Source of the DNA: Singulisphaera sp. GP187 | GTDB taxonomy: Bacteria; Chloroflexota; Chloroflexia; Chloroflexales; Roseiflexaceae | Length of the DNA: 64,000 bases | Assembly (NCBI GenBank): GCA_943328915.2 | Contig: CALQBW020000001.1 | Span: 1-64,000, forward strand | Direction of reading: 5' to 3' | Shown here: one piece after another, positions 1 to 64,000 of the stretch | Numbering within the stretch: the stretch's first letter is position 1 | How the letters are laid out: the number at the start of each line of letters is the position of its first letter | The notes under the pieces: generated by a model | Database searches by the model: none | What the model saw: the letters and a program-made list of their open reading frames with translations, nothing else | Told to the model about the DNA's origin: nothing | Translations under genes and position numbers: made by a program

Positions 1-109
1 TGCGTCCGACGCTACGGGCAAAACCTGGTAAGCGTTCTGGACCAATGACTATTAATGCAACAATAAGAATAAAGAAAAATTCGCCCGGACCAACACCGAG
101 GAAGTTCAT
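1..109 (-). CDS. Sec-independent translocase TatA/TatB-family protein (partial)
   Basis: Only the first 36 codons lie in the window; the gene runs off the left edge. The visible residues form a short periplasmic N-terminus, one hydrophobic segment (about residues 9-22) and then GPERLPGFAR, which is the hinge and start of the amphipathic helix of TatA/TatB/TatE proteins. These form the pore or the receptor partner of the twin-arginine translocase, which exports folded proteins. The ATG is preceded by GAGGT at a proper distance. Whether it is TatA or TatB cannot be decided without the C-terminal part. Confidence 0.85.
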   Translation of the reverse strand, partial: MNFLGVGPGEFFFILIVALIVIGPERLPGFARSVGR

Positions 110-247
110 GCCGACCTCACTTCACCTGGTAACCATTCGATGCTTTGATTGTACACTGAAATGCTTGGGTGAATTCGTCGGCTAAAAAAATAACAAATAC
201 GAAGAGTGTTGGAATGAAGGAGCGGGTGGGAAATATAAAAACTATAC

Positions 248-287
248 CCAAAGCCCATTGACGATTACGATCGTCAATGGGCTTTGG
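248..287 (-). terminator. Perfect 18-bp hairpin terminator downstream of acpP
   Basis: Arms 248-265 and 270-287 are perfectly complementary with a four-base loop. Read on the minus strand the stem is followed by a T-rich stretch, so it fits a Rho-independent terminator for acpP. Confidence 0.85.
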
Positions 288-305
288 ATGTTTTGGATGG
301 GAGGA

Positions 306-548
306 TTACTTCCCGTGGGCGTCGATGTAGGTCAATGCATCGCCTACGGTGAGGATTTTTTCTGCGACATCATCGGGAATGTCAACGCCAAATTCTTCTT
401 CGAGGGCCATAATCAACTCAACCAAATCGAGTGAGTCGGCCTTCAAATCTTCGGCAAAGCGGGCTGATGGTACAATTGCAACTTCTTCGACTCCGAGTCG
501 ATCAGCAACAATTTTTTTCAGTCGGGTTTCCATTTCTGCAGACGGCAT
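306..548 (-). CDS. acpP: Acyl carrier protein
   Basis: 80-residue acidic four-helix protein of normal ACP length. It carries the growing acyl chain of fatty acid synthesis on a 4'-phosphopantetheine arm attached to Ser39 in the motif DSLDLVEL, which is intact. The ATG is preceded by AAGGAG at about eight bases. It lies 88 bases downstream of nusB on the same strand and is followed by a strong terminator. No other fab genes are adjacent, so it is a stand-alone acpP next to nusB. Confidence 0.97.
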
Positions 549-636
549 GAATCATGCTCCTTTCGCAACCGTGACACAAGGTATGAGCGTGTCTTTACGT
601 ATCTCAATTATTCACCACGGGATGAATCCCGGTAGG

Positions 637-1116
637 CTACCGTGTAGAAGGATTACGTGATTCGGGATAGCGTAACACTACTGTCCCTAACACGCCATTG
701 ACAAACCGTGCTGGATTATCGCCAACATATGCGCGGGTGATTTCTACCGCTGCATTGATAACCAGCTTGTAGTCACCCCGACCTTGCCCCATATAACGCA
801 TTTCAGCGATGGCTAATTGTAACACGACTCGTTGTAATAATGGCATATCGCTCAATGGCACACTAGGTGCCAAATCAATAATTAATGCATCTAGTGCATG
901 GCGATTGTTGAGGGCTGCAGTTACTAACGTCCGGATGAATTCTTGATGTTGGGCACTGACAATGCCACTGCCATCGTCATCGTCGTCGGTATCGCTGAGT
1001 CGTGGGTATGCAAAGTGATTGGCAAGCACTGCTTCGATCGTATGGTCAGTTTGGATGAGCTCATAGAGAACGCGTACTGCGAGGGTACGAGGTTTGAGCC
1101 GTGCTTTGGTGGGCAT
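637..1116 (-). CDS. nusB: Transcription antitermination factor NusB
   Basis: About 159 residues; the NusB all-helical domain is recognisable from the start (LKPRTLAVRVLYEL) to the C-terminal pattern LVINAAVEITRAYVGDNPARFVNGVLG. NusB binds boxA RNA with NusE/S10 and supports antitermination of rRNA transcription. The open frame extends upstream, but ATG at 1116 is preferred because AAGGA lies just before it and because the upstream gene ends at 1124. An acidic run of about five Asp (about residues 43-47) is an unusual insertion for the family. Confidence 0.9.
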   Translation of the reverse strand: MPTKARLKPRTLAVRVLYELIQTDHTIEAVLANHFAYPRLSDTDDDDDGSGIVSAQHQEFIRTLVTAALNNRHALDALIIDLAPSVPLSDMPLLQRVVLQLAIAEMRYMGQGRGDYKLVINAAVEITRAYVGDNPARFVNGVLGTVVLRYPESRNPSTR

Positions 1117-1123
1117 GCAATCC

Positions 1124-1450
1124 TTAGGCAAGTATGTCGGTGATAATAACATCAATGATAAATTCCCGCTCTGGACGTGGAGGCAAAATCGCCTGGATGA
1201 CGGTTTGCACGAGCGCACAATGCTCGGGGAGGCTCCGCGACAATGCGGGGTCTATGCACAAAAAACAAGTCAACACGGTGTGGTTTGCAACATCGCGGGC
1301 AGTTACGCCGTGACCAATCAATGCATTATTTGGTGCATTGTATGGTGGTTGCGCCAACCGTACCCCCGGGATAAACGCTACTGCAAGGCTTACCCGATGG
1401 AGCAAATCACGGATTTGCGTCTGTGTGTGTGTATATTGCACAATCCTCAT
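1124..1450 (-). CDS. Divergent Asp23/Gls24-like small protein
   Basis: 108 residues from ATG 1450, ending seven bases before nusB. The pattern of a short beta segment near IPGVRLAQ, a middle GHGVTARDVANHTVLTCFLCI and a C-terminal VDVIITDIL-like end (IIDVIITDIL) resembles the Asp23/Gls24 (DUF322) family, which often sits upstream of nusB in Gram-positive-type genomes. This assignment is an inference from position and weak pattern. The start has only a weak ribosome binding site (GTGAGTAGA). No membrane segment or signal peptide is seen. Confidence 0.5.
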   Translation of the reverse strand: MRIVQYTHTQTQIRDLLHRVSLAVAFIPGVRLAQPPYNAPNNALIGHGVTARDVANHTVLTCFLCIDPALSRSLPEHCALVQTVIQAILPPRPEREFIIDVIITDILA

Positions 1451-1503
1451 TCTACTCACAACTGACGAGCTCGTCAAGAAAAACAACATTTCCCCTTTAG
1501 CTG

Positions 1504-1512
1504 TGGTATAAT
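1504..1512 (+). promoter_or_regulatory. Extended -10 promoter of rpsO
   Basis: TGG followed by TATAAT (1507-1512) forms an extended -10 element about 87 bases upstream of the rpsO start. No good -35 box is visible at 17 bases. Confidence 0.6.
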
Positions 1513-1598
1513 GCCGAATATTGACATTGGAATGTCGATGCTGTTTTCGAACGTCGGGCACCTCCAGCCCGCACGCGATTAAGAGGAGTGCAACGCAC

Positions 1599-1868
1599 AT
1601 GGCTTTGGAGAAGAGCGAAAAAGATGTAGTCGTAGGGAAGTTTCAGACTCATGGTACCGATACCGGTTCGTCTGAAGTACAAATCGCCTTATTGACGGAA
1701 CGCATCAATCAAATCATCGAACATTTGCGCGAACACAAACACGATCATGCTACCCGCCGCGGCTTATTGAGCTTGGTCGGTCGTCGTCGTCGCTTGTTGG
1801 CGTACTTGAGCCGCACCGACAGACCCAGCTACCGTTCAGTTATTGAGCGTTTGGGCCTCCGTCGGTAG
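1599..1868 (+). CDS. rpsO: 30S ribosomal protein S15
   Basis: 89 residues, the usual length. S15 is a primary 16S rRNA-binding protein of the small subunit platform. Visible family features are [19 protein letters not shown] near the N-terminus, [12 protein letters not shown] and the basic run [10 protein letters not shown]. The frame is open further upstream, but ATG 1599 is preceded by AAGAGGAG and begins the conserved protein. It is followed by a terminator and then pnp, the classical rpsO-pnp order. Confidence 0.98.
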
Positions 1869-1906
1869 TCAGGTTGTGGCGACAAGCCCAATTCTACGCT
1901 GATATG

Positions 1907-1948
1907 CTGCGGGCTCGTACAAGTGACGGCCCGCAGTTTTATCTTTTT
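1907..1948 (+). terminator. Terminator after rpsO
   Basis: CTGCGGGC (1907-1914) pairs with GCCCGCAG (1929-1936), followed by TTTTATCTTTTT. This should uncouple rpsO from pnp at least in part. Confidence 0.85.
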
Positions 1949-1972
1949 GGCACAAAAGAGGAAGACCAAGGG

Positions 1973-2025
1973 GTTAGGGATTGGAGTATGGGGTGGCTTT
2001 GCAACGGCATACTCCAGTACCTAAC
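1973..2025 (+). promoter_or_regulatory. Two-tier hairpin in the pnp leader
   Basis: GTTAGG (1973-1978) pairs with CCTAAC (2020-2025) and, after a symmetric 3x3 internal loop, TGGAGTATG (1982-1990) pairs with CATACTCCA (2008-2016). The hairpin ends about 50 bases before the pnp start. In enterobacteria a leader hairpin cut by RNase III mediates PNPase autoregulation; a similar role here is an inference. Confidence 0.55.
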
Positions 2026-2076
2026 ACTTGGCAACAGCTCCACCAGTGGGTGGATGCACCAAGAAGAAGGTAATCT

Positions 2077-4284
2077 ATGACCGTAAAGAACATTGTGAGT
2101 GTCAGCGCCGAAATTGCCGGTCGCACCATGACACTCGAAGCAGGTCGTTTTGCTGAACAAGCAGACGGCGCAGTCACCGTACGCTATGGCGACACCATGT
2201 TGCTCGCAACTGTGGTGGCTGCAAAGACCGCACGAGACGGAATCGATTTTTTCCCATTAACCGTCGACTACGAAGAAAAAATGTACGCCGCGGGTAAAAT
2301 CCCCGGGAGTTTTTTCAAACGCGAAGGGCGAGCCACAACCACGGCAATTTTGACATCACGTTTGACCGATCGTCCATTACGCCCACTCTTCCCTGAAGGT
2401 TACTTCAACGAAGTACAAATCATCGTAACCACCTTCTCGATTGATATGATCAACGACCCGGGTCCGTTGTCGATTATTGCCGCTTCAGCCGCACTCGCTA
2501 TCAGCAATATCCCTTTTTCGGGTCCTGTGGGAGCAGTGACGGTTGGGTTTAACGAAAATGGTCACGTCGTCAATCCTTTCATGGCTGATATGGCTGCCAG
2601 CCGCCTCGATTTGGTTGTTGCCGGCACCAAAGATGCCGTGTTGATGGTCGAAGCTGGCGCCGAAGAACTTACTGAAGCCGAAATGCTCGATGGTGTTATC
2701 AAAGGGCACGAAATTTGTCGCCAAATATGTGAATTGCAAGAGCGACTTGTTGCACAATGTGGCGTTGCCAAATTGTCATTTACCCCGCCATCAGCTGATA
2801 ACTCACTCGACAAAGCCATTCGAGCCTGGATGGGCAATCGTCTCAACGAAGCCTTGCATGACAGTGACAAAACTGCCCGCCAAGATCGCACCGATGCATT
2901 GCATACCGCTATTGTGGCTCATTTCACTGCTGACGAACCCGAAGAAGAAATCCCCGCTCGGAAAAAAGCCATTGACGTGGCCTTCGAACATTTGACCTAC
3001 GAGGCCGTGCGTTCAGCGATTTTGACCAGTGGCATGCGCGTCGATGGTCGCAAGACTGACGAAATTCGTCCCATCTCGGTAGATGTCGGTGTGGTCCCGC
3101 GCGTCCACGGTAGTGGCTTGTTTACTCGTGGACAAACCCAAGTATTGACCATCACCACCCTCGGATCACCGTCAGAAGAGCAACGTCTTGATGACCTTGG
3201 TATCCAAACCAGCAAACGCTACATCCACCATTACAACTTTCCACCGTTTTCGACGGGCGAAGTGAAGCGCTTGGGTGCCCCCCGTCGTCGCGACATCGGG
3301 CATGGTGCCTTGGCTGAACGGTCGTTGTTGGCGGTATTGCCTCCCAAGTCAGAATTCCCGTATACCATGCGGCTCGTCTCGGAAGTACTGTCATCCAACG
3401 GTTCTTCATCGATGGCTTCAGTGTGTGGTTCGAGTTTGTCATTGATGGATGCTGGTGTGCCAATCAAACGCCCCGTCGCCGGTGTGGCCATGGGCTTGAT
3501 TACCGGATCTGACGGCAAATGGCAAGTGTTGACCGACATCCAAGGAATCGAAGACCACCTTGGTGATATGGACTTCAAAGTTGCTGGTACGTCAGAAGGC
3601 ATTACCGGACTCCAGATGGATATCAAGACCACCGGTATCACCTTTGACATCATGCGTGAAGCCTTTAAACAAGCGCAAACCGGCCGGTTGTATATCCTCG
3701 ACAAAATGAATGAAGTCATCAAAAATGCCCGTGCCGAATTATCGGCGACTGCTCCCCGAATCATCACGTTACAGATTCCCGTCGATAAAATCGGTGCCTT
3801 AATCGGCCCTGGTGGCAAAACCATTCGTGGGATTATCGAGGTCACCGGTGCTACGGTGGATGTCGAAGACGATGGTCGCGTATTTGTGACAACTGCCGAT
3901 GGAGAGGCTGCCAAAAAAGCCGTTGGCATGATCGAAGCGTTGACGCGCGAAATCAAGGTAGGCGAAATATTCCTCGGCAAAGTGGTCAGCATCAAACCGT
4001 TTGGTGCCTTTGTCAACTTGATTCCTGGTAAAGATGGCATGGTTCATATTTCAGAGCTTGATGTCGGTCGCGTCAACCAAGTAGAAGACGTAGTGAATAT
4101 CGGCGACGAAATCAATGTCATGGTTATCGACGTTGATGCCGGTGGTAAAGTCAGTTTGTCACGGCGATCGGTCCTCAATGGCGAAACCCCCGAAGAGCGC
4201 AAGGAGGCAAACGCTAATCGCCCGCCGGCACCAGACCGTGGCGGTGATCGTGGTGGTTTTAGCAGACCACGTCGGCGCGATTAG
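2077..4284 (+). CDS. pnp: Polyribonucleotide nucleotidyltransferase (PNPase)
   Basis: 735 residues, normal length. It degrades RNA 3'-5' using phosphate. Order: first RNase PH-like core (1-about 230), helical linker, second RNase PH core (about 310-550, with the catalytic region around TSEGITGLQMDIKT), KH domain (GALIGPGGKTIRGI, about 570-580), and S1 domain (GKVVSIKPFGAFVNL, about 634-648). The C-terminal tail is Arg/Gly/Asp-rich (RGGDRGGFSRPRRRD), like RNA-binding tails in homologues. ATG 2077 is preceded by AGAAGAAGG. A terminator follows. Confidence 0.98.
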   Translation: MTVKNIVSVSAEIAGRTMTLEAGRFAEQADGAVTVRYGDTMLLATVVAAKTARDGIDFFPLTVDYEEKMYAAGKIPGSFFKREGRATTTAILTSRLTDRPLRPLFPEGYFNEVQIIVTTFSIDMINDPGPLSIIAASAALAISNIPFSGPVGAVTVGFNENGHVVNPFMADMAASRLDLVVAGTKDAVLMVEAGAEELTEAEMLDGVIKGHEICRQICELQERLVAQCGVAKLSFTPPSADNSLDKAIRAWMGNRLNEALHDSDKTARQDRTDALHTAIVAHFTADEPEEEIPARKKAIDVAFEHLTYEAVRSAILTSGMRVDGRKTDEIRPISVDVGVVPRVHGSGLFTRGQTQVLTITTLGSPSEEQRLDDLGIQTSKRYIHHYNFPPFSTGEVKRLGAPRRRDIGHGALAERSLLAVLPPKSEFPYTMRLVSEVLSSNGSSSMASVCGSSLSLMDAGVPIKRPVAGVAMGLITGSDGKWQVLTDIQGIEDHLGDMDFKVAGTSEGITGLQMDIKTTGITFDIMREAFKQAQTGRLYILDKMNEVIKNARAELSATAPRIITLQIPVDKIGALIGPGGKTIRGIIEVTGATVDVEDDGRVFVTTADGEAAKKAVGMIEALTREIKVGEIFLGKVVSIKPFGAFVNLIPGKDGMVHISELDVGRVNQVEDVVNIGDEINVMVIDVDAGGKVSLSRRSVLNGETPEERKEANANRPPAPDRGGDRGGFSRPRRRD

Positions 4285-4298
4285 TTGTTGGATAATGA

Positions 4299-4328
4299 AG
4301 CCCCGAGTGCTAAGCACTCGGGGCTTTC
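4299..4328 (+). terminator. Terminator after pnp
   Basis: AGCCCCGAGTGC (4299-4310) pairs perfectly with GCACTCGGGGCT (4314-4325) around a three-base loop, with a short T run after it. Confidence 0.75.
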
Positions 4329-4440
4329 GCAAGCTTCATTGGTTCTAGACATATGTCGTACGTACGATACGCAGCGGCACATAGTTTCACCCTCTTAGTG
4401 GCGAATGGTGCTGGCGATAACCTCAGGACAGTATGCGCCG

Positions 4441-5481
4441 TTACTTTTTGGGCGAGGTGTATTCATCCGAGGCGAGCAGATCAGCGTGGTGGCGCTGCGC
4501 CACGTCGGGGTGTGAGCGCAGTCGGCTTTTGAGTTGGTTTTTGCCGATTTCACGGAAGAGCGGGTTGAGTGGATCGCGGGTCGTACCGCGTGACTTGCCC
4601 GCGAGATCTGCCGGCAATTCGAGCAGAGGGACGGTCGAATTGAGTTGGGCATTAAAGAAAAATGCCACCGAGAGGCGATTGGCGCCGGCTGGGGGGGTCA
4701 CTACGCGGTGGACATTAGCGAGCAAATAGCCATTTGACGCCATTTCAAGTACTTCACCGATGTTGATGACAAATGTGCCTGGAATTGGAGGGGCACTTAT
4801 CCATTGCTCGTTGTGCTCGACTTCCAAGCCTTTTTGGACATCTTGAAGCAGTACCGTCACAAAGCCGCCATCTTTGTGGGCACCGACGCCTTGGTCGCTT
4901 TCGGTGGCGTCACGTCCTGGGTAGCGGATGATTTTGAGCAGGTAGTGTGAATCAGGCGTATAAATCTGTTCAAAAATGTTCTCGGGTTGACCTAACGCCG
5001 TCGCAAATGTCTTGATAAGGCGGATGGCCAAATCGGCTGCGGCAGCTTGGTAGCGCAAAATGGTTTCTTTGAAAGCGGGCAAACCAGTCGGCCATTGATT
5101 TGGACCACGCAGGCGATTCCATGGGGCATTCGCGGGGTAATTGGCAAGTACTTCGCGCTCCGCACCAATATCGACTTGCTCGCGCCAGTCGCGCTGTCCA
5201 CGAGTGAATTCTTGGCCTTGGCGATTGTAGCCACGGAAATGTGGCGAATTGACCATTGCGACTGCCATTTTCTCGGCTTCAGGAAGGGCGAAAAATGATC
5301 GTGCAACGGCGAGCGTATCATCGATAAGTTGCTGTTCGACGCCATGACCAGTTACATAGAAAAAACCTAAATCGTACGCCGTGGTGCGGATTTCGTTAAT
5401 AAAGGCGGCTCGCTCGGCGGGGCTGCTTGATTCGAGGCGGGCGAGGTCGAGGACGGGGAGTTGCGAATACGAAGTCGTCAT
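4441..5481 (-). CDS. 2-oxoglutarate/Fe(II)-dependent oxygenase, isopenicillin N synthase-like
   Basis: 346 residues with the N-terminal non-haem dioxygenase region (PVLDL, GFFYVTGHGV) and the C-terminal 2OG-Fe(II) fold. Iron ligands are visible: H202 and D204 in AHKDGG, and H258 in NVHRVV; R269-x-S271 (RLS) is the 2-oxoglutarate-binding pair. All expected catalytic residues are present. The family oxidises small molecules (flavonoid, hormone or antibiotic precursors); the substrate here is unknown. It is divergent from the aldo/keto reductase genes, and a near-palindrome lies in the shared intergenic region. Confidence 0.9.
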   Translation of the reverse strand: MTTSYSQLPVLDLARLESSSPAERAAFINEIRTTAYDLGFFYVTGHGVEQQLIDDTLAVARSFFALPEAEKMAVAMVNSPHFRGYNRQGQEFTRGQRDWREQVDIGAEREVLANYPANAPWNRLRGPNQWPTGLPAFKETILRYQAAAADLAIRLIKTFATALGQPENIFEQIYTPDSHYLLKIIRYPGRDATESDQGVGAHKDGGFVTVLLQDVQKGLEVEHNEQWISAPPIPGTFVINIGEVLEMASNGYLLANVHRVVTPPAGANRLSVAFFFNAQLNSTVPLLELPADLAGKSRGTTRDPLNPLFREIGKNQLKSRLRSHPDVAQRHHADLLASDEYTSPKK

Positions 5482-5541
5482 TGGTTCTCCTGTTACAATG
5501 GTAAAAAGTGTTCATTCAAGCATATCTGATTCGTTTGGATA

Positions 5542-5579
5542 CGAATTATCCTAATATAGCATAAATATTATAGGATTCG
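5542..5579. promoter_or_regulatory. AT-rich near-palindrome between divergent genes
   Basis: CGAATTATCCTAATAT on the left is an imperfect inverted copy of ATATTATAGGATTCG on the right. On the minus strand the right arm contains TATAAT (5572-5567), a possible -10 for the oxygenase gene. This fits an operator for a dimeric regulator, but no regulator gene is adjacent. Confidence 0.35.
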
Positions 5580-5667
5580 TCAAGTATGTTTGTTTGCAGC
5601 AGGGTTATCCTGATAAAATGCTGCAGTTGAACTTTTTTCTTCATTTATTCCAGAAAAGGACGCTATT

Positions 5668-6495
5668 ATGACGATTCCATCGGTAAAATTGAATAATGGT
5701 TTGCAAATGCCGCAAATTGGCCTCGGGACTGCGTCGCTAGATGATGATGCAGTAGCACCGGTAATTGTGTCTGCAATAGAGGCCGGCTACCGACACATCG
5801 ATACTGCCTTCCGCTATGGCAATCAGCGTGGGGTAGGTAAAGGGGTGCGGGATAGTGGCATTGCCCGCGAACAATTGTTTGTGACAACCAAGCTCGATGG
5901 TGAATTTCAAGGTCAAAACCGCGCCATTGTAGGGCTCGATGAATGTTTGCAGCAACTCCAGATGGACTATGTCGATTTGTTGTTGATCCACTGGCCGTTG
6001 CCACAACGCAACGAATATGTGTCGACGTGGAAAACGTTCGAGACTCTGGTGGCATCAGGCAAGGTGCGGTCAATCGGCGTGTCGAATTTCACACCAGCCC
6101 ACTTAGAGATGTTGCATGCCCAAACGACTATTCGCCCGACCACTAACCAAATCCAACTCAGCCCGCGGATTACCCGGCCAGATCAAGTGGCCTATGGCCA
6201 TGCCCACAATATCGTGACGGTGTCGTGGAGCCCATTGGGTCAAGGCGGCGATTTGTTGAGTGATCCGACATTGAAGGCGATTGCACACGCGCACGGCAGA
6301 TCTATTGCACAGATTGTGTTGCGCTGGAATATCGAACTGGGGCTGGTACCCATTCCGCGCTCAGCCAATCCGGTACGTTTGGCCCAGAACCTCGAGATAT
6401 TTGATTTTGCTTTGACGCCAGCCCAAATCGCCGCGATTACGGCACTCGATACAGGTGCGGAAAAACGCGTCGATTCGGACGTGCAAGGGCATTGA
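5668..6495 (+). CDS. Aldo/keto reductase, copy 1
   Basis: 275 residues, a TIM-barrel NAD(P)H-dependent carbonyl reductase. The catalytic tetrad is complete: D45 (HIDTAFRYGN), Y50, K75 (TTKLDG) and H108 (LLIHWP). The cofactor segment IPRSANPVRLAQN is also present. It belongs to the subgroup related to 2,5-diketo-D-gluconate reductases; substrate unknown. It is one of two adjacent paralogues with nearly colinear sequence. Confidence 0.93.
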   Translation: MTIPSVKLNNGLQMPQIGLGTASLDDDAVAPVIVSAIEAGYRHIDTAFRYGNQRGVGKGVRDSGIAREQLFVTTKLDGEFQGQNRAIVGLDECLQQLQMDYVDLLLIHWPLPQRNEYVSTWKTFETLVASGKVRSIGVSNFTPAHLEMLHAQTTIRPTTNQIQLSPRITRPDQVAYGHAHNIVTVSWSPLGQGGDLLSDPTLKAIAHAHGRSIAQIVLRWNIELGLVPIPRSANPVRLAQNLEIFDFALTPAQIAAITALDTGAEKRVDSDVQGH

Positions 6496-6504
6496 TTGCT
6501 CCAG

Positions 6505-6528
6505 CGGGGTGGCAGATGCACCACCCCG
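6505..6528. repeat. GC-rich hairpin in duplicated 3' flank of the reductase genes
   Basis: CGGGGTGG (6505-6512) pairs with CCACCCCG (6521-6528). A related but decayed copy follows the second reductase at about 7471-7499. No T run follows, so termination is doubtful. Confidence 0.45.
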
Positions 6529-6635
6529 CCACGGCAATTCACGACTGGCCAAAGCGTTTTTCGCATGACAAGTTAATTGATGGTCTGCGTAAAAAATAGG
6601 TAATCCGAAGTTTTCTGCAAAAGAAAAGAGTAGAT

Positions 6636-7463
6636 ATGGCGATTCCGTCAGTGACATTGAACAATGGTCTACAAATACCGCAAATCGGGTTGGGGACGTG
6701 GCCGCTCAAAGATGATGATGCGCTCATGGTGGTAGAAACGGCAATCAGAGCAGGGTACCGCCATATTGATACTGCCTTTCGCTATGGTAATCAACGTGGT
6801 GTGGGCAACGGGGTGCGTCAGAGTGGGATTGCGCGTGATGCGTTGTTTATAACGACGAAGCTTGATGGTGAATTCCAAGGTGCAAACCGCGCCATTGCCG
6901 GAATTGACGAATGTTTGCGCCAACTGCAGATGGACTATGTCGATTTGTTGTTGATCCATTGGCCGTTGCCGCAACGCAACGAATATGTATCGACCTGGAA
7001 AACATTTGAGACAATTGTGGCATCGGGCAAAGTGCGCTCAATTGGCGTGTCAAATTTCACCCCGGCGCACCTCGACCATTTGCAGGCAGAAACGAGCATT
7101 CGCCCTGCGACGAACCAGATCCAACTCAGCCCGCGTATTACCCGACCAGACCAAGTTGCCTACGGGAAGAAGCACAATATTGTAACGGTATCGTGGAGTC
7201 CGTTGGGCCAAGGCAACGATTTGTTGAGTGATGCGACGTTGGGGGTGATTGCGCAAAAATATGGCAAAACCCCGGCCCAAATCGTATTGCGCTGGAATAT
7301 TGAGCTCGGGCTCGTCCCCATCCCCAAGTCGGCGAATCCGACTAGGTTGGTTCAAAATTTTGAGATTTTTGATTTTGGGTTAACTCTGGCTGAAATCGCT
7401 GCCATTTCGGCGCTGGATACAGGGGTTGAACCGCGTGTTGATTCGGATGTGGAAGGCCATTGA
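6636..7463 (+). CDS. Aldo/keto reductase, copy 2
   Basis: 275 residues with the same tetrad, D45, Y50, K75 and H108, and the same C-terminus type (RVDSDVEGH against RVDSDVQGH). It aligns without visible gaps with the preceding gene and most differences are conservative, so the pair is a tandem duplication. The spacing of 140 bases and the related 3' flanks suggest that the duplicated unit was gene plus downstream sequence. The start ATG follows an AAAAGAAAAGAG stretch. Confidence 0.93.
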   Translation: MAIPSVTLNNGLQIPQIGLGTWPLKDDDALMVVETAIRAGYRHIDTAFRYGNQRGVGNGVRQSGIARDALFITTKLDGEFQGANRAIAGIDECLRQLQMDYVDLLLIHWPLPQRNEYVSTWKTFETIVASGKVRSIGVSNFTPAHLDHLQAETSIRPATNQIQLSPRITRPDQVAYGKKHNIVTVSWSPLGQGNDLLSDATLGVIAQKYGKTPAQIVLRWNIELGLVPIPKSANPTRLVQNFEIFDFGLTLAEIAAISALDTGVEPRVDSDVEGH

Positions 7464-7562
7464 TCACAGCGGTGGGGTGGCGACGTGTCAGCCCCGCCCT
7501 TCGCATTCACGCCTGGCCAATACGGTTTTCCCAATACACAAGAACAACGCAAAGGAATGCAA

Positions 7563-8321
7563 ATGCAATACGCGACAAATCAATATGAAGGGATGATTGC
7601 CGAAACGATTGTCATCCCCGGGCATAACGGCGACCCCATCGGTGCGTATGTGGCGCGGCCGTTGGGACCGGGACCATTCCCTGCGATTGTGGTGATTCAT
7701 CACATGCCTGGTTGGGACGAATGGTATCGTGAAGTGACCCGTAAGTTTGCGCACCATGGGTATATTGCGATTTCGCCCAACCTCTATCACCGTGCCGGCC
7801 ACGGCATCCCCGAAGACATCGCGGTGCAGGTGCGGGCAGCGGGTGGTGTGCCTGATGCCCAAGTGGTGGGCGATGTGGCAGGTGCGCTGGCCTATGCGGT
7901 TGCGCAACCGACCTGTACGGGCAAAGTAGCAGTGTTTGGGACCTGCTCAGGCGCACGGCATGCGTACTTAGCGGCCTGTCGCGCCCCTGGATTTGCAGCG
8001 ATTATTAATTGTTGGGGGGGACGGGTCACGATGGACCCGCAAGAGTTGAGCCCCAATCAGCCCGTGGCTCCGGTTGATTACACCAACAATTTGGCGTGTC
8101 CTGTGTTGGGAATTTTTGGCGAAGAAGATTCTGGCCCCACCCTGCCACAGGTGGCGTTGTTGGAGCAGGCCTTGATTGCGCATGGCAAAACGTACGAATT
8201 CCACATGTACCCGGATGCCGGGCATGGATTCTTTTATTATGATCGCCCGGCCTATCGTCAAACCCAAGCCATGGAAGGCTGGAAGAATATTTGGGCGTTT
8301 TTGGCGAAATATGTGGGGTAA
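7563..8321 (+). CDS. Dienelactone hydrolase-family alpha/beta hydrolase
   Basis: 252 residues from ATG 7563, chosen because AAAGGA lies six bases upstream; the open frame before it is the duplicated 3' flank of the reductase gene and not protein-like. The fold shows PAIVVIHHMPG, the nucleophile elbow GTCSGA with Cys128 (cysteine as in classical dienelactone hydrolases), acid GEEDS (about D189) and H221 in DAGHGF. The family opens lactones or cleaves small esters. It follows two reductases on the same strand, so a shared catabolic role is possible but unproven. Confidence 0.88.
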   Translation: MQYATNQYEGMIAETIVIPGHNGDPIGAYVARPLGPGPFPAIVVIHHMPGWDEWYREVTRKFAHHGYIAISPNLYHRAGHGIPEDIAVQVRAAGGVPDAQVVGDVAGALAYAVAQPTCTGKVAVFGTCSGARHAYLAACRAPGFAAIINCWGGRVTMDPQELSPNQPVAPVDYTNNLACPVLGIFGEEDSGPTLPQVALLEQALIAHGKTYEFHMYPDAGHGFFYYDRPAYRQTQAMEGWKNIWAFLAKYVG

Positions 8322-8344
8322 CCCGCGAAAGGAACAAGCGGCGG

Positions 8345-8614
8345 ATGTGTACAATGATTGCCACGCAAATCAAGGTTGCCGGGAGTGGCAAAGCGGGGAA
8401 TGGGTGGTTTACCCTCGGCGAAGCCAACGTGTCGTACGACCATCCCTTTGAAGCACCATTTGAACATGCCCTGAGCCTTGATTTTGTCAACGAGGCACTC
8501 GGGCCGAGTGCGCGAGTATCGGTAGAGTTGGATGTGGTGTCAGCGCGCCAACTTGTCGCGACCATCAATGCAATTTTGGCACAAGCAGACCACGGTGGTT
8601 TTATCGTTGAGTAG
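8345..8614 (+). CDS. Small conserved protein, DUF6295-like
   Basis: 89 residues from ATG 8345, preceded by AAAGGAAC about 11 bases upstream; it begins 23 bases after the hydrolase stop. The text MCTMIATQIKVAGSGKAG, then NVSYDHPF and FVNEALGP, agrees with my recollection of a short family of unknown function (DUF6295) found in actinobacteria and Chloroflexota. No membrane segment or signal peptide. Family recall is not verified by search. Confidence 0.7.
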   Translation: MCTMIATQIKVAGSGKAGNGWFTLGEANVSYDHPFEAPFEHALSLDFVNEALGPSARVSVELDVVSARQLVATINAILAQADHGGFIVE

Positions 8615-8695
8615 GGAGTGCTGCGGCCCAAAAAGAGACGCGCAGATGTAGGTTACAATGAGCCCAGTTGAGATTGAATCTATGGAGAAAGTGCT

Positions 8696-9883
8696 ATGAC
8701 GACTCCTTTTGCGCGGCGGATGAACCGAGTGCAGCCTTCGGCGATCCGTGAATTGTTGCAACTCGGCGACAATCCAAAGGTTATTTCGTTTGGCGGCGGG
8801 TATCCTGATTCAACATTGTTCCCCTACGAAGAACTCTGTGCAGCCGCCCAAACAGCCTTGGTTGAAGATGGTGCGGCTGCATTGCAATACACTGCGTCAA
8901 ACGGGACACCGCAATTGCGTGCCCAAATCGCTGCCCGGATGACGAGTCAAGGCACCCTGTGTCATGCCGACGATGTGCTGATATTGCACGGGGGTCAACA
9001 AGGCCTTGATTTGGTAGTGAAATTATTTATTAATCCCGGTGATGTAATTATTACCGAAAATCCGACCTTCCTCGGCGCGTTGATTGCCTTTAACCCCTAT
9101 GAGCCAAAATATGTCGGGATTGGGATGGATGGCGATGGCATGGATATGAATCAGCTCGAACAGGCACTCCGTGACACGCCGAACGTAAAGATGATTTATA
9201 CGGTGCCGGACTTCCATAATCCTACTGGTGTGACCATGAGCCTGGCACGACGGCATGAATTGATTGCCTTGGCCAATCGCTTTCATGTGATGGTGTTGGA
9301 AGATACTCCCTATCGTGAAATTCGCTTTGCAGGCGAATCACTGCCGACGCTCAAAAGCCTCGACACCGAGGGGCGGGTTATTTATCTCGGCACGTTCTCG
9401 AAAATTTTGGCGCCAGCCTTGCGGATCGGGTGGACGGTGGCTGCCCCGGCAATTACCCATCAATTGGGGCTACTCAAATTGGCCGCAGACACCCAATGTA
9501 GTACGCTTAATATGAAAATAATCTCGCTTTTTTTGGAGCAAAACGACATCGAAGCGCATATTGCGCAGTTGCGTGACGCCTATCGGCGCAAATGTAATGT
9601 CATGTTGCGCACCATGGCGGAATCATTCCCCGAAACGGTGACTTGGACGAGTCCGAACGGGGGATTATTTACCTGGTTGACATTCCCAGAGGGATTTGAT
9701 GCGGCTGATTTTATGCGAAATCAATTACTGCCCCATGCCAATGTGGCGTTTGTGCCAGGTGCGCCGTTTTTCCCCGTCCATCCAGTCATCAATCATGCAC
9801 GGGTCAATTATTCGTCACAATCTGACAGTCGAATTGTGCAAGGCATTCAGGCGATGGGTGCGCTCCTCAAAAATCCCCGTTAA
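8696..9883 (+). CDS. PLP-dependent aminotransferase, class I/II (2-aminoadipate/aromatic type)
   Basis: 395 residues, fold type I. The PLP lysine is K236 in GTFSKILAPALRIGW; D203 (LEDTPYREIRF) and N175 (DFHNPTG) are the usual cofactor contacts. The pattern FSKILAPALRIGW is typical of the LysN/MocR-like branch that transaminates 2-aminoadipate, aromatic or branched amino acids. No HTH domain is fused, so this is a free enzyme. It overlaps the convergent HAD gene by four bases at the stop codons. Confidence 0.92.
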   Translation: MTTPFARRMNRVQPSAIRELLQLGDNPKVISFGGGYPDSTLFPYEELCAAAQTALVEDGAAALQYTASNGTPQLRAQIAARMTSQGTLCHADDVLILHGGQQGLDLVVKLFINPGDVIITENPTFLGALIAFNPYEPKYVGIGMDGDGMDMNQLEQALRDTPNVKMIYTVPDFHNPTGVTMSLARRHELIALANRFHVMVLEDTPYREIRFAGESLPTLKSLDTEGRVIYLGTFSKILAPALRIGWTVAAPAITHQLGLLKLAADTQCSTLNMKIISLFLEQNDIEAHIAQLRDAYRRKCNVMLRTMAESFPETVTWTSPNGGLFTWLTFPEGFDAADFMRNQLLPHANVAFVPGAPFFPVHPVINHARVNYSSQSDSRIVQGIQAMGALLKNPR

Positions 9884-10569
9884 CCCAAAATCGCTGTTAA
9901 TGTAGCGTCGAGGTCGCTCAGGTCAGCCAGCACCGCATCAGGGTGATGGGTGGCGAGATCAGCAACGCTAAATGGACCAGTTGCAACCGCGACGGTGCGG
10001 GCACCATGCGCTTTACCACAGGCGATATCATTGGGTGTATCGCCGATGATGATGATGTCGCTGCCAGAGAGGGGTGGCTGGAAGCGTTGATTGGCTCGAT
10101 TCAAGGCAAAGCTGGGCAACTGCACGCGTTGGTGGTGATCACTGCCATATGCGCCAGTTTCAAGATCAATGAAGTGGAGTAAATTGGTCAGCCGCAGTTT
10201 CATTGCGGCGACTTTTTGCATATTGCCGGTAAGCACCGATTGATGCACGTCAGGAATTTTTTGGAGGTGGGTCAATATGGCAGGGACACCGGGTAACACG
10301 CGCCCACGGGCAGCCATTTCGGCTTGGCGAAGGTCAAGTTCTTCCATGTAGGCTACGGCAAATTCGTCGAGCTGAGCGAGGATTTGGACGTGGGAGCGCT
10401 CGGAAAATGTTTCTAAAATAATTTGTTGATCTGTTTTGCCGGCGTATTCGCGCCGATCGTTGCTGGCAGGGCGTCCATAGACGCGGGTCATGGCCGCCCG
10501 CATCGCTTCACCAGCCACGCCACCGCTATACAAAAGCGTGCCGTCAATATCCCACAAAATCAAGCGCAT
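9880..10569 (-). CDS. HAD-superfamily phosphatase (phosphoglycolate phosphatase-like)
   Basis: 229 residues. Motif I is DIDGT with D7 and D9, motif II is in SVLTGNM (about residues 111-117), and motif IV is IIGDTPNDIACGKAHGA. The helical cap lies between about residues 15 and 90. Such enzymes hydrolyse small phosphate monoesters; substrate not predictable. It is downstream of ruvA on the same strand with a 38-base gap and may be cotranscribed. Confidence 0.88.
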   Translation of the reverse strand: MRLILWDIDGTLLYSGGVAGEAMRAAMTRVYGRPASNDRREYAGKTDQQIILETFSERSHVQILAQLDEFAVAYMEELDLRQAEMAARGRVLPGVPAILTHLQKIPDVHQSVLTGNMQKVAAMKLRLTNLLHFIDLETGAYGSDHHQRVQLPSFALNRANQRFQPPLSGSDIIIIGDTPNDIACGKAHGARTVAVATGPFSVADLATHHPDAVLADLSDLDATLTAILG

Positions 10570-10607
10570 AGTACGTCCTTTTTGTCTGAGTGAATCGTCG
10601 CGAGAAG

Positions 10608-11186
10608 TTAAAGTCCACCAAAATACCGAAGTGCGAAGCGGATGCGGTCATCGATCGTGTCGGGGGCGTCGGCGGGGATGTTAGCGACCGCAGCGTTGGC
10701 TTCGGCTGCACTATACCCCAACCCCATTAACACATCGATGACATCGCTATCCCGGCTCGATGGAGGCGCACCTGCCATCACGCCACGTGGGTCAACTTTG
10801 CCTTTGAGTTCAAGTACTAAGCGTTCGGCAGTTTTGCGGCCAATGCCGGGGACTTTGCTGAGTCGCACCACATCACCACTCGCCAAGGCGTTTTTGAGGT
10901 CTTCTGTATTCAGGCTCGACAACAGACTCATGGCTACTTTGGGACCAATGCCACTGACGGCGAGGAGTTGATCAAAAAACAACCGTTGTGCCCAATTGGT
11001 AAATCCATAGAGCGTGAGCGAATCTTCACGGACAATCAAACTGGTAAAAAACCGGACAATATCGCCATCATTTACGGCGCTCAGCGTCGGTTTGGGGAGA
11101 TGGACGAGGTAGCCGACACCGTTTGTGTCGATAATTACGTAGTCGCTGCCTGTGGCGACAATCGTACCAGAAACAAGCGCTATCAT
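10608..11186 (-). CDS. ruvA: Holliday junction branch migration protein RuvA
   Basis: 192 residues. RuvA tetramers bind four-way junctions and load RuvB. Visible are the N-terminal OB domain (MIALVSGTIV ... YLVHLP), two helix-hairpin-helix motifs (VSGIGPKVAMSLL and VPGIGRKTAERLVLELK) and the C-terminal three-helix domain (DVLMGLGYSAAEANAAV) that contacts RuvB. The ATG is preceded by AGAGGA. ruvC is about 1.6 kb upstream on the same strand; ruvB is not in the window. Confidence 0.97.
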   Translation of the reverse strand: MIALVSGTIVATGSDYVIIDTNGVGYLVHLPKPTLSAVNDGDIVRFFTSLIVREDSLTLYGFTNWAQRLFFDQLLAVSGIGPKVAMSLLSSLNTEDLKNALASGDVVRLSKVPGIGRKTAERLVLELKGKVDPRGVMAGAPPSSRDSDVIDVLMGLGYSAAEANAAVANIPADAPDTIDDRIRFALRYFGGL

Positions 11187-11201
11187 AATATTCCTCTATA
11201 C

Positions 11202-11227
11202 AAAAAACCGGCCTTTGGCCGGTTTTT
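11202..11227 (-). terminator. Terminator between tRNA-Gly and ruvA
   Basis: AAAAACCGGCC (11203-11213) and GGCCGGTTTTT (11217-11227) form an 11-bp stem with a three-base loop and, on the minus strand, a terminal T run. It ends the tRNA transcript before ruvA. Confidence 0.9.
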
Positions 11228-11230
11228 GAA

Positions 11231-11305
11231 TGGGGCGGGAGACGAGATTCGAACTCGCAACCCTCTGCTTGGGAAGCAGATGCGCTACCATTGCGCCACT
11301 CCCGC
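11231..11305 (-). tRNA. tRNA-Gly (anticodon CCC)
   Basis: A full cloverleaf can be folded: acceptor arms GCGGGAG/CTCCCGC (11305-11299 and 11241-11235), D arm with AATGGTA, anticodon stem TCTGC/GCAGA with loop TTCCCAA, and T arm with TTCGAATC. The CCA end is encoded (11233-11231). Anticodon CCC reads GGG glycine codons. Confidence 0.96.
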
Positions 11306-11316
11306 TCATTCCCCCA

Positions 11317-11345
11317 ATTGTAGCCTGTGGGGGCTGGGCTGTCAA
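11317..11345 (-). promoter_or_regulatory. Near-consensus promoter of tRNA-Gly
   Basis: On the minus strand TTGACA (11345-11340) and TACAAT (11322-11317) are separated by exactly 17 bases, and the -10 lies 12 bases upstream of the mature tRNA 5' end. Confidence 0.88.
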
Positions 11346-11353
11346 ATTTTTGA

Positions 11354-12517
11354 TTATGCGGAACGCACAATCGACTGCATAATGTGTTCGAGTTCGGCGC
11401 AATGGTGTTGCCAAGAATACTGCGCCACTACGCGCTCACGCCCGGCTGCCCCGAGTTGTTGGGCACGGTGCGGGTCGGCGAGGAGCGCGGCGATTGCGTC
11501 GGCCAGCGCCGGTACATCTGCTTCTGGTACCAACAATCCTTCGTGTCCATGGCGTACGATTTGATTGAGCGGAGTAATATCGCTTGTGATGACGGGCAAA
11601 GCAGCCGCCATGTATTCGTGGATTTTGAGTGGCGACCAAAAGAACCCTGCGGCTTGTAATGCGGGATGGGCGTAAGTATCAAACGGGGCAATTCCGATAT
11701 CAGCGTGCGCGAGGATGTCAGGCATGGCAGCATAGGGTTGCGTACCGGTAAAGACTATGTTGGGATGACCTCCCGCAAGCTTCGTGACTTGCGCAAATTC
11801 TGGACCATGCCCTACAAACAAAAAGCGCGCATTGACTCCACGCTCGAGCAACAGTATGGCGGCCTTTACCCCAAGAGCGACGCCGTGCCAAGCACGAAAT
11901 GAACCAACAAATACCACCGTCGGTTGGTGGTCAGGCGGACGGCGAGCGGGGCGGGGCATAAAGCGTTCGACATCAGCACCCCACGCAGTTTCGTGGATGC
12001 GTTGGCGGTCGATACTGATTGGGATAGTCGTTTGGAGCGGAGTGACAATTGCATCGGCCCAGCGACATTGGCGCGTCGCCCAGCGACGCATCGGGCCGCC
12101 GAGTTGGTCGTCGATTTGGCGTTTGCGGATACTTGGGGGGTCAATTATCAACGCATTGACTTCAAGGAGCGTGGGGGTTTTGCTGAGACGTGCGGCAATC
12201 ATGCCAGACCCAGCAAAATTGTAATAGCGTTCCATTATTACATCAGGTGTAATACGTCGTGCCAACGCGATAATTGCGGGGGTGGTGAGCAGCGATAATG
12301 CCTTGGGGATATCGATATGATAAATAGTAAAGTTATCGAGTTGTTGTTGGGCAGGCACAAATAACTGTTGGAGATTGGTGTGCCCTTCCCTGCTTACGGC
12401 TACCACATGTACTTCGTGACCACGTCGACTCAACCCACGGGCCACTTCATAGGCATGGGTTGAGCCACCAAGATTCCCAGGCAGCGGGATGCCGCTCGCA
12501 ACGTAGAGGATTTTCAC
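11354..12517 (-). CDS. Glycosyltransferase, GT4 family
   Basis: 387 residues if GTG 12517 is the start (beginning KILYVASG, the first beta strand); an in-frame TTG six codons earlier is the alternative and neither has a strong ribosome binding site. The two Rossmann-like domains of a retaining GT-B enzyme are visible: acceptor side with GGSTHAYEVARGL and donor side with VVFVGSFRAWHGV and SPLKIHEYMAAALPV. The first Glu of the usual E-x7-E is replaced by Ser, as in a known GT4 subset. Acceptor unknown; probably surface glycan or glycolipid. Confidence 0.88.
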   Translation of the reverse strand: MKILYVASGIPLPGNLGGSTHAYEVARGLSRRGHEVHVVAVSREGHTNLQQLFVPAQQQLDNFTIYHIDIPKALSLLTTPAIIALARRITPDVIMERYYNFAGSGMIAARLSKTPTLLEVNALIIDPPSIRKRQIDDQLGGPMRRWATRQCRWADAIVTPLQTTIPISIDRQRIHETAWGADVERFMPRPARRPPDHQPTVVFVGSFRAWHGVALGVKAAILLLERGVNARFLFVGHGPEFAQVTKLAGGHPNIVFTGTQPYAAMPDILAHADIGIAPFDTYAHPALQAAGFFWSPLKIHEYMAAALPVITSDITPLNQIVRHGHEGLLVPEADVPALADAIAALLADPHRAQQLGAAGRERVVAQYSWQHHCAELEHIMQSIVRSA

Positions 12518-12565
12518 AGGGTATCCATTTTGCAATCAAAAAAATAAGACGGTGGTACGGGGAAG

Positions 12566-12808
12566 TTACATACGTTCGTAGCGTTCGAGATCCATCACAA
12601 TACACAGTGCACCTTCTGCCACAGTCGATACTATTTGTTGGGCTTTGGTGACTGCAGTATCTTCGACTCCTGCCAACAACGTGGTGTTGCCACGGCGTAA
12701 GAACCCGCCACTCGATGCGAGCCGTGTCACGCGAAATCCTTGTTCAACCAAGGCGTCAACGGCTGCATCAGCCACGGCATCTTCGGTCACAAAAACGAGT
12801 AATTTCAT
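12566..12808 (-). CDS. Short DarA/YaaQ-like cyclic-di-AMP receptor (PII-like)
   Basis: 80 residues from ATG 12808, preceded by AAGGAG. The sequence follows the PII-like fold of DarA/YaaQ (DUF970): MKLLVFVTEDAV at the start and GGFLRRGNTTLLAGVED, the ligand-binding signature. DarA of Bacillus is about 109 residues; here the long second loop and its glycine-rich segment are missing and the chain ends soon after strand four. It starts 11 bases after the ruvC stop, so it is the third gene of yebC-ruvC-darA-like. Ligand binding is inferred from the family. Confidence 0.82.
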   Translation of the reverse strand: MKLLVFVTEDAVADAAVDALVEQGFRVTRLASSGGFLRRGNTTLLAGVEDTAVTKAQQIVSTVAEGALCIVMDLERYERM

Positions 12809-12818
12809 ATGGGGCTCC

Positions 12819-13322
12819 TTATAAAGCGTTGGCCTGGCGAATGCGCTGGGCCATTGGTAGGGAGTACGTATGGCAAATCGCAATAGCGACTGCATCGGCG
12901 GCATCGTCTGGTGTAATAATGTTTGGCATCCGTAACGTCAAACGTACCATTTCTTGCAGTTGGCGCTTGTCAGCACCACCATACCCAGCCACCGTCTGTT
13001 TGATAATAATAGGCTTATATTCGTATACCGTCAGACCTGCTTGGGCGAGAGCTAACAATACTACTCCGCGGGCCTGACTGACCGTAATTGCGGTGGTGAC
13101 GTTCTTCGAGAAAAAAAGTTCTTCGACCGCACAATTATCTGGTTGGTAAGTCGTGAGGCATTCACAAATTCCACCATAGAGTGATAACAAGCGTTCAGAT
13201 TGCGGCATACCAGCGGGAGTAGTAAATGTGCCACATGCCACCAAACTGAGGTTGCCATTGAGTGAATCAACAATGCCCCATCCCATGATTGCCGTACCAG
13301 GATCAATTCCTATTGTACGCAT
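12819..13322 (-). CDS. ruvC: Holliday junction resolvase RuvC
   Basis: 167 residues, RNase H-like fold. It nicks four-way junctions symmetrically. The four metal-binding acids are visible: D7 (GIDPGT), E67 (VEELFFSKN), D140 and D143 (PDDAADAVA). Its ATG overlaps the yebC stop by one base (TGATG), so translation is probably coupled. Confidence 0.97.
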   Translation of the reverse strand: MRTIGIDPGTAIMGWGIVDSLNGNLSLVACGTFTTPAGMPQSERLLSLYGGICECLTTYQPDNCAVEELFFSKNVTTAITVSQARGVVLLALAQAGLTVYEYKPIIIKQTVAGYGGADKRQLQEMVRLTLRMPNIITPDDAADAVAIAICHTYSLPMAQRIRQANAL

Positions 13323-14083
13323 CAGGAGCCAGCAAATTGTTCGGCCACTTCGTCCGTGATGTCGAGGTTGCTATAGACTTTTTGGACATCGTCGAGATCT
13401 TCCATGCGTTCGATTAATTTGAGTGCCCGCAAGGCGTCGGCAGGGTCAGCTTGGACTATCGTTTTGGGACGCATGGCTTTTTCAACCGTGGTGATGACCA
13501 ATCCTGCCGCAAGCAACGTATTGCGAATGGTAATAAGTTGCTTGTAGTCGGTGTAAATTTCGAGAAGATCACCACTATCCAAGACATCATCAGCCCCAGC
13601 GTCAATTGCGAGCATCGTTGCGTCATCGGCATTGAATTTACCATTGCTCAAATCAACGACAATCAATCCTTTGAGGTCAAACATCCAACTCACAGACCCT
13701 GGTTCGCCAGGATTTCCACCGATTTTGGTAAACACGGCACGTACTTCTGAGGCGGTACGATTGCGGTTGTCGGTGGCAGCTTCAATGATTACAGCGACGC
13801 CACCGGGTGCATACCCTTCGTAAGTAATTTCTTCGAGTTGGGATTCGTTTCCTTTGCCCAAACCGCGTTCGATTGCACGATGGATACTGTCCATGGGCAT
13901 GTTTCCGGCACGAGCTCTATCAACAGAAATTCGCAGGCGGAAGTTGGTCTCGGGGTCACCTGAGCCACCTTCACGCACTGCAATAGCAATATCGCGGGCT
14001 AATTTGGTAAACAACTGACCGCGGCGTTGGTCAAGTACCCCTTTGGATCGGCGTATGGTAGCCCATTTCGAGTGACCGGACAT
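13322..14083 (-). CDS. yebC: YebC/PmpR family protein (translation/regulatory factor)
   Basis: 253 residues from ATG 14083, preceded by AGAGG; the frame extends upstream without a family match. The start [14 protein letters not shown] and the downstream [14 protein letters not shown] and [15 protein letters not shown] are hallmarks. Members act as DNA-binding regulators or, as shown for some, help ribosomes through proline-rich stretches. The position directly before ruvC is conserved in many bacteria. Confidence 0.96.
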
Positions 14084-14119
14084 AGCAAATACCTCTATAG
14101 AATGCGTATAGTTTGGTAC

Positions 14120-14128
14120 ATTATACCA
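14120..14128 (-). promoter_or_regulatory. Extended -10 promoter of the yebC-ruvC operon
   Basis: On the minus strand TGG precedes TATAAT (14125-14120), 37 bases upstream of the yebC start. No clear -35 box. Confidence 0.55.
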
Positions 14129-14177
14129 TACGCCTTTCATTCATCATAGCCTCTTTTTGGGCTTCTGTATATAGAAA

Positions 14178-14203
14178 CCCCCCACGTGTGAACACGTGGG
14201 GGG
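14178..14203 (-). terminator. Terminator after ftsH
   Basis: A perfect 12-bp stem, CCCCCCACGTGT against ACACGTGGGGGG, with a two-base loop, followed on the minus strand by TTTCTATATA. It lies 12 bases after the ftsH stop. Confidence 0.8.
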
Positions 14204-14215
14204 CGAGATCGAGAT

Positions 14216-16081
14216 TTAGGTGTTGACCGGGACGTCAATTCCGTTGGTTTGCTGCACCCGAGCAATCAAACTCCGCAAACGATCGCCATCGAGGGATTCG
14301 TATTCAATCAACGCGTTTGCCATGTCTTCGAGGATGGTGCGATTTGTATTCAAAATCGAACGGGTATGGGCGTATGCTTCTGCCACAATGCGGAATACTT
14401 CTTCGTCGATTTTGCGGGCTACGTCTTCACCATAGTTGCGTTGTTCACTGATTTCGCGACCAAGGAAAATCATCTCTTCCTTTTCGCCAAACGCAATCGG
14501 GCCTAATTTGGGGCTCATACCGAACCGAGTCACCATGGCACGTGCAATCTTGGTCACTTGTGTGATATCGCCAGATGCCCCGGTAGTGACTTCAGAGATA
14601 CCAAAGATAATCTCTTCGGCGACCCGACCACCCAATGCGGATACCAACTGCGCATTGAATTGTGAAGCCGTCGTATAACGCAAGCTGTCTTCTTCTGGCA
14701 AGAAAAGGGTATACCCACCGGCACGACCGCGCGGGATGATAGTAACCTTTTGTACCATGTGTGAATGAGACATGCCGGCGGCAGCAATTGCGTGACCAGC
14801 TTCGTGGTATGACACCAGTAGCTTCTCACGTTGGGTCATGACGCGACTGCGCCGCTCGGGACCACCGAGGGCGACCCGTTCGACGGCATCGCTCAACTCA
14901 ATTTGCCCGATTTGTGTTTTGGAACGACGGGCTGCTAAAATGGCCGCTTCGTTAATCGCATTGGCCAAGTCAGCACCCGAGAACCCAGGGGTAAGTTTGG
15001 CGATAACGGTCAAGTCGACGTCGTCTGCCAATGGCTTGCCTTTTGAATGAACCTCAAGGACGGCGATACGACCCTTGACGTCGGGGGTATCGAGGACCAC
15101 TTGGCGGTCAAATCGGCCGGGACGGATCAAGGCAGGGTCAAGTACGTCAGGACGGTTGGTGGCAGCAATGACGATAATGTTGGTGGTGGAATCAAATCCA
15201 TCCATCTCGACTAAAATCTGGTTGAGGGTTTGTTCACGCTCATCGTGCGAACCGCCCAACCCAGCGCCACGTTGACGGCCTACTGCATCGATTTCGTCTA
15301 TGAAAATGATACATGGGGCGTTCCGTTTGGCTTGGTCAAACAAATCACGTACACGTGAAGCACCCACACCGACGAACATTTCGACGAATTCTGAACCCGA
15401 AATCGAAAAGAATGGTACCCCTGCTTCACCGGCAACTGCCCGTGACAATAGGGTTTTGCCGGTCCCCGGAGGACCAACCAGCAACACACCGCGGGGGATG
15501 CGGGCGCCAAGGGCGGAAAATTTGTCGGGAAACTTGAGGAACTCGACAATTTCGCTGAGGTCTTGTTTGGCTTCTTCTTGGCCGGCAACATCCGCAAATG
15601 TCACGCTGGGTTTGTCCGGCGAAAACATCCGGGCGCGGCTTTTGCCAAAAGACATGGCTTGATTGTTCGATCCTTGTGCTTGGCGCATAAAGAAGACAAA
15701 AAACCCAATCATCAAAATGACCGGTAACAACACGGAAATAACATTAAATAAACCACCCCACGCGGGAGCAGCACCAATTTTGAGGTCGACGCTGTCAAGC
15801 GGGACGCCAGCTTGTACCAACAACGTGGTGATACTTTCGCCAGTTTCGATACGTGAACGGATTACTTTGGTGTCACGGTAGTTGACGGTGATTTCGCTAC
15901 TGCCGGTTTGGACATCGATGCTTTTGACTTTGCCTGCTTTGGCATCTGCGAGCACAGTATAGATGCCACTCTCGGTGACCGTTGCTTGTGAACCACTAAA
16001 ATAATTAAAAAATAGTGCAAGCGCTGCAACAAGGATGATAAGGTAAACGAAACTATTCTTCAGCCAACGATTTTCGCCCAT
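14216..16081 (-). CDS. ftsH: ATP-dependent zinc metalloprotease FtsH
   Basis: 621 residues, membrane-anchored AAA+ protease that extracts and degrades membrane and regulatory proteins. Order: TM1 (about 10-28), periplasmic domain (30-105), TM2 (about 112-132), Walker A GPPGTGKT (203-210), Walker B IIFIDEID (258-265), second region of homology ending RPGRFDR (320-326), zinc site HEAGH (426-430) with the third ligand near D505 (GASGD). All catalytic elements are intact. Confidence 0.98.
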
Positions 16082-16168
16082 ATAGCTTCACAATCTAGGA
16101 GTAGTCACTCCGTGGTAGCGTGGCTCTGATACGAACAGAGGTGAACATGCTACATGTTTGGTCTGGTG

Positions 16169-16198
16169 ATTATAACACTCTCGATTTGGCTTGGGCAA
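16169..16198 (-). promoter_or_regulatory. Promoter of ftsH
   Basis: On the minus strand TTGCCC (16198-16193), an 18-base spacer and TGT-TATAAT (extended -10, 16177-16169), about 88 bases upstream of the ftsH start. Confidence 0.65.
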
Positions 16199-16327
16199 GC
16201 ATGAACGATGCGAAATCACCAACTCTTATTTAATTCTAATACCAGCGTTGCGGTGTACCCGTGAATTTGTCTCATTTGAGTAATGAGATTAGTCGATAAA
16301 TGGATTTGGTTCAATCCTGCGGCAAGT

Positions 16328-16365
16328 AAAAAACAACGGACGGGCTTGATGTGTATGCACGTCCG
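16328..16365 (-). terminator. Terminator after hpt
   Basis: CGGACG (16337-16342) pairs with CGTCCG (16360-16365) around a long loop; on the minus strand it is followed by TTGTTTTTT. Confidence 0.6.
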
Positions 16366-16388
16366 AATGTGTTATTTTGATGATAGTT

Positions 16389-16937
16389 TTAGTTAGTATA
16401 AATTTCAGGTTTAAGTACGCCAATATATGGCAGATTGCGGTAATGCTCTGCATAATCAAGCCCATATCCCACCACAAATTCATTGGGAATGTCAAACCCG
16501 AGGTAATCGACGGTCAACCCTACCGCCGGGTCACGGCGAGCAGGCTTGTTTAACAATGTACAAATCCGCATACTGGCAGGATTGCGTTTGAGAAATTGGG
16601 CGTGCAAATAGGCCAAGGTAAGCCCGCTATCGATGATATCTTCGACAATCAGCACATGACGTCCCGCAATATCCATATCGAGGTCTTTGAGGAGGCGGAC
16701 TACGCCGGTACTATGAGTGCCATGACCATAACTCGACGTCGCGATGAAGTCAATTGAAAGGGGTATATTGATGGCGCGTGCCAGATCCATCATGAACATG
16801 GTGCATCCTTTGAGCACCCCAATCAAGACCAAATCACCTAATACTCCATAATCTCGAGCAATAATTTGTCCCAATGCGTGAACTCGGGTGGCAATTTGTA
16901 CTTCGCTCAACAACGTTTTCTCGATATCCTGGTGCAT
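16389..16937 (-). CDS. hpt: Hypoxanthine phosphoribosyltransferase
   Basis: 182 residues, normal length. It converts hypoxanthine or guanine plus PRPP to IMP or GMP in purine salvage. The PRPP-binding loop is VEDIIDSGLTL (98-108); LIGVLKGCTMFMMDL (about 38-52) supplies the flexible-loop side and VVGYGLDYAEHYRNLPYIGVL is the C-terminal purine site. It lies 32 bases after tilS; tilS-hpt(-ftsH) is a widely conserved order in Gram-positive-type genomes. Confidence 0.96.
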   Translation of the reverse strand: MHQDIEKTLLSEVQIATRVHALGQIIARDYGVLGDLVLIGVLKGCTMFMMDLARAINIPLSIDFIATSSYGHGTHSTGVVRLLKDLDMDIAGRHVLIVEDIIDSGLTLAYLHAQFLKRNPASMRICTLLNKPARRDPAVGLTVDYLGFDIPNEFVVGYGLDYAEHYRNLPYIGVLKPEIYTN

Positions 16938-16969
16938 GACAACTCCCTATACCAACTAAAGTTGTTACA

Positions 16970-18379
16970 TCATACCGTAAATTTATCGTCTTTGGGACAC
17001 CAAAAATGCAGCGCCGGCTGATTGACTGTCGCGCGGTACGCAGGATCACAACGTACCCCTGCGATCCAGACAACCTGTTCTTCAACACATATGACTGGCC
17101 AATGATCGCGTAGGGATGCGGGGATTTTGGCGTCAACCATCACATCTTGCACTCGGCGGTGATTGCCATTGCCGATGCCGATGCGATCGCCAGCACGACG
17201 AGTACGGAGGGTATATTGGTGATTTGGTTGTAAAAAAACGTGCCAGTCGTCGTGAAGTGCGGGCTGCGCAGGGGGGTGTGCGTCGGCGACAAGCAAGGAA
17301 AAATCCCCACAAGCAATTGTTTGGGGCGGGACCAATAATTGTGGTTGCCCCACGTAGACTGGCGTCATGGGGGGCGTTGCCGCGCCGATGGTGAGCGTCG
17401 TGGTGGTAATGTGAATGGGAATCCCAAATGGTAATGGCTGTGATGATGGAGTGCCGGTAATGAGTGCAGTGCGGAGCCCTTCGATATGACCAAAGCTGAT
17501 TTCACGCAGGGTGCCATGGTACAACGTAATCGCGCGGCGTAAGGCAGCACGTTGCAGGGTTGGATGCAATGAACAAAAATATGCCCGTTGGAATTCAATG
17601 TGCGTTGCAGATGCCTGCGCCAATTCATCCCAATGCGCCATCAGGCTGGTATGTACAAAATCATCGCTGTCACTACTGAGCAATGCGGTCTGGGCAAGTA
17701 GTTGGTCGAGCTGTGGTTGTTCGTGGCGCAGGGCCGGGAGGATATCATGGCGCACGCGCACCCGTAGGGCGCTTTGCTTTTCGTTGCTGGGGTCATGGCG
17801 AGGGGCGAGTTGACGTGTTGCACAATAATCAAGAATAGTGGCACGTGTTACAGCGAGGAGCGGCCGTACCAGCGTGGCGTGTCCGGGTGGCTCGCTCGCT
17901 GCCCAGATTGACCATGGCGTTACAGCGCGCATGGCAGCGAGCCCGGTGGTGCCACTGCCACGCAACAGGCGCATTAGCACCGTTTCAGCTTGGTCATCTT
18001 GGGTGTGTGCCACAAGCACCATATCAGCATCGATTTGCAGAGCGTAATGGGCAAGCCTTCGGTAGCGTACCACTCGGGCTGCTTCACTCAAATTGGCAAT
18101 ATTAGGTGTTTCGCTGCGAATGTCGGCCGCATCAATCCAGGCAGTGAGCCCCAATGACTGGGCGGTGTTGGCCACAAATTGAGCATCGGCTGCGGATTGT
18201 GCCCCGCGGAATTGATGGTCGAGGTGATATACAACAAGTGATGATGCTGGGTATATTTCTCGTAAGGCATAGAGTAATGCTAATGAATCTGGCCCACCCG
18301 ACACTGCTACCACCGCTCGCCCGAATGATGCGAGGGCCGAGTGTTGCTGCAGGTGATTGACAAGGTGGTGAGTATTCAA
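16970..18379 (-). CDS. tilS: tRNA(Ile)-lysidine synthase TilS
   Basis: 469 residues. It modifies C34 of the AUA-reading tRNA-Ile with lysine. The ATP-pyrophosphatase P-loop SGGPDS is at 27-32, followed by HLDHQFRGAQS and HTQDDQAETVLMRLLRGSG. The C-terminal substrate-binding domain (TLRTRRAGDRIG ... LRDHWPVI) is present. The likely start is TTG at 18379, which overlaps the stop of the upstream small ORF as TTGA; no other start gives the complete N-terminus. Confidence 0.95.
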   Translation of the reverse strand: MNTHHLVNHLQQHSALASFGRAVVAVSGGPDSLALLYALREIYPASSLVVYHLDHQFRGAQSAADAQFVANTAQSLGLTAWIDAADIRSETPNIANLSEAARVVRYRRLAHYALQIDADMVLVAHTQDDQAETVLMRLLRGSGTTGLAAMRAVTPWSIWAASEPPGHATLVRPLLAVTRATILDYCATRQLAPRHDPSNEKQSALRVRVRHDILPALRHEQPQLDQLLAQTALLSSDSDDFVHTSLMAHWDELAQASATHIEFQRAYFCSLHPTLQRAALRRAITLYHGTLREISFGHIEGLRTALITGTPSSQPLPFGIPIHITTTTLTIGAATPPMTPVYVGQPQLLVPPQTIACGDFSLLVADAHPPAQPALHDDWHVFLQPNHQYTLRTRRAGDRIGIGNGNHRRVQDVMVDAKIPASLRDHWPVICVEEQVVWIAGVRCDPAYRATVNQPALHFWCPKDDKFTV

Positions 18380-18594
18380 AGTACAACCGGGATGGCGGAA
18401 ATCACAGCGACGAATCGGCGGTTGTCACTGATTTGATCACGCTGAGGTGGCACATATTTCGGTATTGGAAATGTATTAGCGATGCAAACATGCATGTCGA
18501 TTTCGCATCGATTTCGGTCGTGCACACGCTGGGGAACAGGTGATTTTCTGTGAGCTTTGAACGCACAAAACACCCTGGTCATTTGATTACGCAT
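18376..18594 (-). CDS. Hypothetical small protein between cmk and tilS
   Basis: A 72-codon frame starting at ATG 18594. AGGAGT (overlapping the cmk stop) lies eight bases upstream, one of the best ribosome binding sites of this block, and the stop TGA overlaps the tilS TTG start (TTGA), an arrangement typical of translational coupling. The protein is basic with several Arg, His and Cys and has no motif I recognise. It fills the whole 226-base gap between cmk and tilS. It could be a true small protein or a leader that controls tilS translation; I cannot assign a function. Confidence 0.5.
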   Translation of the reverse strand: MRNQMTRVFCAFKAHRKSPVPQRVHDRNRCEIDMHVCIANTFPIPKYVPPQRDQISDNRRFVAVISAIPVVL

Positions 18595-18605
18595 CGGTGT
18601 TACTC

Positions 18606-19286
18606 CTAGCGAAGCGCAGGACAATCGGCAACGAACTGCAAGACAGAAGCCAACGTTTGCTCAGGGGTATCATTGTCGCCATTAATATAAATGGCGTCGA
18701 CAGCAGGTTGCATGACGTGGCGATCACGTTCATCGCGAATCCGAATGGATTCGGTCAATTGGGTGACATCAATCTGTTCACCACGCGCCGTCAATTCGTT
18801 GATTCTGCGGCGCACACGCTCGGCGATGGTGACGTCGAGGAAAATTTTGAGCGGTGCTTCAGGGAGTACGATTGATCCAATATCACGTCCAACCATCACC
18901 ACATTCCCTTGCATGCCGATTGCGCGTTGTCGAGCCCGCAATATCTGGCGGACGCTGGGGTGAGCCGCGGCTATCGAGACGGTTTTTTCGACCGATTGCT
19001 GACGAATATCCCACGTCACATCACGCCCGTTGAGCATAATTGTATATTGCCTGCCATCGTTTTGGGTAGGAGCTTGAACCGAAATAACACTTTGCGCTGC
19101 GAGAGTCGTAACTGCTTCGGCATCGCTCGGGTCACAATTGCCTTCGATAACGGCAAGTGTCAAAGCACGATACATAATCCCGGTATCAAAATACAGAAAG
19201 CCTAAGTGCATTGCGACATTTGCACCAAGGGTGCTTTTGCCGGAACCTGCGGGGCCATCAATTGTAATTACCCGAGGAATTGTCAT
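18606..19286 (-). CDS. cmk: Cytidylate kinase
   Basis: 226 residues from ATG 19286 (GGGAA upstream; the in-frame TTG four codons earlier is less likely). It phosphorylates CMP/dCMP. Visible are the P-loop GPAGSGKST (11-19), YFDTGIMYRALT (CMP site), VGRDIGSIVLPEAPLKIFLD and the LID-region arginines in RDERDRHVMQPA. It is the first gene of the run cmk, small ORF, tilS, hpt. A possible -10 (TATAAT) lies at 19328-19323 on the minus strand. Confidence 0.96.
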   Translation of the reverse strand: MTIPRVITIDGPAGSGKSTLGANVAMHLGFLYFDTGIMYRALTLAVIEGNCDPSDAEAVTTLAAQSVISVQAPTQNDGRQYTIMLNGRDVTWDIRQQSVEKTVSIAAAHPSVRQILRARQRAIGMQGNVVMVGRDIGSIVLPEAPLKIFLDVTIAERVRRRINELTARGEQIDVTQLTESIRIRDERDRHVMQPAVDAIYINGDNDTPEQTLASVLQFVADCPALR

Positions 19287-19328
19287 ATGTATTCCCAAAT
19301 ATACCGCATGTTCTGTGCCGTAATTATA

Positions 19329-19963
19329 CCGTGAATTGGTTCAAGGAGTGGGGTATGTGGTTTTGTCCCAATTGATATTCTGATTCGGACAAATGCAAGC
19401 ATTGTGCAACATGTACAGGGCTGAGTCATTATGTGGTGATGCTATAGCTACGTCGCCAACATGCCCTTATTTTTATTTGTACAAAATATACAAAGGCCAA
19501 AAATAAATACATCATATGTGTCCGTGGTTCAGATGCAACCGTGAATGTAATTTTTTAACGTAGGCAGGATTCAATTTAATTTGTCATAAAAAATGCAATG
19601 AGGTATCTGAAACGGATGATTTGACGTATATTTTGGTCAAAAAGAAGCCTTCGATGGATCATCCTTTAGGATTTTACTTCCGTTCGCAGGCATTTTGATC
19701 GGCGCCAAAATCGTCGGTCAATTGAGTCAGTGTGTCGTGAATTCGGCGGTTTTTGGTGAAGTTTTGGTCACAGAGTAAATTTGTGCAACAAAGCAACGGT
19801 GCATTTGCAATATGTAAATGCTGCGTAGATATCAACACATCACGCCGGAAAACCAGTCGCATTCGCTTGGGTTAAAAGGCCAAGAGAAGCACCGTGAACT
19901 GGGCTGCGTGACGGACAGCGTCGCAGTCCGCGGTGGCCAAGTCTCATTTGGCGATTAGCATAT
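19329..19963. other. Intergenic region without a supported gene
   Basis: About 635 AT-rich bases upstream of cmk. A 62-codon frame (19674-19862, minus) has no motif and no convincing ribosome binding site. A perfect 10-bp palindrome TTTGTACAAA (19476-19485) is present. I see no RNA gene. Confidence 0.5.
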
Positions 19964-20004
19964 AAAAACGGACTGAGTGACATGTGTCACCCAGTCCGTT
20001 TTTT
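19964..20004. terminator. Bidirectional hairpin terminator
   Basis: AAAAACGGACTG and GTGACA (19964-19982) pair with TGTCAC and CAGTCCGTTTTTT (19985-20004), with a single A-C mismatch. Both strands end in a T run; it terminates the oxidoreductase gene on the minus strand. Confidence 0.85.
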
Positions 20005-20014
20005 GGTGGTTGGC

Positions 20015-21031
20015 TTAGCCGATTTTGACAGCACTGCCACCTTTGGCAGCCGATAATTGGATGGCGTCCCACAAGCGGGCCATACGCAAACCGACTTCGG
20101 GTGGGCAGGGATTGGGAGCGCCTTTGCGTACCCCGAGGAATTGCTCCCAGACGCCCATCGAAGCGGCTGTTGCGACGGTGGCGGGTGGGGTATCGCCATC
20201 ATATTGCACTTGGAGCTTTTCGCCCCAAACGCCGGTATAGAGAATCCCTTTGTCGCCAAAGACGCGAATGTCGGATTGGCACGATGGCATTGCTTCGCCG
20301 CAACCATGGAGCGACACCAAAACGCCCGACTTAAGACGGGCAATCACTACGCCGAGTGTTTCGACGGCGCGGCCTTGATTGTCGAGATATGCGGCTACTT
20401 CAGCGACATCTTCGCCAGCTAAATCAACGGTGGTATTGAGCAAATGTGCGCCTGTATCAAACAAAAAGCCACCACCGGCGATGGCTGGGATTTGGCGCCA
20501 GGTATTGACCGTGTTGACGCCCCAGTTTTGCCACACCACGCCACTAATAGTTTTGATGGTGCCAATGTTGCCATTGCGCAACATATTGACTGCGGTTCGG
20601 ACGTTGGGAGATAGGCTGCCGGGGAATGCTACGACGAGCAACTTGCCGGTGCGATTGCGGGTGGCAATCAAGCTTTCGGCTTCCGCACCGGTCATGACCA
20701 TTGGTTTTTCGAGCAATACGTCGATTCCCGCTTCGAGACATGCGGTGGTCTGGTCATGGTGGTATGCATGGGGCGTGATGATAAAAGCTGCGTCAATGGC
20801 ACCTTTGTGATCTTTGAGGAGTTTGGCCAAATCGGGTTGGTTCGCGGGTACTGGCAACCCTGCCTCTTCGAAAAGGGCGGCGGTATCTTCGTAGGCCTGG
20901 GGTGAAGGTTCGCAAACCATGCTGATTTGGGTAGTTTCCTTCATTTTGACCATGGTGCGAATGTGATGACGAGCCATCCCGCCACAGCCGATCATAACCG
21001 TACGTACTGGTGACATCGTTGTCTCTTTCAT
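20015..21031 (-). CDS. Gfo/Idh/MocA family oxidoreductase
   Basis: 338 residues. An N-terminal NAD(P)-binding Rossmann domain has GCGGMA (15-20) and the family motif EKP (108-110); the C-terminal alpha/beta domain has [13 protein letters not shown] (about 186-198), which supplies catalytic Asp and His. Family members oxidise or reduce sugar and inositol substrates. The start could be ATG 21031 or the ATG five codons later (21016), which has AAAGAGA just before it. It follows an SDR gene on the same strand. Confidence 0.92.
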
Positions 21032-21079
21032 ATGAAAATGAGTTCGCTTTAATAGTACACCAAATTACCGCCAAATAAC

Positions 21080-21832
21080 TTACCCACGACCAACAAACGG
21101 CATATTGGTGGCCATAATTGTTTGGAACAATATATTGCTGCTCAACGGCAAACTTGCCATCGCCAGCACTGCTTGGGCGACATGCGTGACGTCCATTAGC
21201 GGCTCGGGGACGATTGCGCCGTGGGGTTGTAAGATGCCTTGAGCCATGCGCTCTGCCATTTCGGTAGCGGCATTGCCGATGTCGATTTGCCCCACAGCAA
21301 TCTGGTAGGGTCGCCCATCGAGTGCGGCTGATTTTGTCAAACCGGTAATTGCATGTTTGGTGGCGGTGTAGGCAATCGAATGCGGGCGAGGGGTCTGGGC
21401 CGAAATTGAGCCGTTGTTGATGATGCGTCCACCCTGTGGCTGTTGGTTTTTCATTACGCGAAAAGCTTGTTGTAAACAATAAAACATGCCATTGAGGTTG
21501 GTATTCACGACGGCATGCCACGCAGCTAGCGAGAGTTCATCGATGGGGACGGCTGGTGCGCCTATACCCGCATTATTGAACAACAAATCGAGGTGGCAAT
21601 AGTGTGCCATGGTGTCATCAAACAAGGCCCGCACGGCGGCAGGATCGCTGACATCGCAGGGGAAGATGCGGGTCTGATCAGGATTGACACAGGCGGCTTC
21701 GGTTGCTGCGAGGGCGCTGGCACGGCGGCCGCTGAGGACGACCTGCCAGCCGGCGGCATTGAGTGCCACGGCGGTGGCGCGGCCAATGCCGGCACTGGCG
21801 CCGGTGATGATTGCGGTTTTGGTGGTGGTCAT
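21080..21832 (-). CDS. Short-chain dehydrogenase/reductase (SDR)
   Basis: 250 residues from ATG 21832, preceded by AAGGAG. The classical SDR elements are present: TGASAGIG (10-17), NNAG (86-89), catalytic S142 and Y155-x3-K159. Substrate unknown. It lies 48 bases upstream of the Gfo/Idh gene, and is separated from the upstream methyltransferase gene by a terminator-like hairpin, so the two oxidoreductases may be their own unit. Confidence 0.93.
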
Positions 21833-21853
21833 GGATTGCTCCTTGGGGTGATA

Positions 21854-21888
21854 CAAAATCCCCGGCATGCCGTTTGGCCGCCGGGGAT
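21854..21888 (-). terminator. Terminator after the methyltransferase gene
   Basis: ATCCCCGGC (21858-21866) pairs with GCCGGGGAT (21880-21888); on the minus strand TTTTG follows. Confidence 0.7.
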
Positions 21889-21909
21889 GTCGGTACGCAT
21901 ACGCGGCGA

Positions 21910-22713
21910 TTAGGCTGTTGGTTTGCGCAACATAAAGAAGTAGTAGGGCGAATCAACAGGAGCGGGAGCATTGTAGAGCGGGCGTAAAATTGGTTCCCAT
22001 AGCCAGTTAAGCGTAAAGGGTGCGGCGATAATCCAGCGCCCTAGTAATTTGCGAGTAATCAGCGAAGGTGCCGCAATATAATGGCTCAAATCAAATAATG
22101 GCAATGCCGTATCACTGAAGTATGGGCGACAAGACACCACTTCGAAGCCAGCTTCGTTGAAACGTTTGCTCCATTCATCGCGGCTCAAGGTGTTGCGGTG
22201 CACCGATACTTTGTTGAACCACCGGCCGTACCGCATGCCGTCTAGACCGAGGAAATTAAGAATCTTAGTCCCCAACAATTGCTCAGGGAAGCGGTTTCCC
22301 ACAACTGAAGCAATAAACGAAGCACCGGGTTTGAGGGTACGGAAGGTCTCCGATAAGGTTTCTTTGAGGGGTAACACATGCTCAAGCACACAATTACTAA
22401 ATGCAGCCTCGAACGTATTGTCTGGGAATGGCAGGTGTTTGCCATCGGCGACGCTCAATCCGCGATATACCTTTCGGCCGTAGGCTTCGTGGGTATCGCT
22501 TTTGATAGGGTCGATTCCGTAGATTATTTTACCGGGGAATGCAATTTCGGCAAACGTACCGTCACCACTGCCGACGTCGAGGATTGGTTCGGGCATGTCG
22601 GGGGCTGTTTCGGCAAAAAGACGTGCTTCGATCATGCGGATCATGACACGGTGTGGTGGCAATGTCATTAAATGGGGAATAAGGTAGTCACGGGGGGTTG
22701 TGGGAGTGGTCAT
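21910..22713 (-). CDS. Class I SAM-dependent methyltransferase
   Basis: 267 residues. Motif I is [10 protein letters not shown] (44-53), with GIDPI as the post-I acid region, [20 protein letters not shown] typical of UbiE/Methyltransf_11 proteins, and a C-terminal extension with hydrophobic segments. The ATG has AAGGAA eight bases upstream and lies four bases after the glycosyltransferase stop. It is the last gene of an epimerase-glycosyltransferase-methyltransferase run, so methylation of a surface sugar or lipid is a reasonable inference. Confidence 0.9.
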
Positions 22714-22716
22714 CTG

Positions 22717-23865
22717 CTATTTCCTTGTAGTAAGTTGATGAAAAAGGGCTTCGTAGGCATCAATGGTTTTGGCGGTACTAAATCGTGTTTCGACTTCGTC
22801 GCGACTACGATGGAATCGCTGAGGGTCAGCGATGATTGTCAATAAGGCGTCAGCGAGCGCATCACTATCACCAATGGGCACGACTAACCCCATGCCGGTT
22901 TGGGTGGGTGGTTGGCGGACACCGGGGAGATTACTGGCAACGGAAGGAGTGCCGAGGAGCATTGCTTCGACTTGCACCAAGCCAAATGATTCGGTGGAAT
23001 TGAGGCTGGGGACAGTGATGACGTCGCAGGCCTTGAAAAACGTGGCCAATTCCTGTTGATTGAGTGTGCCCAAAAACGTCCAGTTGTGTTTGTATTGCGC
23101 AAAAAGTGGTGCTAATCGCTGGGCGTAGGCTTCTTCGCCAAGCACTTGCTCATACGGTCCGGCAAACACCACGCGAGCATCGGGGTAGCGAGCGATGATT
23201 TTTGGTACGGCATCAAGCAATACCTCCACCCCTTTTTCAGCGGCCAGGCGCGCCGCCATACCAATCACTGGCCCCGTCAGATTGTAGCGTTTGCGAAATT
23301 CACTCACATCGTCATTGTTGGCCGCCATGACTTCGACCGGTGGAGGAATCACGGTAACTTTATGACGAAAATGAGTCAGATACGGCGAATGGGTCGCAAA
23401 ATCCTCTGTATAGGCGATGACGCGGGTTGACATTCGTCCGGCCATGGCGTTTTGGAACTGGACGACACGATCGACGACCCGGTTAAACCAGCCTGGCGGC
23501 AATTGCAAATCGCAATGGTATGTCAAAATTACTGGTTTGCCAAATAGTCGCCCGCGAAATGCAAGCCCAGGAGCATCAAATTGGGGCAAATGTAGGCTGA
23601 GCACATCATGAGATAACGCGAGTTTGGTCGCTTCTATGCCATATGTCGGCATAATGACACCTTTGCTGACGCGCGCAGCAACGGGAATGCGAATCACATT
23701 GACCCCATTTAATATCTCATGCGTCGGCAAGCTGGAATCATATTGCGAGGTTAACACCGTCACATAATGCCCGCGCGCGGCTAGCCCAATTGCCAATCGT
23801 TCGGCGTAAATAGTCAGGCCGCTGGTATAGGGGCGATAGTAAGTAAGTGCAATGAGCACACGCAT
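22717..23865 (-). CDS. Glycosyltransferase, GT4 family
   Basis: 382 residues, GT-B fold. The N-terminal domain shows YYRPYTSGLTIYAERLA, the C-terminal donor domain GMAARLAAEKGVEVLLDA and the E-x7-E motif in ESFGLVQVEAMLLG. It resembles mannosyl- or glucosyl-transferases of glycolipid and exopolysaccharide pathways. Five bases separate it from the upstream epimerase gene, so it is part of the same operon. Confidence 0.93.
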   Translation of the reverse strand: MRVLIALTYYRPYTSGLTIYAERLAIGLAARGHYVTVLTSQYDSSLPTHEILNGVNVIRIPVAARVSKGVIMPTYGIEATKLALSHDVLSLHLPQFDAPGLAFRGRLFGKPVILTYHCDLQLPPGWFNRVVDRVVQFQNAMAGRMSTRVIAYTEDFATHSPYLTHFRHKVTVIPPPVEVMAANNDDVSEFRKRYNLTGPVIGMAARLAAEKGVEVLLDAVPKIIARYPDARVVFAGPYEQVLGEEAYAQRLAPLFAQYKHNWTFLGTLNQQELATFFKACDVITVPSLNSTESFGLVQVEAMLLGTPSVASNLPGVRQPPTQTGMGLVVPIGDSDALADALLTIIADPQRFHRSRDEVETRFSTAKTIDAYEALFHQLTTRK

Positions 23866-23870
23866 AACAA

Positions 23871-24902
23871 TTATCGTCCTTCGATTTCGCTCCGGCTATC
23901 GGCGACCCATGCCCACAAACGCTCGATGCCAGCCGTAATGGTAATTTTAGGAGCCCATTGCAAGACTGTTTGGGCTTTATCAACATTCAAAATACAGACT
24001 CGTTGATCACCCGGACGCCAATCTGCAAAGCGCGGTGATACTACTGGCGTACCATTGAGGCGATCGAGATGTGGGTGGAATTCTCGCCAAATTGAAATGG
24101 TGTTGTCGGGGCCACCGCCAATATTGAAAATCTGCCCGGCGACTTGGTCAATCCGCAAAATTGCACTCCGATAGGCATCAACGAGGTCGTCGACATACAG
24201 TAAATCACGGACTTGTTTCCCATCGCCATAAATGCTGAGTGGCCGACCGAATTGGGTCGCGATAATGAAGTGGGCCGCCCATCCTTGGTCTTCGACCCCA
24301 AATTGGCGCGGGCCGTAGATGGCTGATTGACGGAATACGACGGTGCGCAAATCGTAGATACGATGATAGTCACGGACGTATTGGTCACCAGTGCCTTTGG
24401 AGCATCCATACGGAGAATGGAAATCAAGTGGTTGGGCTTCGGTGGCGCCGCGCGGCAAATCCCGGTAGCGATAACGGGTTTCATCTTCGACGACCACAAT
24501 GTCGTCCATGCCTCCATAGACTTTGTTTGTCGATGAATAGAGCAAAATGGGATTAAGTCCTGAAGCCCGTGCGGCTTCAAGTACATTAAAAGTCCCCAGG
24601 GCATTGATGTCGAAATCTTCACGAGGGTTCATCACTGAAGTGGTCACAGCGACTTGCCCAGCCAAATGAATGATGGCATCAGCATCAGCCAAGGCTTGGG
24701 TAGTAGTTGCCGAATCGCGGATGTCGCCACGACGCAGAAATACGCGTTCCTCGCCAAAAGTACGCTTCAACCACGCTAAATTGTGGGCCGCCCCGGGACG
24801 AGATAAATTATCAAAAAGGGTTACGCGGTACCCATCTTTGATAAGGGCTGCTGCAAGATTTGCACCAATGAACCCTGCACCACCGGTAATTACAATGTGC
24901 AT
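23871..24902 (-). CDS. NAD-dependent epimerase/dehydratase, CDP-paratose 2-epimerase-like
   Basis: 343 residues, extended SDR. GGAGFIG (7-13) binds NAD; Y165-x3-K169 (SPYGCSKG) is the catalytic pair, with SSTNKVYG upstream. The segments STNKVYG, LDFHSPYGCSKG and GPRQFGVEDQGWAAHF are characteristic of the TyvE/RfbE branch (CDP-paratose to CDP-tyvelose), but substrate is only inferred. It heads a minus-strand glycan operon. Confidence 0.88.
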   Translation of the reverse strand: MHIVITGGAGFIGANLAAALIKDGYRVTLFDNLSRPGAAHNLAWLKRTFGEERVFLRRGDIRDSATTTQALADADAIIHLAGQVAVTTSVMNPREDFDINALGTFNVLEAARASGLNPILLYSSTNKVYGGMDDIVVVEDETRYRYRDLPRGATEAQPLDFHSPYGCSKGTGDQYVRDYHRIYDLRTVVFRQSAIYGPRQFGVEDQGWAAHFIIATQFGRPLSIYGDGKQVRDLLYVDDLVDAYRSAILRIDQVAGQIFNIGGGPDNTISIWREFHPHLDRLNGTPVVSPRFADWRPGDQRVCILNVDKAQTVLQWAPKITITAGIERLWAWVADSRSEIEGR

Positions 24903-25302
24903 GCGGCCTCTCGCATTAAATCAAAACAAAATAACGGAACATCCGGATTGTTATTCCCACACTGGATTATCAACAGTAAATATAATCATACCATAGCCAC
25001 CTGTTGCATATCTATTGATTGGATTATGATTCTGTTAAAAACGGGGCACCTAATATTAGGTTGGGTGCAACGGATTGCAATACTTACAAGGATGATACTA
25101 CGGGAGAGGGTGTGAGCAATGACTAGTATGGCTTTTGTCGGTTATTTCCCTATTTTGGGGAATGGTATTCGAATAATATGGGATATAATAAGGCAATGTG
25201 TAGATTTCTCTGTCTGCGAAACAAAAGAAAACTCATTCGCCATTGTCACGAAGCGGTGACGACGTGATGAACTATTGTGTGAACAACGCATAAGGATTAT
25301 TG
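24903..25302. other. Divergent intergenic region
   Basis: 400 AT-rich bases between the epimerase gene and the large membrane protein gene. On the minus strand TGG-TATGAT (24993-24985) could be an extended -10 for the glycan operon; on the plus strand TATAAT (25184-25189) lacks a -35. A short hairpin GTCAC/GTGAC occurs at about 25247-25262. No gene is supported. Confidence 0.4.
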
Positions 25303-28300
25303 ATGAATATGTGGCAGTTTGTGCGTCGACAAAGTTCGCGATTGTTGTTATTGGTTATTGTGTTGATTGGGGCCTATTTTCGACTGAATGGGTTGCATAG
25401 CTGGGATGAGCCGTCGTTTCGGTTGCATCCTGACGAACGATTTTTGACGGAAGTTGCCAGCCAAATTCGCTTGCCCAATTCATTCCATCAATTTATCGAT
25501 TCGAGCAATACGCCACTCAATCCGCGTAATGGGAACTATAAATTTTTTGTGTATGGAATGTTGCCGCATACGATAACGCGGTTTGTGGCAGTGGCAATGA
25601 CATCTCCTGATCGGATTGCGCCGACATTGACGTCCGCTGACAAAGACGGCAACAATGTCAATCCCGAATACACGTTGTCGAAAGCGATTCCCGACAAAAT
25701 TCGTAAACTCATTAATCCTGATGGCGTTGATCATACGGCTGACATTCACAAAGTGGGCCGGGGATTATCGGCATTTTTTGATTTGCTGTCGATTTTATTA
25801 ATATTTGTAATTGCGCGACGGTTGTACGGTGAAAAAGTCGCGTTGCTGGCTGCATTGATGACCGCAGGTACGGCGTTTTTGATTCAACAAGCACACTTTT
25901 TTACCGTTGATTCCACAAGTACCACATTTATTTTGCTCACGATTTATTTTGCGATACGAATCATCCAACGCGGTGTGTGGTTTGACTATATAGGCGCGGC
26001 ACTGAGTGTCGGTGCGGCAATTGCCTGTCGGATTACTTTGGCCACGGTAGCACTTGCAGTATTGGTTGCGGTGGCAACACGATTGTATCGGGCATATCAA
26101 AACGACAATCGGCGCGCTATCATTCGTGAAGTTGTCATGGTGGTGATTTGGGGTTTATTGACCCTGTGTGCAGCCCGCACACTTGGCCCCGACATGTTTG
26201 CCGGTACGATGCCGGGGAGCGAAGCGCGCCCGATTTTGAGTGACAAATTAGGAAATATCGGACTCAGCCTCGACAATCTCTTCCAAGGCAAGGGGTATTT
26301 CGATATCCGTCCTGATGACCGATTTTTGCAGAGCATGTCTGATATCAGTCGCTTTGCGTCTGGCGAAGTCGATTGGCCACCGACCCAGCAATGGGCAGCG
26401 CGGCCTCGCTATGTGTTTGCCTTGTCCAATATGGTCTTGGCAGGGATGGGTGCCCCGCTGGGGATTGCCGCATGGCTCGGGTTTGCATTGGCCGGATGGT
26501 ATTTGTTACGCCGGAGAATGATTGCACATCTTATCCCGTGGACGTGGGTCTTGTTTTATTTTGGGTGGCAAGGTGGCTTGTTTTTGATGTCGATGCGATA
26601 CTACCTCCCGGTGTATGGCATGTTGACGATTTTTGCAGCATGGCTCATTGTCCACTTGGCGAGCTATCGCCGTGTGGTGTTTGACAAAGTCATGCACTGG
26701 ATGTGGCAACCAGGTGATCCGGAGCTCCACCGCCCACGTGCATTGGCGACGGCACGGGGTATTGCCTTTATGACGGTCGTGCCGGCGTTAGTGGTGGTGA
26801 CGGGGGCATTGGCATGGGGGTATGCCTTTTCGCGGATTTATACCGAAGAACATACACGTGTCGCGGCATCGCGTTGGATTTATGCCAATATTCCTACTGG
26901 CTCGGTGATTAGTTCAGAATCATGGGATGACGGCTTGCCGTTGGGACTTGATGGCCGTGGTGCCGATCAATTCCCTGGCGAGGCCTTCCCTGTTTATGCC
27001 GAAGAAGAGCCTAATAAATATTTCGGGGATGGCACTGCCGAAAATAAAGGCATGCTCAAACAAATCGATAATGTTGATTACATCATCATGAGCAGCAATC
27101 GTATCTACGACACGGCAGGGCGTTTGGTGATGCGCTATCCGGCACTGATTAATTATTACAAAGCGCTGTTTGATGGCTCACTTGGATTTGATTTGGTAGC
27201 AGAATACCGTTCATCTCCCCGGTTGTTCGGCATAGAATTCCCCACTGCCACGTGGGCCGAAGAAGCGTTTAGTGTTTATGACCATCCGCGGGTATTGATT
27301 TTCAAAAAAACGGACCGCTATAATAGCGACAAAATGAAGTCTTTGATTTTGCACGGTGTGGTGTTTGAAGAAGTCTATAAAATGCCGACCATTCGTGCCA
27401 GCAAAGCGATGACGGCATTGCACTTTACCGATTTGCAATGGCCAACATATCGTAATGCAGCCTCGTGGAACGAAATATTTAGTACATTTACTACCACCAC
27501 TGTCCCATGGCTGTGGTGGTGGTTAGCTATTGAAATATTGGGTTTGGCAGCGTTTGTGTTGTTTCGGCGTGCCTTGGACTGGTTGCCAGATGCCGGCTTT
27601 GCTATCGCCAAAACGCTCGGATTATTAATCATCGCATGGGTGATTTGGTTTGCCGGTACCGTGCATGCCTTGAATTATGGGCGGGTCGGGGTATGGGTAT
27701 TGGCACTGTTGTGGGTGTGTGCCGCCGTGGTAAGTTGGTGGCGCAACCGTGCTGAATGGCGGCGCTGGTGGACGCAACAGCGTTGGTTGATTGTCACAAC
27801 GCAAATGATTTTCATGCTGGCATATATAGCGTTTGTGTTTGTACGGGCTAGTAATCCCGATTTATGGCATCCTGGCCGTGGTGGTGAAAAACCGATGGAC
27901 CTGGCGTTTTTGACGGCAGTGGTGCGGAGCCCTTCATTCCCGCCGTATGATCCATGGTTTGCCGGTGGGATGCTCAACTACTACTATTTTGGCTTTGTGA
28001 TGCTCGGTGTATTGGTGCATATGACCGGTATCGCCCCATCGACGGCTTACAATCTGGCGGTGCCGACAATTTTTGCATTGACAGCGGTAGGTGCGTGGGG
28101 CGTCGCCTTGGCAATGCAAGGAAGTTTTCGGACAATCTATGCCGGAGCATGGCGATGGTGGTTCCAAGCGTTGCCAGTAAGTGAGCGCCGTAAATTGGCT
28201 GGTGCATTGTTGGCCGCGTTGTTTACCGTAGTTGCAGGTAATTGGTCGAATGCACTCTGGATGTTACCCGGTACTGGCAGTAACCCTGCCGAGTCGTGCG

Positions 28301-31300
28301 ACAAAGGAACGTCTTATGCCGCCCAACAAATCTGTGGGGGTCGTGAAGAATGGGCGTTCTGGGATGCGACCCGGGTCGTTTCAATCAAAACCGGCGATGG
28401 GGTGATTAACGAATTCCCCTTCTTTACTTTTTTGTTTGCCGACCTGCATGCCCACATGATTGGCCTGCCGTTGTTGGTGGCGGCGTTAGGTGTGATGATG
28501 GCGTTAGTGCGGCGACGCACGCGCGTACGACAATTGTGGCCGCGGTGGCGCCAACGCGTGATTCCGGTGTTGTTGCTGGGGTTGATAAGCGGTGTTTCAT
28601 ATGCTACCAATACGTGGGATTACCCCACGATTATTGGTATGGCAATTGTGACATTGCTCTTGGTGGCATGGCGTGATGAACAACGGCGTGCTAATTTACT
28701 GAATCACTTGATCGGACTTGGTGTCGCCGTTGCGTTGCTGATGATTTCGTCCAAAATCGTCAATTGGCCATTTAGTCAATGGTTTGCTAGTGACTATACC
28801 GGCTTTGAATTGTGGACTGGACCACGGACGCCCACTGCGTTGTTGATTGAACTATCGGGCATGTGGATGTATGCGGCGATTAGTGCCGGTACATTGTTGT
28901 TGATTCGTTTGCGCTGGCTTTCGGTGCCTTATGCGCTGGGGAGTGCGGCCGTAGTAGTGGGTGCGCTGGCATTCGGTGTCTTGCGAGCGGTGCCAGCATT
29001 GTATGTTGAAGTCGGCGCAATGTTGTTGATAATCAGTTTAATTATCGCCGTTATGACCCGGGCCGGGGTATTTACCATGCCGGTGCTTTGGCAAAAGCGA
29101 TCACGAGTGTTACAGCTCGAATTACCGTTTTTTGATGAAATTGAACGTCGGTTAGCATCGCGATTACCGACAATTTCAATCGAAACGATTTTTACAATCG
29201 TGATGGTAATGGCTATGTTTGGTATCTCGGCATTGACCGAAGTCCTTGTCGCCAAAGGTGATATTGGGCGTATGAATAGCGTCTTTAAATTTGGAATGCA
29301 GGTTTGGGTGTTTGGGGCGATTAGTAGTGCGGTGATTTTGGCGTGGGTCTGGCAATTGTTGCAAAAATATCTCGCCACGTTCAAATTGGGTTGGCAAGTG
29401 GTGACAACAGTGTTAGTGGCTGCTGCATTTGTCTACCCCGCCACTGCCACGCCGGCGCGTTTGGGTGATCGTTATGACAAAACTATCCCGTTGACGCTGA
29501 ACGGTGAAGCCTATATGAGTTCGCCCAATTCTACATGGAACGAAAACGGCACGAATTTTGATTTTGGTGAAGATGTGGCCGGGATTAATTGGATACGCAA
29601 TAACGTGCGGGGAATTCCGATTTTGCTCGAAGCACATGCTGAGGCGTATCGTTGGGATGCGCGGATTGCAAATTACACCGGATTACCGACGCTGATTGGC
29701 TGGCCGTGGCACGAAACCCAACAGCGAAGTGTGACCGACGTCGGTGCTGTGCTGGGCGCGCGTCAAGCTGCAGTGCAACGCTGGTATACCGATGCGGATG
29801 CCGCGAAAACGTATGCGGAAATCCAGAATTACGGGGTGGAATACGTTTATGTTGGCCGGATGGAAAAAGCGCTGTATGGGCCACAAACTGGGACGGCGTT
29901 TAATCAATTAGCCAAAGAAGGCAAAATCACCGAAGCATTCCGGGTGGGCGAGACAGTCATCTATCAGTTACCAGTAGCTGATCACGCACCAGGAGTGCTC
30001 AAAACTGGTACATTGGCTCGTTTTGCGCCGACACCATTGGCACAACAGTCAATGTTGACCGTTGAGAATGCGCAGTTACCGGTAGTGACGAGCCCCGGCT
30101 GGAATCCAGTACAAAACACGGTTATTATCGTGCTACTGTGGTTGTTGGCTTGGTATATGATTGCGTTCCTCGGGTTGTTGCCGGCGTTGTGGTTGGGTGA
30201 TACGCAATGGGTCTGGGCACGACTCATTGGACTTTTGGTGCTCGGTTATGCTTTGTGGTTGCCAGTGAGTGCCCGCCTTATGTACAACTCCACGACTGGG
30301 TTGGTAGTGGCAATCATCTTGGCATTGAAGTTCAGCCTATGGGCGTTGTTCCGGATTGGAATGCGTCAAAAATCGAATGATGCGCTGGTCGCTGTATGGT
30401 TTGATTGGGGCGACGTGCTCCCTGCGCTTCAACGTGGGTGCCGACATGTGCTGGCTACATTGCGCGCGCAAACGCGAACTATTGCCATATTTGAAGCGAT
30501 TTTCACTGGGAGCTTTTTGGTATTGGTGGCGATTCGCATGATCAACCCTGATTTATGGAATCCAGTGTGGGGAGGCGAAAAACCGTTTGAATTTGGCCTG
30601 TTAAATGCGGTTTTGCGCAGCCCTGTCATGCCACCATATTCGCCATTTTTTAGTGGTGGAACGGTAAATTATTATTATTACGGGTATGTGCTGTTGGCGT
30701 TGCCGATTCGATTGACTGGGATTGCACCCGCGATTGGGTATAACCTTGTGCTTGCGTCATTATTTGCCCTGCTTGTGAGTGGGGTGGCGGCGCTGGTCTG
30801 GCAAGTCACGCAACGCCGCTGGGCCACTGCCGTCGCCGTGCTGGCGATGGGGGTGATCGGCAATCCTGCGAGTGCCGTCGAAATCGGTTGGTCACGGGGA
30901 ATAAAACCGGTCATATTGGCCTTCCAGCAGCATGGGTTGGCTGGTATGTATGGTGCACTTGATGATTGGTTTATTGGTTCAACGCGTGTCATTCCCAACA
31001 CCATCAACGAATACCCAGCGTGGAGTTTTGTCTTTGGCGATTTGCATGCACATGTTATTGCATTGCCGTTTGCAATCTTTTTGTTGGCATTGGCGTGGGA
31101 TTCTCTGAGTAAAAAACGCCTGTCCGGGGCTTGGTGGATACTTGCACCAATGGTTATTGGAACGTTGGCGATCACCAATTCTTGGGATACGCCGACGGCA
31201 ATATTGATTTTGTGTGGGGTATTGGTACGGCGAGCCTGGACATCAGCACGGCCATGGTTGGCGGTGTGGGCGGTGGTCCAAGTCGCGGTGATTGCCGCAG

Positions 31301-33018
31301 TGGCCTACATCGGTTATTTGCCATTTTTTCAACAATATGTGCCACAAATTGGTGGGATCGCGCAAGTAACGACTCCCTCACCTTGGCTGCCATGGTTGGC
31401 GATGTGGGGTTTGTTTGTCGTACCGGCAATTGTTGCCGCGGTAGTGATCGCCTGGCAGAAGCGGATAATGCGCGTTATTGTTACCGTGGTGTTATTGCTT
31501 TTGGCGATCGTTGGAGTAACTGCACCGTTATGGGCGGCTTGGGCACCACATTTGGTGATGTGGTTCGGTGACCCGCGCATTTGGTTGGCGATATTTATGC
31601 TCTTGTTGGTCCCGTTTTTGGTCAAGCGCCAACCAGACCACCAATTATGGTTTGGGTTATGGTTGATTTTTGTGGCGTGGGCGGTAACGTTTGTGGTTGA
31701 AATTGTCTACATTCGCGACCACATGGATGGTGGCGAATGGTATCGAATGAATACGGTGTTTAAATTTGGTGTGCAAAGCTGGTTGTTGCTATCCATAGGG
31801 ATTGCGACGATATTGCCGACTTTGGTAGATCGCATCAGGCAAATGCACCGAGCAATTTTACCGGTCGCTGCGGTCGCAATGATTGTGCCCGTAATCATGG
31901 GGGCGAGCTTCCCATTGATTGGGATACCGAATCGTGTGGCATATCGAATAAATGCAGTCCAGGCACCGACGCTTGATGGCCTTGCATTTATGGCAAACGG
32001 TACGTACAATACGGCCGATCGTGATATCCCGTTTTCCTCTGATTATAATGCCATCCAATGGTTGAATAGTCATGTCAAAGGGCTACCGGTGATAATGCAA
32101 TCGAGCATTGAATTCTATCGTGGATATGGTGTGCGAATAGCAGCGAACACGGGATTCCCCACTGTGGTTAGTCCGCTCCACGAAAGTGAACAGCGCAACG
32201 GTGACCTAGTGGGTGCCCGCGATGCAGACGTAATTGATTTTTATCGTTCGACAGATATCGCACAAAAGTCCAAAATTTTATCTCGGTATCGCGTGGGCTA
32301 TGTGATTGTTGGTCCTATAGAACGGGCAGCATATGGCAAAGAAGGAACAGATGCCATCGCCAAAATCGGTTCGCTTCGTTCTGTTTATAATTCTGGTGAG
32401 ACGAGCATCTATCAAGTGTCTCCAAATATTGTCCAAATTCCACCACAAGGTTCGGTTAGTGGGGATCAAGCAGTTGATACTGTTTCGTTCCCGAGTGAAC
32501 CCGAACCCCCAGCGGAGGATTTGGGTGAACTTGAAAAGAAATTCGAGGCTGATCCTGCGAATATAGATACGATGATGGCATTGGTTGATGGGTATCGACG
32601 GCAGCAACGCTTTGAAGAAGCAGTAGCTGTTGTGGCTCGTACGCAACCAGCTCATCCCGGTGATATCATGATTTTGCATATGTTGGGTGATACTGCTATG
32701 GAAGCCAAGCTGTATGATCAAGCAATTCAGGCATATCGTGATGCGCTCAAGGCCGATGACACCGGTGGGAATGCCAATAAACTTATCACGGGATTAATCA
32801 ATACAAATCGTATTGATGATGCGTTGATAGAAGTGAATGCGGCAATTGTGAAATACCCTGATTTCTTTGATTTTTATATTACGCGTGCCAAGATTAAAGA
32901 AATTACTGGTGATTTTGAGGATGCCAAAGCCGATTACCAGGCTTACCTTGACAAAGCTCCTGTGGATTCTGGGTTGCGTAGTGAAGCCCAAGATGGCTTG
33001 AATCGTTTGTCCAAGTAA
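25303..33018 (+). CDS. Giant fused membrane protein: GT-C-like module, two DUF2298 modules, C-terminal TPR
   Basis: About 2,571 residues from ATG 25303 (AAGGA six bases upstream). N-terminal part (about 1-780): a multi-TM GT39/PMT-like module with an acidic HPDERF in the first loop. Then two repeats of the 'YYY' family: module 1 has NPDLW (about 851), NYYYFG (892), DLHAH (1047) and RMNSVFKF (1323); module 2 has NPDLW (1748), NYYYYG (1790), DLHAH (1913) and RMNTVFKF (2148). Each ends in a soluble region with YVYVG/YVIVG and an E-x2-x-YG pattern. The last 165 residues are TPR helices (KLYDQAIQAYRDALKADD). By fold these are probably polyprenyl-phosphate-sugar-dependent glycosyltransferases; the activity is unproven. 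A second DUF2298 gene follows. Confidence 0.9.
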   Translation: MNMWQFVRRQSSRLLLLVIVLIGAYFRLNGLHSWDEPSFRLHPDERFLTEVASQIRLPNSFHQFIDSSNTPLNPRNGNYKFFVYGMLPHTITRFVAVAMTSPDRIAPTLTSADKDGNNVNPEYTLSKAIPDKIRKLINPDGVDHTADIHKVGRGLSAFFDLLSILLIFVIARRLYGEKVALLAALMTAGTAFLIQQAHFFTVDSTSTTFILLTIYFAIRIIQRGVWFDYIGAALSVGAAIACRITLATVALAVLVAVATRLYRAYQNDNRRAIIREVVMVVIWGLLTLCAARTLGPDMFAGTMPGSEARPILSDKLGNIGLSLDNLFQGKGYFDIRPDDRFLQSMSDISRFASGEVDWPPTQQWAARPRYVFALSNMVLAGMGAPLGIAAWLGFALAGWYLLRRRMIAHLIPWTWVLFYFGWQGGLFLMSMRYYLPVYGMLTIFAAWLIVHLASYRRVVFDKVMHWMWQPGDPELHRPRALATARGIAFMTVVPALVVVTGALAWGYAFSRIYTEEHTRVAASRWIYANIPTGSVISSESWDDGLPLGLDGRGADQFPGEAFPVYAEEEPNKYFGDGTAENKGMLKQIDNVDYIIMSSNRIYDTAGRLVMRYPALINYYKALFDGSLGFDLVAEYRSSPRLFGIEFPTATWAEEAFSVYDHPRVLIFKKTDRYNSDKMKSLILHGVVFEEVYKMPTIRASKAMTALHFTDLQWPTYRNAASWNEIFSTFTTTTVPWLWWWLAIEILGLAAFVLFRRALDWLPDAGFAIAKTLGLLIIAWVIWFAGTVHALNYGRVGVWVLALLWVCAAVVSWWRNRAEWRRWWTQQRWLIVTTQMIFMLAYIAFVFVRASNPDLWHPGRGGEKPMDLAFLTAVVRSPSFPPYDPWFAGGMLNYYYFGFVMLGVLVHMTGIAPSTAYNLAVPTIFALTAVGAWGVALAMQGSFRTIYAGAWRWWFQALPVSERRKLAGALLAALFTVVAGNWSNALWMLPGTGSNPAESCDKGTSYAAQQICGGREEWAFWDATRVVSIKTGDGVINEFPFFTFLFADLHAHMIGLPLLVAALGVMMALVRRRTRVRQLWPRWRQRVIPVLLLGLISGVSYATNTWDYPTIIGMAIVTLLLVAWRDEQRRANLLNHLIGLGVAVALLMISSKIVNWPFSQWFASDYTGFELWTGPRTPTALLIELSGMWMYAAISAGTLLLIRLRWLSVPYALGSAAVVVGALAFGVLRAVPALYVEVGAMLLIISLIIAVMTRAGVFTMPVLWQKRSRVLQLELPFFDEIERRLASRLPTISIETIFTIVMVMAMFGISALTEVLVAKGDIGRMNSVFKFGMQVWVFGAISSAVILAWVWQLLQKYLATFKLGWQVVTTVLVAAAFVYPATATPARLGDRYDKTIPLTLNGEAYMSSPNSTWNENGTNFDFGEDVAGINWIRNNVRGIPILLEAHAEAYRWDARIANYTGLPTLIGWPWHETQQRSVTDVGAVLGARQAAVQRWYTDADAAKTYAEIQNYGVEYVYVGRMEKALYGPQTGTAFNQLAKEGKITEAFRVGETVIYQLPVADHAPGVLKTGTLARFAPTPLAQQSMLTVENAQLPVVTSPGWNPVQNTVIIVLLWLLAWYMIAFLGLLPALWLGDTQWVWARLIGLLVLGYALWLPVSARLMYNSTTGLVVAIILALKFSLWALFRIGMRQKSNDALVAVWFDWGDVLPALQRGCRHVLATLRAQTRTIAIFEAIFTGSFLVLVAIRMINPDLWNPVWGGEKPFEFGLLNAVLRSPVMPPYSPFFSGGTVNYYYYGYVLLALPIRLTGIAPAIGYNLVLASLFALLVSGVAALVWQVTQRRWATAVAVLAMGVIGNPASAVEIGWSRGIKPVILAFQQHGLAGMYGALDDWFIGSTRVIPNTINEYPAWSFVFGDLHAHVIALPFAIFLLALAWDSLSKKRLSGAWWILAPMVIGTLAITNSWDTPTAILILCGVLVRRAWTSARPWLAVWAVVQVAVIAAVAYIGYLPFFQQYVPQIGGIAQVTTPSPWLPWLAMWGLFVVPAIVAAVVIAWQKRIMRVIVTVVLLLLAIVGVTAPLWAAWAPHLVMWFGDPRIWLAIFMLLLVPFLVKRQPDHQLWFGLWLIFVAWAVTFVVEIVYIRDHMDGGEWYRMNTVFKFGVQSWLLLSIGIATILPTLVDRIRQMHRAILPVAAVAMIVPVIMGASFPLIGIPNRVAYRINAVQAPTLDGLAFMANGTYNTADRDIPFSSDYNAIQWLNSHVKGLPVIMQSSIEFYRGYGVRIAANTGFPTVVSPLHESEQRNGDLVGARDADVIDFYRSTDIAQKSKILSRYRVGYVIVGPIERAAYGKEGTDAIAKIGSLRSVYNSGETSIYQVSPNIVQIPPQGSVSGDQAVDTVSFPSEPEPPAEDLGELEKKFEADPANIDTMMALVDGYRRQQRFEEAVAVVARTQPAHPGDIMILHMLGDTAMEAKLYDQAIQAYRDALKADDTGGNANKLITGLINTNRIDDALIEVNAAIVKYPDFFDFYITRAKIKEITGDFEDAKADYQAYLDKAPVDSGLRSEAQDGLNRLSK

Positions 33019-33024
33019 TCCCAG

Positions 33025-33060
33025 CCCAGCTGGTGCGGGAACGCCGTACCAGCTGGGTTT
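33025..33060 (+). terminator. Hairpin between the two DUF2298 genes
   Basis: CCCAGCTGGT (33025-33034) pairs with ACCAGCTGGG (33048-33057), followed by only three T. It may be a weak terminator or attenuator between the genes. Confidence 0.55.
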
Positions 33061-33081
33061 CCAACATATGAAGGAATTAAT

Positions 33082-35406
33082 ATGTTTAGTGCAGTACTAC
33101 TCCATTGGTTAGCCACATGGGTGTGTGTCGCGGTGGGGTTGCCGTGGGTTAAGTATTTGTTTGGTGCCATGCCGACTGCCATGGTTGGTATGGCGCGTCC
33201 GCTCGGTTTTGTGCTTGTCGGGGTAGGGGTGTGGAATTGTGCCATGATTGGCTTAGTGCCATTTAATGCGGGTAGCGTGGTGTTTGTTGCTTTGGTGATT
33301 GGTGTTATTGGGTGGCGACTTGCGGGGGGAATTGACAAAGAATGGGTACGCGCACACTGGCGCACCTGGGTCCTCAGTGAAATATTCTTTCTAATTGCCA
33401 TGGCACTGGTGGTGTTCATACGGAGTCGCAACGCTGATCCTTGGGGTACCGAACGGCCCATGGATTATGCGTTTTTTAATAGTGTGATGCATAGCCCGAG
33501 TTTTCCACCATTGGATCCTTGGATGTCCGGCTTCCCAATCAATTATTATTATGCCGGCTATATATTGGCGGCGATACCCGCTTTGCTTACCGCAGCAGAT
33601 CCGGTGGTTTCGTACAATTTAGCCTTGGCCACGACAGCCGGAATGAGCGCCGCTGCCGTGGTAAGCATTGTCATTGCCGTTATCACTCAATGGCGTCCGA
33701 GTGGTCGCGCCCTGGGACGTGGTGAAGCGCCCCTGATGGCGACTTTGGCGTTTGCTGCCCTTCTATTAGTGGGGAATCTAGGCGGTTTTTTGCAAATAGT
33801 TACTGGGGTGCCCGAAGTACTTGCCCTCGAATCTACTGATATAAACCACGCAATCCAAAATGGGCTCGGCAATCGTGGTACGCTCCAATTAGCGAAACCG
33901 TTTAAAGGCTGGGATTTCGATGGGAATACCAGTTTCACGCCACGTGACACATGGGCTGACTTTAATTGGTGGAATCCATCGCGATCAGTATGGGATACTA
34001 CTCCTGTTGAAGATGGTAGTACTGAGCGACGCTACGCGATTACTGAATTTCCGTTTTTTTCATTTTGGTTAGGTGACATGCATCCGCATGTGATGGCATT
34101 ACCGTTTGTACTGTTGTTGATGGCATTGGCAATGCGACGTGCAAACGGGAAAACTCCTGATTTGTTTTTACCAGCACTGATGTTGGGATTGTTATATCCG
34201 TTAAATAGTTGGGATTATCCCACGTACATGGTGTTGTATATCGGTGCAATCATCTGGTATGGCGTACGTAATGAAGTGTCTTGGAAGGATATCGGCAGGG
34301 AAATTGGTATTGTTGCGATAGCTTCATATGCCTGGTATCTTCCATTTCATGTTTCATTTCATTCATTAGTTGGGGCTGCTGCACCGCTGGTAAATGTGCC
34401 GGTAATCGGGGCGTTATCACGCTATTTTGGTGCAGCACCAGCACGTACTGAATTCCATGGCTTATTTATCATGTTTGGACTATTCTTTGTGCCGATATTG
34501 ATTGCCATGGCGCGTATGGTCACAACGAAACAAGAACGCATCTTGTTTGCAACAACGATAGTAGTGGGTGTTATAGGTGTATTTACCGGTTTTGCGAGTA
34601 TAGCTGCGGTACCACTTGCTGTTTTGGCGTTGTACATGATATTTATGCGCAGCGATATTCCACCAATGATGGTGATTTGGTTAGGGATGACGGCGATTGC
34701 CGCATTGCTTTGTTGTGCGGTAGATGTGGTTTATGTGCGCGATGTGTTTAGTTCACGCATGAATACCGTATTTAAGTTTTATTATCAAGTATGGACAATT
34801 TGGAGTTTGAGCAGTGTGGTGGCTGGGTGGTATGTCTGGCAGGTAGGCCAGCGGTGGTGGCGATTAGGATTATGTGTGGTAACCATTCCGATATTGATTG
34901 CTGCGCTATTCTACCCTGCGGTAACGGTCGGCAAAGCATTGTTTGTCGACCAAACAGGTGATTTGGCCGGGCATACGCCGCGAGACAACCCAGAAGGTGG
35001 TCATGATTCGATTGTCTGGTTACGGAACAACGCTCCTGCTGGTTCAGTCATAGTCGAAGCCGTCGGGGGTCAATATGATACCGAAGGGAAAGGATTTGGC
35101 GGCGTTTCTGCGTCTACTGGATTACCAGCGGTGATGGGCTGGCCTGGCCACGAAGATCAGTGGCGTGGTGGTCATCTCGAAGCAAAAAACCAAATCGGTG
35201 CACGTGACGAAGATGTGCGCACCATCTATAGTAGTGGCGAAGAGGCAGTGGTACAACCATTGCTCGCAAAATATCACGTGCGCTATGTGTATGTGGGGCC
35301 AACGGAACGCGATGTCTATGGTGAAGGTGGTTTAGTCCTATTTGATTCGATAGCGACTGTGGCATTCCAGCAAGGGCAAATTACTATTTTCGAAATTAAA
35401 AAATAA
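33082..35406 (+). CDS. DUF2298 ('YYY') polytopic membrane protein
   Basis: 774 residues, single module of the same family as the two inside the preceding gene. Corresponding motifs are NADPWGTERPMD (about 117), NYYYAG (about 154), a variant DMHPH (332-336, against DLHAH), RMNTVFKF (559) and YVYVGPTERDVYG (about 735). It has many membrane segments and a soluble C-terminus. The ATG has GAAGGA upstream. It probably acts with the fused protein on the same pathway, such as lipid-linked sugar transfer outside the membrane; this is inference. Confidence 0.9.
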   Translation: MFSAVLLHWLATWVCVAVGLPWVKYLFGAMPTAMVGMARPLGFVLVGVGVWNCAMIGLVPFNAGSVVFVALVIGVIGWRLAGGIDKEWVRAHWRTWVLSEIFFLIAMALVVFIRSRNADPWGTERPMDYAFFNSVMHSPSFPPLDPWMSGFPINYYYAGYILAAIPALLTAADPVVSYNLALATTAGMSAAAVVSIVIAVITQWRPSGRALGRGEAPLMATLAFAALLLVGNLGGFLQIVTGVPEVLALESTDINHAIQNGLGNRGTLQLAKPFKGWDFDGNTSFTPRDTWADFNWWNPSRSVWDTTPVEDGSTERRYAITEFPFFSFWLGDMHPHVMALPFVLLLMALAMRRANGKTPDLFLPALMLGLLYPLNSWDYPTYMVLYIGAIIWYGVRNEVSWKDIGREIGIVAIASYAWYLPFHVSFHSLVGAAAPLVNVPVIGALSRYFGAAPARTEFHGLFIMFGLFFVPILIAMARMVTTKQERILFATTIVVGVIGVFTGFASIAAVPLAVLALYMIFMRSDIPPMMVIWLGMTAIAALLCCAVDVVYVRDVFSSRMNTVFKFYYQVWTIWSLSSVVAGWYVWQVGQRWWRLGLCVVTIPILIAALFYPAVTVGKALFVDQTGDLAGHTPRDNPEGGHDSIVWLRNNAPAGSVIVEAVGGQYDTEGKGFGGVSASTGLPAVMGWPGHEDQWRGGHLEAKNQIGARDEDVRTIYSSGEEAVVQPLLAKYHVRYVYVGPTERDVYGEGGLVLFDSIATVAFQQGQITIFEIKK

Positions 35407-35421
35407 AGGTGAAATAAAAAT

Positions 35422-35455
35422 GACACCGCTGGCCATTTCAGTGGTCAGCGGTGTC
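35422..35455. terminator. Bidirectional terminator between convergent genes
   Basis: A 14-bp stem with one G-U pair (GACACCGCTGGCCA against TGGTCAGCGGTGTC), loop of six bases, with A/T-rich flanks on both sides. It serves the DUF2298 gene (plus) and the ABC exporter gene (minus). Confidence 0.85.
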
Positions 35456-35466
35456 GTTTATAGTTT

Positions 35467-37320
35467 TTATCGGTATCCACTCGCTTGCATTTCAAATAAT
35501 TCTGCGTACCGTTGGTTATTGGCAATCAATTCTGCGTGACTCCCGAGTTCTACAATTGTCCCGTCAGACAACACGGCGATTCGGTCAGCCATACGGACGG
35601 TGCTGAAGCGATGCGAAATAAGAATAGCCGTGCGATCTTGCGTCAATTCTCGGAAGTGTTGGAATATTTCATGTTCGCGTTGGGCATCGAGGGCTGCGGT
35701 GGGTTCATCGAGGATCAAAATTCCACCATCACGCATAAACGCGCGGCTAAGGGCAATTTTTTGCCATTGGCCGCCCGAAAGTTCGCGGCCATCCATGAAT
35801 TGACGACCAAGCGTCGTGTTGTAGCCTTGCACGAGTTGTGCGGCGATTTCGGCGGCACCTCCATCTTCGGCTGCCTGGGTGATACGTTCGATGTCTTCCA
35901 TTCGTTCTACATTGCCAAAGCCAATATTGTCTTTGAGGGTCATTTGATAGCGCACAAAATCCTGGAAAATGACGCCAATACGTTTATGGAGTTCTGCTTG
36001 GGCAAAATCACGCAAATCGATGCCATCGATAGTTATGTTTCCTTCCGTTGGATCATAAAGCCGGGTTATTAATTTGACAAGGGTTGTTTTGCCTGCTCCA
36101 TTCAGTCCTACCAGGGCCAACGTTTCGCCGGCATTGATGTGCAATTCGATATGTCGAAGTGTCCATTCGTCACGACCTGGATATTTGAAGGATACATCGT
36201 GGAAGGTTATCCCGATCACCAGGGGGTTGGGCATGGCAATGGGATTGGTGGTTTGGCGCATAATTGGTTGGAGTGCCATAAAATCGAGTAATTGCGTCAT
36301 AAACAACCCGTTTTCGAAAATAAAATTGACGCTATTAAATAGTCCTTGGAATGTTGTTTGGCTTTGACGCAAGATAGCAGTATAAAACGTGAGCCCGCCG
36401 AGGGTAAGGTTACCCGACAGGGTAATCCAGATGACCCATCCGTAAGAAACATAAAAACTCGATGTCGAAATTAACCCCCAAATTGTGCCAATGAATGATT
36501 GGCGACGGGCGATGGCGATATCTTCGTGGAAGTAGTGCATAAACGTTGTAGTATACCGGTCGATTATTGATTTCCCCAACCCAAACAAACGTACTTCTTT
36601 AATCGTTTTATCACTGGTGACTAATTCTTCGAGGTAGCGCAATTGGCGGAATTCGGGTGCACGGCGAGTGAGCAATCGAAAGAAAAGCCTACTATAGCGC
36701 CCTTGTGCGATAAATGCCGGGATGGTTGCTCCAAACAATACCAATGCAATCCACGGCTGGAAGCGGATGACCAACACCAAAAACGATGTTAACGTGACTG
36801 TTTGTTGTACGATGGTAAATACCCCGGTCACCAATGCCATAGCCCGGAATTCAGCTTGCCGGCGCGCGTTTTGTAAGCTGTCGTAAAATGTTGGATCTTC
36901 AAAATATTGGATGTCGAGTTCTATTGATTTTTGCATCATTTGGGTGGAAATATAGAAGGACAATTGCGCATTGATACTATGTTCGGCAAAACTTCGCAGT
37001 TGACCAATCACAAAGGTCAAAATAATCAACCCAAATTCTATCAAAATCCAATGCAGGCTTGTGTTAAATGCCAGCATGGCATTATGCAGGGCGATCCCCT
37101 TTGCCACACTGTCGATGATTTGTCCGCCTGCATAGGCTTGGATGGCAGGAATCACCGCACTAATTGTGGTGCTGAAAATCAAAATGCTCGTGCCGACTCG
37201 GTCAGCGGAATAGATTATTTTAAACGCAGAAGGGATTGTGCGGACTGCTTCGCGGCTTTGTGAAAGCCATACGGTGAATCGTTGCTTCATCGGTAACGGG
37301 TTCTCGGGATAATTCGTCAT
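35467..37320 (-). CDS. ABC exporter, fused membrane and ATPase domains
   Basis: 617 residues. The N-terminal transmembrane domain (about 20-340, around six membrane segments) is followed by an ATPase domain with Walker A GLNGAGKTT (405-413), Q-loop IFQDFVRYQ, signature LSGGQ (about 512-516) and Walker B GGILILDEPTAALD. GGAG precedes ATG 37320. It works as a dimer to export lipids, peptides or drugs; cargo unknown. No second half-transporter is adjacent, so a homodimer is likely. Confidence 0.94.
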   Translation of the reverse strand: MTNYPENPLPMKQRFTVWLSQSREAVRTIPSAFKIIYSADRVGTSILIFSTTISAVIPAIQAYAGGQIIDSVAKGIALHNAMLAFNTSLHWILIEFGLIILTFVIGQLRSFAEHSINAQLSFYISTQMMQKSIELDIQYFEDPTFYDSLQNARRQAEFRAMALVTGVFTIVQQTVTLTSFLVLVIRFQPWIALVLFGATIPAFIAQGRYSRLFFRLLTRRAPEFRQLRYLEELVTSDKTIKEVRLFGLGKSIIDRYTTTFMHYFHEDIAIARRQSFIGTIWGLISTSSFYVSYGWVIWITLSGNLTLGGLTFYTAILRQSQTTFQGLFNSVNFIFENGLFMTQLLDFMALQPIMRQTTNPIAMPNPLVIGITFHDVSFKYPGRDEWTLRHIELHINAGETLALVGLNGAGKTTLVKLITRLYDPTEGNITIDGIDLRDFAQAELHKRIGVIFQDFVRYQMTLKDNIGFGNVERMEDIERITQAAEDGGAAEIAAQLVQGYNTTLGRQFMDGRELSGGQWQKIALSRAFMRDGGILILDEPTAALDAQREHEIFQHFRELTQDRTAILISHRFSTVRMADRIAVLSDGTIVELGSHAELIANNQRYAELFEMQASGYR

Positions 37321-37562
37321 TTGTGCTCCGGCGCAAAAGGTGCGTATTAATGGTGGTGAGTTTGGTTTGATCGTGAGGACGGTTCGTTCTTACGTTCGAT
37401 CGGATGACAACTGCAAATTGCAAAGTAATAAATTTAGTAATTGGCTCCAGAAGCAGGTGCTTCACGGTAAATTATGGTGCAATTTATTTGTTGGTGGAAG
37501 CAAAATTAATATATTCCGCGTCGCGCGACGATTATAGCATACGCGTGACAGCGCAAAGAAAA

Positions 37563-37588
37563 CCCTCACCCATCGGAGTGGGTGAGGG
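37563..37588 (-). terminator. Terminator after the anchored FG-GAP-like gene
   Basis: CCCTCACCC (37563-37571) pairs with GGGTGAGGG (37580-37588); on the minus strand TTTTCTTTG follows. Confidence 0.75.
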
Positions 37589-37650
37589 CGGTGCGGGAGC
37601 AGTAATGGCGGGGGAGTCATTACTGAACAGGGATCCCGCAGGGGGTTGGA

Positions 37651-38193
37651 TTATGGTTGGAGCGCAATTGATGATCGTTCGTCGGGAGTCATTAAGCTTA
37701 GTCGGTCGCCACGGTTTAGGTAAATGAGGGCTTCATTTTTGACATTGACCACCATGTCGACCAAGCCATCGTTGTTGACATCGTTGAAGGCTAAATTCAC
37801 CGGGGTTCGATCTTCGGTGACGCCAAACAGATATGGACCATTGATCAGCCGCGTTTTATTGGTGTCGCCACCAGGAATTTGTAAAATGACCACTTGGCGG
37901 TTGATATTCATTGCGACAAAATGAGTTGGGTTGGTGACAGAATCATCTATACCGATAACGGCATCGCTATGAAACGTACGCGTTGTGCCATAGCGCAGAT
38001 CGTCAAAACGACTAACCCCCCAATTAATACCTGCACTTAATGCAAAATATAAGGCAACCGCAGCGACGAATATCCCGACAAAATAACGAATCGTTGGTAA
38101 TGAGGATGTGGTTTGGTGTTGGAATAATGCTGAGCTCTTGGAGCGTGGAAGGCGAATTGTGATGAAACGTTTTTCTTGTGAGCGTACTGCCAT
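37651..38193 (-). CDS. Small membrane-anchored protein with one FG-GAP/VCBS-like repeat
   Basis: 180 residues with GAGGAGG before the ATG. A basic N-terminal tail is followed by one membrane segment (about 36-58) and an exported beta-rich domain. Residues 138-149 (DVNNDGLVDMVV) match the calcium-binding loop of an FG-GAP/VCBS repeat, but only one repeat is present, far short of a propeller. I do not recognise the family; a calcium-dependent surface or dimer-forming role is possible. Confidence 0.75.
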   Translation of the reverse strand: MAVRSQEKRFITIRLPRSKSSALFQHQTTSSLPTIRYFVGIFVAAVALYFALSAGINWGVSRFDDLRYGTTRTFHSDAVIGIDDSVTNPTHFVAMNINRQVVILQIPGGDTNKTRLINGPYLFGVTEDRTPVNLAFNDVNNDGLVDMVVNVKNEALIYLNRGDRLSLMTPDERSSIALQP

Positions 38194-38457
38194 GGGAACC
38201 TCCTCGATAATGCGTTCTTTCGCATCAGCACATATGTTTGGAACATCTGTGCTGATTATATGCGAACATTTGTTTCATGTCAAGGAGCAATTTGACTAAT
38301 TTTGAAATGAATTATTTGCAATTGCAAATCATATAGGTGTTGGGCAACTCACACGGATTGTAATTGTTTTTCCAAAAAATGTATCCCCAGGAGCAAGGCG
38401 CGCCATGATAGCAAGCCCGGTCGATGGTACAATGCCACAACTAGATGAAAAGGAACA

Positions 38458-39822
38458 ATGATGCAACGGCAACGGGAACGACAACGGCGGGTATTTGCAC
38501 TGGCTATGCCTGCAGTGAGTGAACAAATACTCAATACCATGGTTGGCTTGATGGATGTGTTGTTGGTAGGGCAATTACCGCTTGTTGCTGCTAAGTTTCT
38601 TGGGTATGGGAGCGCTACTGCATTGGCTGCCACTGGCCTGGCCAGTGAAATGTTTTGGACGATGACGATTTTGTTTATGGCCATCGGCACAGGGTGTACG
38701 GCGCTTACTGCACGGGCACGTGGCGCGCATGACGGTGTCCTCGGTAATAGTGCGTTGCGCCAAGGGTTGTTTTTGGGATTAATGGCATCTATGGTGATGA
38801 GTGTAATCTGCATCATATATGCGCCTCAATTAATCGGAGTATATGGAGCGACCGCCCAAGTAACGCAACTGGGTGGCGAATTTTTGACGATTCTGGCTTA
38901 TGCTTTTGTGCCTACTGCCATAAGTATGATTGGGATGGCGGCATTGCGTGGTGCCGGCGACACCCGTACGCCGCTCTACATCATGATTGGTGTCAATATT
39001 CTTAACGTCGTTATTTCGTATTGTTTGATTGGCGGACACTTTGGGTTGCCGATCTTGGGTGTGCGTGGTGCAGCGAGTGGTGCCGCTGTTGCACGTACGT
39101 TTGGCTGTATTGTGACCTTGGTCGTGTTGTTGCGTGGTCGCGCCGGGCTCATCCTTAATAAGTTCTTGTGGCCTGAATGGGAAATGATCAAACGCGTTTC
39201 GCGGGTCGGCTTGCCATTTGCGGGTGAACAAGCGGTGTTTCAAGGGGCATTAATAATATTCTTGGGCATGATTACTGGGTTAGGAACTGCCGCATACGCA
39301 GCACATAATTTGGTCATTCGGATTGAATCGTTATCATTTTTGCCTGGGTGGGGCTATGGGATTGCAGCTTCGGCGTTGGTTGGACAGGGTTTGGGTGCAC
39401 GTGATCCTGATGAGGCCGAGGCAGCGAGCTATGAAGCCCTCCGCCAGACATCGATCATCATGTTGGTACTTGGCGGCATCATGGTGGCGATTCCTGCGGT
39501 TCTCTTGCGTTTGTTTATCAATGATGAATCGGTGATTCTCGCCGGTAGCGTGCCCTTGCAAATTGCCGGTGCATTTCAATTATTTATGGGCGGCAATTTT
39601 GTATTGTCAGGTGCGCTCCGGGGTGCCGGCGATACGCAATGGCCACTTTATACCAAAGTTATTAGTACGTGGTGTTTTCGATTACCAATTTCGTACTTCA
39701 TTTTGAAGCATGGTGGTGGCTTGACTGGGGTTTGGGTTGCGATGGGGATTGATTTTTTTGTCCAAGCGTTATTGTCATTTTTCCGCTTTCGCCAAGGGAA
39801 ATGGCGCTTGTTGAAAATCTAG
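38458..39822 (+). CDS. MATE family multidrug/sodium antiporter
   Basis: About 454 residues with twelve predicted membrane segments and an internal two-fold repeat. Family features are MPAVSEQILNTMVGLMDVLLVG at the start (quoted in part), AALRGAGDTRTPLYI in the first half and GALRGAGDTQWPLY in the second half. It exports cationic compounds using Na+ or H+. Two adjacent ATGs are possible (38458 or 38461); the second is better spaced from AGGAA. Confidence 0.93.
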   Translation: MMQRQRERQRRVFALAMPAVSEQILNTMVGLMDVLLVGQLPLVAAKFLGYGSATALAATGLASEMFWTMTILFMAIGTGCTALTARARGAHDGVLGNSALRQGLFLGLMASMVMSVICIIYAPQLIGVYGATAQVTQLGGEFLTILAYAFVPTAISMIGMAALRGAGDTRTPLYIMIGVNILNVVISYCLIGGHFGLPILGVRGAASGAAVARTFGCIVTLVVLLRGRAGLILNKFLWPEWEMIKRVSRVGLPFAGEQAVFQGALIIFLGMITGLGTAAYAAHNLVIRIESLSFLPGWGYGIAASALVGQGLGARDPDEAEAASYEALRQTSIIMLVLGGIMVAIPAVLLRLFINDESVILAGSVPLQIAGAFQLFMGGNFVLSGALRGAGDTQWPLYTKVISTWCFRLPISYFILKHGGGLTGVWVAMGIDFFVQALLSFFRFRQGKWRLLKI

Positions 39823-39848
39823 TCCCAATCGACAGGAGCATGCCGGAA

Positions 39849-40484
39849 ATGGGGAATCAAACGCTGCGCCAGCATATATCGGTGGCAGGGAATATTGGAG
39901 TGGGCAAAAGCACCCTCGTCGAAATCCTCGTCCAAGAATTTGGCTGGCAACGATATCATGAGTACGTCGATGATCACCCCTATTTAGCAGATTATTATGC
40001 AGATCGGGCCCGGTGGGGGTTCCACTCCCAAATTTGGTTCATGACCCAACGTTTTACCCAGCACCATCAAATCAGCTTGATGAATCAATCGGTTATCGAA
40101 GACCGCAGTATGTATGAAGATTTTGAAATATTTGTTAAAGAACTGTATGCCGAACAAGTCTTGTCACCACTTGATTTTCTGTTGTACCAACAACTCTACG
40201 CCACGCTGGTGCAACGCATCCAACCACCGACGTTAGTGATTTATTTGCAAGCCCATGTAACAACATTGCAGCAACGCATTGCCCAACGTGGTCGTGCGAG
40301 TGAGCTCCAGATTCCATTGGAATACCTCACCAGACTGAATGAACGGTACCAAGGGTGGATGCGTGATTTCACGCATTGTCCGGTATTGCCGATTGTAACT
40401 GATGAATTAGATGTGGTAAATCGACCTGCCGACCGGATGACGGTGATCGATGCGATTCGCCGCCAATTGACGCCCCCTCCGTAG
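39849..40484 (+). CDS. Deoxynucleoside kinase
   Basis: About 211 residues from ATG 39849, placed ten bases after AGGAG; an ATG three codons upstream is only one base from that motif. The dNK fold shows the P-loop GNIGVGKST, the ERS-type site EDRSMYEDFEIF and the lid RIAQRGR. It phosphorylates deoxyribonucleosides for salvage; whether dA, dG or dC is preferred cannot be seen. The frame begins inside the last codons of the MATE gene, but the chosen start lies after it. Confidence 0.92.
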   Translation: MGNQTLRQHISVAGNIGVGKSTLVEILVQEFGWQRYHEYVDDHPYLADYYADRARWGFHSQIWFMTQRFTQHHQISLMNQSVIEDRSMYEDFEIFVKELYAEQVLSPLDFLLYQQLYATLVQRIQPPTLVIYLQAHVTTLQQRIAQRGRASELQIPLEYLTRLNERYQGWMRDFTHCPVLPIVTDELDVVNRPADRMTVIDAIRRQLTPPP

Positions 40485-40811
40485 CCTACCGCATGCGCAC
40501 ACGTTGCAAAAATAGGCCGTCGTGATGATTATTGCACCACATTTCATGGACACCTATCCCCGTTCATCAGCAAATCATCTAGTCGAAATCAAGAGCCACG
40601 AGCGTCGTTGCGTATCGGTTGCGATAGCGCACTTCTGGGTGTTCATATCAAAATTTTGCAATTGGTACAACGAAAACAAATATGTGCGTGGTTAGGTTTT
40701 GTGAGAGGCATACAACCGGTAATCGTGTAGCTAATTGTAAAAAACAACAAAAACATCGGTTATGGGATGTGATAGGGTATAGAAAAGCGCTGAACGTCTG
40801 CGAGGTATCCA
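40485..40811. other. Intergenic region
   Basis: 327 bases between the kinase gene and the STAND ATPase gene. I see no RNA gene, terminator or clear promoter; it must hold the promoter of the ATPase gene. Confidence 0.4.
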
Positions 40812-43307
40812 ATGCCTATTCGAATTAAATCAACCGAACAACAAATCAAAAAACGGATTATCGAGATTATGGTACTCGTCAAAAAACGATTACACACCCA
40901 TGGCATCAAAATTGGGACCGGGAAAGAAGAATTACCGGTGATGTTCGCCTCAAGTAAATCGTTGACATTGGTCGAACGCATCCAACAACGTGGCGGTGCG
41001 GTGAGTAGTAATCGCTTTGCGGATATTTTTACATCACGTCCAAATCGCATGGTTGCAACAACCAGCGAAGAACTTGTATTTACTTACGAAACGATTCTTG
41101 ATTTTGATATGCAACTCTTGAGTGCCCATGAGTTGCTCGAGTTATGCCATTTGACACGATTATCGATTGCACATATTTCGCGGTTTGCTAGATACTTTAC
41201 TGATGATGAATGGCGGACGGCACTGCAGTTTTATCAATTGATTCCGATGCATACGCAGTCCAATAATATATGTATCGGGCGTGATGACGTACTGAATGAA
41301 TTATCCGAATGCCTATTTGCGGAACGGCGCCAAGGGCACGCATGGCAACAACATGTGTTGTTGAGTGGCCCGTCAGGGATTGGCAAAAGCACCGTAGCGC
41401 TTGCGCTCATCCGAGTGATTATGCCGGCGTATGGCCGGCGGATTCCCGTGGTTACAATTGGCAGTGGGTTTACCACAATGGAGCAGATCTATCAAGCAAT
41501 CGGCTTGACGATGCGTCTGCGTTTGCGTGCGGACGAACCGTGGTATACCCGCCTCAAGGATGCCGATGAGTTCCGCAACACGATTATTTGTCTCGACAAT
41601 TTATTGGGGAACGATGCCTTACCCGCAGAAGCAATTGTGCGCCATTTACTCCACACCTTCCCGACGACGCAATTTTTGATTACCAGCCAAATCGCAGGGC
41701 TTGGTCGGCATATGCCTGCGATGCGTGAATTTGCCTTAACGGGCTTGAGTGATGCCAACACACGGGCGCTCTATTGGCAAATCCATCACCAGACGCAGCT
41801 CCGACATTATGATGGTAATGTTCCTGCCGATATTTTGGCACAAACGCACGGCTATCCCATGCATATTATTGCACTGGCAAATAGTGGTGGGAGTCAGCAC
41901 GGTGCCTTGGATGCCATGTATCAACGAGTTGTGGAAGGACTAGGGACAATTCCTGAATTATTGTTGCAGATTATGGCGTTGGTGCAACAACCACTTGGTA
42001 GTCAATTTTGGGCATTGATTGACGAAATAATACCACATGATACAACCCAACCATTGATAAATTATCTGCATCTGTTGGAACGACGGCAATTAATCACGTA
42101 TCGCAACAGCGATGGCTTTGTCATTCATGATGCGATGCGTACTGCCGTCTACGCTATGCTAAATGCCGACCAATTCGATATACTGATCCGGCGAGTCGCT
42201 GAACAATTAACCCCAAACCAGCAACAGATAGCGATGGTTGATGAAGAACGCCATGCGCTCCAATTGCAAATCCATGATGTATTGGCGATTTATGACATAT
42301 TGGTCATCGTGCATCAACGGGGATTCGATGAATTGGCGACGAGTGTGATTGTGCGTTGGCGTACCACCTGGATTCGGTTTGGCTTGTGTGCCCAATTATG
42401 TGTCATCAGTGAAGCGACATTGTACCGCATTGGCCAAGATCATCCCCATGCAAGTGAGTTGCTCTATGCGATTGGGAGTTTCTATGGTCACCGTGGGATT
42501 ATCGAAAGTACCATGCGGTTTTTGCAACAAGCAATGCATCATGCAGACCTCGGATTGCAACGCGTCACCTGGGCCCAAGCCGCCTTGGAATGTGCGTTGC
42601 ATGCCTTACAACTGATTGGTTGGCAAGAATCTGAGCGTTTGTTGCAACGGGCTATGGCGGTGATGAATGCGTTGCACTATGAATATTGGGTAGCCCGCTG
42701 CCATGATACGTTGTCGTACGTGTATATGACCACGGGCAAAATCCGCGAAAGTCTGACCCAAAGCGATGCGGCGCTGTTGCATTACGAAGCGCAAACACAG
42801 TCTTTGGGCCTCGCTGATACTTATTCCAATCGGGGGTTGATTTTTATGGCGCTGGGAGATTATGTGTTGGCGCGCCAAGCACTCAGCAAAGCCGAATGGC
42901 TGTTCCAGCAATTCAACGCCCCAAATAATATTGCGGCGGTCCATTTGCGGATTGCGGCGGTGGCGGCATTAGAAAATCGGGTGGGCGATGCGCGGTTTTA
43001 TTTGACGCAAGCCTTTCGCCAAATCGAACGTGTCGGGGGATTCAATGATTTGTTGTATGTAATTGACATCGGTGCAGGGATTGCATTAGCCGAAGGCGAT
43101 GGGGCTACAGCCCTCCAATTGAGCACTGCGTGTAGTGTAGTACGGGCGCAAATGGGGCTATCACGGGGTGCCGCCTTTGACGATATCGTGCAACGGCAAC
43201 TCTTCCATGCCCATGCACGCCAATCAGATGTGCCGCAACCACCACTCGCAAGTAATATTAATGAATTATTAGCGGTGGTACGGCGAATTTTGCAGGTAAA
43301 TTATTGA
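40812..43307 (+). CDS. STAND (NB-ARC-like) ATPase with C-terminal TPR-like repeats
   Basis: 831 residues; GAGGT lies before the ATG. Residues 1-150 form a basic then helical N-terminal region of no known domain. The NTPase has Walker A GPSGIGKS (186-193), Walker B IICLDN (258-263) and LITSQ (289-293) like the NB-ARC RNBS-B motif, then a winged-helix-like part (LLERRQLITYRNSDGFVIHDAM). From about 530 to the end the chain is TPR-like helices. Such proteins are signal-responsive switches (AfsR/MalT type); output is unknown because no DNA-binding domain is recognised. It stands alone on the plus strand. Confidence 0.85.
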   Translation: MPIRIKSTEQQIKKRIIEIMVLVKKRLHTHGIKIGTGKEELPVMFASSKSLTLVERIQQRGGAVSSNRFADIFTSRPNRMVATTSEELVFTYETILDFDMQLLSAHELLELCHLTRLSIAHISRFARYFTDDEWRTALQFYQLIPMHTQSNNICIGRDDVLNELSECLFAERRQGHAWQQHVLLSGPSGIGKSTVALALIRVIMPAYGRRIPVVTIGSGFTTMEQIYQAIGLTMRLRLRADEPWYTRLKDADEFRNTIICLDNLLGNDALPAEAIVRHLLHTFPTTQFLITSQIAGLGRHMPAMREFALTGLSDANTRALYWQIHHQTQLRHYDGNVPADILAQTHGYPMHIIALANSGGSQHGALDAMYQRVVEGLGTIPELLLQIMALVQQPLGSQFWALIDEIIPHDTTQPLINYLHLLERRQLITYRNSDGFVIHDAMRTAVYAMLNADQFDILIRRVAEQLTPNQQQIAMVDEERHALQLQIHDVLAIYDILVIVHQRGFDELATSVIVRWRTTWIRFGLCAQLCVISEATLYRIGQDHPHASELLYAIGSFYGHRGIIESTMRFLQQAMHHADLGLQRVTWAQAALECALHALQLIGWQESERLLQRAMAVMNALHYEYWVARCHDTLSYVYMTTGKIRESLTQSDAALLHYEAQTQSLGLADTYSNRGLIFMALGDYVLARQALSKAEWLFQQFNAPNNIAAVHLRIAAVAALENRVGDARFYLTQAFRQIERVGGFNDLLYVIDIGAGIALAEGDGATALQLSTACSVVRAQMGLSRGAAFDDIVQRQLFHAHARQSDVPQPPLASNINELLAVVRRILQVNY

Positions 43308-43677
43308 CATACCTATGTGACGCGGAGCTGTTGTTACGTCCTATGCGGGTAATATTGGGGCAATGTCTAGCGCACTAATTGCTGATCGATGGTAAGGTTT
43401 AACCATGTGGTAAGTGCACTATAGGCAAGAAAGGCAAATAGAGTGTAGACCAGCAACCGATCCCCACGGTGATTGATGTAGCGTGGCATCTTCATGCCGA
43501 TACCGTGTGTAATGAACGGTGCCAAAAAAACTAGGCGTGTCGGATTGGCGCAAAATACCACGTGCACACTGGCGAATACGCCACTTGTGGCAAACCCAGA
43601 CCAAAAAATTCAAGTAATGCACGACACCATCAAGTATTGGTGTAACAATCGCAGCAAGCCACGGTTGGCAATCGTCA
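43308..43677. other. Intergenic region, possible gene remnant
   Basis: 370 bases between the STAND gene and the selA stop. On the minus strand two overlapping short frames (66-67 codons) give hydrophobic stretches (for example WLAAIVTPILDGV and YTLFAFLAYSALTTWL), but they are in different frames, have no ribosome binding site and match nothing I know. A decayed membrane protein gene is possible. Confidence 0.3.
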
Positions 43678-45006
43678 TCATAAATTTGTCAAAGTTGTCG
43701 TTAAGATACTATCGTCACTCGGTGCCACCGCCCGTAGATCAAGCCAGAGAGCACCATCTTGGATACGCCCAATGATGGGAATCACAGCGTGGCGAAGTTG
43801 GCGGGCGAGGGCATCTGGATGTGTGTGAGGGCAGACAAGCGCCCACGACGGGAGTGTTTGGCCCGGTAATGATCCTCCGCCGATGGTGCTGGTGCTGGCC
43901 TGCACGTGCCAGGGCGCGGGGAGTGATTGGACAATCGTTGTGGCACGTTGATGGAGTTCATCGCTACTTCGATGAATCATTTGCCATATTGGAATTTCAG
44001 CGGTCGCACGTTGCATTACATAACTCTGCAATGTTGCTTGCATTGCCGCTATTGCAAGTTTATCAAGTCGGACAGCCCGCAGCAACGGGTGCTTCGCGAG
44101 CAACCCGATTGGGGCTTGTTTGCCAATGATGATGCCAGCTTGTGGACCGCCAATCAACTTATCACCGCTGAAACAAACGATATCAGCGCCGGCTTTGATG
44201 CGATCAGGGATGAGCGGTTCGGCAGCCAGCCCATAGGTGCTGACATCGATGAATGAACCACTGCCGAGATTATCGACGAGTAAAATCCCCCGCTGGTGGG
44301 CTAAATCAGCGAGTTCACTCAGCTCAGCGTGGTGGACGAACCCTTGCATTTGGAAATTGCTGGTATGCACTTGCAAAATCATGGCGGTGCGCTCGGTGAT
44401 GGCTTCGGCATAATCGCGTACATACGTCCGATTCGTTGTCCCTACTTCGACCAACGTTGCTCCGCTTTGGCGTAGGACGTCGGGGATGCGAAATCCGCCG
44501 CCGATTTCGACGGCTTGGCCACGCGACACGATGACTTCCCGACCGACGGCCAAGCCGGCAAGGATAAGCAGGATCGCGGCGGCGTTGTTGTTCACGGCGA
44601 TGGCTGCTTCGGCGCCGCTGAGGTGGCGTAGGATCCCCGCGAGGTGGACGCCCCGATCACCGCGACCACCTTCGCCGAGGTTGTATTCGATATTGACCGG
44701 ACCTGCTCCGTGCTGCAATGCGCGTCGGGCTGATTGACTGAGGGGAGCCCGACCGAGGTTGGTCTGTAATAACACCCCACTGGCATTGATGACAGGTCGT
44801 AGGGATGGGGCTGCAAATTGGGTAATTTCGTCTTGCAAAAGCGCCACAATGGTTTCAAAAGTGGGGACTTCACCGTTGCGCAGTCGCAGTTTTTCTAATA
44901 ACATCCGAGCCAAAGCCACCACCGTTGGACGCGGCAATGGGGAGTCAACAGCTACTGCATTCACCAAGCGGTCTATTGATGGTAACTGGCGTTTGAGATT
45001 GGTCAT
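43678..45006 (-). CDS. selA: L-seryl-tRNA(Sec) selenium transferase
   Basis: 442 residues. SelA converts Ser-tRNA(Sec) to Sec-tRNA(Sec) with selenophosphate in a PLP-dependent reaction. The N-terminal tRNA-binding helices (PSIDRLVNAV), the core INASGVLLQTNLGRAPLS, NNNAAAILL and the PLP lysine K283 in FSGDKLIGGPQAG are all present; E. coli SelA is 463 residues. Its ATG overlaps the TGA of the upstream CHAT-like gene (ATGA). selB, selC and selD are not in the window. Confidence 0.95.
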   Translation of the reverse strand: MTNLKRQLPSIDRLVNAVAVDSPLPRPTVVALARMLLEKLRLRNGEVPTFETIVALLQDEITQFAAPSLRPVINASGVLLQTNLGRAPLSQSARRALQHGAGPVNIEYNLGEGGRGDRGVHLAGILRHLSGAEAAIAVNNNAAAILLILAGLAVGREVIVSRGQAVEIGGGFRIPDVLRQSGATLVEVGTTNRTYVRDYAEAITERTAMILQVHTSNFQMQGFVHHAELSELADLAHQRGILLVDNLGSGSFIDVSTYGLAAEPLIPDRIKAGADIVCFSGDKLIGGPQAGIIIGKQAPIGLLAKHPLLRAVRLDKLAIAAMQATLQSYVMQRATAEIPIWQMIHRSSDELHQRATTIVQSLPAPWHVQASTSTIGGGSLPGQTLPSWALVCPHTHPDALARQLRHAVIPIIGRIQDGALWLDLRAVAPSDDSILTTTLTNL

Positions 45007-46190
45007 GGCTTGGGGGTACTCATAGGAATAGGAAAGGATGGGAGAAGCGGTATTGCAAATGAATTATTATTGAGCATGCGCCCTAAAAGGAGCGCTCCGC
45101 TGATAGCTACGGCAATACCAATCACGGCTAACGTGGCCCGCACCCAACTCCAAGAATTGTGCGGCACATCGAAAACAAATAAGCGTTCGGTGCCGGGCAC
45201 AATTCTGAGTTGTGCAAGCCCCCAGTTGACATCTCGGCGGCCACTGGTCAAGGCGCGTCGGCCACGAGTGACGGCGAGATCGAGCGGAATATCTTCGATG
45301 ATGGCGTTGTAGCATGTCGCTGCAAAGCGCACAATTGTATCTGGACGACTCACCCCACTGAAAGTAATCGCAGCGTTGATTGTTTTGCTCATTAATAGGG
45401 CCGCAAAAATCTGTGGCATCGCGAGTATTTGCGGTTCACCGCTACCCGCCATAGTGACACTTATCAAGCCGATATCGGGGAATTGGGCAAGGAGATCGGT
45501 AAGTTCAAACACATCGATTTCACTGCCGAAGACAATCCGAATCAAATTATCTGCATTGAGGAGTACATCCCCCACAAAATGAACGACATGGTAGATTTTT
45601 TGGCTGAGTGCATGTTCAATGTCAACGATGGAATGCACTTCGACAATATTTACGCTAATGCGTTTGGCATTAATTTCGCTTTGGAGCATCGTATGAATCA
45701 AACTGAATTGGGAAGTTTGTTCGGGGTGGACCAACAGCAATATGCATAAAGGACCATCGACCAAAATCGGTGGGGCGGGTTCGTTGATCGAAGATAAGCG
45801 CACGACAGCGTAATCATCGTTGATTGCTGGTGCCCATTCACGCGTGCCAGGTACCATCGCCCATTCCCATGGCAAGGCGGCTAATTCGGGGACGGCAATT
45901 TGGATTTGGATTTGCAGGCGACCATTGCTGTTTTGGGCGGTGCGTGCATGGGCAATCAACATGTCGCGAACGACTTCTGGAAAGATGACTGCGCCGAGTT
46001 CGTGGCCTAATTCGCCTGGATCACCTAATAATTCGGTGTGGGTCGGTTGCAGCAGTCGCCCCCCTTTTTGTACCAAATATTCGGGGATATCAATGGGGAT
46101 AGCGATATTTTGCGATGCCGTAAAGACATACAACACAAAGTCGCCTTGTTCATTGGCACCAATCGAAATGTGAAACGGGGTGATCTGCAT
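45003..46190 (-). CDS. Membrane-anchored, apparently inactive CHAT-domain protein
   Basis: 395 residues from ATG 46190, three bases after the preceding glycosyltransferase stop. The layout is CHAT-like: LPWEWAM (106-112), VHFVGD (203-208) where active CHAT proteases have H-x-x-GHG, and VTMAGSG (245-251) where they have the catalytic Cys region. Both catalytic positions are replaced, so it is probably a pseudo-protease. GRRALTSGRRDVNWGLAQL ends the domain, and a single membrane segment (about 348-372) with a Pro/Ser tail follows. Role unknown; it is translationally coupled to selA. Confidence 0.72.
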   Translation of the reverse strand: MQITPFHISIGANEQGDFVLYVFTASQNIAIPIDIPEYLVQKGGRLLQPTHTELLGDPGELGHELGAVIFPEVVRDMLIAHARTAQNSNGRLQIQIQIAVPELAALPWEWAMVPGTREWAPAINDDYAVVRLSSINEPAPPILVDGPLCILLLVHPEQTSQFSLIHTMLQSEINAKRISVNIVEVHSIVDIEHALSQKIYHVVHFVGDVLLNADNLIRIVFGSEIDVFELTDLLAQFPDIGLISVTMAGSGEPQILAMPQIFAALLMSKTINAAITFSGVSRPDTIVRFAATCYNAIIEDIPLDLAVTRGRRALTSGRRDVNWGLAQLRIVPGTERLFVFDVPHNSWSWVRATLAVIGIAVAISGALLLGRMLNNNSFAIPLLPSFPIPMSTPKP

Positions 46191-46192
46191 AT

Positions 46193-47431
46193 TTACTGTT
46201 TCTGTAATGCGGTGCGGTAGGCTTCCATGGTGCGTTGGGCGACGACAGGCCAATCGAATTGGCTCCGCACAATCGCGGCACTTCGAGCTCCCCAAGCGCT
46301 CCAATGCGCGCGCGCTAGGAGCATCCGTTGTAACCCCACATAGAGTGCTTGCTTATTATTGGGTGGGACTAGTATACCATTCACGCCATCGAATACTTTG
46401 TCAGGAATCCCCCCGGCGGCAGTAGCAAGCACAGGGCGCTGGTGAATCATTGCTTCGAGGGTGACAAGTGATGAGCCTTCGTACAGTGTAGGATGGACAA
46501 AAAAATCACAGGCTGCATATAAATTTTGGAGTTCGGAATCATTCATTCGGCCAGCAAACGTGACATGGGCCGCGATTCCGAGTTGGTGAATTTGGGCAGC
46601 CAGGGCGGGACGTTCCTTGCCTTCGCCAACCAGCACCCAGCGCCAGCTTGCAGGTAATTCGCCTCGCTGGTGCGCCAATGCAAGGGCATCGGCAAATAGA
46701 TGATACCCTTTGTTGCGTTCGAGCCGGCTGACGCTCAGCATCAACAATTCATCGCCAGATGCATAGCGCTGGCGGAGCTCATGGACGAGCGTTGCGTGGA
46801 TAGGCGCAAGATTTTCGGCAGTATCAATAGCACTCGGTATCACTACGACACGCTGCGGATCAACCCCGAGGTAATGGGGTAAATCTGGCGCGGTACATGC
46901 GTCGGTGGCAATGGTGTAGTCAGCCAATCGATGCCCGGTGGTATACATCCAGCGAAACGGCACATAGGCCAACCATTTCCGCCAATCAGGGGTGCGATAT
47001 TCCTCGAGCCCATGTGGGTTCGCAAAAAAAGGCACGGTGCGGAGGTGAGGATCGTTGCGACGCAACCACCCATATCCAAACGCACACAACCCTTGGCTAT
47101 GCACCACATCGAACCGACCTGCACGCACCGCAGTCGCCACTTGGTGGCCGAGTTCCCATGTGTAGCGCGGGTAATTTATTTGCCGTCCAACGATTGAATT
47201 GGGGCGTAGGTGAGGCGATGTATAGTCGTACCGCAAGGTCTCTACCTGCATATGGGGAGTAAGTTGGGCAAGTTGACTGTGGTCGGGTGGCGTTTGCACA
47301 TACAAGGTGACGTCGGCACCAAGCTTGGCCAAATAGGTGGTCAAATGGTAGACATGGCGTTCGATGCCACCATACCCGTGGAGTGGCCACACCACGCGGG
47401 CGAGCATTGCGACGCGGATCGGCGCCGTCAC
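46193..47431 (-). CDS. Glycosyltransferase, GT4 family
   Basis: 412 residues, GTG start at 47431 overlapping the upstream glycosyltransferase stop (GTGA). GT-B fold: GGIERHVYHLTTYLAKLGADV in the N-terminal domain (in part), SVSRLERNKGYHLFADAL and E-x7-E in EGSSLVTLEAM in the donor domain. It probably builds a surface glycan together with the next upstream enzyme. The CHAT-like gene follows after two bases. Confidence 0.92.
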   Translation of the reverse strand: MTAPIRVAMLARVVWPLHGYGGIERHVYHLTTYLAKLGADVTLYVQTPPDHSQLAQLTPHMQVETLRYDYTSPHLRPNSIVGRQINYPRYTWELGHQVATAVRAGRFDVVHSQGLCAFGYGWLRRNDPHLRTVPFFANPHGLEEYRTPDWRKWLAYVPFRWMYTTGHRLADYTIATDACTAPDLPHYLGVDPQRVVVIPSAIDTAENLAPIHATLVHELRQRYASGDELLMLSVSRLERNKGYHLFADALALAHQRGELPASWRWVLVGEGKERPALAAQIHQLGIAAHVTFAGRMNDSELQNLYAACDFFVHPTLYEGSSLVTLEAMIHQRPVLATAAGGIPDKVFDGVNGILVPPNNKQALYVGLQRMLLARAHWSAWGARSAAIVRSQFDWPVVAQRTMEAYRTALQKQ

Positions 47432-48666
47432 GATGCACCACCGATGCGGTCGTATAACGCAAGGAATTGGCGAATAACCACGTTGGAGTCATAAAATTGT
47501 TGCGCGCGCAGGCGAGCTCCTGCTTGGATTCGTTGGCGCCAACGCGCATCATCATGCAGTCGCTGTGCGGCAGTCACAAAACTGGCAATGTCGGCGGCAA
47601 GTATCCCCGAAGTACCATCGATGATGATTTCAGGAGTTCCGCCCGTTGGCATGGCGACGATAGGTGCCCCACACGCGAGCGCCTCGAGCAATACGCGACT
47701 CAGTGGCTCATCCCAAGACGAGGGGAACCACAAGGCATCACACCGCGCCATCAAACGCAACACATCGTCGTGGTCGACCCAATCGAGTAGCAGACAGGGG
47801 ATGGCAGCGGCTTGAGCCGCTGCCGCCACCGCGGCGTTGAGCGGTCCGTCTCCGGCCACCACAATCGCTGGCGGACGGATGCGCAAAATCAACTCAGGTA
47901 ATAATTCGGCCCCTTTGTTGCGGGCTAATTTTCCGACAAACAAACTAAAATGTTCTGGTACATTGGCTACCGTGAGCGGTTGGGTGATTGTAGTGGCAAT
48001 ACTGACACAGTCGACCATATTAGGGATGGCGACAACGGTGGCGTTCGGGATGTGTTGCGCAATACACTCACGGATATATTGTGACACGCCAATGACCATG
48101 TCGGCTTGGGCTAACAAATCAGCTCTTTGGCGCATTTGACGGACATAGGCCGGGGCGACGATGCGTTGGGCGAGTGGAGCGTTGCGCATTTTCATTGTGT
48201 GCTGCATCCCCGCCAATGTACGTTGGTCTCCGTGCATCTGCATCCCCGTAGCACGGTAATCCCATGGCCAATGATCACGCACGGTCACAATGACTTTGGC
48301 ACCCAACCGGCGCAACGGCATGGCCGCCTGGGCTGCCAGCAGGTGCTGGGCATGGATGATGGTGTGGGCGGGGTCGTTGATGGCACGCTGGATGGCGGTA
48401 CGCAAGCGAGGGATGAGCAACTGCTGGCGCAGATAGGTTTGTAACAATGGCAATGACACGTGTGGTTGAGCTACATCGATGGTGTCGATGTTGAGTACGG
48501 AATGTGGATAAAACATGATGTGTTGGTTTGGGCGTGGGACCACCGCAGTCACCTGTTCGCCATGCTGTTGTAATGCCAAGGCAAGGGCATGAGCGCTCCA
48601 GCCAGCCCCACCACAGTGTGGTGGGAATACATCACTCGGCATGATGATTTGACGTCGTCTATTCAT
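47428..48666 (-). CDS. Glycosyltransferase, GT4 family
   Basis: 412 residues. N-terminal domain with FPPHCGGAGWSAHALALAL, then FVGKLARNKGAELLPELI and E-x7-E in DEPLSRVLLEALACG. ATG 48666 overlaps the BtpA-like gene stop (ATGA), and its own stop overlaps the next gene (GTGA), so it is inside a tightly coupled operon. The nucleotide-sugar donor is not predictable. Confidence 0.92.
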   Translation of the reverse strand: MNRRRQIIMPSDVFPPHCGGAGWSAHALALALQQHGEQVTAVVPRPNQHIMFYPHSVLNIDTIDVAQPHVSLPLLQTYLRQQLLIPRLRTAIQRAINDPAHTIIHAQHLLAAQAAMPLRRLGAKVIVTVRDHWPWDYRATGMQMHGDQRTLAGMQHTMKMRNAPLAQRIVAPAYVRQMRQRADLLAQADMVIGVSQYIRECIAQHIPNATVVAIPNMVDCVSIATTITQPLTVANVPEHFSLFVGKLARNKGAELLPELILRIRPPAIVVAGDGPLNAAVAAAAQAAAIPCLLLDWVDHDDVLRLMARCDALWFPSSWDEPLSRVLLEALACGAPIVAMPTGGTPEIIIDGTSGILAADIASFVTAAQRLHDDARWRQRIQAGARLRAQQFYDSNVVIRQFLALYDRIGGAS

Positions 48667-49514
48667 TGGGCAACACGGGCTGCGGTGACAAACCGTTTGA
48701 CCCGTGCCACATCGACAGGGTCTGCAATTGCTCCACCCTGTTTGATACTCGACCCGACGATGACCCCATCGGCAACAGCCATAAAGGCGGCAATATTATG
48801 TTCGTCGGCACCACTTCCGATGATTAAGGGCCGGTCCCCGGCAAGTCGTTTGGCTTCGCGTACTTTGGCCACATCGGGGGCATCGCCGGTCATTCGCCCC
48901 GACACAATCAGGGCATCGGCACCAAAAAAACGCGTCCATTCGATATGTGTCGCCAAATCAATCCCAGGGAAACGCACGGAATGTTTTTTGTCGACATCGG
49001 CGAGGATTTTGATATGTTCGGCGTGTAATTCTTTGCGGCGGCGCATTAAGTCAGCCGCACACCCTTCGTCAAAACTCCCTGCATCCCATACCCCCGCACC
49101 AGTAAACATACAGACACGGATAAAGTCAGCCTGGGCGGCGAGGGCAATGGCGAGCAAGGCTACGCCGCCATTGTGGACTAAATTAATCCCCATCGGCAAA
49201 GGGCTTACGCTCCGGATGGCGGCAGCCACCACCGCATGGCTGGCGATGCTTTCGGGGGGGATGTGGGCGCCGGCGCGGAACGGGATATCCCACATGTTTT
49301 CGACGATTAGGCCGTCACATCCACCGGCAATTAGGGCTTCGGCATCGGCTTTGGCATGGTCAATAATTGGTTGCATTCCGTACCCGGTGTATCCCGGTGC
49401 ACCGGGCAGTGGCCAACAATGAACCATGCCGATGATGGGTTTGGGTGTACGAAAAATATCAGCAAGTGAGGATATTTGCAACGCATCGAGTCGTGTTTTC
49501 CACGCAGGAGTCAT
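48663..49514 (-). CDS. BtpA/SgcQ family TIM-barrel protein
   Basis: 283 residues. The family signature IIGMVHCWPLPGAPGY (about 27-42), then GCDGLIVENMWDIPF, GINLVHNGGVALLAIA, FTGAGVWDAGSF and IIGSGADEHNI are typical of BtpA/SgcQ. BtpA was described as needed for photosystem I stability in cyanobacteria, whereas SgcQ sits in sugar operons; in heterotrophs the role is unknown. It is coupled to the downstream glycosyltransferase and preceded by a PfkB kinase, which favours a role in sugar metabolism. Confidence 0.88.
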   Translation of the reverse strand: MTPAWKTRLDALQISSLADIFRTPKPIIGMVHCWPLPGAPGYTGYGMQPIIDHAKADAEALIAGGCDGLIVENMWDIPFRAGAHIPPESIASHAVVAAAIRSVSPLPMGINLVHNGGVALLAIALAAQADFIRVCMFTGAGVWDAGSFDEGCAADLMRRRKELHAEHIKILADVDKKHSVRFPGIDLATHIEWTRFFGADALIVSGRMTGDAPDVAKVREAKRLAGDRPLIIGSGADEHNIAAFMAVADGVIVGSSIKQGGAIADPVDVARVKRFVTAARVAQ

Positions 49515-49550
49515 AAAAATACCTCGTACAATAGGGCAACGCTTAAAGAT

Positions 49551-50498
49551 TTATTCATGCTTGTATTGTACCATTTTCATCAACCATGTCGGGATTGCCT
49601 GCTGTTGAAGGCGTAATAATGCGCATACCTCGTGATAGCTCGGCACGATATCTGCGGCACCACGACGACTCGCCGTTATCGCCCCAGCCGCATTGGCAAC
49701 CAGCACCGCATCAGCCAGCGGCGCTCCCTGAGTCAATGCCAACACACATACGCTGGCAAATGTGTCGCCGCAGGCGGTGGTGTCGATTGCATCAACGACA
49801 AACGCAGGATGGTGGCTGATTGCTCCGAGCGAAGCGATAGTCGCGCCCATAGCACCTTTTTTGGTGATGCAGATCGGGGCAGCGGTTTCGTGGTAGGCGG
49901 CGACAGCCTGCATTTCGGCCTGATTACCCAGCAATACGCTGAGGGGTTGGGTAAGTTGGTTGATGATTTGGCCAAAATGTAGGGTGAGTGGTGCGCACAA
50001 ATCAATCGAAGTCTGCCAGCCGAGTTGTTGGGCGTTGTTGAGCGCGTGGATGGCGTTCGATTTTTGTGGGTCACTCAGCAGTGCGTGGCCACATACATGG
50101 AGCCAGCCTCCTGACGTAGGCCAATCGTGTGGGGATTGCCAATATTGGTTGGCGCCACGATAACTCAGAAACGTCCGTTCCCCGCCAGCGGTCACGGGGA
50201 TGACGCATAACCCGGTGGGAATCTGATCGTCATGTTGGATTGCCTCGAGATCGACGGCGACGGTGCGGGCTATCGACAAGGCTTGGGAGCCGGCAAGGTC
50301 GTTGCCCACCCGACCCCACAAGCGCACCTGGCCCCCCATCCGGGCGACTGCTACGGCGCTGTTGATGCCGGTGCCGCCACTGCTCCACGTAACAGTATGC
50401 GCAAGAGCGTCACCCCCTTCCAGGGGCCATTCGGCCAGTGCCATCAAGAGATCAACGTTGATATCACCAATAATCGTAAGCATAGGAATTCGTACCAT
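49551..50498 (-). CDS. PfkB-family carbohydrate kinase
   Basis: 315 residues. N-terminal GDINVDLLM and GGTGIN (41-46) form the substrate-binding side; C-terminal DTTACGDTFAS has the anion hole and catalytic D245. The enzyme phosphorylates a sugar or nucleoside. It is the first gene of the minus-strand run to selA; 36 bases separate it from the BtpA-like gene. ATG 50498 or the ATG five codons later could be the start; neither has a strong ribosome binding site. Confidence 0.92.
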   Translation of the reverse strand: MVRIPMLTIIGDINVDLLMALAEWPLEGGDALAHTVTWSSGGTGINSAVAVARMGGQVRLWGRVGNDLAGSQALSIARTVAVDLEAIQHDDQIPTGLCVIPVTAGGERTFLSYRGANQYWQSPHDWPTSGGWLHVCGHALLSDPQKSNAIHALNNAQQLGWQTSIDLCAPLTLHFGQIINQLTQPLSVLLGNQAEMQAVAAYHETAAPICITKKGAMGATIASLGAISHHPAFVVDAIDTTACGDTFASVCVLALTQGAPLADAVLVANAAGAITASRRGAADIVPSYHEVCALLRLQQQAIPTWLMKMVQYKHE

Positions 50499-50574
50499 TC
50501 AATATCACATAGGCTATTTTACCGTGTGTTGCACAATTAAATGCATGGCATGATGAAAAGTTCAAAAGAAGGTA

Positions 50575-50603
50575 TTGACAAAAAATAATCAATTTGCTAT
50601 TAT
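50575..50603 (+). promoter_or_regulatory. Consensus promoter upstream of the RCC1-repeat gene
   Basis: TTGACA (50575-50580), a 17-base spacer and TATTAT (50598-50603). Transcription should begin near 50610, giving an untranslated leader of about 220 bases. Confidence 0.82.
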
Positions 50604-50649
50604 TTGCCCAATCCAAACGAGAACCAAACATCAATCTGTTAACGTCGCA

Positions 50650-50716
50650 TAAAGTAGCCCAATTGGGCAGGTAGCTTTTTTTAAGAAAGGAATTGACGCA
50701 GTATTCCCAATTCCTA
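50650..50716 (+). promoter_or_regulatory. Structured leader of the RCC1-repeat gene
   Basis: GCCC-AATT-GGGC (about 50658-50669) followed by GGTAGC and seven T looks like a small terminator or attenuator, and GGAATTG/CAATTCC (about 50689-50713) forms a second hairpin. Riboswitch identity is not established. Confidence 0.4.
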
Positions 50717-50831
50717 CACATAGTCACGCTGTGCGAATTCATTTCCATTACGCAAATAGGTAGGCTTTCCATTTCTTGCAGAGGGCAATCTCCATTTCGG
50801 TGCAGATTTCTTTTACACGGAGAGGACGGTT

Positions 50832-52118
50832 ATGCGCATATTTTTGATTGGAATGCTCCATGTATTACTCACATATCATCCGCAGGTCCAAAATGCATTT
50901 TCTTTGTCTGCACCCAAAACCCGTACGAATACAAAAACAGTAGCTGCATCGAAAACCCGTACGTATAACAGATCATTGACTACAACCAAAACCCGTACGT
51001 ATACCAGATCATTGACTACAACCAAAACCCGTACGAATACCAAATCATTGACTGCAACCAAAACCCGTACGAATACCAAATCATTGACTGCAACCAAAAC
51101 ACGCACCGCGACTAACACTTCGTCGCCAACTCCCATGCGCACACGGTCATTCACAAAAACAATTACTGCTGCTGCGACGTCCACATTCACCGCGACCAGT
51201 ACGCCCACCGCGACCAGTACGCCCACGGCAACCAGTACACCCACCGCGACCAGTACGCCCACCGCGACCAGTACGCCCACCGCGACCAGTACGCCCACCG
51301 CGACGATTCGGTCGGTGGTATTGGCGGCAGGTTCATTCCATTCGCTGGCCATCCGGAATGGAGTTTTACAGGGCTGGGGAAGTAATGCGTATGCACAAAT
51401 TACTTTACCTACGGCCACTACTGCGCCGATTGTGGCAATTGCCGCTGCAGACACACATTCGCTCGCACTATTAAGTGACGGCACTGTTGTGGGTTGGGGA
51501 AGAAATAACAATGACCAAATTACTATTCAAGAGGATGCGATTAATTTTATTGATATTTGTGCGGGAAAAGATCACACCTTGGGGGTTACACGAAGTGGGT
51601 CAGTGCTCGGCTGGGGGTTCAACGGCTATGACCAACTGACCATTCCCAGCGATATCGGGTTGGTGCAGGCGGTCGCCGCCGGCTTCAATCATTCGTTGGC
51701 ATTACAGCCCGATGGCATGGTGGTGGGGTGGGGCGATGATACGTTCGGGCAAAGTAGCATTCCTGCTGGGTTGAGTAACGTGATTGCGATTGCCGCCGGC
51801 GGGAATTTTTCGCTGGCACTCAAGAACGATGGCACGGTAGTGGCCTGGGGCGCCAATAATGCCGGGCAGGCCACGGTGCCAGGAACATTAACCAATGTCC
51901 GTGCCATCGCCGCAGGTGATAGCCATGGAATGGCACTCAAAAATGATGGCAGCGTGGTTGCCTGGGGGAGCAATACCTCTGGTCAGCGCACCGTCCCCGC
52001 CACTGCAGTCAATGTGGTGGCGATTGCCGCCGGAGGACGACATTCACTGGCGATGAAAAACGATGGCACCGTGTTGGCGTGGGGGCGGAGCAACGAAGGC
52101 CAGATCACCGTGCCCTGA
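50832..52118 (+). CDS. Secreted RCC1-repeat seven-bladed propeller with Thr-rich repeat stalk
   Basis: 428 residues. A signal-peptide-like hydrophobic start (1-about 23) is followed by about six 12-residue KTRT...SLT repeats (29-100), six TSTPTA repeats (about 120-158), then seven RCC1-type blades (about 160-428) of the form AIAAGxxHSLALKNDGTVVAWG. Seven blades are enough for a closed propeller. The Thr/Pro/Ser stalk is typical of extracellular, possibly glycosylated linkers. The RCC1 domain probably binds a surface or extracellular partner; ligand unknown. Convergent with moaC. Confidence 0.88.
   Translation: MRIFLIGMLHVLLTYHPQVQNAFSLSAPKTRTNTKTVAASKTRTYNRSLTTTKTRTYTRSLTTTKTRTNTKSLTATKTRTNTKSLTATKTRTATNTSSPTPMRTRSFTKTITAAATSTFTATSTPTATSTPTATSTPTATSTPTATSTPTATSTPTATIRSVVLAAGSFHSLAIRNGVLQGWGSNAYAQITLPTATTAPIVAIAAADTHSLALLSDGTVVGWGRNNNDQITIQEDAINFIDICAGKDHTLGVTRSGSVLGWGFNGYDQLTIPSDIGLVQAVAAGFNHSLALQPDGMVVGWGDDTFGQSSIPAGLSNVIAIAAGGNFSLALKNDGTVVAWGANNAGQATVPGTLTNVRAIAAGDSHGMALKNDGSVVAWGSNTSGQRTVPATAVNVVAIAAGGRHSLAMKNDGTVLAWGRSNEGQITVP
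50916..51131 (+). repeat. 36-bp coding tandem repeat
   Basis: About six in-frame copies of a 36-base unit encoding KTRTxTxSLTxT in the stalk of the RCC1 protein; neighbouring units differ by few bases. Confidence 0.85.
51190..51306 (+). repeat. 18-bp coding tandem repeat
   Basis: About 6.5 nearly identical copies of an 18-base unit encoding TSTPTA. Such an array can change copy number by slippage without breaking the frame. Confidence 0.9.
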
Positions 52119-52126
52119 CACGCGGC

Positions 52127-52573
52127 TTATATTTTTTCTTTGCGAATCAGGCGAATGTCGCTGATTTGCATGGTGCGTTCGACCGCTTTGCACATGTCAT
52201 AAATCGTGAGGGCGGCGACACTGACGGCGGTAAGTGCTTCCATTTCGACGCCGGTACGACCCGTAATCGACGCAGTGGCGACGATGGCGATGCCGGTTTC
52301 TTCGGCATCGAGTTGGACATCTACTGCCGTCAACGCCAACGGATGACAGAGCGGGATGATGTCGGCAGTTTTTTTGGCGGCCATAATCCCGGCAATCCGC
52401 GCCACGGCAAGGACGTCACCTTTGGGGAGTCCGCCGGCAATAATCAAATCACGTGTTGCCGGAGTCATAATCACGCGGCCGGCAGCGACGGCAATGCGCT
52501 TCTGTTCGGGCTTAGCGCCGACATCGACCATATGGGCATGACCGGCACTATCAAGATGCGTTAATTGGCTCAT
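52127..52573 (-). CDS. moaC: Cyclic pyranopterin monophosphate synthase MoaC
   Basis: 148 residues from ATG 52573 (AAAGGA upstream). It catalyses the second step of molybdenum cofactor synthesis, after MoaA. Family features: [29 protein letters not shown] and [26 protein letters not shown]. No other moa gene is nearby. It converges with the RCC1 gene eight bases away. Confidence 0.97.
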
Positions 52574-52831
52574 AGAATAGTCCTTTTTTGGAATACGCAA
52601 ACCATGCGTATTGGTTCATTTATAACACGAAACAGGTCATTCGCAGATAAAAATAGCTGTTGTTGTGGGGCTGGGTGGAGTGCATGGTGCACATTCACCT
52701 TCAGCCCTGCTATTTTTTGTAGAAAAACAAGAAAAATGAAGAAAATGATAACGGTCCGGTGTGAATCAGGCATATTTGATTGAAAAACAGGTGCTGGGTG
52801 TGTGCAGATGCAATGTCATTGTAATTGATGC

Positions 52832-52860
52832 TTGCATAGTTGACAGTATCGGTTTATAAT
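52832..52860 (+). promoter_or_regulatory. Promoter of the dcw cluster
   Basis: TTGCAT (52832-52837), a 17-base spacer and TATAAT (52855-52860). The expected start of transcription is near 52867, immediately before the TGGGG repeats. Confidence 0.8.
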
Positions 52861-52870
52861 TGCGGTACAA

Positions 52871-52900
52871 GTGGGGATAAGTGGGGGAAAGTGGGGATAA
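52871..52900 (+). promoter_or_regulatory. MraZ operator: three TGGGG direct repeats
   Basis: GTGGGG occurs at 52871, 52881 and 52891, that is TGGGG boxes separated by five bases. This is the arrangement reported for E. coli MraZ binding sites (TGGGN repeats with 5-base spacers). It lies at about +4 to +29, where bound MraZ would block transcription and repress its own operon. Confidence 0.85.
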
Positions 52901-52938
52901 CTTTCTCATTTAGTCACTTTTCGCATATGGGAGTGCCA

Positions 52939-53373
52939 ATGTTTCTCGGGGAATACGCGCACACAATTGATGACAAAAGTCGTTTGGCGATTCCTGCCCG
53001 CTTTCGCACGTTATTGAGCGAAGGGGTCGTGATTACGCGAGGCTATGACCACTGTGTCATGGGCTTGGCGATGCCGACGTGGCAAAAACTTGCCGATCAA
53101 GTGAGTGATTTGGCACCGGGCGAGATTCACACACGCAATTTGCAACGGTTGCTTTTTTCGGCGGCGTCTGAATCATTGCTCGACAAACAAGGGCGGATTT
53201 TGTTGCCACAGACGTTGCGCGATTATGCCAGCATCGAGGGTGACGAGGTGGTGGTCGTCGGGGTCAACAAATATTTTGAAATCTGGTCGCCGGCGCGCTG
53301 GCGCGAGACGGTAGCTGCAATAGACAACGAAACGAACCAATTGGTGGCGCAACTTACCATATTAAAGTTTTAA
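52939..53373 (+). CDS. mraZ: Transcriptional regulator MraZ
   Basis: 144 residues from ATG 52939, with GGGAG five bases upstream; an upstream in-frame extension would cover the promoter and operator. Two AbrB/SpoVT-like halves are visible: [21 protein letters not shown] and [18 protein letters not shown] (each quoted in part). MraZ forms a ring and represses its own cluster through the TGGGG repeats just upstream. First gene of the dcw cluster. Confidence 0.96.
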
Positions 53374-53377
53374 GCAT

Positions 53378-54277
53378 ATGACCACTACATTCCGGCATAT
53401 TTCGGTGTTGCCGACCGAAGTTTTGGGGCTATTGATGACACCGACAAGCCAGCGAGTAATCGATGGCACAATCGGTGGTGCAGGGCATGCGCAGTCAGTA
53501 ATGGTAGCGGGTACTTCGGATGTGCAGTTGTTGGGGATAGACGTTGATCCGGCTGCATTGGCGGCGGCAGCAGAACGCTTGGACCAATTTGGCGCACGTG
53601 TCCATCTCGTGCGCGGGAATTATGCCGACATGGTGCAATTTGCGCATCGGATCGGATGGGATACAGTTGATGGGATTTTGTTGGATTTAGGCGTATCGTC
53701 GCATCAACTCGACACTCCCGAGCGTGGGTTTTCGTTCCAAAATGATGCCCCGCTCGATATGCGGCTTGACCCTGATGGGCCAAAGACGGCGGCGGATTTG
53801 GTCAATACTCTTGATGAACGCAAACTCGCCGATTTAATTTTTCTATACGGGGAAGATCGCGCATCACGGCGGATTGCCCGGTTTATTGTCGATGCACGGC
53901 GGGTCAAACCGATTCACACTACGCTCGCCTTGGCAGACATCGTGACGCGGGCGATGGGAGGGCGACATGGCCCGATTCATCCGGCGACGCGGACATTCCA
54001 AGCATTACGGATTGCCGTTAACCAAGAATTGAGCGTCTTGGAAGCGGTGATTCCGCAGGCATTAGCGTTGTTGGCGCCCGGTGGCCGACTCGTGATTATG
54101 AGTTTCCACTCCCTCGAAGATCGCATCGTCAAGCTGGCCTTTCGTACGGCGACATTGAGTGGGGATCGGAAGTTTTTCCATACCCTGACGCCCAAGCCTA
54201 TTGAGGCAACGGTGAGTGAGCAACGCCAAAACCCGCGAAGTCGGAGCGTTCGCTTGCGGGCAATTGCCCGTTTGTGA
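53378..54277 (+). CDS. rsmH: 16S rRNA (cytosine1402-N4)-methyltransferase RsmH
   Basis: 299 residues, the usual length (formerly MraW). It methylates C1402 of 16S rRNA at N4. Motifs: [39 protein letters not shown], and the C-terminal [11 protein letters not shown]. Four bases after mraZ with only a weak ribosome binding site, so coupling to mraZ is likely. Confidence 0.97.
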
Positions 54278-54338
54278 AGAAGCGCGTGTTGTCGCACTCC
54301 ATTTGGTAATGAATCCCAACACAGCAAAGAGGCAGTAT

Positions 54339-54725
54339 ATGGCGATTCCATTGAAACAATTGTTCCCGTTGCAACAAGCGCGACTGCGTCGATTGGAATT
54401 GGGACGATACATCCAGCTTGATGGTGGCCGGAGCTATGTTGCGGTGGCCTTGTTGTTGGCGTTGATGGGCGTCGCATTGGTGGCACAGACGGTACGTGTC
54501 GCGCAGACAGGACACGAAATCGATGTCCTGCAAACAGCGCAAACGCAATTGATTCGGGAACACAAAGCATTGTTGCTCCGCAAAGCCGACGCCCAGTCGA
54601 TGCAACGAATTGAGAAATATGCGATTGACACGGGAATGATCCCGGTGCAGTCGGTTTATGTGCAATACCTGCTGCTCAAGACTGATCACGGGCAATTAAC
54701 AGTAAATGACACGGTGGTGAGATGA
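54339..54725 (+). CDS. ftsL: FtsL/DivIC-like cell division protein
   Basis: 128 residues from ATG 54339 (AGAGG upstream). Short cytoplasmic basic segment, one membrane helix (about 32-52), then a coiled coil (about 55-95) rich in Gln/Leu/Glu, as in FtsL and related septum proteins that link FtsQ/B to FtsW/I. Sequence alone is too weak to assign it; the position between rsmH and ftsI does. The stop overlaps the ftsI start (ATGA). Confidence 0.85.
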   Translation: MAIPLKQLFPLQQARLRRLELGRYIQLDGGRSYVAVALLLALMGVALVAQTVRVAQTGHEIDVLQTAQTQLIREHKALLLRKADAQSMQRIEKYAIDTGMIPVQSVYVQYLLLKTDHGQLTVNDTVVR

Positions 54726-56506
54726 GTACACCCGGCACAAATAATTCATCACGTTCAATCGTGCTGCACCCCTGGCGATTGGGTGCGGCGTTATTGCTTG
54801 TGCTGATGGTATTTGGTCGGATTGTAGTCCAATTAGCGGATGTCCATCTCCTTGATCGCGCCGGGTATGCCGGCCGTGCCAGCGGTGAGATCAATCAAGT
54901 TATCCCGTTGACGGCCAGTCGCGGAGAAATTCATGACCGAAATGGTGATATTTTGGCACTCGATGTCGAACGTGAAAGTCTCTATGTCGCGCCAGCGCAA
55001 GTCGCACCAGCGGAATCCGCACGTTTGGCCGTAACCCTCGGCGCTATTTTGGACATGCCGGCCGAAAAAATCCTCGCTAAATTACTCGATACAAGCCGTG
55101 CATGGGTACCAATTAAACGTTGGCTCGCACCAAATGTAGCGGATAAGATTACAATCCTTGATGAACCAAGTTTGCATTTGGTATACGAGCCGCATCGGTT
55201 TTATCCACAGGGTAAATTTGCACCGCATTTAATTGGTGCCACCAACTTGAATGGGATGGGGATTGCAGGCGTCGAGGCAAGTTTTGATTCTTTTCTGAGA
55301 GGAACAGACGGCGTAATTACTGCAGAAGTTGATATAAACAACAATCCAATCTGGTCACGGCCATACAATCAAAAACTTCCAGTTAATGGCAATCAATTAA
55401 ACTTGACGATTGATTCGTATATTCAACATGTCACCGAAACAGAACTTGGGTTGGCAGTTGATCAACACGGAGCGTCGGGTGGCACGGCGATTGTGCTTGA
55501 TATCAAAACAGGTGCGGTGCTGGCGATGGCGAGCTACCCTGCATTTGATCCGAATGATTATGCAGGTGTCGACCCGAGTATCTACAATATTAATCCTGCT
55601 GTTGGTGAGATATATGAGCCAGGTTCCACCTTTAAAATGGTAACCATTGCTGCAGGACTGCAAGCGAATGCATTTGATGAAAACACCCAGGTTGAAGATA
55701 AAGGGACGATTCATCGCTACGACTATACGTTGGCGAATTTCGACTACAACGGTCATGGAGTCATGACTCCGGCGGGAGTACTCTATTATTCGAGCAATAT
55801 TGGCGCGTTATTGTTTGCCGAATTGACCGGCGAATCGATTTTTTATGACACGGTTGATGCGTTTGGTTTTGGGAAATTGACGGGGATTGAATTGCCTGGT
55901 GAAACTGCGGGGATTTATTGGAAGCCAGGTACAACCGGTTATACACCGATAAACCTTGATACCAATGCCTTTGGTCAAGGTATCGGCGTTACGCCACTGC
56001 AAGTAGTGCGGATGGCAGCGACCATAGCCAACAACGGGGTCATGATGCGCCCCTTCATTATTAAATCACGTTGCACCGACGGGGTGTGTGTCGAAACACA
56101 GCCCAGCGAGCAGGGGCGCCCGATTGATGCGGATGTCGCGTATCGCGTCCGCAAGATGGTGATGAAGTCTGCCAACCACTATGTGAATGCGACACAGCCC
56201 GATACCAATTGGCTGGTACCGGGGTTCAAAGTGGGTGCCAAAACGGGAACATCATCTATCCCGGATGGACACGGTGGATATACCAGCGAAACCATCGGTT
56301 CTGTGGTGGGAATGGCGCCGCTTGATGTGCCACGGTATGCAGTGATTGTCAAAATTGACCGGCCTCAAGACGACATCTGGGGCGTCAGGACTGCATTGCC
56401 CGTGTATCGCCGCATCGTTGCCGAATTAATGCGGTATGACCGCATCGCTCCTGACCATATTTTGGTCGGGGAGAATCAGCGACCAGGAGTTATCAATGGG
56501 GGCTAA
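54722..56506 (+). CDS. ftsI: Peptidoglycan transpeptidase FtsI (penicillin-binding protein, class B)
   Basis: 594 residues. One N-terminal membrane helix (about 20-38), the dimerisation/pedestal region (LTASRGEIHDRNGDILA, in part), and the transpeptidase domain with SxxK S302-TFK (GSTFK), SxN S357-S358-N359 and KTG 507-509. It cross-links septal peptidoglycan with FtsW. No PASTA repeats follow, unlike many Gram-positive homologues. Overlaps ftsL by four bases. Confidence 0.95.
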   Translation: MSTPGTNNSSRSIVLHPWRLGAALLLVLMVFGRIVVQLADVHLLDRAGYAGRASGEINQVIPLTASRGEIHDRNGDILALDVERESLYVAPAQVAPAESARLAVTLGAILDMPAEKILAKLLDTSRAWVPIKRWLAPNVADKITILDEPSLHLVYEPHRFYPQGKFAPHLIGATNLNGMGIAGVEASFDSFLRGTDGVITAEVDINNNPIWSRPYNQKLPVNGNQLNLTIDSYIQHVTETELGLAVDQHGASGGTAIVLDIKTGAVLAMASYPAFDPNDYAGVDPSIYNINPAVGEIYEPGSTFKMVTIAAGLQANAFDENTQVEDKGTIHRYDYTLANFDYNGHGVMTPAGVLYYSSNIGALLFAELTGESIFYDTVDAFGFGKLTGIELPGETAGIYWKPGTTGYTPINLDTNAFGQGIGVTPLQVVRMAATIANNGVMMRPFIIKSRCTDGVCVETQPSEQGRPIDADVAYRVRKMVMKSANHYVNATQPDTNWLVPGFKVGAKTGTSSIPDGHGGYTSETIGSVVGMAPLDVPRYAVIVKIDRPQDDIWGVRTALPVYRRIVAELMRYDRIAPDHILVGENQRPGVINGG

Positions 56507-57955
56507 ATGTTGCAATTAATCGACATCTTGCACGGCATTGCGCCGGAACATCAATATGATGCAACATTGGTCCCTGTGATGAACATCAGCGATGTGGCGA
56601 TTGATTCACGTTTGGTTATGCCAGGCGCATTGTTTGTGGCGCTCATGGGCGAAACCGTCGATGGGCATGATTTTGTCGCTGCAGCTGCAAATGCAGGCGC
56701 AGTGATTGCATTGGTTGCCACTGCCAAAAGCGAAGCGTTAGCACGAACGCACGGTTGGTCTGTGGTTGTGCCTGGGCAACCAATCCCCGCACAATGGGGA
56801 GGCCCATTATTAATTGCCGTCCCTGACCCATTGACCGCATTGCAACAATTGGCTGCATGGCACCGCCGTCGTTTTAGCCCTGATTGGGTAGTGGGTATTA
56901 CGGGCAGTGTGGGCAAAACGTCAACCAAAGAAGTGGTTTCAGCGTTGGTGAGCGCCTACTTCCCCACACTCAAATCGCCACGAAGTTACAACAGTGAGTC
57001 GACGTTGCCACTTGTGGCACTGCAAATGGATTACACGCATCAGGTTGCAGTATTTGAAATGGGGATGTATTCGGCAGGCGAAATTGCGCTGCTCGCGCAT
57101 ATTGCCCTGCCAAATATTGGGGTAGTGACGACCGTTGGACCTTCGCATCTCGAACGGATGGGAAGCATTGAACGAATTGCTACGGCGAAAGCAGAACTGA
57201 TTCAGGCGTTACCGCCGTCTGGTGTTGCAATTTTGAATGCCGATGACGAGCGGGTTACCGCAATGGCCGACTTAACCGTAGCGCGCGTCGTGCGGTATGG
57301 ACTCCACCCCGCCGCCGATGTGCGCGCACTCGAAATTATCCCGCAGGGATTAGCGGGGACTCAGTTTCGCCTCTTGGCTCCCGGAATCGATGACATTGTC
57401 CATCTCCGTGCCCCTGGCCTACACCAAGTCCGTAATTTGTTGGCGGGGATTGCAGTGGGGATTAGCATGGGGATACCTTGGGAAACATTGCGTGCGGCAA
57501 TAGCGAACATTACGCAACTCCGTTTTGTGCTCTATGGGGGGATCAACGATACCCAAATCATAGATGATGCATACAACGCTGCACCGACTTCGATGCGTGC
57601 GGCAATAGATTTGTTGGGGACAGTCAAATCACGGCGCGTGGCAGTGCTCGGTGATATGCGTGAATTGGGACATATCGAAGAAGCTGCTCACTACGAAGTC
57701 GGGCAATGGGTGGCAGCGGTTGCTGATGTGTTGATTGCCGTTGGGGAGCGTGGTCGTTGGATCGCCGAAGGCGCCAAACATGCGGGGATGACTGCGGTCT
57801 TTACCGCGCCTGATGCCCAATCAGCAATTGGTGTTGTGCGAGCCCAAATCCAACCCGCGGATTGTGTCCTCATCAAAGGGTCGCGTGCAATGGCCATGGA
57901 ACAAATCGTGGCAAATTTACGCGCCGATGGCGTGCTTGTTTCAAAGGAATTATGA
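56507..57955 (+). CDS. murF: UDP-N-acetylmuramoyl-tripeptide--D-alanyl-D-alanine ligase MurF
   Basis: 482 residues. It adds D-Ala-D-Ala to the UDP-MurNAc tripeptide. N-terminal ISDVAIDSRLVMPGALFVAL, ATP-binding GITGSVGKTSTKE (130-142), the central-domain AVFEMGMYSAGEI, and the C-terminal VAVLGDMRELG are all MurF-typical. It follows ftsI directly (TAA-ATG); murE, usually between the two, is absent. Confidence 0.96.
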   Translation: MLQLIDILHGIAPEHQYDATLVPVMNISDVAIDSRLVMPGALFVALMGETVDGHDFVAAAANAGAVIALVATAKSEALARTHGWSVVVPGQPIPAQWGGPLLIAVPDPLTALQQLAAWHRRRFSPDWVVGITGSVGKTSTKEVVSALVSAYFPTLKSPRSYNSESTLPLVALQMDYTHQVAVFEMGMYSAGEIALLAHIALPNIGVVTTVGPSHLERMGSIERIATAKAELIQALPPSGVAILNADDERVTAMADLTVARVVRYGLHPAADVRALEIIPQGLAGTQFRLLAPGIDDIVHLRAPGLHQVRNLLAGIAVGISMGIPWETLRAAIANITQLRFVLYGGINDTQIIDDAYNAAPTSMRAAIDLLGTVKSRRVAVLGDMRELGHIEEAAHYEVGQWVAAVADVLIAVGERGRWIAEGAKHAGMTAVFTAPDAQSAIGVVRAQIQPADCVLIKGSRAMAMEQIVANLRADGVLVSKEL

Positions 57956-57956
57956 C

Positions 57957-58988
57957 ATGCAAGAAACACTTCGCACACTGTTAATCAAAAATATTGATCG
58001 CGGGCTGTTACTTGCAACGGCTGCAGCCATATTAGTGTTATTGAGTGGGCGTTGGTGGATTGAGTTTTTGCGGAGGCACAACATCCGCAAACGTGCGCGC
58101 AACGAAGGCAGCGATACGCGAGCGAGTTATGGACAAATCACCATGGGTGGGGTAATGATGGTGGTTCCCGTCATCATCCTCACGATTATGTTTAACCTCA
58201 TTGACCGATGGTCAATGGTATTGCCCCTTGGAGTAATGCTGAGCTATGCAATATTGGGAGGTATCGACGATTATTTTTCACTCGATACGGTGCATTCGGC
58301 AACATATGGCTTGAGCGAACGGGTCAAGGGGATTGCGCAATGGGTGATTGCATTGGTGGCGAGTTTAGTGTTGTATTTACCGGCGCCGTATGGACTGCAA
58401 CATTCAGGTTTGACCTGGATTCCGTTTATCGGGCGCATTGATTTTGGGTTGTGGTTTATCCCGGTTGCTGCGGTGATTATTTGGACTACCGTCAATGCCG
58501 TGAATATAACCGATGGCGTAGATGGTTTGTCTGGATGGACATTGTTGGTGACGTTTTTTGCATATGGGGTGATTGCCTTTATGAGCGGGCAATTCACCAA
58601 TTTGATGGCGTTATGTTTGACACTGGTGGGTGCATGTGCGGGGTATTTATGGTACAACGCTCATCCTGCAACAGTCATCATGGGAGATTTAGGTTCAATG
58701 GCGTTGGGTGGTGTACTCGCAATTATTGCTTTGCAATCGCAACAATGGTTGCTGCTCCCGGTCGTTGGGATTGTGTTTGTGGGTGAAGGAGTGTCTTCGC
58801 TGTTGCAAATTGGGTATTTTAAATACACCCGATGGCGTACGGGGACGGGGGTGCGATTGTTCAAAATGGCACCGCTTCATCATCATTTGCGTATTAATGG
58901 ATGGAGTAATCCACAAATTACGCAACGGTTTGTAGTTATCAATATGGCAAGTGCGTTGTTGGCGATTTCGTTGTCATTGTGGAATTAA
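57957..58988 (+). CDS. mraY: MraY-like phospho-MurNAc-pentapeptide translocase, divergent copy
   Basis: 343 residues, about ten membrane segments. MraY makes lipid I from UDP-MurNAc-pentapeptide and undecaprenyl phosphate. Retained: DD at 104-105, NITDGVDGL (183-191), GD at 243-244, HHH at 308-310. Changed: the first-loop motif normally K-x-GTPTMGG reads ASYGQITMGG, and the HHHFE motif reads HHHLR. It may have altered activity or a different substrate. It begins two bases after murF and is followed by the more canonical copy. Confidence 0.88.
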   Translation: MQETLRTLLIKNIDRGLLLATAAAILVLLSGRWWIEFLRRHNIRKRARNEGSDTRASYGQITMGGVMMVVPVIILTIMFNLIDRWSMVLPLGVMLSYAILGGIDDYFSLDTVHSATYGLSERVKGIAQWVIALVASLVLYLPAPYGLQHSGLTWIPFIGRIDFGLWFIPVAAVIIWTTVNAVNITDGVDGLSGWTLLVTFFAYGVIAFMSGQFTNLMALCLTLVGACAGYLWYNAHPATVIMGDLGSMALGGVLAIIALQSQQWLLLPVVGIVFVGEGVSSLLQIGYFKYTRWRTGTGVRLFKMAPLHHHLRINGWSNPQITQRFVVINMASALLAISLSLWN

Positions 58989-59078
58989 CTATGCTGGGCA
59001 ATGCGCACAGGGGACGGCGGTGCTGGACATCGCTGGTGGTCATTGACTCGGATCTACACCATCGGGAAGGGGACGAAG

Positions 59079-60176
59079 GTGCAAAATACATTACGATCAT
59101 TATTGGTGCTTGATATGTCACGTGCCTTGTTATTGGCGGCGGGTGCATTTGTGGTTACCATTATTTTTGGTCGCTATTGGCTCAGCGTACTGCAGCGATA
59201 TCGAATTGGGAAGCGAGTCCGTGTCGATGGCCCGCAAAGTCATCTGGTTAAAACCGGGACACTGACTATGGGCGGATTGATGATTATAGCGCCAGTCATC
59301 GTGCTGACGATGGGCTTTAATTTGGTCGACCGTTGGTCAATGGTTGTGCCGCTGGTTACCTTGATTTTGTTTGGGTTACTCGGTGCTGTTGATGATTACT
59401 TGTCCCTTGAACGCTCTGCCAAAGAACAATATGGATTTAGCGAACGCGTGAAATTAGTGCTTCAGATTATCCTGGCGCTCGGGATTAGTTTAGCGCTCTA
59501 CCTCCCCCAGCCATTCGGGTTGGCCAATTCAGGGTTGGTACGTATTCCTTTCCTGGGAAGCTACGACATCGGTTTTTGGTTCTTCCCCGTTGCGGCATTC
59601 ATCATTGTAGCGACGAGCAACGCGGTCAATTTAACCGATGGCCTCGATGGTTTAGCCGGGTGGAATTTGGCAATAGCATTTAGTGCGTACGGCGTGATTA
59701 CTTTTTTGAGTGGTGAGTTTACCAATTTGATGACCCTCAGTTTCACATTGGTGGGGGCTTGTGTCGCGTTTTTGTGGTACAACGCCCATCCCGCCCAGGT
59801 TTTTATGGGTGATTTAGGGTCTATGGCACTCGGTGCGGTCCTGGCTGTGATTGCCTTGCAATCGCAGCAATGGCTCCTCTTGCCATTGATTGGAGTGGTG
59901 TTTGTAGGGGAGGCATTATCATCGGTAATTCAAAAAGGATATTACAAATATAGCCGTTGGCGGACCGGGACACCCATTCGGGTCTTTCGTATGGCTCCGC
60001 TCCATCACCATTTTGAACTCGGTGGGTGGAGTGAAACGCAAATTACGCAACGGTTTGTATTGATTACCATGATCGCAACCTTGATCGGAGTCTCCTTGGC
60101 ATTGACCTTCCAACAACCACATACTGCTCAGATACCAGTTGCAAAGCCGCAAATTACGGATTCAGAAACGAAGTGA
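59079..60176 (+). CDS. mraY: Phospho-N-acetylmuramoyl-pentapeptide-transferase MraY, canonical copy
   Basis: 365 residues from GTG 59079, with AAGGGG about six bases upstream; upstream in-frame codons are not protein-like. Motifs: KTGTLTMGG in the first loop, DD at 105-106, NLTDGLDGL (184-192), D245 (MGDLG) and HHHFE at 309-313. About ten membrane segments plus a C-terminal tail missing in the first copy. This is the better candidate for the essential lipid I synthase. Confidence 0.93.
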   Translation: MQNTLRSLLVLDMSRALLLAAGAFVVTIIFGRYWLSVLQRYRIGKRVRVDGPQSHLVKTGTLTMGGLMIIAPVIVLTMGFNLVDRWSMVVPLVTLILFGLLGAVDDYLSLERSAKEQYGFSERVKLVLQIILALGISLALYLPQPFGLANSGLVRIPFLGSYDIGFWFFPVAAFIIVATSNAVNLTDGLDGLAGWNLAIAFSAYGVITFLSGEFTNLMTLSFTLVGACVAFLWYNAHPAQVFMGDLGSMALGAVLAVIALQSQQWLLLPLIGVVFVGEALSSVIQKGYYKYSRWRTGTPIRVFRMAPLHHHFELGGWSETQITQRFVLITMIATLIGVSLALTFQQPHTAQIPVAKPQITDSETK

Positions 60177-60187
60177 AGAGGGCGGCG

Positions 60188-61588
60188 ATGGAATTACGTG
60201 GTAAAAAAATCGTTGTGATGGGGTTGGGAGTGCATGGTGGTGGACTTGGTGTGGCCCGTTTTTGTGCAGAAGCTGGTGCTGAGGTCGTGGTGACTGATCT
60301 CCGCAACGCCGAGCTCCTTGCAGATTCTTTGACGGCACTGGCAGACCTGCCAATCACTTTCGTGTTGGGCGAACATCGCGCGAGCGACTTCCAACATTGT
60401 GATATTGTGGTACAAAACCCCGCCGTACCAGCTACATCGCCGTTTTTGGCAATGGCACGTGCTGCGGGTGCCCAGATCGAAATGGAAATGACCCTCTTTT
60501 TTCGTTTATGTCCGGCTCCGATTATCGGGATTACTGGTACCAAAGGCAAAACAACGACTGCTACGCTCACCGCGTGGTTGCTCAGTGCGTGGCGACCCGA
60601 GACCATCCTTGCCGGCAACATGCGCATCTCGGCATTGGCACAACTTGCCCAAATCACCCCAACTACACCTGTGGTATTGGAATTGTCTTCGTTTGTGCTG
60701 GAAGGGCTTGATACCGCATGCTTGAGCCCAGCGTATGCAGCGATTACGAACATTCACCCTGATCATCTCGATCGCTATGGCGATATGGCAAGTTATATTG
60801 CAGCAAAAGCCGCGATTGGACGCCATCAGCGACCGCAAAACACCTTGATTTTGCATTCTGACGATCCAGTTTTGCAACAGCTCTCTGCTTCAATGCCAGC
60901 GCACGTCCTTTGGAGTGGTACAAGCCAGCCGGGCTCCCCACATAATGGTGATACCTGGTGGCAGGATGATACGTTGTATTGCGAAATAACTACTGGTGCT
61001 CAACAAGTCGCGCATGCAGGTGATGTGCAATTAGCAGGGGTGCATAGTCGTGCCAATGTGGCGATGGCCGTTGCGCTGGTATTACAGTTGGGGATGCCGA
61101 CAGCGTTAATTGCACCTGCACTCCGTCAATTTAGCGGGGTCGAACATCGACAAGAACGGGTCGCGACGATCAACGGACATACTTTTGTCAATGATACTGC
61201 TGCCACAATGCCAGATGCAGCAATGGCTGCCCTTGAATGTATGCCCAAGCCAATTGTATGGATTGCGGGTGGGGCAGACAAAAAATTAGTTTTTGACGAG
61301 TTAGCCCATGTCGCTGCACAACATACCCATAAAATAGTGTTGCTTGATGGCACGGCCACCGCTGCTTTGCGTACTGCGTTAGATGGAGTCGGCATCACTC
61401 ACCGGATTGTAGGGAATTATGATTCGTTGGCTGATGCAGTACGTGCCGCACAGCAGGCCGCACCGCATCCGGCGACGATTTTGTTATCACCGGGGTGCGC
61501 AAGTTTTGGGATGTTTCGCAATGAATTTCATCGCGGCGAAGAATTTCGAGCCGTGGTGGCACGCCTCGGTATAGAGGAGTCAATATGA
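60188..61588 (+). CDS. murD: UDP-N-acetylmuramoylalanine--D-glutamate ligase MurD
   Basis: 466 residues from ATG 60188, with AAGAGGG before it; a GTG five codons earlier is an alternative. It adds D-Glu to UDP-MurNAc-L-Ala. N-terminal VVMGLGVHGGGLGVARF, ATP loop GITGTKGKTTT (114-124), NIHPDHLDRYG and the C-terminal FGMFRNEFHRGEEF are typical. Its stop overlaps the rhomboid start (ATGA). Confidence 0.96.
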   Translation: MELRGKKIVVMGLGVHGGGLGVARFCAEAGAEVVVTDLRNAELLADSLTALADLPITFVLGEHRASDFQHCDIVVQNPAVPATSPFLAMARAAGAQIEMEMTLFFRLCPAPIIGITGTKGKTTTATLTAWLLSAWRPETILAGNMRISALAQLAQITPTTPVVLELSSFVLEGLDTACLSPAYAAITNIHPDHLDRYGDMASYIAAKAAIGRHQRPQNTLILHSDDPVLQQLSASMPAHVLWSGTSQPGSPHNGDTWWQDDTLYCEITTGAQQVAHAGDVQLAGVHSRANVAMAVALVLQLGMPTALIAPALRQFSGVEHRQERVATINGHTFVNDTAATMPDAAMAALECMPKPIVWIAGGADKKLVFDELAHVAAQHTHKIVLLDGTATAALRTALDGVGITHRIVGNYDSLADAVRAAQQAAPHPATILLSPGCASFGMFRNEFHRGEEFRAVVARLGIEESI

Positions 61589-62346
61589 GTCAATCACCAA
61601 TTACGAGCGGGATACAACGGTTGTGGGGGAATAGTACGCCAGCAGTGCGCATTATTGCCCTTACCAATATCATCGTATTTGCAATTCCAGCTTTGGCTGA
61701 CTTCGTCGGATTTCGGATTTTGGGGATTTCAGTAGGTAATTTGTTGTTGATATGGGGTGCCAAGGACAATATTGCAATTGCTGCTGGGGATCAATATTAC
61801 CGGTTTATCACCATGATGTTTTTGCATGGTGGTTTATTGCATTTGTTGTTCAATACAATTGCTTTGACCTCATTTGGTAGCGAAATCGAGCGTATCGCTG
61901 GCTCACAACGCTTTCTTGGCATATATTTTGTGGGTGGGGTGTTGGGTGGTGTTGCCTCATATGTCTTTTCACCAAACCCAGCTGTTGGTGCATCAGGAGC
62001 GATTTTTGCGCTGATTGGCGCTGAAATTGTTTTTATCTGGCAAAATCGGGCCGTCTTTGGTGACCGCGCCAAACAAATGTTGGGGAGCGTGGGATTTACG
62101 GCAATCGCCAATATCGGCATTGGTTTTTCGGTCCCCAACATTGACAATATGGCGCATATTGGTGGGCTTATTGGTGGTCTGGCGTGTGGGTTTTGTTTGA
62201 TGCCATTGTTGGTGGCGGTTGCATCCGATGCGGGTCCTATTCGAATTCGCCAAGGTCGACCATGGGGCTGGTACGGCGTATTGGCCGTAGCAATTGCTAT
62301 CGTTGCGGTCGTGATGGTGGTAGTGCCCGCGGTTGATTTGGGTTAA
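61585..62346 (+). CDS. Rhomboid family intramembrane serine protease
   Basis: 253 residues, six to seven membrane segments. H81-x4-H86-x3-N90 in the second helix, catalytic S137 in GASGAIF and H191 in NMAHIGGLIGG are all present, so it should be active. It cleaves membrane proteins within the bilayer; substrate unknown. Placement between murD and ftsW, coupled by ATGA to murD, is unusual and suggests a role in envelope or division protein processing. Confidence 0.93.
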   Translation: MSQSPITSGIQRLWGNSTPAVRIIALTNIIVFAIPALADFVGFRILGISVGNLLLIWGAKDNIAIAAGDQYYRFITMMFLHGGLLHLLFNTIALTSFGSEIERIAGSQRFLGIYFVGGVLGGVASYVFSPNPAVGASGAIFALIGAEIVFIWQNRAVFGDRAKQMLGSVGFTAIANIGIGFSVPNIDNMAHIGGLIGGLACGFCLMPLLVAVASDAGPIRIRQGRPWGWYGVLAVAIAIVAVVMVVVPAVDLG

Positions 62347-62359
62347 GAGGATATTGGCA

Positions 62360-63640
62360 ATGAGCGACACCACTGGGAATATGAGTTTTAGCGAACGTAC
62401 CAAACACAAACCAGATTATCAATTGCTGGTGTGTGTAGGTATCATGGTGCCGTTTGGGTTGGTGATGGTCTATAGTGCGTCGTTTGTTGAAGGCTTTGTC
62501 TATTACAATGATGGCTTGCACTATTTAATGCGCCAATTATTTGCTGCCTTCGTCGGGACGATAGGATTTTTGGTCACGCAACGCATACATTATAGATGGT
62601 GGCACAATTATGCCTTGCATTTGTTTGTGCTGTCACTTATGTTGTTGTTTGTGACGGGATTTGTGCTACCGAGATCTATTACGGAAGTCAACGGTTCGCG
62701 AAGCTGGATACGGCTAGGCTTTTTTAGTGTGCAACCCTCGGAATTCGTCAAATTAACCTTGATTATTTACCTAGCAAGTTGGTTGTCACGGCGTGGGCCG
62801 CGGATGGCTAACCTGCTTAATGGCACGATCCCTTTTGGGGTCATTGTGGGCCTTGTTACTGCGTTGGTAATGGTCGGCAAAGATCTCGGTTCGGCCACGA
62901 TTATAGTCGCCGTATCGGCGTTGATTTATTTTGTGGCAGGAGCGAGTCTTTTTCATTTGTTTTGTGCGGGATTATTGGGTCTGGTATCGTTTTTGGTAGG
63001 GATAAATGTAGCTGCCTACCGTTTGGATCGTATTAATGCATGGCTTGATCCGTTTGCGTATTATAGTGGGTCAGGATTCCAGCCGTTGCATGCATTGTAT
63101 GCCCTGGCATCGGGGGGTATTTTTGGGGTGGGATTGGGGCAATCTCGCCAAAAATATCTCTGGTTACCGCAATCCTACACCGACACGATTTTGGCGGTTA
63201 TCGGGGAAGAAATGGGGCTCATTGGCACGTTATTTGTGGTAGGATGTTTTGTCTTTTTGGCATATCGTGGCTTCAAAATTGCGAGAAGTGCACCGAATAC
63301 ATTTGGTGCGTTGTTGGCAACTGGGATTACGTTGTGGTTGGTAGTCCAAGCAATCGTTAATTTGGCGGTGGTGACATCACTCGCACCATTTACCGGCATT
63401 ACTTTGCCGTTTTTGAGTTACGGTGGGACGTCGCTGATGATTAGTATGGTTTCGACTGGGATTTTATTAAATATTTCAAAATATACCCTTGCGGACGATA
63501 TGAGTCCTGGGGTTTTGAGGTTGGTATATGAACAATTACGCACATTCATCGCTGCTCTTTCTCCTTTCTGGCGGCGGGACGGGGGGGCACGTTTATCCCT
63601 CCCTGGCAGTCGCCGCAGCGCTCGCAAGCCTCCCAAATAA
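62360..63640 (+). CDS. ftsW: Peptidoglycan polymerase FtsW (SEDS family)
   Basis: 426 residues from ATG 62360 (AGAGG nine bases upstream). SEDS glycosyltransferase that polymerises lipid II at the septum with FtsI. Ten or so membrane segments; SWIRLGFFSVQPSEFVKL and, near the end, GITLPFLSYGGTS are family signatures. The last approximately 35 residues are basic and overlap the start of murG in another frame. Confidence 0.95.
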   Translation: MSDTTGNMSFSERTKHKPDYQLLVCVGIMVPFGLVMVYSASFVEGFVYYNDGLHYLMRQLFAAFVGTIGFLVTQRIHYRWWHNYALHLFVLSLMLLFVTGFVLPRSITEVNGSRSWIRLGFFSVQPSEFVKLTLIIYLASWLSRRGPRMANLLNGTIPFGVIVGLVTALVMVGKDLGSATIIVAVSALIYFVAGASLFHLFCAGLLGLVSFLVGINVAAYRLDRINAWLDPFAYYSGSGFQPLHALYALASGGIFGVGLGQSRQKYLWLPQSYTDTILAVIGEEMGLIGTLFVVGCFVFLAYRGFKIARSAPNTFGALLATGITLWLVVQAIVNLAVVTSLAPFTGITLPFLSYGGTSLMISMVSTGILLNISKYTLADDMSPGVLRLVYEQLRTFIAALSPFWRRDGGARLSLPGSRRSARKPPK

Positions 63641-64000
63641 CCCGCGGGTGGCCTATATAGGTAGTCCTGACGGGATGGAAGGTGATATCGTGCGTGTTGA
63701 AAGTAATCTTCCTTTTTGGTCGATTGAGGCCGCTGCGGTGCGTGGTCGTGGGTTCGGCGCGCTGCTCAAAAATAGTTGGCGCTTGCTACGTGGTGTCGTG
63801 CAAGCAATTGCACTCATCCAACGCACCCAGCCTGCGGCTATTTTTGGTACGGGCGGATATGTCTGTGTCCCGTTATTTGTCGCCGCCTGGGTGATGGGCG
63901 TACCGAGTGCCATTTATTTGCCTGACGTGGTTCCGGGTTTGGCAGTGCGCTTTTTGTCACGCCTTGCCACGGTCACGCTTGGAAGTATTCCTGATGCGGC
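63538..64000 (+). CDS. murG: UDP-GlcNAc:lipid I N-acetylglucosaminyltransferase MurG (partial)
   Basis: Starts at ATG 63538 with GAGGT about seven bases upstream and runs off the right edge (about 154 codons visible). The G-loop GGGTGGHVYPSLAVA (residues about 15-29) and the second loop FGTGGYVCVPLFVAA identify MurG, which converts lipid I to lipid II on the cytoplasmic face. The first 103 bases, including the first G-loop, overlap the end of ftsW in a different frame. Confidence 0.93.

Follow-up and report, generated by a model that had tools for sequence, protein, structure and literature searches.

Probable outer-face glycosyltransferase function of the DUF2298 modules in a two-gene, four-module GT-C locus of a Chloroflexales-type bacterium

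Introduction

What is done by four GT-C-like modules that are encoded side by side in two genes of a Chloroflexales-type bacterium is the question raised by the locus described here, which lies within a 64,000-nucleotide stretch of DNA (the window). Of these modules, three are members of a widespread family that is already catalogued, without assigned function, as Chlor_Arch_YYY in NCBIfam. The TIGRFAM note on this entry, TIGR03662, already mentions proteins in which an additional N-terminal region is combined with two domain copies and TPRs. The literature search found no mention of PF10060 or TIGR03662 and, in two papers, only passing mention of DUF2298, in agreement with the original prediction, which had stated that its biochemical role was not established.

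Results

Two genes encode four modules

The first gene encodes a multidomain fusion and the second, on the same strand and 63 bp downstream, a free-standing DUF2298 protein, referred to as module C (Table 1). Translation of the fusion from the ATG at 25303 gives 2,571 aa, and from the TTG at 25300 gives 2,572 aa. All three DUF2298 modules are clear full-length members of TIGR03662/PF10060 by curated cut-off, with matches to the longer NCBIfam domain, TIGR03662, lying far above it, and their DUF2298 signal is far above chance. Beyond these three, no DUF2298 copies were found in the window's own genome. Reading frames, lengths and profile matches agree with the two-gene, four-module architecture that had been read from the DNA, with its three DUF2298 copies and TPRs.

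Table 1. Features of the DUF2298 locus, in window coordinates, with profile matches and motif positions
Feature	Coordinates	Strand	PF10060 match (E-value)	TIGR03662 match	Basis and motifs (residue)
Fusion ORF, 2,571 aa: N-terminal GT-C module, DUF2298 modules A and B, TPR tail	25303..33018	+			ORF call, domain profiles
N-terminal GT-C module (PMT_2/STT3-like), residues 1-~733	25303..27500	+			HPDERF (42), MRYYLP (431)
DUF2298/TIGR03662 module A	27505..29970	+	27628-29310 (2e-106)	27505-29970	EKPMD (862), NYYY (892), NEFP (1036), DLHAH (1047), RMNSVFKF (1323), WPWHE (1467)
DUF2298/TIGR03662 module B	30130..32418	+	30241-31791 (9e-103)	30130-32418	EKPFE (1759), NYYY (1789), NEYP (1902), DLHAH (1913), RMNTVFKF (2148)
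TPR tail of fusion, predicted extracytoplasmic	32512..33015	+			Domain profiles; residues about 2404-2555
Free-standing DUF2298 protein (module C), 774 aa	33082..35406	+	33214-34803 (1e-96)	33088-35397	ERPMD (124), NYYY (154), TEFP (321), DMHPH (332), RMNTVFKF (559), WPGHE (687)

The motifs claimed for the DUF2298 copies were found in all three, with NADPW in the free-standing copy in place of the NPDLW-type motif, and each module carries YYYxG (NYYYFG, NYYYYG and NYYYAG). Their supposedly matching spacings held in part: the intervals [KR]P to NYYY (29 residues) and E-[FY]-P to D-x-H (11 residues) do not vary among the three copies, whereas NYYY to D-x-H spans 155, 124 and 178 residues, and D-x-H to RMN 276, 235 and 227, in modules A, B and C, respectively. 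No hydrophobic segment separates the TPRs from the soluble domain of module B, and for this reason the TPR tail should be extracytoplasmic.

The N-terminal module (N-module), when searched alone, matched Pfam PMT_2 with 54.2 bits (cut-off 26.1), a match not listed in the scan of the full-length fusion. TIGR03663 (Agl23) matched neither the N-module, nor the fusion, nor the free protein.

The DUF2298 modules have a predicted GT-C fold

The free protein was modelled by AlphaFold2 with a 76-sequence alignment (pLDDT 90.3, pTM 0.94). When the model was compared with the PDB by Foldseek, the best 11 matches (probability at least 0.97) were all GT-C enzymes (DPY19, AftA, AglB, PglB and AftD), the first unrelated match having a probability of 0.14, and its C-terminal domain matched the isolated globular domain of AglB-S2 (3vu0, probability 1.00). 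As global TM-scores were low, at 0.26-0.43 by query and at best 0.51 by target (AftA), the structural match supports membership of the GT-C fold class and not of a close family. Modules A and B are expected to share this fold by homology to module C. The original prediction of a GT-C fold for the DUF2298 modules, which a structural model without one was to count against, is thus borne out at the level of the model. The model contains a continuous 35-residue helix at 362-396, so that a simple helix count is compatible with either parity, and hence with either topology of the second half.

A model of the N-module (pLDDT 86.9) gave structural matches to AglB, STT3, ArnT, ALG12, ALG9 and PMT, and its profile matched PMT1, STT3 and ArnT sequences and, with a probability of 98 and an E-value of 3e-14 over 481 columns, archaeal AglB. 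The earlier description of this module as PMT/GT39-like is therefore correct at the superfamily level (PMT_2), but STT3/AglB oligosaccharyltransferases match it at least as strongly by structure and by profile.

Profile comparison also linked DUF2298 to the N-module and to AglB. Against the N-module (E 5e-6), RMNTVFKFYY paired with MRYYLP and the soluble domains were aligned too; against AglB, an alignment of 70 columns was obtained around the NSWD segment (E 4e-8), and the C-terminal domain aligned as well (E 2e-5). Region-limited hhalign of the first half of DUF2298 against AglB and against the N-module gave no significant alignment, external-loop motifs included, and a PDB sequence search with the free protein, and then with its 76-sequence profile, returned nothing credible. 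In Archaeoglobus fulgidus AglB the metal ligands are Asp47 and, from a D-H-H motif of the second external loop, Asp161 and His163 (PMC8342417). Judging from motif pattern and motif order, the D-x-H-x-H of DUF2298 may be equivalent to this D-x-H site; it was paired with its AglB counterpart in no sequence profile alignment.

A near-invariant set of acidic, histidine and basic residues

Conservation was assessed in 158 full-length modules from 113 loci, classed as A (first in a double fusion, n=15), B (second, n=16), F (single and N-fused, n=57) and S (free-standing, n=70). Across the set there is essentially no variation in the Glu before [KR]P, YYY, E-[FY]-P, D-x-H-x-H and R-x-N-xxx-K. In the numbering of the free protein, E124, the Glu before [KR]P, is kept in 157 of the 158 modules, the sole exception being a degenerate one, and Y155-Y157, E322, D332, H334, H336, N375, R559, N561, K565, H690, R708 and E742 are near-invariant. 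Archaeal free-standing proteins retain E-K-F-M-D, YYYxG, D-L-H-x-H, R[MF]NTVFK and GWxxHE. The alignment thus agrees with the claim that the acidic and His motifs are conserved across Chloroflexota and extends it into archaea.

It also corrects the candidate base. [KR]PM[DE] had been put forward as a common loop whose conserved acid might be catalytic, but module B reads KPFE and Herpetosiphon KPMN. An invariant acid is indeed present in this loop; since position 128, the Asp/Glu originally favoured, is Asn in two A modules (one from the Herpetosiphon locus, L046) and KPFE stands in module B, that acid is the Glu before [KR]P and not the Asp/Glu of PM[DE]. The first external loop of DUF2298 thereby carries an acidic residue, as in the GT-C superfamily.

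Module history and degenerate middle modules

Sampling of 151 Chloroflexota genomes found DUF2298 in 104; it also occurs in some archaea, and plasmid records gave two weak matches only. In the wider phylum an N-module is usually joined to a single DUF2298 module (about 1,450-1,800 aa), and a free-standing copy is often close by; the double fusion with TPRs (2,330-2,860 aa) was seen mainly in the window's order. In a FastTree phylogeny the A modules form one clade (support 1.0) nested among the F modules, and the B modules a separate clade (support 1.0) nearer the free-standing ones. On this placement an origin of A and B by duplication inside the fusion was rejected, and module B was most likely captured from another paralogue rather than copied from A.

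Two lineages, L044 and G150 (locus L150), have a middle module in which E-K-P-M-D, YYY, NEFP, DLHAH, RMN and HE are lost together, while the frame remains open and the motifs of the N-module and module B are intact. Between these two, identity is 61% for N, 60% for B and 42% for A. Where the motifs are intact, A does not lag behind the modules on either side of it in conservation (for example, 54/54/51%). The joint loss fits a single active site formed by these motifs, and retention of the dead module in frame fits a structural role.

Gene neighbourhoods

Six archaeal DUF2298 loci were examined, and at every one an AglD-like gene with a flippase-like domain (PF03706/TIGR00374) lies 10-530 bp away and points the same way. 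A GT2 domain in the same frame is clear in four of them and marginal in a fifth, and the neighbour at the sixth locus matches a dolichyl-phosphate hexose transferase profile (1e-7). The archaeal neighbour is likely to make a dolichyl-phosphate hexose. The window's own locus has no such clear donor-synthase neighbour: one flank carries genes for an NAD-dependent epimerase, GT4, a methyltransferase, SDR and Gfo/Idh, and the other ABC and MatE transporters.

Among 58 Chloroflexota loci the commonest neighbours were PMT_2-type GT-C genes, with families in 31 and 22 of the 58, and PF03706 proteins stood beside DUF2298 in seven; some of the GT-C neighbours match TIGR03663 (the Agl23 family), below its cut-off. 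The window's own genome has GtrA and eleven PMT_2 matches, and gave no match to STT3 (PF02516).

Discussion

We consider it quite probable that the DUF2298 modules are GT-C transferases of the OST/DPY19/AftA structural group, which act at the outer face of the membrane on polyprenyl-phosphate sugars. This reading is based on the architecture and homology of the proteins, on their predicted fold, on the conservation of the motifs and their joint loss, and on archaeal context, from which we infer the catalysis, donor, acceptor, relay and TPR role as follows. Each module would take a sugar from a polyprenyl-phosphate carrier, most likely a monophosphate, and pass it, at the outer face of the cytoplasmic membrane, to an envelope acceptor. 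The acidic centre or base would be the invariant Glu of E-[KR]-P, where the first external loop begins; the D-x-H-x-H of the second external loop would bind a divalent metal or the carrier phosphate, and the R-x-N-xxx-K segment would grip that phosphate, while the small AglB-like extracytoplasmic domain with G-W-x-x-H-E may help to form the acceptor side. With an OST/PMT-like N-module, the three DUF2298 modules in two genes may well form a relay building one glycan, and the extracytoplasmic TPR tail could hold the acceptor or a partner.

The structural relationship to AglB and PglB, the AglB-like C-terminal domain and the want of an STT3 match in the window's genome would also suit an oligosaccharyltransferase-like enzyme that replaces STT3 and moves complete glycans en bloc to protein from a polyprenyl-(di)phosphate. 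DUF2298 however lacks WWDYG, the OST signature, STT3 accompanies DUF2298 in archaeal genomes such as G151 and G152, and the archaeal neighbour resembles dolichyl-phosphate hexose synthases, so that we regard this as unlikely. It is decidedly unlikely, too, that the modules use their GT-C fold to flip or scramble lipid-linked sugars, the role put forward for archaeal Agl23: although recurrent GT-C neighbours match TIGR03663, if under its cut-off, and purified Haloarcula hispanica Agl23 supports translocation of M5GN2-PP-Dol (PMC11182771), DUF2298 retains a full acidic, His and Arg/Lys set, like a transferase site, and the archaeal neighbour gene already supplies a flippase-like domain.

The dead middle module, kept in frame in two diverged lineages, indicates that the fusion tolerates loss of one module, and PIG-U is one example of a GT-C protein that is inactive (PMC7801869); the modules could then be largely non-catalytic scaffold or regulatory copies around a single active N-module. 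We hold this to be very improbable, as all other modules, the window's three included, keep the motifs almost unchanged although they have diverged very widely, and DUF2298 occurs free-standing in archaea.

A wider picture built on the transferase reading is offered tentatively, as possible rather than probable: DUF2298 may be a new family of GT-C enzymes whose active site is its own (the Glu of E-[KR]-P and a D-x-H-x-H metal site), the four modules on two polypeptides in Chloroflexales may be a processive outer-face glycan assembly line with an extracytoplasmic TPR acceptor dock, and some lineages may keep one module as a pseudo-enzyme. What is added here for DUF2298 is the fold, a corrected catalytic candidate, the archaeal donor-synthase linkage, a paralogue history and pseudo-enzyme lineages, which make the functional case stronger than before. 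With a lipid-sugar transferase of the outer face predicted, its residues named and a donor synthase as its neighbour, experiments in archaea can address the function. The fusions, for their part, are unusual in placing several GT-C modules on a single chain.

Among known systems, the oligosaccharyltransferases AglB, STT3 and PglB (GT66) have in common with DUF2298 the GT-C fold, an acidic first external loop, a D-x-H motif before a later membrane helix, a conserved basic motif towards the end of the membrane domain and an extracytoplasmic C-terminal domain. Unlike them, DUF2298 has no PF02516 match and no WWDYG, which was seen in the AglB set, and it has extra N-terminal helices and the YYYxG and E-[KR]-P signatures. 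The DPY19 C-mannosyltransferases and the arabinosyltransferase AftA, the best Foldseek matches of the DUF2298 model, share 11-12% identity with it over the structural alignment.

In Haloferax, AglD makes dolichyl-phosphate mannose, which undergoes AglR-dependent delivery before transfer by AglS (PMC3871713), a relay of donor synthase, flippase and outer GT enzyme; archaeal DUF2298, a putative outer GT enzyme, adjoins an AglD-like GT2 and flippase-domain gene. The TMTC O-mannosyltransferases have a GT-C membrane part followed by lumenal TPRs (PMC7801869). The domain scan found no DUF1736 in the window proteins, though TPRs are present. TMTC1-4 and the fusion thus have in common a GT-C membrane part followed by extracytoplasmic TPRs, lumenal in TMTC, but TMTC1-4 belong to another GT-C family and have one module per protein, whereas the fusion has three and a partner gene.

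Results and discussion

The middle module (the first DUF2298 module) of the fusions at L044 and L150, DUF2298 loci in other genomes, is on sequence a candidate pseudo-enzyme. The two lineages share ~52% identity overall. All active-site motifs have been lost from this module in both, while the reading frame is still open. The free-standing DUF2298 gene of G150, the genome carrying L150, appears to be broken, through either a sequencing error or pseudogene formation; similarity ends at about residue 488 and the remainder lies in a different frame.

Coordinates of the features discussed
Feature	Location	Strand	Setting
Fusion with degenerate middle module	L044:2595-9929		
Fusion with degenerate middle module	L150:6992-13990		
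Free-standing DUF2298 gene of G150	L150:4167-6101		
TIGR03663-like GT-C gene	L099:15057-17075		Beside DUF2298
TIGR03663-like GT-C gene	L154:6002-7678		Beside DUF2298
TIGR03663-like GT-C gene	L155:14339-16006		Beside DUF2298
433-aa ORF	window 45003-46304	-	Flanked by SelA-like and GT4 genes
RCC1-repeat (beta-propeller) protein	window 50832-52118	+	

Elsewhere in the window, the 433-aa ORF had no Pfam match, and the RCC1-repeat protein gene lies directly upstream of the MraW/PBP/Mur cell-wall cluster.

The three GT-C neighbours of DUF2298 resemble TIGR03663 (Agl23, flippase activity-associated) with scores under the family cut-off. In all six archaeal loci examined (L172-L177), a gene adjacent to DUF2298 resembles AglD and carries a flippase-like domain (PF03706).

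Follow-up and report, generated by a model that had tools for sequence, protein, structure and literature searches.

Why would a bacterium carry two different mraY genes side by side in its dcw cluster? The question is raised by the window, a stretch of 64,000 nucleotides (contig CALQBW020000001.1), in which an upstream copy, here C1, precedes a downstream copy, C2. Candidate answers range from an assembly artefact or a spare gene to a regulatory partner, a transferase with another donor, or a second active MraY. Judged by its sequence, C1 is a conserved natural paralogue in which the catalytic residues are kept and the uracil pocket is rebuilt, and a canonical copy lies next to it in the cluster. 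We give about even odds to the view that C1 works as an active form of MraY whose uracil pocket has been remodelled.

Two mraY genes in one dcw cluster

Both genes are intact open reading frames flanked by murF and murD (Table 1), and the original prediction of two different mraY genes was borne out, their products being 59% identical over 342 columns (BLASTP). Against TIGR00445, the NCBIfam mraY equivalog with a curated cut-off of 192.05, C1 scores 220.8 bits and C2 263.8 bits, both above the threshold; C2 is 57–66% identical to the compared single-copy MraYs from the same order. The WecA profile TIGR02380 gives C1 36.7 bits, far below its MraY score, and loop E of C1 reads HHHLR rather than a HIHH-type motif, which places it outside the WecA/TagO group. 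Four PF00953 proteins are encoded in the window's genome, namely C1, C2 and one each on contigs C25 and C3. The latter two are WecA/TagO-type transferases that share the superfamily with C1 but keep F262 (numbering explained below) and carry other motifs in loops A and E; C1 is of the MraY type.

The murF stop codon lies one base ahead of the C1 ATG, and the GTG start of murD overlaps the C2 stop. The remaining cluster genes encode MraZ, RsmH, an FtsI-type PBP, a rhomboid-type protein, FtsW and MurG. Given murF, murD and the MraZ, RsmH, FtsI-type, FtsW and MurG genes as neighbours, the locus is an ordinary dcw cluster apart from its additional mraY. The GTG listed for C2 is most likely its start, aligning with the starts of C1 and of the other members of the genus; the first ATG in the same frame is at 59001. 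A purine-rich stretch just 5' of this GTG is a possible ribosome site. The gene for the rhomboid-type protease (61585–62346) sits inside the cluster with murD on one side and ftsW on the other. Elsewhere in the window, an open reading frame at 50832–52118 contains a long Thr-Pro-rich low-complexity stretch, together with repeats that we take to resemble RCC1.

Table 1. The mraY pair, its flanking genes and the discussed sites of C1 (window positions; sites in A. aeolicus MraY numbering)
Feature	Position	Strand	Basis
murF, directly 5' of C1	56507..57955	+	TIGR01143, 368.8 bits
C1, upstream mraY paralogue, 343 aa, with putatively remodelled uracil pocket	57957..58988	+	ORF, ATG start, TIGR00445
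C1 loop A, K70–T73: S-Y-G-Q replacing K-x-G-T	58125..58136	+	alignment
C1 equivalents of D117 and D118, kept	58266..58271	+	alignment
C1 Val at L195, uracil pocket	58518..58520	+	alignment; pocket as described in PMC6606608
C1 Ile at F262, the uracil-stacking residue in A. aeolicus MraY	58677..58679	+	alignment; PMC6606608
C1 equivalent of D265 (Mg2+ site), kept	58686..58688	+	alignment
C1 HHHLR (HHHFE in C2): H324–H326 kept, E328 to Arg	58878..58892	+	alignment
C1–C2 spacer, 90 bp, C1 stop to C2 GTG	58989..59078	+	sequence
C2, downstream canonical mraY, 365 aa	59079..60176	+	ORF, GTG start, TIGR00445
murD, directly 3' of C2	60173..61588	+	TIGR01087, 391.4 bits

A genus-wide pair under strong constraint

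This is a genuine pair of long standing, and it is conserved. Searching 82 genomes of the order with C1 (E <= 1e-20) recovered both copies in 11/11 genomes of the window's genus (UBA965-like Roseiflexaceae, the window's own genome included) and the pair in none of the 71 others, of which 69 had one match and 2 had none. Across an evenly drawn sample of 400 Chloroflexota genomes (E <= 1e-30), seven gave two matches: three from the genus, and G095, G137, G211 and G424, whose second copies, each on a separate contig, do not carry the set of residues typical of C1; two of these copies, L128 and L129, are partial sequences. The pair is thus not confined to one assembly, a confinement that the original prediction had named as counting against it; it recurs throughout the genus but not in the rest of the order or, with the C1 residues, elsewhere in the phylum sample. 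One record titled Thermoflexus hugenholtzii JAD2 (CAMCVW010000013.1, L038) has the mraY pair of the genus, and its name looks wrong.

C1 and C2 share one contig in 9/11 metagenome-assembled genomes (MAGs); the contigs of G075 and G077 break within the pair, and the flanking pieces retain both sequences. The nine single-contig pairs and the two distinct sequences in G075 and G077 rule out an assembly artefact or chimera, and open frames together with low dN/dS rule out C1 as a pseudogene. UBA965 and an uncultured freshwater Roseiflexaceae clade have been reported from a lake (PMC10103773). No report of this Chloroflexota pair was found in the open-access literature searched. A genome with two mraY genes has a precedent in the planctomycete Planctopirus limnophila, for which PMC10632474 describes mraY1 and mraY2 as each singly deletable and murABCDEFGJ as not essential in the screen used there.

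In a 53-row tree, the C1 (11 rows) and C2 (10 rows) clades are each 100% supported and are sisters at 99/98, inside ordinary MraY. The sister grouping persists without the longest outgroups (98/97) and with the HDH rows described below added (SH-aLRT 97). A horizontal origin of C1 is not favoured, C1 being sister to C2 in three trees. An AU test does not reject an older split in which C1 branches outside C2 and the single copies of the same family (p = 0.163), so that duplication on the genus stem is the placement of the best tree only. The original prediction had named the grouping of the upstream copy inside ordinary MraY, combined with full activity, as counting against a distinct role; the first half of this is what the trees give.

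The C1 stem is the longer one, with 1.03 changes per column against 0.46 for C2. Recent pairs yield dN/dS of 0.025–0.051 (NG86) and 0.026–0.065 (YN00) for C1, and of 0.026–0.045 and 0.031–0.053 for C2. Deep pairs, in which dS is saturated or undefined, were set aside; the NG86 values obtained there were 0.083 and 0.126 for C1 (dS above 2) and 0.034 for C2. At the deep split between G000 and G074, identity is 66% for C1 and 79% for C2. C1 thus went through a fast early phase, still changes somewhat faster than C2, and is strongly constrained now. Gene conversion left no sign: among the nine genomes with both copies complete, within-genome C1–C2 DNA identity was about the same as cross-genome identity in 16/16 windows.

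Catalytic residues and the uracil pocket

Sites are numbered as in A. aeolicus MraY (AaMraY), the offset having been verified on the HHH motif. The residues described as catalytically important in B. subtilis MraY (BsMraY), namely D98, D99, K116, N171, D174, D231, H289 and H290 (PMC5039524), correspond in the mapping made here to AaMraY D117, D118, K133, N190, D193, D265, H324 and H325. All eight are kept in C1, along with T75, D196, N255, Q305 and H326. As had been predicted for the three Asp sites and the HHH motif, D117, D118, D265 and HHH are present in every C1 and C2 row where that part is assembled. An HNH motif, with Asn at H325, replaces HHH in 11/31 aligned single-copy MraYs, for example in L024, L025 and L090 from the same family.

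The uracil end of the site presents a different picture. The AaMraY uracil pocket is described as K70, G194, L195, D196 and F262 (PMC6606608), and C1 departs from three of these five (K70, L195, F262), C2 from none. Throughout the 11 genomes in the genus alignment, C1 has Ser or Gly at K70, Val or Ile at L195 and Ile at F262; T73 is Gln throughout C1, H67 is deleted, and Leu at 327 and Arg at 328 occur in 10/10 genomes with that part assembled. C2 has none of the changes at 70, 73, 195, 262, 327 and 328, in agreement with its description as the canonical copy, and the predicted contrast of HHHLR with HHHFE stands. The predicted loss of the Lys/GTPT part of loop A needs correction: the Lys and T73 are gone, but the last Thr, T75, is kept, and C2 itself reads GTLT. 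The changes at L195 and F262, absent from that prediction, matter as much as those it listed.

The set that separates C1 from canonical MraY (K70, T73, H67, E328, F262) is kept, residue by residue, in 28–31 of 31 aligned single-copy MraYs; the fold, the DDD and HHH motifs, the position between murF and murD and the score above the family cut-off are those of canonical MraY. Among 130 columns conserved to at least 90% in the 31 single-copy proteins, C1 is changed at 23 and C2 at 6. With loop limits defined in the present analysis, the C1 changes affect 17 of the 60 such columns that lie in loops A, C, D and E, 0/5 in loop B and 6/65 elsewhere; in a model from PMC4987650, the uracil lies close to both loop A and loop E. 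A Fisher test of catalytic (0/8) against uracil-pocket (3/5) changes, devised after the alignment was seen, gives p = 0.035. A single-chain AlphaFold model of C1 (one model; pLDDT 81.9, pTM 0.85) best matches MraY 9b70 in the PDB (TM 0.81); its loop A (49–58) has pLDDT < 50, and no claim about the pocket rests on it.

All 31 aligned single-copy MraYs have K70 and T73, so that the loss of these residues in C1 could reduce or abolish nucleotide binding. One alternative is that C1, itself scarcely or not at all catalytic, regulates C2 or forms a heterodimer with it. AaMraY is described as a dimer (PMC5039524, PMC9046198), adjacent co-directional genes would match expression, and a lost substrate pocket on a kept fold is the pattern of a pseudoenzyme. 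However, no assembled C1 row has lost any of the catalytic Asp, Lys, Asn or His residues, not even that on the long G074 branch. Pseudoenzymes usually lose some catalytic residues, whereas the eight catalytic positions of C1 are intact, and we consider a partner role rather unlikely.

Drift in a redundant dosage copy with no special role would require the pocket to be tolerant. Ile at F262 alone does occur in single-copy MraYs, in 3/31 of those aligned (L039, L040, L105) and also in L041–L044, Dehalococcoidia/Tepidiforma included, which indicates that some changes are tolerated; in L039–L044, the Dehalococcoidia/Tepidiforma MraYs, it is accompanied by Ala at N190. Yet every one of the 11 genomes, modest in size, retains C1 at a dN/dS near 0.03; the changes at K70, T73 and E328 are fixed rather than scattered, and the copies show no sign of the gene conversion that would keep them alike. 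Mere redundancy seems quite unlikely.

A more far-reaching possibility is that C1 is a neofunctionalised phosphotransferase using another donor (nucleotide, sugar or peptide) and making a second lipid I-like product. Its changes are concentrated around the nucleotide site and spare the catalytic residues, and donors modified at uracil position 5 are described as losing substrate activity with BsMraY (PMC4987650), so that an altered pocket could bring a change of donor. HHH is kept, however, and the genus has no second murF, murD or murG: the Mur-ligase and MurG matches consist of one set plus weaker generic relatives, and since they fit single sets, partner enzymes for a second pathway are not seen. 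No other step searched in this pathway looks duplicated. A further objection comes from a distant MraY clade.

A separate MraY clade with similar substitutions

Scanning with C1 peptides recovered a separate MraY clade (L051–L061), which we call the HDH type because HDH replaces HHH. Its hosts are spirochaete, oligoflexal, Caldithrix and Verrucomicrobiota MAGs and one Anaerolineae MAG (loci include L052:5839-6900, L053:5848-6894 and L058:5911-6972). K70 is absent; the clade has K73, V195 (Ile in one), L262 and R328 (Lys in L061). Four HDH-type proteins scanned with TIGR00445 scored 108–141 bits, under the 192.05 cut-off, so that automatic annotation may miss this type. Genes with named neighbours lie outside dcw clusters, near recA, queA, glyA/valS or sugar genes.

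Nine HDH genomes were searched in full, and in eight of them no MraY-type match other than the HDH protein was found; the other PF00953 relatives, where found, have WecA-type motifs, and murG is present in 9/9, exceeding the cut-off in 5. The ninth, the Anaerolineae MAG, also has a canonical MraY (L106, 274.7 bits). Its HDH-type gene (L059:4211-5275) is flanked by GH130, GH13 and sugar-transport genes and could reflect mis-binning. A pocket without K70 and F262 therefore looks compatible with the MraY reaction, and by analogy this suggests that MraY can work without these two residues, although the lack of a canonical MraY in some HDH genomes may reflect incomplete MAGs. The uracil-pocket residues are accordingly not strictly defining for MraY. 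HDH-type proteins, changed at the same positions as C1, appear to do ordinary MraY work, and neofunctionalisation of C1 seems to us unlikely. The original view of two different MraYs keeps its genus-wide occurrence, purifying selection and clustered nucleotide-site changes, while its suggestion of a different product is weakened by the HDH type and by the position of C1 inside ordinary MraY.

C1 is not itself an HDH-type protein: identity is about 30%, C1 has HHH and groups with C2, and the HDH rows form their own clade, with Lys at 73, a shorter loop A and, in the loci inspected, a position outside the dcw cluster. K73 might replace K70 there, and the analogy is imperfect in that C1 has no Lys at this site. 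Even so, C1 resembles the HDH consensus in lacking K70 and in V195, S199, an aliphatic residue at 262, R328, W183 and N334. It agrees with the HDH type and not with C2 in 10 columns (the reverse holds in 2, neither in 14). Of these 10, three (140, 144, 249) are either variable or owe the pattern to change in C2; the other seven are W183, V195, S199, G250, Y251, R328 and N334. One scan peptide, GYLWYNAH, spans 250–251, which biases the likeness there; 183, 195, 199, 328 and 334 lie outside all scan peptides. Because C1 does not group with the HDH type, the likeness, if real, is convergence, for which the alignment is suggestive but not proof.

Our preferred reading is that C1 functions as an active isoform of MraY whose uracil pocket is remodelled. 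A tandem mraY duplication within the dcw cluster, most likely on the genus stem, would have left C2 canonical, while C1 would have passed through an early burst of change at the uracil end of the nucleotide site, followed by strong constraint. C1 most likely still moves phospho-MurNAc-peptide onto polyprenyl phosphate by the conserved Asp/Mg2+/His machinery, and probably grips the uridine end of the donor differently, having no K70, no F262 and Arg at 328. We infer that C1 has catalytic activity, with a UDP-MurNAc-peptide as its donor as before, and that the remodelling of its pocket would alter affinity, regulation or inhibitor sensitivity, not the reaction.

MraY catalyses an essential step and serves as a drug target, with the uracil pocket regarded as the common anchor of its natural inhibitors. 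The uridine shared by these inhibitors occupies the pocket that appears dismantled in C1, so that C1 may escape inhibition. It is quite unlikely, but conceivable, that C1 is a built-in second MraY insensitive to uridine antibiotics. If so, lake Roseiflexaceae would keep the canonical MraY for normal work and C1 for lipid I under muraymycin-, capuramycin- or tunicamycin-type attack, and the HDH-type MraYs would have gained the same insensitivity independently. By comparing C1 with C2 one can ask which residues of the pocket are needed for catalysis and which for binding, and the apparently independent occurrence of the same substitutions in a separate MraY clade makes this question testable in two backgrounds.
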